Of a stretch of DNA of 20,694 nucleotides, positions 1-20,694 are shown one piece after another. The number at the start of each line of letters is the position of its first letter. Position 1 is the stretch's first letter. The stretch lies in IMG/VR virus record IMGVR_UViG_3300021964_000699, positions 1-20,694 of that record. One strand, written 5' to 3'. The translations under genes and the position numbers were made by a program. This DNA is from a virus. The notes below the pieces were generated by a model. It was not told the origin of the DNA. It did no database searches and saw only the letters and a list, made by a program, of their open reading frames with translations.

Positions 1-3000
1 TATCTAAACTGTATTACAATATCATCATTTTGTATTAAGTCGTTACAATTATTAAGAATAAATTTATTTTCACTGATTAAACTTACAAATTTATATCCTT
101 GAGATCTTGGATCAGTAATAAGATTTTCTATATCATTACAATTTAATCTACGCTTTGGCTTATAATTTTTAGGAATAGTAACTTTGTTCTGTACCCAGAA
201 ATAATATTTTGCACTAAAGTTTTGTGATATTTTATCGTAAACTAATTGTGTACTATATCGAGTATTTCCATATATGCTAGTACCACTTATACCTAATTCT
301 AAACCTTTATCAGTGTCGGCAAACTCGTCATATACCGATGGTATATACGGACTTTCAACCCACTCAAATATATCAATAGATGATCCATTAAGTAACTTAT
401 TCCAATTGCGTTTTTGAATATTTTCTGTTCCAAAGTAAGGATACGCTAGTCTTGCTGTATTAGTTGCCCACCACACTTCACCAACATGTTCTTTACCCCA
501 ATATCTTTTTGGATCTATTAGAAAATCATTTTCTAACCCTGTGTTATATACTGCTGGGTCAAATCCAACTTTATAATCAATTTCTTGCTCTGCTGGTCCT
601 GCAATTTTTCCTTGAAGTGGATCAATATAATCTAGTCTTGATATAAACTCATTTGTTCTTTTATTATAAAGAGTTATTCCAGAAATTTTATTTAAATCTA
701 CTGGTAATACTTGTTTTTCTAAAGTGGTCCACGATTTAGAATCAATATTTTTTCTAAAATCAACTACTGTACCCCTTGAATCAATATTTGACTGCTCTGG
801 CATACCAACATATATATGATTTTGAATACTATACAAGTTCTCGCCGAATGTTTGTTGTATTTGAGGATATATTATATTTTCTGAATATATTAAAGTATCT
901 TGAATATTTTCGTATACATAGATCACACCTTTATCAAGTATAACATTTCTAAACGTTGTAAACTTACCATCAAAATAAGTTTCTTGTTTATCAAAAGTAG
1001 TTGGAATAATTTGATCGCCATTTAAACTAGATATAATTAAATTAGATGAACCAAAATCTAATGAATGACCAAACTGTTCGGCAATTTCGTTTTGAGGAGA
1101 TTGCAATGTTTGATCAAGAACAAACTGTCCGCTAACTGCTTTGTATATGTACACTACTCCTTTGTTAATACCAAACTCATCATTTGTTGATGCACTAACA
1201 GCAAAATGTGTACCTGCTGTATTTAGACTTACATTCTCTCCCCATTTAGTATCTTCGTTTGGTGCATTAATAACCTGAGTTAATTGGAATTTATTATCGT
1301 TTTGTCTGTAGATTGCTATGCGCTGTTCTGTATAACTATCGGCTGCAACTAATAGTGCCTTTACTACTAAAATTTGGCCGTCGTCGCTAATGTCAAACGC
1401 TTGGCTAAAGTCACTAATATTAGCCGGGTCAAAAACATCTTCATCATATAAGTGCTGACCAGTTAGATTTGGAAGATACCCTAGATAATCTATTTTACTA
1501 TCTAAAGTTTTCCAATCAGTAGTAGTAAATGCTGCATCCTCAGCAATATTAGTCAGTGCTCGATATAATACATTATCTTTAAGAACAATATTATTTTCAG
1601 CGTAACTATATGTATTATCCCACTCACCCTGGTAATCACTATCTTTTCCATATTTCCAACTAATGTTTACCCAATATATAGGGTCTGTAGGTAGTACTCC
1701 ACTTTTAACTGCTCTAATAGCTTGATAATATTCATCTTTGTAGATAGTTATTTCACCAACATTGTATTCTCTAATCTGGAACGGACCGCTGAGATTTTCT
1801 AAATCATCAGTACCATGTCTGAATATTTCTATTTGTCCTGGATTTTCTCTACGTCCGGTATTTAAAGTTTCACTGTCTGCATCAACTCCGGAAGTTCCAA
1901 CTAATAGAGTATATGAATTGTCTGTTTGTATTAATCTAACTTTTCTTCCAAATTTTCTATCTTCAGCATTTTGGAAACTTGTTAAAGTTTTTTGTAATAG
2001 ATATGTATTATCTGGACGTCTTCTATAAATTGCTATCGCGCCAGAATTGTCTGGACCAGCATTACCCGTACTAACAGCTGACAAATTGTATATTTGTCTA
2101 TAATCTTTATTTAAAGAATAAGGAGGATTAGACGGAATCGATATTCCGCTCTCTACATTTTCATTAAAGAAATAATATTCTTCATCAATTAATGCAGGAG
2201 TATCTTCCCAAGATAATAATCCGTTTGTAAACGATACGCTATTTTCAAATACAAGAAGTTTACCTACTTGATTAGTTCCTAACGTAATACTATTTTCACT
2301 ATCTGTAACTTCGCCAAATACTCTATCAACATCGCCAGCGATTCTAATAGTTTCATTTGCAAGTCGTTTTAATTCATATTTTCCGATATTATTAAGCTCA
2401 TTGAATCTTCCGCTAAATGTAACTCCGTTATATTCGTCTAACACTTTTACATATACTCTAACTCTGTTAAAGTCTCTTTGTAGATAAACAACTTCTGCTG
2501 CACTAGTTGGTGCCAATGCACTTGCTGCTAGTCCGCCGCTGCCGTCACTAGCTGTTTGTACATCAACTATAACGTCACCTTGAGGTCTAGTTTGTAACAC
2601 TCCGCTTACATCATGATATAATCTAGGCTGTGGTTCAAAAGCAAATCCACTAGAATCAAATCTATTAAATTCAAAATCAATATATCCGTCCCACATGTCA
2701 CTTATAGTTAATTGTTTATTAATATCTTCGTCATCAATAAACACATTATCATAATCAATAGGCTTATTTTCTAAATCGTACAATTGGAAATTATAACTGT
2801 CTCCGATTGTTAGTCCATCGCTGAATGTTTTTCCTACTCTTACAACAAACAAATTAGATTGACAAGATCTCTCTGTTCCGTCTTGACCATCTTGTCCTGA
2901 CGGATCTCCTCTATAAGAAAGCTGTGTAATATAACTTGCACGGTTTTTATCAAGTACAAATGTTCCGATACTAGATACAGTATCTTGAATATTATAATAA

Positions 3001-6000
3001 TCATTAATATCTCTTGCAGACTCAGATAATTTTACATCAGCATACACTAATCCTCTACCAACATCATAAAAAGTTGATCCCACAGTATATGTAAATCCAT
3101 CACTGTTAGATAATTCAGTAGTAAAGCTACTTAAAGGTTTATCGTCTGTATTATAAGTTTTAATTAACCAATAACCGCCTATAGATGCACTAGTAGTATA
3201 TGTATTTTCACTAGTATATAATCCAATAAAATTATCTTCGTCATTATACAATTCTCCTGTGACATCAAATATGCCGTTTGTATTAGATACATAAATTACT
3301 GCACTATCTAATTTAGAAGCAACATAAACTACTTCAGCTCTGCCTGTCACTGTTGTAACAAAGTCGCCTACTTGAGGCAAAGAGATAAATGTTTCAATTT
3401 CTAATATTGAATCTACTTTATATATAATTTCATGAGTTGAACTTATCCAACTAGGTGTAATTTGAGTAATAGTATTGTTAAATGGTAATACTTCTTCTAA
3501 TGTTTCATTAGCATAACTACTCTTATTCCAATACAAACTAATAATATCACCTGCTGCTTCCTGACCAGCTGTAAAATTTCTAGATTTTGTTCCAAGATAC
3601 ATGTCAGCAGGCGCTCTAACCAAAATATGATCAGCAATACTATTTTCTAATCCAGGATTTCCTGATACTAATAATACTGTATCAGTAGAATCAGTGTCAG
3701 TGTTAGATATTAAATTTTGATAGTTATCAAAAGTAGAAAATCCTTGGCTTCCAGCTTCTGGAGAAATAGTTCTTAATGCTTGCCAAAAATTATCTCTGTA
3801 TTTGACAATATCGTTTTTTTGATATTCAATAGTTGGACTAAAGTTTCCAAGTAACTTTGTTTTAACATCTGATGCATTTGGAATGCCGACTACTATGTAT
3901 TCGCCATCAGGGCTAATATCAACAGAATCACCGAATCTAGAATTTGAAATATCTAAAAGATTTGTATCTGATGGATATTCTATTTCTTGGCTAATAACAA
4001 AATTACTATTTTCACTACTTCTTAAGTATACAAATATTTTTCCGTTTTCGTCATTTGGTGCTGCAACAACCATTGTCCTGTTATTTTTTGAAACTGCAAT
4101 ATTTTCACCAAATTCTTGATTTGTGCTAGTTATATCAGTTGTGTTTTGGATAGTCTGACGCTCAGAAAATACAGTATTATTTTCTAATACATTCCATGAT
4201 CCGTTTTCATAATTATTAACCCAAAATCTCTGATCATCATATTGCTTGTCTTGAATAATAGCATTTATTTCAGATATATTATTAATTCTTACTTCTCGTA
4301 ATTTAACTACTGCAAAAGATTGGGCATCAAATGTAGATACCTCGCTACCTGCTGCTATTAATATTTTGTTAAGGTTTGTTTTTTCAATATTATATAAACT
4401 TTCAACTCCATATTCTTCAGCATCTAGTATACCAATAATTTCACCTTCTTGTAAATTATTTTTTGTCCATTTATTAAGTGTAATTTCTGTAAGCTGATCA
4501 CCTTGATTAGTAAACTCTCCTGTTGAAGTTTCTGAGCTAATTGCTTTAAGGTCAGTGTCTATTATCTGATAAACTGTCCAGTCGTCTTTACCTGTTTCAA
4601 TTAACCAAATATAAGACCCTAGCTCTATTAAGTTAATATCTGTACCAGCTAATTCAGACTTATCATACGCAATAAACGTAACATTATCTTCGTTTACATA
4701 GCCGCCCGTCTTTAAGAACTCTTGCACAGTTGTGACAGGAAACGGAGAAGTATGTATATAGTCCTGTGGTTTATCGTGTACATCGTTAGGTAATAGTCTG
4801 TAAATTTTATCTATTTTAGTCGGATTTGAATTTGTTATTTCAAATATTTGAGGAGCTTCTTCTAGTTTCGAATCTGAAAGTTTATATTCAATTTGTACTT
4901 CATTATCAGTTGCACCGTACTGGCCTACTTGAATTGCCCATTCTTCAAATAGCTGCACCTTATCTTCTTCGTTACTAGATAACGAATCAAATAATTTAGT
5001 TACAGAATTAATAGTCCCCTTGTCTTGAATATATCCGTTGTAAAATTTAAACTGACTTATATCATCATTGATTATATTAGCAAGATACCTCCGTTTTTGA
5101 TAACCAACTAAATGCTGGGCAAGTTCTTGTTGAGATTCATCGAACCCTGCACTATCTAAATCATAGAAGTCCATAAATTGATTTATTTTATAATCAAAAT
5201 TTGTAAGTAGCTTTTTCTCTGGTTCTTTGCTTAAACGATACCATGAACTTTCATTAAAAATATTTGATCCTGGAATATTCTGTACAGCAGTATAATAATA
5301 TTGGCGGTGCTTTACTAAATCGCCAATATTATAATCTTTATATTCTTCCCATACTTTATAAGAAGCATCGTCAAACACAAATCCCGGAACATTAAATCCT
5401 CCCTGCCAGTCTGAGGTTCTATATGCATTAATTTTTAATCGATCCTGTCTATAACCTGTAGACGGTTGGTAGATAATATCGTTAAAGATAGTTTTATTAT
5501 CAAATAATACCACATGTTCTTTTTGCACAATCGGAAGAGCAACATGATACAATCCATGATCCGAATCAACTACTTGTATCCCGAAACTATTTTGATCTCT
5601 TAATATACTATTAAATTTTAAATCTAAAGGTTGTTTATTTTCATCATATATAGAATAATTATAAAAAGGATCTGTCAAGTCGTCAACCACATGATAGTCT
5701 CTATCAAAATATAATCTATTTGCAGAAGGACTCAAAGTTATAACTGTTCCTGATGTCCATCCTTGTGTGGTCCAGAATAAAAATTCTTTTGCAGAGTCTT
5801 GCCAGTTGTCAATTTGTGATCCGTTCTCTGTAAATACAAAATCAAATCCTAAATCTTTTAAACGTTCTGCATACCCTAGCATAAATGTGATTACTTCTTG
5901 ACTATTAGAAAACTTATGGCCATAAGGAATACGCAAAACATTTTGTTTAGAAAAGTTTTTATCAAATTCTGCAGACTTTCCTCCAGTTATAGGGGCTTGT

Positions 6001-9000
6001 TTCAGAACTGCTAGATTATCTATTTCAAAATTTTGAGTAGAAGTAAACGATTCTTTAACTCTGTAGTATTTTCCAGCATTCTCTATAAGCTGACCTTTTA
6101 AATATGGTGTTCTTTCTCTCCACTCATTTGCAGTTTCAGTAATACCTCCAACTGTTATTACAACACGTTTTGATCCTGACTTTGGAGCGTAATATTCAAA
6201 ATAAGGATTATCTTGACTATACCCTCGAATAATAAATCCAGTTGCTAGTTTTTCAATAATTAATCCGCTATATGTAATTAAATCTGTTGGTGAACTTGTA
6301 TTCAAGAATACATTATAATTTTCTTGCGGTATAAAGATACCATTCTCGCTTTGATCTTCTACAATACTACGGCTATCAAGTATTACATTAACTTTGTCTT
6401 TATCTGTAAATCCAGCTAACTTTACCCCTAGTTGATTTTGGATGCTCTTCAATTGTAGCTGATAGTCGTCATACACCTTTAACACATTAGAGGAAATTAA
6501 ATTAGAAATATAATTTACAAGTCCCGAAGTCATAACACGCTGATCACTTTGTGTTGTATTTGGAAGTAAGATTTTTTCTAGTTGTATAACCTTACTAGTA
6601 TTATTATAAATGTACTGATTGGCAAAGTTTTTTTGAATTCTGCTTACATCAAATCCTAATCCAATTGTTTCTGCTGGTTTATTAAGCACCATTGATTCTA
6701 AAATACTAAACGGATATTCTGAACTGCGGCGCCAGGCATTTTCAACCGGTGCCCAATCGCCAAAACTAAAGTTATTAGTAGTAGAACGTAACAGAAAATT
6801 ATCTACTATGTTTGTTCGTAACGGACTTTTTAATAATCCTTTACCGTCAACTGGTATACATTTTGATAGTCCAGGTCTTGCATAGTTGTTATTATAACGA
6901 ATTTTTCCAGGTTCAGCAATCTTACCTTCTTCAAGATCTTCCCATAACAATAAGTTATCTCCTGTATAAGGAGCAGGGCCATATACTGTGTTCCACCATG
7001 TAGGTTTGATTGTAAATCCTAACATTTCCCAAGGAGCAGTATGTGGCCTGTCAGTATCAAATATATTTTGATAGATTCCTCTCCAAAATCCTGGCAATGT
7101 ATTACCATTAAATGACTTCATAGTACTATAATTAAATGTAAACTCATCTTGGCGGAGATAGAAGTAATTATCGGTATAATCATTATCTAGTATTGATAAC
7201 CAATCAGCAAAACTAGGTAAGAGAGAGTTATCAATTTCCTCTCTAGTAAATTCGTTATTTCTAAATTCGCCACCTTTAAACTTAGTTACGTCAATAATAC
7301 TACTATCATATTCAATCTTAATATTATTAAATATTCTTTTTTCTAATTCAAGTATTAAATTGTCTCGATAATCACTATAACATCTTATATAACTGCCGTC
7401 ATGCCCTCTAACAAACGACTGTCCTTGAGGATATGCATCAAAAAGTGTTGTATCAATACCTGCGTGTGTTCCTCCCGTATTGGGCATATACAGTATTATA
7501 TTTGACCCGTTAAACATGTGCTTATGAGCTGTTCCGGTGCCGCCGTTGGCTAAGTCTGCTGATTCAGCAGATACCTTGTCTGTGTATAATGGATAAAACC
7601 ATCCAATTTTTCCTTCAAATTTATACCCTTTTTCAGACTGTGCATATATCTTGTATGCTACTTCATCTGTTGGTGATTCTCCAGCAGCTGGTCTATAAGT
7701 GTCGTCGTATATAAGTTCAGGTAAAAATTTAGGATATAACCCTAATTTTGTCGGCGTCGGTGGAATAAATGTTCCATCAGTTGATGGATATTCGTATATC
7801 GTAATAGTATCGCCGACAACTAGATTATCAGCAAATATGTTTACAAATCCGTCTGTTGAAAAGTTATAATCTATACTGTAAGATAGCTGTACACCGTTTA
7901 GATAAACATTTACACTTTTGTTAGACAGATTATCTAAATCAAAATCTTCTGACAAACTATAAAATCTAGATCTAGTATCTAATACTTCATGTGTTGTAAT
8001 TGTGGCTGCTTCATAGCCAACCATATCACTAAAGTAGAAAGATTCTGTTTTTTGTTTATCCTTATTAAGTTCTGTCAATACTAAATCAACATGTTGCTTT
8101 GTTTCAGTATCTATACCTAAATTAACAGCAGTTTCTATAAAGTTTCTTTTAAATCTAGAATATTCTCTTCTACTAAACTTTAAAGCATTAACAATATTGT
8201 ATTCTTTATTTGTTACATGGTACGCAGATAAATTAATCGGTCCACTGTGCTTTACAAATCTTTTTCCAAATTTATCAATGTCGCCCAAGTCTCTAAGGTT
8301 ACTAGTTCCAGGATATGATCCAGAAAAGTTTCTTAAATCTTCGACCATAGTATCTACATGATCAATTACTTCGCCTAATGTAAATTCAGTAAAGTCCTCA
8401 TTTTTTGGATTTCTTTCTAAATTATTTGGAAATTCGTAATATCCGTTTTCATTTTTATTAGCTTGTGATGTTTTTGATTTAATAACAACAAAATCACCTT
8501 CGTTTAAATCTTCAGCAAAAGTAATGAATAATTTTTTATTTGTTCGTTCAATAGTATAATTGTTAACAAGAAAACTATTTACAAAAACATTAATTGTTAT
8601 ATCTGTTAGCGTTCCTGCATCTAAATAAGTATCTACTTCAAAAGTATTTAAATTACTTTCTTCAACTGCATATTCTCTTATTACCTTTTGAACACTTTTA
8701 GTAGGCTTATTAGAGAAGCCATTGATCCATTCAAAAGTTGTTAAGTCTTTATATTTTTTCATAAATCCAGGGTTAATGGATTTTCTATATAATTCAGTTC
8801 CTGATTCATATTCAAAAATATCAGTTAGTAAATTAAATTCAAAGACTATATCGCCGCTATTATTAATATTTCTGTAAGTTAACGGAAACCCTAATTCGCT
8901 ATCATTATTGCTTGTACCTGCTTTATAACTAAACAGTTTTGTACCTATAAATGTACTAGCATCATATGTATTAGTGTCCCCAAAACTTATTTTGTCTACT

Positions 9001-10853
9001 CCAAATACATCAAACAACGGTTGCTGATTAACTTTTGTCTTTTCTTGAGACACTTTCCAGCTCGAAGTTGCTCCGTCATAATAATAACTTTTGCCTGCGT
9101 TCTTTTGTCCCTGAGTAACAAGTACTGTTTCTAAATCTTGTGGAGTCGTATCTTCTGATTCAACTAGATTTATTTGTCGACGATTACCGATTGTAATAAA
9201 TTTAACTACATAAATTTTACCGTTAACTAATTTATCTGTATCTGCAGAAAATAGAATACGCATATTATCTGCTAGATCTATTCCGTCTACATTATACCCT
9301 ATTTGACCTTCTATTGTAGAAAATACATCAGTAGTTACATTATCAATTAAGTCAACATCTGTTTTTGCAAAACTACCAAACTGGAATAACTTGATACCTG
9401 CTTCAAATTCAATAATAGGTCGTTTAGCTCTCGATTCTTCATTAATTGGGGTTTCATTATTATTATACTCAAAACTTTTTGTAATAATAGATTTATGGAA
9501 CCATTTATTGTATCTAGTCCATGCATTTCTATCTAAACTAGCACGATTAACTACAATATAATCCTTATCTACTGTATAACTCTTAGCATTACTAAATGGC
9601 AATGTATCGAAGTTATCTGTATCAAATGGTATAAACTGATTTGACGAATATGCCGAAGGAATAATTAAGTCCTTGTTATTAACAAGTCTAATTTTGTCCC
9701 CAACACCTTCTACATACCATTCGTCATTTGCATATGTTTCCGGAATTACTTGTCCTCGGAATCTTACTTTAAATCCATTTGACAACTCAACACCATTGGC
9801 ACTAGTATAAGTTTTCTTTCCTAATATATCAGTAGATACATCTAGAAATGTATTTTCTTCAATATCTGAAACTTTAATATATCCACTAGTATCTATATCG
9901 TTCTTACTAATGTAGTACAAACGGTCAGGTGCATTTTCTGGAATACTAAATTCAATAGTCCCGTTTTCTAAATAAACAGTAGAAACTTCTTCACCTTCTT
10001 CTCCAAACTTCCTAATCCCATCTGGATAAATTGTACTTACATTTTCATCTTCGTCAAATGTTACACTACCTCCACTCGGTAATACAATAAAGTCACCTAG
10101 ATCGTAATTTGCATCTTCTTCATCATACAATGCGCCATCGTACAATCCATTAGATCGTATCCCTTCTGAACCTGCAACTAGAATAGCTGCACCAGGAGTA
10201 AATGTCCTACTGATTGCAAATGCAATAGGATGTCCAGGTGTATCTACTTCAAATCTATATGTCTGCCCTCTAAATAATTGCAAGGATGGATTTTTTGTAA
10301 ATCCATCATTGAAAACATAAGAAGTATTATCGTCGTCCTCAGCTAAAGTTACAGTATAAGTGCTTACTACTTCTTTTGACTGGCCACGTATGTCAATAGT
10401 TTGCGGACCATTAGGTAACCAATAATATTCACGAAAATTTACAAATTTATCCCAATCAATATTTGGGTTCCACGCATATGTTTCTTGACTATTTAATCGA
10501 CTATGATTAGTTGTGTTTGCGCCAAAAACACTTAATTGGCCAATATAATCATTATAATCTTTGTAAAAATCAATATTGTTAAACTCGTCTTTAATCACAA
10601 TACTAGGCTCTAATTGGTAATTTTCTCGTTGAGCCGATACATCGCCAATATAGTTGTCTGAAGTTTTGTATGCTTTTGCTGTTTTTCTACCAAAATATCC
10701 TTGTATTTTTTCTGCTTCGCCTGGTTGAATAAGCTGGTCTAAAGTAGCTTGTAAGAATTTTCTATTTGCATTTGTTCTATAGAACTGCGGTAGGAAATCG
10801 CTACCAGTAACCTTTTTATTTTGGTTGTTTTCGCTGTCATCATTATAAGCCAT
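1..10853 (-). CDS. Giant baseplate or fibre-like virion protein, 3' end beyond the window
   Basis: The frame opens at ATG 10853, overlapping the gp6 stop by one base, and has no stop through codon 3617 at the left edge. The first 30 residues include MAYNDDSENNQNKK and GSDFLPQFYRTNANRKFLQA. Residues about 150-260 hold a cupredoxin-like strand set (NPSLQLFRGQTYRFEVDT, then PGHPIAFA). Around 1150-1400 are segments that look conserved in giant proteins of marine T4-like phages (GHDGSYI...DYRDNLILELEKRIFNNIK; FGDWAPVENAWRR at 1365). Seven FG-GAP-like repeats begin at residues 2248, 2307, 2968, 3149, 3204, 3261 and 3336. Five CBM5/12-like modules lie at 1578-1613, 1835-1875, 2338-2380, 3026-3066 and 3078-3116. 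No signal peptide or membrane segment was seen. It occupies the place of T4 gp7 (1032 residues) but is at least 3.5 times longer, and I see no clear gp7 similarity. A wedge protein, an adhesion protein or a fusion of both roles are all possible. Confidence 0.85.
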   Translation of the reverse strand, partial: MAYNDDSENNQNKKVTGSDFLPQFYRTNANRKFLQATLDQLIQPGEAEKIQGYFGRKTAKAYKTSDNYIGDVSAQRENYQLEPSIVIKDEFNNIDFYKDYNDYIGQLSVFGANTTNHSRLNSQETYAWNPNIDWDKFVNFREYYWLPNGPQTIDIRGQSKEVVSTYTVTLAEDDDNTSYVFNDGFTKNPSLQLFRGQTYRFEVDTPGHPIAFAISRTFTPGAAILVAGSEGIRSNGLYDGALYDEEDANYDLGDFIVLPSGGSVTFDEDENVSTIYPDGIRKFGEEGEEVSTVYLENGTIEFSIPENAPDRLYYISKNDIDTSGYIKVSDIEENTFLDVSTDILGKKTYTSANGVELSNGFKVRFRGQVIPETYANDEWYVEGVGDKIRLVNNKDLIIPSAYSSNQFIPFDTDNFDTLPFSNAKSYTVDKDYIVVNRASLDRNAWTRYNKWFHKSIITKSFEYNNNETPINEESRAKRPIIEFEAGIKLFQFGSFAKTDVDLIDNVTTDVFSTIEGQIGYNVDGIDLADNMRILFSADTDKLVNGKIYVVKFITIGNRRQINLVESEDTTPQDLETVLVTQGQKNAGKSYYYDGATSSWKVSQEKTKVNQQPLFDVFGVDKISFGDTNTYDASTFIGTKLFSYKAGTSNNDSELGFPLTYRNINNSGDIVFEFNLLTDIFEYESGTELYRKSINPGFMKKYKDLTTFEWINGFSNKPTKSVQKVIREYAVEESNLNTFEVDTYLDAGTLTDITINVFVNSFLVNNYTIERTNKKLFITFAEDLNEGDFVVIKSKTSQANKNENGYYEFPNNLERNPKNEDFTEFTLGEVIDHVDTMVEDLRNFSGSYPGTSNLRDLGDIDKFGKRFVKHSGPINLSAYHVTNKEYNIVNALKFSRREYSRFKRNFIETAVNLGIDTETKQHVDLVLTELNKDKQKTESFYFSDMVGYEAATITTHEVLDTRSRFYSLSEDFDLDNLSNKSVNVYLNGVQLSYSIDYNFSTDGFVNIFADNLVVGDTITIYEYPSTDGTFIPPTPTKLGLYPKFLPELIYDDTYRPAAGESPTDEVAYKIYAQSEKGYKFEGKIGWFYPLYTDKVSAESADLANGGTGTAHKHMFNGSNIILYMPNTGGTHAGIDTTLFDAYPQGQSFVRGHDGSYIRCYSDYRDNLILELEKRIFNNIKIEYDSSIIDVTKFKGGEFRNNEFTREEIDNSLLPSFADWLSILDNDYTDNYFYLRQDEFTFNYSTMKSFNGNTLPGFWRGIYQNIFDTDRPHTAPWEMLGFTIKPTWWNTVYGPAPYTGDNLLLWEDLEEGKIAEPGKIRYNNNYARPGLSKCIPVDGKGLLKSPLRTNIVDNFLLRSTTNNFSFGDWAPVENAWRRSSEYPFSILESMVLNKPAETIGLGFDVSRIQKNFANQYIYNNTSKVIQLEKILLPNTTQSDQRVMTSGLVNYISNLISSNVLKVYDDYQLQLKSIQNQLGVKLAGFTDKDKVNVILDSRSIVEDQSENGIFIPQENYNVFLNTSSPTDLITYSGLIIEKLATGFIIRGYSQDNPYFEYYAPKSGSKRVVITVGGITETANEWRERTPYLKGQLIENAGKYYRVKESFTSTQNFEIDNLAVLKQAPITGGKSAEFDKNFSKQNVLRIPYGHKFSNSQEVITFMLGYAERLKDLGFDFVFTENGSQIDNWQDSAKEFLFWTTQGWTSGTVITLSPSANRLYFDRDYHVVDDLTDPFYNYSIYDENKQPLDLKFNSILRDQNSFGIQVVDSDHGLYHVALPIVQKEHVVLFDNKTIFNDIIYQPSTGYRQDRLKINAYRTSDWQGGFNVPGFVFDDASYKVWEEYKDYNIGDLVKHRQYYYTAVQNIPGSNIFNESSWYRLSKEPEKKLLTNFDYKINQFMDFYDLDSAGFDESQQELAQHLVGYQKRRYLANIINDDISQFKFYNGYIQDKGTINSVTKLFDSLSSNEEDKVQLFEEWAIQVGQYGATDNEVQIEYKLSDSKLEEAPQIFEITNSNPTKIDKIYRLLPNDVHDKPQDYIHTSPFPVTTVQEFLKTGGYVNEDNVTFIAYDKSELAGTDINLIELGSYIWLIETGKDDWTVYQIIDTDLKAISSETSTGEFTNQGDQLTEITLNKWTKNNLQEGEIIGILDAEEYGVESLYNIEKTNLNKILIAAGSEVSTFDAQSFAVVKLREVRINNISEINAIIQDKQYDDQRFWVNNYENGSWNVLENNTVFSERQTIQNTTDITSTNQEFGENIAVSKNNRTMVVAAPNDENGKIFVYLRSSENSNFVISQEIEYPSDTNLLDISNSRFGDSVDISPDGEYIVVGIPNASDVKTKLLGNFSPTIEYQKNDIVKYRDNFWQALRTISPEAGSQGFSTFDNYQNLISNTDTDSTDTVLLVSGNPGLENSIADHILVRAPADMYLGTKSRNFTAGQEAAGDIISLYWNKSSYANETLEEVLPFNNTITQITPSWISSTHEIIYKVDSILEIETFISLPQVGDFVTTVTGRAEVVYVASKLDSAVIYVSNTNGIFDVTGELYNDEDNFIGLYTSENTYTTSASIGGYWLIKTYNTDDKPLSSFTTELSNSDGFTYTVGSTFYDVGRGLVYADVKLSESARDINDYYNIQDTVSSIGTFVLDKNRASYITQLSYRGDPSGQDGQDGTERSCQSNLFVVRVGKTFSDGLTIGDSYNFQLYDLENKPIDYDNVFIDDEDINKQLTISDMWDGYIDFEFNRFDSSGFAFEPQPRLYHDVSGVLQTRPQGDVIVDVQTASDGSGGLAASALAPTSAAEVVYLQRDFNRVRVYVKVLDEYNGVTFSGRFNELNNIGKYELKRLANETIRIAGDVDRVFGEVTDSENSITLGTNQVGKLLVFENSVSFTNGLLSWEDTPALIDEEYYFFNENVESGISIPSNPPYSLNKDYRQIYNLSAVSTGNAGPDNSGAIAIYRRRPDNTYLLQKTLTSFQNAEDRKFGRKVRLIQTDNSYTLLVGTSGVDADSETLNTGRRENPGQIEIFRHGTDDLENLSGPFQIREYNVGEITIYKDEYYQAIRAVKSGVLPTDPIYWVNISWKYGKDSDYQGEWDNTYSYAENNIVLKDNVLYRALTNIAEDAAFTTTDWKTLDSKIDYLGYLPNLTGQHLYDEDVFDPANISDFSQAFDISDDGQILVVKALLVAADSYTEQRIAIYRQNDNKFQLTQVINAPNEDTKWGENVSLNTAGTHFAVSASTNDEFGINKGVVYIYKAVSGQFVLDQTLQSPQNEIAEQFGHSLDFGSSNLIISSLNGDQIIPTTFDKQETYFDGKFTTFRNVILDKGVIYVYENIQDTLIYSENIIYPQIQQTFGENLYSIQNHIYVGMPEQSNIDSRGTVVDFRKNIDSKSWTTLEKQVLPVDLNKISGITLYNKRTNEFISRLDYIDPLQGKIAGPAEQEIDYKVGFDPAVYNTGLENDFLIDPKRYWGKEHVGEVWWATNTARLAYPYFGTENIQKRNWNKLLNGSSIDIFEWVESPYIPSVYDEFADTDKGLELGISGTSIYGNTRYSTQLVYDKISQNFSAKYYFWVQNKVTIPKNYKPKRRLNCNDIENLITDPRSQGYKFVSLISENKFILNNCNDLIQNDDIVIQFR
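744..4166 (-). other. Split FG-GAP-like beta-propeller region of the giant protein
   Basis: Within residues about 2230-3370 seven repeats follow the FG-GAP pattern (Phe-Gly-x-Ser/Asn-hydrophobic, polar turn, then a Val-rich strand and Gly-x-hydrophobic-x-hydrophobic-Tyr/Phe). Examples are FGENIAVSKNNRTMVVAAPN with GKIFVYLR (2248), FGDSVDISPDGEYIVVGIPN (2307), WGENVSLNTAGTHFAVSAS with GVVYIYK (3204), FGHSLDFGSSNLIISS (3261) and FGENLYSIQNHIYVGMP (3336). Seven is the usual blade number for such propellers. About 640 residues separate repeat 2 from repeat 3. Most copies lack the full Asp-rich calcium loop of integrin repeats, so they are closer to the bacterial and phage type. That all seven form one propeller is inference. 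Confidence 0.65.
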
Positions 10854-13800
10854 TAGTAACTATATCCTCCGCTACCACTCGATCCGCTTGACCCGCTTGA
10901 TCCGCTTGAAGAACTATTCGTCGAAGTTTCTGTAGTATAAGTAGAACCTGTACTTGCACTACTTTGTATTGCTGTATAGTTCGTATTATCACTTGATTGT
11001 ATAACCGTTCCTGAAGTTTGTAAAGAAGCTGCTGTAATTTCATCAATAATTTCAATATCATTAACAGTTGCTCCGCTTATTAGTATTTCATTTGGTTCAG
11101 ATTTAATTTGAAATAAGCTACCAAATGACTGTGTTTCCTGTTTCGGAATCATTAAGAAACTTACTAGCTTAGGACTCAGTTGAGAAAGGATATATGCACT
11201 TAGTTCTTGGAAGTAGAAAGTTTCTCCAAAGTCCCAATTTTCTAATGCAAAAAATCTATCAATTGCACTGATAATGTCTGCTTTCAGTTCATTATTATTA
11301 GTAACTAAATTATTATTTTTAACTATTTTAAAGATTACTTGCAAATTTTCTTTTGCCTTTTCACCAAACAGAATTTTATAAGTTGTAGGATGATAAATTA
11401 CTTCATCGCTAATTGACTTAATTGCATTTATTTTAGGTCCAAATTGTCTGTATAATTCGTCATTGCTCGGCGGCAAAGGCTTTATACTATCATTATCTGT
11501 TTTAAGCCAATTTCTTAGTTGACTATCATATGATTTTGTTAGTAAGAATGTATCTATTATATTACTTACTGCTGGATCAATTCGATAATTGCTATCTGCA
11601 ACATGTGCGTAGTGGAATTTAAGATTTCGTCTACCTTCGTATACAAGATAATCAATTATCAAAGATGTGTTATTAGCCGCTTTGTTTAATTTTTTAAATA
11701 CTTTTTCTTCAAGTAGATAGAAAATTTGTCCTTCTAGTCTAGAACTGTAAGGTGAAATTGCTGCTTCATTTTCTACAATTAATATAGTGTCATCTAAATT
11801 AGCAAAGTATCTATAGTTTTCTACGCCGTCGGATGTAAAATATCTTTCTTGAAAAATTAACTTATCTTCATTTTCTACATCAGAATTATTAAAGTCTACC
11901 AAATTGTCAAATAACTCTGGATCGTCAACAACCCCATCATCGTCACTGTCTAAATAAGTAATAACAATTTTTTTAGTATCAACGTATCCTTCTTTGTCTC
12001 TATACGCATCTTGTATGGTCCACTGAAAATCTCTTGTATAAGATTCTGTACTGCCTTGTACATTATTAATATTCAAAATATTGATTTGGTCTCTATATGT
12101 TTTTCCTGTTTTTACATCATAAACTTTATCACTGCTATCAAAGAAAAACTTTATTTCAGTATCGCTTTCAAATATAAATCTTAAATTTTGATAAAATACT
12201 TCATAAGAGCTACCGTCTGTTTTAAACCTCAGTAACCAACTTGCATCAAGATTTTGTGCGCTGCTATCTCCAGTTTTGCCTACAGAAAACTCATTTAGTG
12301 TATTAATATTTTCAGCTAGTACTAACTTCCATTCTCTTTCATTAATATCATACCTTAAAGCATAATCATTAAGATTGAATGTTTGATCAATTATTTGAGA
12401 CTTTACGTCATCATTCAACGATCTGCTAAATTTAGGTATAATTTCTTGTAATACAGCATTAGTTGGAATATCGTCGTTTAATGTTATTGCACCAAACCCA
12501 TTATCATCAACATTTGTTCCGTCGCCTGTTACAGATATAACTTTACTCCAGATATAATCTTTACTATTTTTTTCAAGAGCGCCGGTTTCGGGTATTTCTA
12601 CTAATTGGTTCTTACGATTAAAGTAATACCCTTTCGGTGCAATAAATTTAATTAATGATCCCGCTTCAATAAACTTTAGAGAATTTGCTGTAAACACACC
12701 AACTTGTATAATTGTATCGTCGACATCATTTATATTACCTGTATAATAATTTGTAGCTTGTGTAGCAGACTTCCAAGAAACATTAAGATCACTAATAATA
12801 GTTCTAGGAAATTTATCTAAGTAAAAGTTTCTTAAATATATGCTAGAAGTTATCTTTTCAATAGAATTGTTTATAATTCCTTCAATATCACTTTGTGTAT
12901 TAAAGCTGAATTTAGTTTTTTCAACAAATTCTTCTTTATAGATTATCCCGTCTGTACTAAAAAGATCAGTATTACTATACTTTCCACTTGAATCTTTTAA
13001 ATCAAAATTTCTACTAATTCCTGCACTTATTCTGTTAGTGCTTTTTGTTTTAATAATATCTTGACTAATTGCAAATGGACCAATATTATAATCTTCTCCA
13101 GTAATCAATCTATTTTGTGTATAGTATGTTGCAGGAGCATTTGTTCTAATTTCGTCGTTAGTTTCTGTCGGCGATGAATTAGCAACAGTGTACTTTAGCT
13201 CGAGTCCAAATGTAAGAGTTTCTAAATTTCCGCCTCGTCCTTGATATGGTATTTCTACGTTAACAGTTCCAATAGAACTAGGTGTAATTACCATATTTCT
13301 ATTAGCACTAGTTCTATAATATATTTTGAAATTTCCGTTTGGTAGATTACCAAAAACACCATCACTAAATATTAAACTAATTCTGTCACCTACTCTAGTG
13401 TTTACAGCAAATACTTCTGTTATTCCTTGAAATAAGTTATTGTAAATAATGTTGTTACCTTCAACACTGTCTATCTTTGTCCAAGGAGTTGTTTCGACTC
13501 CAGCAGTATCTACACCGTATAGCCAAACATCCGAATCATTAATGTCAGTTGAGTCGATTGCTACTGCTTGATTAGGTGTAGGATTAGAAACTGTAAATGA
13601 TCCGTCTTCTAACTTGCCCTGACGGAAGTGCATAAAGAATCCAGTATTAATACTAGCTGCTCCTTGGCCATCATCTCTAAACAAAAATGCAGGGCTATTG
13701 CCAGGTAGCGGTGCTTCTTCTACTAAATCCTGATTCTGTATGTCTACACTAGTAACTTCAAATCGTGTAGTAGACCCTTCAATACGCTTTGTGAACGGGT

Positions 13801-14395
13801 AAATTGCTTGTGCTGTATTCGTAGAATTAACTTTATATTTTTGTGTTATAATATCATTTAGAGTAGCTGTTTTAAGAGGATTTCCAATAGAATTTTGTAC
13901 AGGAAGTGCTGCATTTAAAATTTTGATAAATTGTTCAAAGTAATTTCTATTAGTTTGATCATTCCATTTAATGGTAGAATTAGCTAAATTTAAGCCATTA
14001 CTGTCAAAAATAGATTCAGTAGTTTTTACTGTAGAAATTTTCAATAAACCGTTTGCACACTGATTTCTTCTTGGATTATATGCAAGCATACGAGCAAGAC
14101 GGAGAACACTTTCTCTACGTTCTGCTGTCTCTAGAAAGTTTTCTCTAGCATTAAGATCAATTCTAAATGATAAGTTTTGTCCAAGAAACGCAATCATATC
14201 TATTAATGCAAGATATTCCGAACTTTCAATATAATCATTGAAATCTTCTGGATAATTTTGACGCAAATATTGAATCATTGTGCGTCTTAAATTATCAAAA
14301 TCATAACTTTGGAAATCAGCATTTCTAAATGTCTGATAAATGCGTTTCCAATCTTCAGCAACTAGTAATCTAGACTGTCTATCTGTTGACGACAT
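10853..14395 (-). CDS. gp6: Baseplate wedge protein gp6, enlarged form
   Basis: 1180 residues; gp6 dimers form the inner ring of the baseplate wedges and bind gp25. The N-terminus (1-110) has the helical gp6 pattern (YDFDNLRRTMIQYLRQNYPE; SEYLALIDMIAFLGQNLSFR; NARENFLETAERRESVLRLA). Residues 335-370 have the baseplate-J/gp6 motif (RISLIFSDGVFGNLPNGNFK), and 419-436 the gp6-type APATYYTQNRLITGEDY. The C-terminal wedge domain is FGETFYFQELSAYILSQLSP followed by FGSLFQIKSEPNEILISGAT. T4 gp6 is about 660 residues, so some 500 are extra, mostly between 450 and 1000. That region holds a perfect EF-hand-type loop, DSDDDGVVDDPE (816-827). The protein ends in a Ser/Gly tail and GGYSY. The ATG at 14395 has AAGGAA upstream; the stop overlaps the next start by one base (TAATG). 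Confidence 0.9.
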   Translation of the reverse strand: MSSTDRQSRLLVAEDWKRIYQTFRNADFQSYDFDNLRRTMIQYLRQNYPEDFNDYIESSEYLALIDMIAFLGQNLSFRIDLNARENFLETAERRESVLRLARMLAYNPRRNQCANGLLKISTVKTTESIFDSNGLNLANSTIKWNDQTNRNYFEQFIKILNAALPVQNSIGNPLKTATLNDIITQKYKVNSTNTAQAIYPFTKRIEGSTTRFEVTSVDIQNQDLVEEAPLPGNSPAFLFRDDGQGAASINTGFFMHFRQGKLEDGSFTVSNPTPNQAVAIDSTDINDSDVWLYGVDTAGVETTPWTKIDSVEGNNIIYNNLFQGITEVFAVNTRVGDRISLIFSDGVFGNLPNGNFKIYYRTSANRNMVITPSSIGTVNVEIPYQGRGGNLETLTFGLELKYTVANSSPTETNDEIRTNAPATYYTQNRLITGEDYNIGPFAISQDIIKTKSTNRISAGISRNFDLKDSSGKYSNTDLFSTDGIIYKEEFVEKTKFSFNTQSDIEGIINNSIEKITSSIYLRNFYLDKFPRTIISDLNVSWKSATQATNYYTGNINDVDDTIIQVGVFTANSLKFIEAGSLIKFIAPKGYYFNRKNQLVEIPETGALEKNSKDYIWSKVISVTGDGTNVDDNGFGAITLNDDIPTNAVLQEIIPKFSRSLNDDVKSQIIDQTFNLNDYALRYDINEREWKLVLAENINTLNEFSVGKTGDSSAQNLDASWLLRFKTDGSSYEVFYQNLRFIFESDTEIKFFFDSSDKVYDVKTGKTYRDQINILNINNVQGSTESYTRDFQWTIQDAYRDKEGYVDTKKIVITYLDSDDDGVVDDPELFDNLVDFNNSDVENEDKLIFQERYFTSDGVENYRYFANLDDTILIVENEAAISPYSSRLEGQIFYLLEEKVFKKLNKAANNTSLIIDYLVYEGRRNLKFHYAHVADSNYRIDPAVSNIIDTFLLTKSYDSQLRNWLKTDNDSIKPLPPSNDELYRQFGPKINAIKSISDEVIYHPTTYKILFGEKAKENLQVIFKIVKNNNLVTNNNELKADIISAIDRFFALENWDFGETFYFQELSAYILSQLSPKLVSFLMIPKQETQSFGSLFQIKSEPNEILISGATVNDIEIIDEITAASLQTSGTVIQSSDNTNYTAIQSSASTGSTYTTETSTNSSSSGSSGSSGSSGSGGYSY
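10865..10870 (-). promoter_or_regulatory. Strong ribosome binding site for the giant protein, inside gp6
   Basis: GGAGGA on the minus strand lies 11 bases before the ATG at 10853 and is made of the two glycine codons of the terminal GGYSY of gp6. With the TAATG stop-start overlap this points to coupled translation of gp6 and the giant protein, in fixed proportion. Confidence 0.7.
10881..10907 (-). repeat. Three tandem 9-base repeats encoding the gp6 Ser/Gly tail
   Basis: On the plus strand GATCCGCTT, GACCCGCTT and GATCCGCTT follow each other directly, encoding repeated Ser-Ser-Gly units near the gp6 C-terminus. The 9-base period keeps the frame, so gain or loss of a unit would only change tail length. 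Confidence 0.85.
11915..11950 (-). other. EF-hand-like calcium-binding loop encoded within gp6
   Basis: The codons for residues 816-827 of gp6 give DSDDDGVVDDPE: Asp at loop positions 1, 3, 5 and 9, Gly at 6 and Glu at 12, the full canonical set of calcium ligands (also the pattern of thrombospondin type 3 and dockerin loops). It lies in the segment not shared with T4 gp6. Calcium binding is inference. Confidence 0.6.
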
Positions 14396-14417
14396 GGCGG
14401 TTCCTTCTATACTTAGA

Positions 14418-14425
14418 TATTTATC
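14418..14425 (-). promoter_or_regulatory. Candidate T4-type late promoter (GATAAATA) before gp6
   Basis: The minus strand reads GATAAATA in the 49-base gap between gp25 and gp6, the longest gap in the window. It matches 7 of 8 bases of the T4 late -10 box TATAAATA, recognised by gp55 with the sliding clamp; a similar NATAAATA motif has been proposed for marine T4-like phages. It lies 22 bases from the gp6 ATG, leaving room for a short leader carrying AAGGAA. No -35 element is expected for this class. AT-rich DNA can give such a match by chance. Confidence 0.5.
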
Positions 14426-14444
14426 TGATTTGTAAACCGAGTAT

Positions 14445-14882
14445 TTAATTTATGCCGACGTTTTGGTCAAAAGTAAATCGCAACGTATCTGCAATATTAT
14501 AGTTAAGAAATGTAACAGTTGCTTCTAAATTTATACCATGTTCAAACGTATCAACTATTACATCACTTGCTTGTAATCTAGGGTCATAATTTATAATATC
14601 TGTTACATTGTTTATAATAGCATCCCTAACTTCTTGTGTAAATGGTTCGTAAAGTAGATCCCAAATAACACATCCAAATTCTGGATCACTTAATTTTTCT
14701 CCTTGGCGAATATGAAAATGATTTATTAGATCTTGTTTTACAAGCTCAAAATCGTAAAGTGTCCAATCATTACTATTTGAATATACCGAAGAAAATCCTC
14801 TGTATGCTTTACCGGAAGATGCAGACGAAGGCACTGCTGGAACCGTTACTCTCTTATATAAATTTTTTTCTAAATTGCTCAT
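14445..14882 (-). CDS. gp25: Baseplate wedge protein gp25
   Basis: Member of the GPW/gp25 family, the small wedge component that sits beside gp6 and starts sheath assembly in T4-like tails (TssE in type VI secretion is a relative). With the start chosen here it is 145 residues, near T4 gp25 (132). The family core is plain: an N-terminal sheath-like strand segment (RGFSSVYSNSNDWTLYDFEL), then HFHIRQGEKLSDPEFGCVIW with the glycine-proline-Phe-Gly turn, then LLYEPFTQEVRDAIINNVTD and a C-terminal strand pair ending at TFDQNVGIN. An in-frame ATG at 14924 would add 14 residues (MTALRLRFHKVKYN) overlapping gp5 by 29 bases; the ATG at 14882 is preferred because a TAAGG site precedes it and MSNLEKNLYKRV is a natural beginning. 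The gap to gp5 is then 13 bases, and to gp6 49 bases. Confidence 0.93.
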   Translation of the reverse strand: MSNLEKNLYKRVTVPAVPSSASSGKAYRGFSSVYSNSNDWTLYDFELVKQDLINHFHIRQGEKLSDPEFGCVIWDLLYEPFTQEVRDAIINNVTDIINYDPRLQASDVIVDTFEHGINLEATVTFLNYNIADTLRFTFDQNVGIN

Positions 14883-14893
14883 ATTGTATTTAA

Positions 14894-14898
14894 CCTTA
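14894..14898 (-). promoter_or_regulatory. Ribosome binding site that decides the gp25 start
   Basis: On the minus strand the gp5 stop and the next two bases read TAAGG, 11 bases before the ATG at 14882. The gp5 stop codon therefore forms part of the gp25 ribosome site, which suggests translational coupling and favours 14882 over the upstream ATG at 14924. Confidence 0.55.
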
Positions 14899-17379
14899 TG
14901 AAACCGTAGGCGTAGAGCTGTCAACAGTATCAGTAGACGCTAATGTTGTTCGAGGTTGTGATTCTTGCCATTGTGCTAGGTAACGTAACCCGTCTGCTTT
15001 TTCGTTTTGAAATCTTTTAACTACAGAAGCTCTTACTGCCGGGGTGCTTCTTCCAAAGTATCCACTTCCGTTATTTTTACCTCTTTCATTATAAACTGCT
15101 TCGATAATAGCAGCATCACTGGGATTAGTTGTACCAAGTGTTTTGAACGCTCGATCAAAGATTTTTGCACATCCTCCAGGACCGTGCTGAACACTTGTAC
15201 TCCAAATAACATCACCAACAATAGGTGATCTAGATGCTAAGTCTACACCAGTTCTGCGTTTTATCGATCGTAATCCGCCACCATAATATTTGTTAGCAAT
15301 ATATTCGTGCTGTGATTCGGCTGCGGCATGATCTGCCATTAGAGTTTTCCAAGTATTTTTAAATGTTTCTGTGCCTTGACGAGCAGCACTATCGCCGCCT
15401 GCACGGTTAAGTGCTTCTGCAACTTGTGGAGCATTCGTACTAGCCCATGATAAGTATTCGCCCATCGCGCCTGTTTTTGCTGCTAACTGATACTGACCAT
15501 AGCTCCAGCCTCCGGTACTATCCCATCCAATTGCTACCGGACCTTCTCTGCCGGATTCGTATTGTGCGCTAAGTGTTCCTAAACGATAAGTACCATCATC
15601 TGGTAATGCTACACTAGAACTATAATTTGATTGCGGAGTAACACCTACGCCAGAACCTGTTCCGCCTGCTCTACTATCGATATTTCCAGATCCGATATTT
15701 CCGCCACTTCCGGAAACATAAGCACTACAATTTCTTGATCCTTTATTTTTAGCAAACGTGTCTGGTGTAATTACTCTATCAGCAGTATCCAATCCTCCCG
15801 GTGCTTCTCTATCAGTATCAGGTTTTTTATAAGCCAAAGGATTCATATTTTCATGATGAGGCCAAGGTTCATGCTGCGGTGCTCTAGTTAGAATACTTTG
15901 ATATGCAACTGGTTGATAATTTCCTGGAATGATGTACGGCAATGTTACAGTTGCTAATGGAGTAACCTTTGCTGCTTCTTGAGCAGGAGCTGCTTTAGGA
16001 CCATTCATATGAATATATGTTGCTGTTTCTCTATGCTCTCTAGAACTACTAATATGGGTAGATCCTTGAGTAGTCAATCTGTTATCTTGACCACTATTCA
16101 GCTGATAAAATCTTCCATTTGAATTTAAATGATCTCTATTAATTCCAACATGCTGATCTCTACCAACTGTTATTTTTGAGTCTTTTCCTACTTGTAAATT
16201 ATAATCGTGTTGTGCTTCAAACTGTATACGTCCGCTGTCAAGTCCTCTACTATCAGTGTCGGCACCTTTACTATATCTAGCAGTAGCTTTCATGTTTATA
16301 TTTCTACCTGCTTCAAAATTTATGTCTCGTTCAGCCGTAAAATTAAAATCATTTTCAGTCATAATACTGATACTATCTTGAGCATGAATATCTATTTTGC
16401 CGTCACTAGTAAGTTCTATCCAAGCAGTTCCTCTAGCATTTGATATGTAAATTAAATCTTCTGAATTATGAAGTAGTATCTGATGACCTGTTCTAGTTCT
16501 AAATCGAAGTAGCTCATTCTGAGGTATTGTTTCGTCGCCCCCCGGATCACCTATTTCTTTATTAATATATTCCGGAGGACCATCTTCAGGATGCGTTTTT
16601 CTAATAAAGTTAGCATCTCCGTCATCCATTACAAAGCTGTGTCCGCCTAGTCTATTAGCAGGAATACTAAGTTTATCAGGTGCAGAGCCAACTTCTACTT
16701 TAGGAGATCCTGGGCGCCTATCACGCTGCCCGGGAGTATTTACACCAAATACTGCACTTGGAATTTCTCGTCTAGCACTTGTAGTTGTAGTTCCTCTAAC
16801 TTCATCAAATATTAACCCTTGAACTTCGAGTACATTAGTGAAGTCTTTATTATACGGCTTTTTAAAAAATGTTGGATCAACTAACTCGCCGGTTTCTAAC
16901 TTTTTGTTATATTCGCCCACAGGTAACTTTGCACCTTGCAAATTTTGAGGAGTCTGATCTGTAGTACGTTCAGTACTTGCTCTCCCATCTGGAACCATAA
17001 AATTCATATAATCATCAGGAATACAACCAATCCAATATCCCATATTGATGTCGCCTTCGGCAAAAACACACAAAACCTTTGTGCCAATGTCTGGCGGCAC
17101 CATCCACATGCCATAGCTTTTTTGTGTATACTCATATCCGTCATTATCTGTTAATCCTTTACTCGGACTAACTCCATAAAACGGCATAAGATATCTAACG
17201 TTTGCTAATTGCCCAGTACGTTCAGGTGTTGATCCCGAAGATGTATATTTTAATATTTCAACTTCTAAGCCTCCCATATACTTTCTGTCAAGATGATTTA
17301 CTACAATTGCTTCATAAGGTCCTGTATCCTTTAGTACGTTTCTACTAGATGGGGTTCTTGTATAATTTCCTGATGCCAT
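14896..17379 (-). CDS. gp5: gp5-like baseplate hub/needle protein with C-terminal peptidoglycan hydrolase domain
   Basis: 827 residues; in T4 gp5 (575) trimerises on gp27, forms the cell-puncturing needle and digests peptidoglycan. Residues 20-130 fit the N-terminal OB-fold (MGGLEVEILKY; YGMWMVPPDIGTKVLCVFAEGD; GYWIGCIPDDYM). Residues about 300-465 fit the VgrG/gp5 beta-helix: short repeating strands such as IELTSDGKIDIHAQDSISIM and DINFEAGRNINMKA. No lysozyme domain is visible between them (130-300), where T4 has it. A Gly/Ser linker (555-590) leads to a lysozyme-like domain at about 595-805 with LSAQYESG (candidate catalytic Glu608), WSYGQYQLA and WSTSVQHGPGG. The family of this last domain is recalled from tail-associated phage and VgrG-like hydrolases and is less sure than the gp5 call. 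The ATG at 17379 follows an AGGA site; the gap to the upstream gene is 26 bases. The TAA supplies part of the gp25 ribosome site. Confidence 0.88.
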   Translation of the reverse strand: MASGNYTRTPSSRNVLKDTGPYEAIVVNHLDRKYMGGLEVEILKYTSSGSTPERTGQLANVRYLMPFYGVSPSKGLTDNDGYEYTQKSYGMWMVPPDIGTKVLCVFAEGDINMGYWIGCIPDDYMNFMVPDGRASTERTTDQTPQNLQGAKLPVGEYNKKLETGELVDPTFFKKPYNKDFTNVLEVQGLIFDEVRGTTTTSARREIPSAVFGVNTPGQRDRRPGSPKVEVGSAPDKLSIPANRLGGHSFVMDDGDANFIRKTHPEDGPPEYINKEIGDPGGDETIPQNELLRFRTRTGHQILLHNSEDLIYISNARGTAWIELTSDGKIDIHAQDSISIMTENDFNFTAERDINFEAGRNINMKATARYSKGADTDSRGLDSGRIQFEAQHDYNLQVGKDSKITVGRDQHVGINRDHLNSNGRFYQLNSGQDNRLTTQGSTHISSSREHRETATYIHMNGPKAAPAQEAAKVTPLATVTLPYIIPGNYQPVAYQSILTRAPQHEPWPHHENMNPLAYKKPDTDREAPGGLDTADRVITPDTFAKNKGSRNCSAYVSGSGGNIGSGNIDSRAGGTGSGVGVTPQSNYSSSVALPDDGTYRLGTLSAQYESGREGPVAIGWDSTGGWSYGQYQLAAKTGAMGEYLSWASTNAPQVAEALNRAGGDSAARQGTETFKNTWKTLMADHAAAESQHEYIANKYYGGGLRSIKRRTGVDLASRSPIVGDVIWSTSVQHGPGGCAKIFDRAFKTLGTTNPSDAAIIEAVYNERGKNNGSGYFGRSTPAVRASVVKRFQNEKADGLRYLAQWQESQPRTTLASTDTVDSSTPTVS

Positions 17380-17405
17380 TGTTTTTCCTGTTTATAATAG
17401 TTATT

Positions 17406-18578
17406 TTAAAATCCCATGTCCTGTGCTCGTTTCGGCAATCTCTTACTATCATACTGTGGAGCTGGACCTGCATAGTATGTTCCGTCTGCACGGCGTAATC
17501 TAACTAACTTTCTTCCGTTTTCTCTAGCAGATCTTATATCTCTACCTGCTTGACGTCTACTTTCAATTATATCTGTACGAGATGCTTTCACAGCGCCTTT
17601 AGAATCTAATCTGTTAGATAGTTTTCCTGGTGGCGGTGGTGGCGGAGTTTGCCCTTTAGAATCTAATCTATTAGAAGCTACTCCAGTTTGGGCAGGTGGT
17701 GTCCAGCCCCTTGTATCATATGAATCAGCATCATCAGTATAATCTACTGTCTGATCTGGTTGTCTAGCAATTTCAGCTGTTGTTGCATTATTAACTGTTG
17801 GACTAGAATATTCTTGCCTTGCTTGTCTAAGAATAGCATCATCGTACTGTTCGGTACTGGTATCATTAGGTGAAAGATTAGGCGGTGGTGTTGACACTTC
17901 AGTTTGTTGTGTTGCTAATCCAGATGATCCAGCAGTGTTATTTGTTTCTGCTCCGCTGCCGCCGCCAGTTCCTGAAGCAATACCTTTATAAAGTTTTTTA
18001 CCCGTTAATACATCGTACCTATCATCATACATTTCAGTTACTTCGTAAGAATAAGGACTGTCACCTGTTATTCTAGGTTGCTGTCCTACAGGTGCATAAG
18101 CTCCGCCAGGAGATGGACCTGTTAAAGGAAGTGGTTGAGTAATGTTACCAGTTAATGATTGTCCATAACTATCTAAAGAAATATTTGCACCGTTGGCTAT
18201 AGCAGTATCTAGATTTTGTTGTAAATTATTAAGTTTTTCTGAAAAGTTTCCAGTGCCTTCTTGTAAAAAATTATCTACTATATTGTCAACTTCCGGCAAC
18301 TTAATATTACTAGGTATAGAAGAAGCGTTTGGTATTACTCCTCTAGCTGTAAGATAATCTCTACGCTGAGCAGGCGTCATTGACTTTAATTCTTCAACTT
18401 CTCGTTTTGGCCAGATGTTATCTTTACTTATAGCACCAATTGTGCTGTTATCATATGCAGATTGTAATGCTTGATATGCATTAGATACCGGCAATGCTTC
18501 GTCTAAAGCACTAGGCCTACGTAATCCTCGTTGTTGAATATCTTCGTCATTAGCATCTAAAGGTAAGTTTGCTGACAT
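17406..18578 (-). CDS. Hypothetical low-complexity structural protein between hub and gp5
   Basis: 390 residues, not recognised as any T4 protein. The ATG at 18578 has a good ribosome site (GGAG, 6 bases before it) and lies 11 bases after the hub stop. The N-terminal 130 residues look mostly helical and charged (for example SKDNIWPKREVEELKSMTPA at 51-70). Residues 140-300 are rich in Gly, Pro, Ser, Thr and Asn and are probably disordered. The peptide SNRLDSKG occurs twice (302-309 and 321-328), flanking six prolines (312-317). The last 60 residues are strongly basic and end in QDMGF. There is no signal peptide or membrane segment. Its place between the putative hub and gp5 suggests a tail or baseplate accessory part, a tail-length or assembly factor, or a chaperone for the hub-needle complex; none of these is shown by the sequence. 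That the gene is real is well supported by tight packing, ribosome site and length. Confidence 0.75.
   Translation of the reverse strand: MSANLPLDANDEDIQQRGLRRPSALDEALPVSNAYQALQSAYDNSTIGAISKDNIWPKREVEELKSMTPAQRRDYLTARGVIPNASSIPSNIKLPEVDNIVDNFLQEGTGNFSEKLNNLQQNLDTAIANGANISLDSYGQSLTGNITQPLPLTGPSPGGAYAPVGQQPRITGDSPYSYEVTEMYDDRYDVLTGKKLYKGIASGTGGGSGAETNNTAGSSGLATQQTEVSTPPPNLSPNDTSTEQYDDAILRQARQEYSSPTVNNATTAEIARQPDQTVDYTDDADSYDTRGWTPPAQTGVASNRLDSKGQTPPPPPPGKLSNRLDSKGAVKASRTDIIESRRQAGRDIRSARENGRKLVRLRRADGTYYAGPAPQYDSKRLPKRAQDMGF
17596..17675 (-). repeat. Two direct copies of a 23-base sequence flanking a poly-proline run
   Basis: On the plus strand CCTTTAGAATCTAATCT begins at 17596 and again at 17653, 57 bases (19 codons) apart. 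Each copy continues to about 23 bases with one mismatch. Read on the minus strand they encode the two SNRLDSKG copies in the 390-residue protein, with the six-proline run between them. The near-identity at DNA level suggests a recent internal duplication. Confidence 0.8.
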
Positions 18579-18589
18579 TTATATCTCCA

Positions 18590-20694
18590 TTAACACGCTG
18601 GGCTTCTTGGTTGCTGTGCAGAAGTACTCGATGAAGCTGATTGTTGTACTTGCGATGTTAGATCTGTATTAACAGGTGCACTAGACTCTCCTGCTGCAAC
18701 ACTAAATCCTCCGTTAGCACCACGTTGAATTACATAACTAAATCCTTGATTAGACTGTTGATATGCCTTAGCAGAATTAATTGCTTGGTCCATTGACCCA
18801 AATCTTTTTCCTACTGGACTAGGAACTGCTGTTCCAGCCGGCTGTACGTCTGGAGTAGTATTTGATGCAGACGGAGTTGTAGAATTATTTCTAACTGTTG
18901 TTCTAGTATTTGCTCCAGCATTTGCTCCAGTGTTTCCTGTTGCCGACTGTTCACTTGTAGCTTCTCCTATACTTGTTTTGGAATTTTCTTGTATAGGTCC
19001 TTTATTATTATCCGTAGCAGGGTTATCTTGTCCTCTTCGTCTAACCATTTTTAAAGTTTGAGTAAATTTTCCGCCTGCAAAAGAATTAGTTACTCCCCAA
19101 ATACTAAACAACCCACTAAATTGAGGAACTACTTTTGGAAACTCTACCGATGCACCGTTAACTTGGTAATCAAACGGAGTTTTAAAGTTAACTACACAAA
19201 ACACTTCCGATTCGTGATAGCGCATTGTACCTTCTTCGGTAGTATTTGGCTTATCACCCGGCTCGGCAACAAAATTTCCTAGTTCTTGAGGAACAAAGAA
19301 AGGGTCGCCTATAATTTCCATTTCTGCTGTTACCATGTCAGTAACTTGATTTGTAATTCTATCATGGAACATTTCTGCAATTCGGCGTCTTATATCTCCA
19401 CTTCTAACTGCATTAGCACTTGCTGAATTAACATTTACTCTTTCTTGTGTGCCGCCAGCGCCGTTTGCTGCTTGACTGTTTTGATTTGTACTTGCACCTC
19501 TGCCTTGTTCTGTTCGAGCAGTGGCTCCATCTGCACCCGGACTTGTTAATGTGCCGCCTGTATTCATACCAAAGTTTGCAAGAGCAGTGGTCATAAATGC
19601 ATTATTAAATGTAAGATCAAAATTAAGTATATCTTCATTTTTTCCTGTGTAGATATAATTATATTCTTTTGCTGCGGCATTTTTCAAACCTTCTGTATTT
19701 GCAGGTGCTTCATTTGGAGCATTAAATTTTGCTTCATCTGCATCATAAGGTATAATACTGAAAACATAAACTTTAGGAGGTCTTCCTAACTGAGACTGCG
19801 TCTCAGTATTTTCTTCTATAAATGTTAGTGTATCTATTTTAAACCATCTACGTATTCCATTTTTTCCAGGTTCAGTTGCCCGCGTTCTAGCAAATTCACT
19901 GTTTAACACCATACGTTCAATAATGTCAGTGATTGTATTACCTTGTTGAAATTGATAATCTCTAGATCTTTCAGCAGGCGCAGTACCAGCAGTATTTCTT
20001 GCAGCATTACCTCTTGGATCATTTGGATCTGTTACTGATGTAGCATAGGTCCCGTGGGCTTGATTTCCGCCTTCAGCTACTTCTTGAACTAATGTACTTT
20101 GACCTATTTCGTTCATTTGTGAAGTGTCTTCTGCAAATGTCTTTAATTTTGCATACATTCTTCCTACACTGTTTATTGTGTTTTCTACAACATTAGCATT
20201 AAAGTTGTTATATTGTTGTGTAAGAGAACTTGCTAATAAAGCCTTTTCTCTACCTTCTTGTGAGCCAATTTGTTCTTGTACTCTTTCAGCAACATCAACT
20301 TTAAGAGCATCAGGATTGATAATATCTCTTTCTAAATAATCTGTTAGTGTCTTTCTGTTTTTTGGAAATACAATTACATATCGATCAAAAGGTGCAATAG
20401 CGCCAGAATCTTCTAACTTACTAATTCTATCATTCATAATATTAGTAACACTTCTTGCGCCTGTTTCTAATGTAGTGTGAACTAAATCACCGTTAGCATT
20501 TATAGGAGTTTTAATTTCATTAATATCGTCTCCTAGTCCTGTTTCACTCATCGGAACTGCTTTAATTTCATAAGAAGAACCTTTGCCGTCAACTGTAAAA
20601 TCTACTTTTGTAATCTTGATAGGTATAAAGATAGGACGAATACTTGTGTTAGAAAGTTTGTTACCGAATTCATCCCAACCTACAAATTCAATTT
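18590..20694 (-). CDS. Baseplate central hub-like structural protein (gp27-like role), 5' end beyond the window
   Basis: The frame is open from the right edge to a TAA at 18590-18592, at least 700 codons. The first ATG in the window (20551) is not a credible start: the 47 codons before it have no stop and read as a folded segment (GWDEFGNKL, then IPIKITKVDFTVDGKGSSYE). Counting from that Met, there is a conserved-looking core (residues 230-330, with IYTGKNEDILNFDLTFNNAF), a second core (400-505, with MEIIGDPFF and WGVTNSFAGGKFTQTLKMVR), and a Ser/Thr/Asn/Ala-rich tail (505-653). The last beta-rich stretch resembles the end of tail-hub proteins (gp27, P2 gpD and the hub part of VgrG). Position just upstream of gp5, which sits on gp27 in T4, supports a hub role. 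The hub call is inference; that it is a virion protein is more secure. It could instead be a lineage-specific structural protein. The stop is 11 bases before the next gene. Confidence 0.6.
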   Translation of the reverse strand, partial: IEFVGWDEFGNKLSNTSIRPIFIPIKITKVDFTVDGKGSSYEIKAVPMSETGLGDDINEIKTPINANGDLVHTTLETGARSVTNIMNDRISKLEDSGAIAPFDRYVIVFPKNRKTLTDYLERDIINPDALKVDVAERVQEQIGSQEGREKALLASSLTQQYNNFNANVVENTINSVGRMYAKLKTFAEDTSQMNEIGQSTLVQEVAEGGNQAHGTYATSVTDPNDPRGNAARNTAGTAPAERSRDYQFQQGNTITDIIERMVLNSEFARTRATEPGKNGIRRWFKIDTLTFIEENTETQSQLGRPPKVYVFSIIPYDADEAKFNAPNEAPANTEGLKNAAAKEYNYIYTGKNEDILNFDLTFNNAFMTTALANFGMNTGGTLTSPGADGATARTEQGRGASTNQNSQAANGAGGTQERVNVNSASANAVRSGDIRRRIAEMFHDRITNQVTDMVTAEMEIIGDPFFVPQELGNFVAEPGDKPNTTEEGTMRYHESEVFCVVNFKTPFDYQVNGASVEFPKVVPQFSGLFSIWGVTNSFAGGKFTQTLKMVRRRGQDNPATDNNKGPIQENSKTSIGEATSEQSATGNTGANAGANTRTTVRNNSTTPSASNTTPDVQPAGTAVPSPVGKRFGSMDQAINSAKAYQQSNQGFSYVIQRGANGGFSVAAGESSAPVNTDLTSQVQQSASSSTSAQQPRSPAC

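Follow-up and report, generated by a model that had tools for sequence, protein, structure and literature searches.

Directly behind the baseplate wedge gene gp6, where phage T4 carries gp7, the virus record studied here, from a marine tailed phage, opens a reading frame that fills over half of the DNA and runs off its end. Which protein does this frame encode, and could a product of such size serve as the gp7 of its baseplate? The window—the whole stretch of DNA analysed—is the entire 20,694-base record, so the missing end of the giant gene had to be inferred from relatives.

The frame (3..10853, minus strand) begins at an ATG and comprises 3617 codons with no stop among them; the window edge cuts it while it is still open. 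The junction with gp6 reads GGAGG-12 nt-TAATG, with base 10853 common to the gp6 stop (10855-10853) and the giant-gene start (10853-10851). This bears out the size and position given in the initial annotation. The accompanying description of the gene as ‘fused’ to gp6 is wrong, as the two frames overlap by one base only and encode two separate proteins. GGAGG is the likely ribosome site. Of 45 distinct giant-gene junctions in relatives, 36 retain it at a distance of exactly 12 nt, which exceeds the usual spacing. Moreover, the first codon of the Gly-Gly pair at the end of gp6 is GGA in all 25 junctions printed, compared with a GGA share of only 38% among glycine codons elsewhere in gp6; this preference fits a ribosome site, with the codon counts coming from sequences related to one another. 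In 78 of 80 relative loci, gp6 lies directly 5’ of the giant gene; of the remaining two, one begins at a contig end and the other has a longer gp6. A scan for promoters and terminators returned signals no commoner than in shuffled sequence.

Further upstream lie a gp25-type gene and a hub gene. The gp25-type frame is listed from a TTG, and an in-frame ATG 14 codons on is the likelier-looking start. Between the hub and an upstream virion protein, positions 17406-18578 encode a protein of 390 aa that matched nothing in PHROG and, above cut-off, nothing in Pfam. One relative (L075, 4666-9930) encodes a gp6 of 1,754 aa that is C-terminally extended ahead of the giant gene.

Table 1 Features of the window. 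Residue numbers refer to the giant protein.
Feature	Position	Strand	Residues	Details
Core resumption	3..734	-	3374-3617	common to all jumbo homologues; cut by window edge
Giant virion protein gene, phrog_10938	3..10853	-		first 3617 codons of expected ~5,190
FG-GAP-like repeats 3-7	735..1967	-	2963-3373	counted by pattern and by eye
Module block inserted in core	735..4436	-	2140-3373	~1,230 aa
CBM5/12-like module	1479..1631	-	3075-3125	by eye
CBM5/12-like module	1656..1784	-	3024-3066	weak
CBM5/12-like module	3699..3851	-	2335-2385	
FG-GAP-like repeats 1-2	3834..4127	-	2243-2340	Pfam FG-GAP_2 E 5.9e-6, above cut-off
KG[T/I] motif KFYNGYIQDKGTINSVTKLFDSLSSNE	4968..5048	-	1936-1962	best match to P-SSM2 gp7
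CBM5/12-like module	5211..5378	-	1826-1881	fold match
Most conserved core block of the family	5340..7433	-	1141-1838	
CBM5/12-like module	5979..6122	-	1578-1625	
N-terminal ‘FLPQFYRTNANRKFLQATLDQL’ segment	10674..10799	-	19-60	proposed N-terminal helices of gp7-type core bundle, from position
TAATG	10851..10855	-		overlap of gp6 stop and giant-gene start; retained in 76/77 relatives with readable start
gp6-type baseplate wedge protein, 1180 aa	10853..14395	-		phrog_10646 E 8e-289; phrog_219 E 1e-19
GGAGG	10866..10870	-		likely ribosome site in final gp6 codons, 12 nt 5’ of ATG
gp25-type wedge protein	14445..14924	-		Pfam GPW_gp25 E 8e-9
gp5/VgrG-type hub	14896..17379	-		C-terminal T6SS VgrG3-like domain, Pfam E 8.7e-35

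Giant genes at the gp6-adjacent site are already known from many jumbo phages and cyanophages. The full-protein profile phrog_10938 matched the window protein at E 5.3e-281, in five stretches, and its homologues stand behind gp6 in RaK2 (3,326 aa), 121Q (3,323 aa), PA5oct (3,857 aa) and Atu_ph07 (4,449 aa), as does a giant homologue of 3,771 aa in Vibrio phage 2.275.O. The order gp5-gp25-gp6-giant is common to the window family, RaK2, 121Q and PA5oct, while Atu_ph07 has gp6-giant. The giants of RaK2, 121Q, phAPEC6, PA5oct and Atu_ph07 are homologous to the window protein over several core blocks and likewise follow gp6. Downstream of the giant gene, relatives encode a small protein (phrog_11259) and then collar- or fibre-type proteins, and PA5oct has genes of the same type there. 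With about 5,190 aa, as opposed to 3,323-4,449 aa in RaK2, 121Q, PA5oct and Atu_ph07, the window gene is a new, longer subfamily within the known phrog_10938 giants. No PA5oct-like relatives emerged when viral contigs were scanned for them, and literature searches yielded no paper treating the giant protein by itself.

The protein had been proposed to be part of the virion, in the gp7 position, and its homologues support this. In phAPEC6, gp245 (381.88 kDa), which adjoins the wedge protein gp244, was detected in virions by mass spectrometry with 17 unique peptides (PMC7247149); its size and its position beside gp244 led us to take it as a homologue. PA5oct gp355 is flagged ESI-MS/MS in its record note. 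Presence in virions is thus known for homologues, and supports a virion role for the window protein.

Is the giant, then, a gp7? In T4 the order is gp6-gp7-gp8, with overlapping genes, and the window giant resembles T4 gp7 (phrog_964) in gene position, in overlapping frames and, tentatively, in a short KG[T/I] motif. With 1,032 aa, T4 gp7 is five times shorter, and its profile misses the giant family. The cyanophage gp7 (phrog_2885) comes closer: P-SSM2 has the order gp25-gp6-gp7-gp8, with a gp7 of 5,195 aa so annotated behind gp6, and this protein is matched by PHROGs as long as 6,136 positions. Like the window giant, it is very large, follows gp6 and contains many beta-rich modules, and the KG[T/I] motif may be common to both. 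The two differ in that KG[T/I] lies near residue 210 in P-SSM2 gp7 and near residue 1944 in the window giant, and beyond this motif there is no significant sequence match between them.

Profile-profile comparison identified KFYNGYIQDKGTINSVTKLFDSL (residues 1936-1962) as the best-scoring segment against cyanophage gp7. Slices with the motif reached pairwise E-values of 0.0026-0.0093, against 0.5-0.7 for reversed controls; as single-pair values selected after viewing several slices, they are suggestive only. The motif corresponds to T4 gp7 735-753 and also links the cyanophage and T4 proteins, the T4 gp7 profile matching P-SSM2 gp7 at E 8e-5. Against T4 gp7 alone, the motif residues scored 17.6 versus 18.9 for the reversed control, and 16.8 versus 14.5 in another run, which gives no clear separation from the control. 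In a one-sided search, the giant protein matched neither phrog_964 nor phrog_2885, and when the profile of residues 1-160 was compared with gp7, nothing exceeded the reversed control. A search of five whole jumbo records and three long marine contigs with the T4-gp7-family profile returned no match, giant gene included. A collinear match of residues 2488-2514 to T4 gp7 775-802 (E 0.015; control 0.31) was not used as evidence, because it falls inside a block that RaK2-like phages lack and is likelier chance or a shared loose beta-motif.

Structure comparisons were run alongside. A PDB sequence search with the whole giant protein and two profiles gave nothing relevant, and PDB sequence and fold searches turned up no solved member of the giant family. 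AlphaFold models spanned residues 1120-2180 and 1826-2140, with the helices around KG[T/I] at low confidence (pLDDT about 32-36 for the longer model and 53-58 for the shorter). Foldseek searches with these models retrieved CBM-type folds and family members only, and no gp7. Of the wedge role originally suggested for the protein, the position stands; homology to T4 gp7 is weak, amounting to one short motif that matches cyanophage gp7 only (pairwise E 0.003-0.01). The slice comparison with gp7 proposed in the initial annotation was suggestive at KG[T/I], and structure prediction produced no match to gp7.

Together, we consider the giant gene to be probably a greatly expanded gp7 counterpart, that is, a wedge subunit of a T4-type baseplate. 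We favour this reading because of the gp6-giant order, the collar- or fibre-type genes downstream in relatives, the homologues in virions, the suggestive KG[T/I] match to cyanophage gp7 and the failure to find any other gp7-family gene in the five jumbo records and three marine contigs. The nature of the gp7 chain also argues for it: this member of the wedge core bundle varies widely in size, from 242 aa in XM1 to 1,032 in T4 (PMC10457771), and binds fibres, having been called a fibre-binding hotspot of re-engineering (PMC8894135). XM1 gp17, far smaller at 242 aa, and the gp7-like part of AlgoCIS Alg12 share the proposed wedge-core-bundle and fibre-docking role with the giant, as compared through papers only.

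The strongest competing explanation makes the giant a peripheral protein, such as a skirt or a fibre platform, and leaves the gp7 role to an unrecognised protein or to an enlarged gp6 (1,180 aa versus 660 in T4). It draws on the absence of significant gp7 homology and on weak T7-fibre and DUF2460 matches in the C-terminal part, which lies outside the window and was read in a relative (L086). However, the tight overlapping gp6-giant pair mirrors gp6-gp7 of T4 and cyanophages, and the sole motif match falls on the gp7 core motif, such that we rate this explanation as possible yet clearly improbable.

What, then, accounts for the length? Jumbo homologues have in common the core blocks at residues 13-148, 339-1058, 1141-1838, 1885-2139 and 3374 onward. 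At the site of the ~1,230-aa insertion, RaK2 and 121Q have ~90 aa, whereas Atu_ph07 has ~1,500 aa. In the window protein, this block holds part of the set of five CBM5/12-like modules, along with seven FG-GAP-like repeats as counted by our own pattern and reading by eye; about seven such repeats would close a beta-propeller, a fold that the block may have. A search for DNA repeats inside the giant gene found short, chance-like pairs only.

The CBM5/12-like modules invite the thought that the protein grips chitin-like or capsule glycans of the host surface at adsorption, and a sugar-binding role had indeed been put forward. Pfam CBM_5_12 scored above cut-off (E 1.3e-7 for the whole giant protein), the Y and W of the fold core are retained, and Foldseek matched a modelled module to the chitin-binding domain of chitinase A1 (1ed7; prob 1.00, TM 0.74 over 44 residues, E 0.42), although E-values of the CBM-type fold matches were only 0.06-0.6. 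Yet chitin binding by CBM5/12 uses an adjacent aromatic pair, Y-W or W-W (PMC8449059), and such a pair is absent from all five modules as well as from 20 aligned sequences of one module. A sugar-binding role is therefore not supported, and we hold it to be unlikely. Structural use of the modules appears likelier, because Foldseek also placed CBM-type folds in structures of the Milano baseplate and the 7-7-1 fibre, an occurrence that also speaks for the gp7 counterpart. The gp6 homologue of Vibrio phage 2.275.O (L101, 20903-24766) is itself annotated with a CBM5/12 module, implying that such modules enter gp6 too.

That the frame represents a real gene follows from its relatives. IMG/VR contains 404 stretches encoding relatives of the giant protein, and a single frame is kept by all 80 relatives examined, across the region that each covers. 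Compared with two relatives, dN/dS per 400-codon block was 0.05-0.22, with synonymous sites near saturation. A chance open frame is excluded on these two grounds, and the gene is under purifying selection along its whole length. The nearest complete relative closes at 5,187 aa, other stop-reaching relatives at about 5,110-5,350 aa, and most of them share a conserved ‘FLRAGT..LPE’ C-terminal end. The complete protein is hence expected to measure about 5,190 aa, of which the window would carry about 70%. For one contig (G001; L080, L087), frame lengths of both 7,175 and 5,136 aa were obtained, the longer probably a tool quirk; the stop position as read in the sequences agrees with 5,136 aa.

A protein this large and modular might be a polyprotein, cleaved after synthesis into several virion proteins, and the peptide coverage of the phAPEC6 product is only 7.6%. 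The phAPEC6 table nevertheless gives one 382 kDa product, and family scans brought up no protease domain, so that cleavage seems very unlikely. Finally, a metagenomic contig whose frame is cut by the contig end could unite several genes through a chimaeric assembly or a frame artefact, but relatives already refute this virtually beyond doubt: dozens of independent contigs, as well as isolate genomes, carry the same open frame, and it is under purifying selection throughout.

For the gp7 counterpart favoured here, a working model can be outlined. Translation of the giant would be coupled to that of gp6, so that both wedge chains are made together. Helices near residues 19-60 may join with the KG[T/I] helices near 1936-1962 into a split core domain, which would pack with two gp6 chains as the third chain of a (gp6)2-gp7 unit. 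The beta-modules of the insertion and of the C-terminal part (FG-GAP-like, CBM5/12-like and fibre-type) could spread over the outer baseplate, provide a docking and bracing surface for the collar and fibre proteins encoded just downstream, and pass fibre movement on to the sheath. More speculatively, and with the odds rather against it, the gp7 core may be split by about 1,880 inserted residues, with one chain running from the core bundle to the baseplate rim and back, and with residue ~2140 as a slot for module blocks swapped between lineages.

Marine and jumbo phages commonly encode a giant protein at the gp6-gp7 site, but most such proteins bear the label ‘virion structural protein’ and no assigned role. 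If they could be linked to the gp7 chain, the function of one of the largest phage genes would be explained, and the wedge unit would emerge as a frame to which phages attach new outer parts. The proposed slot near residue 2140 offers a concrete comparison between phage lineages.
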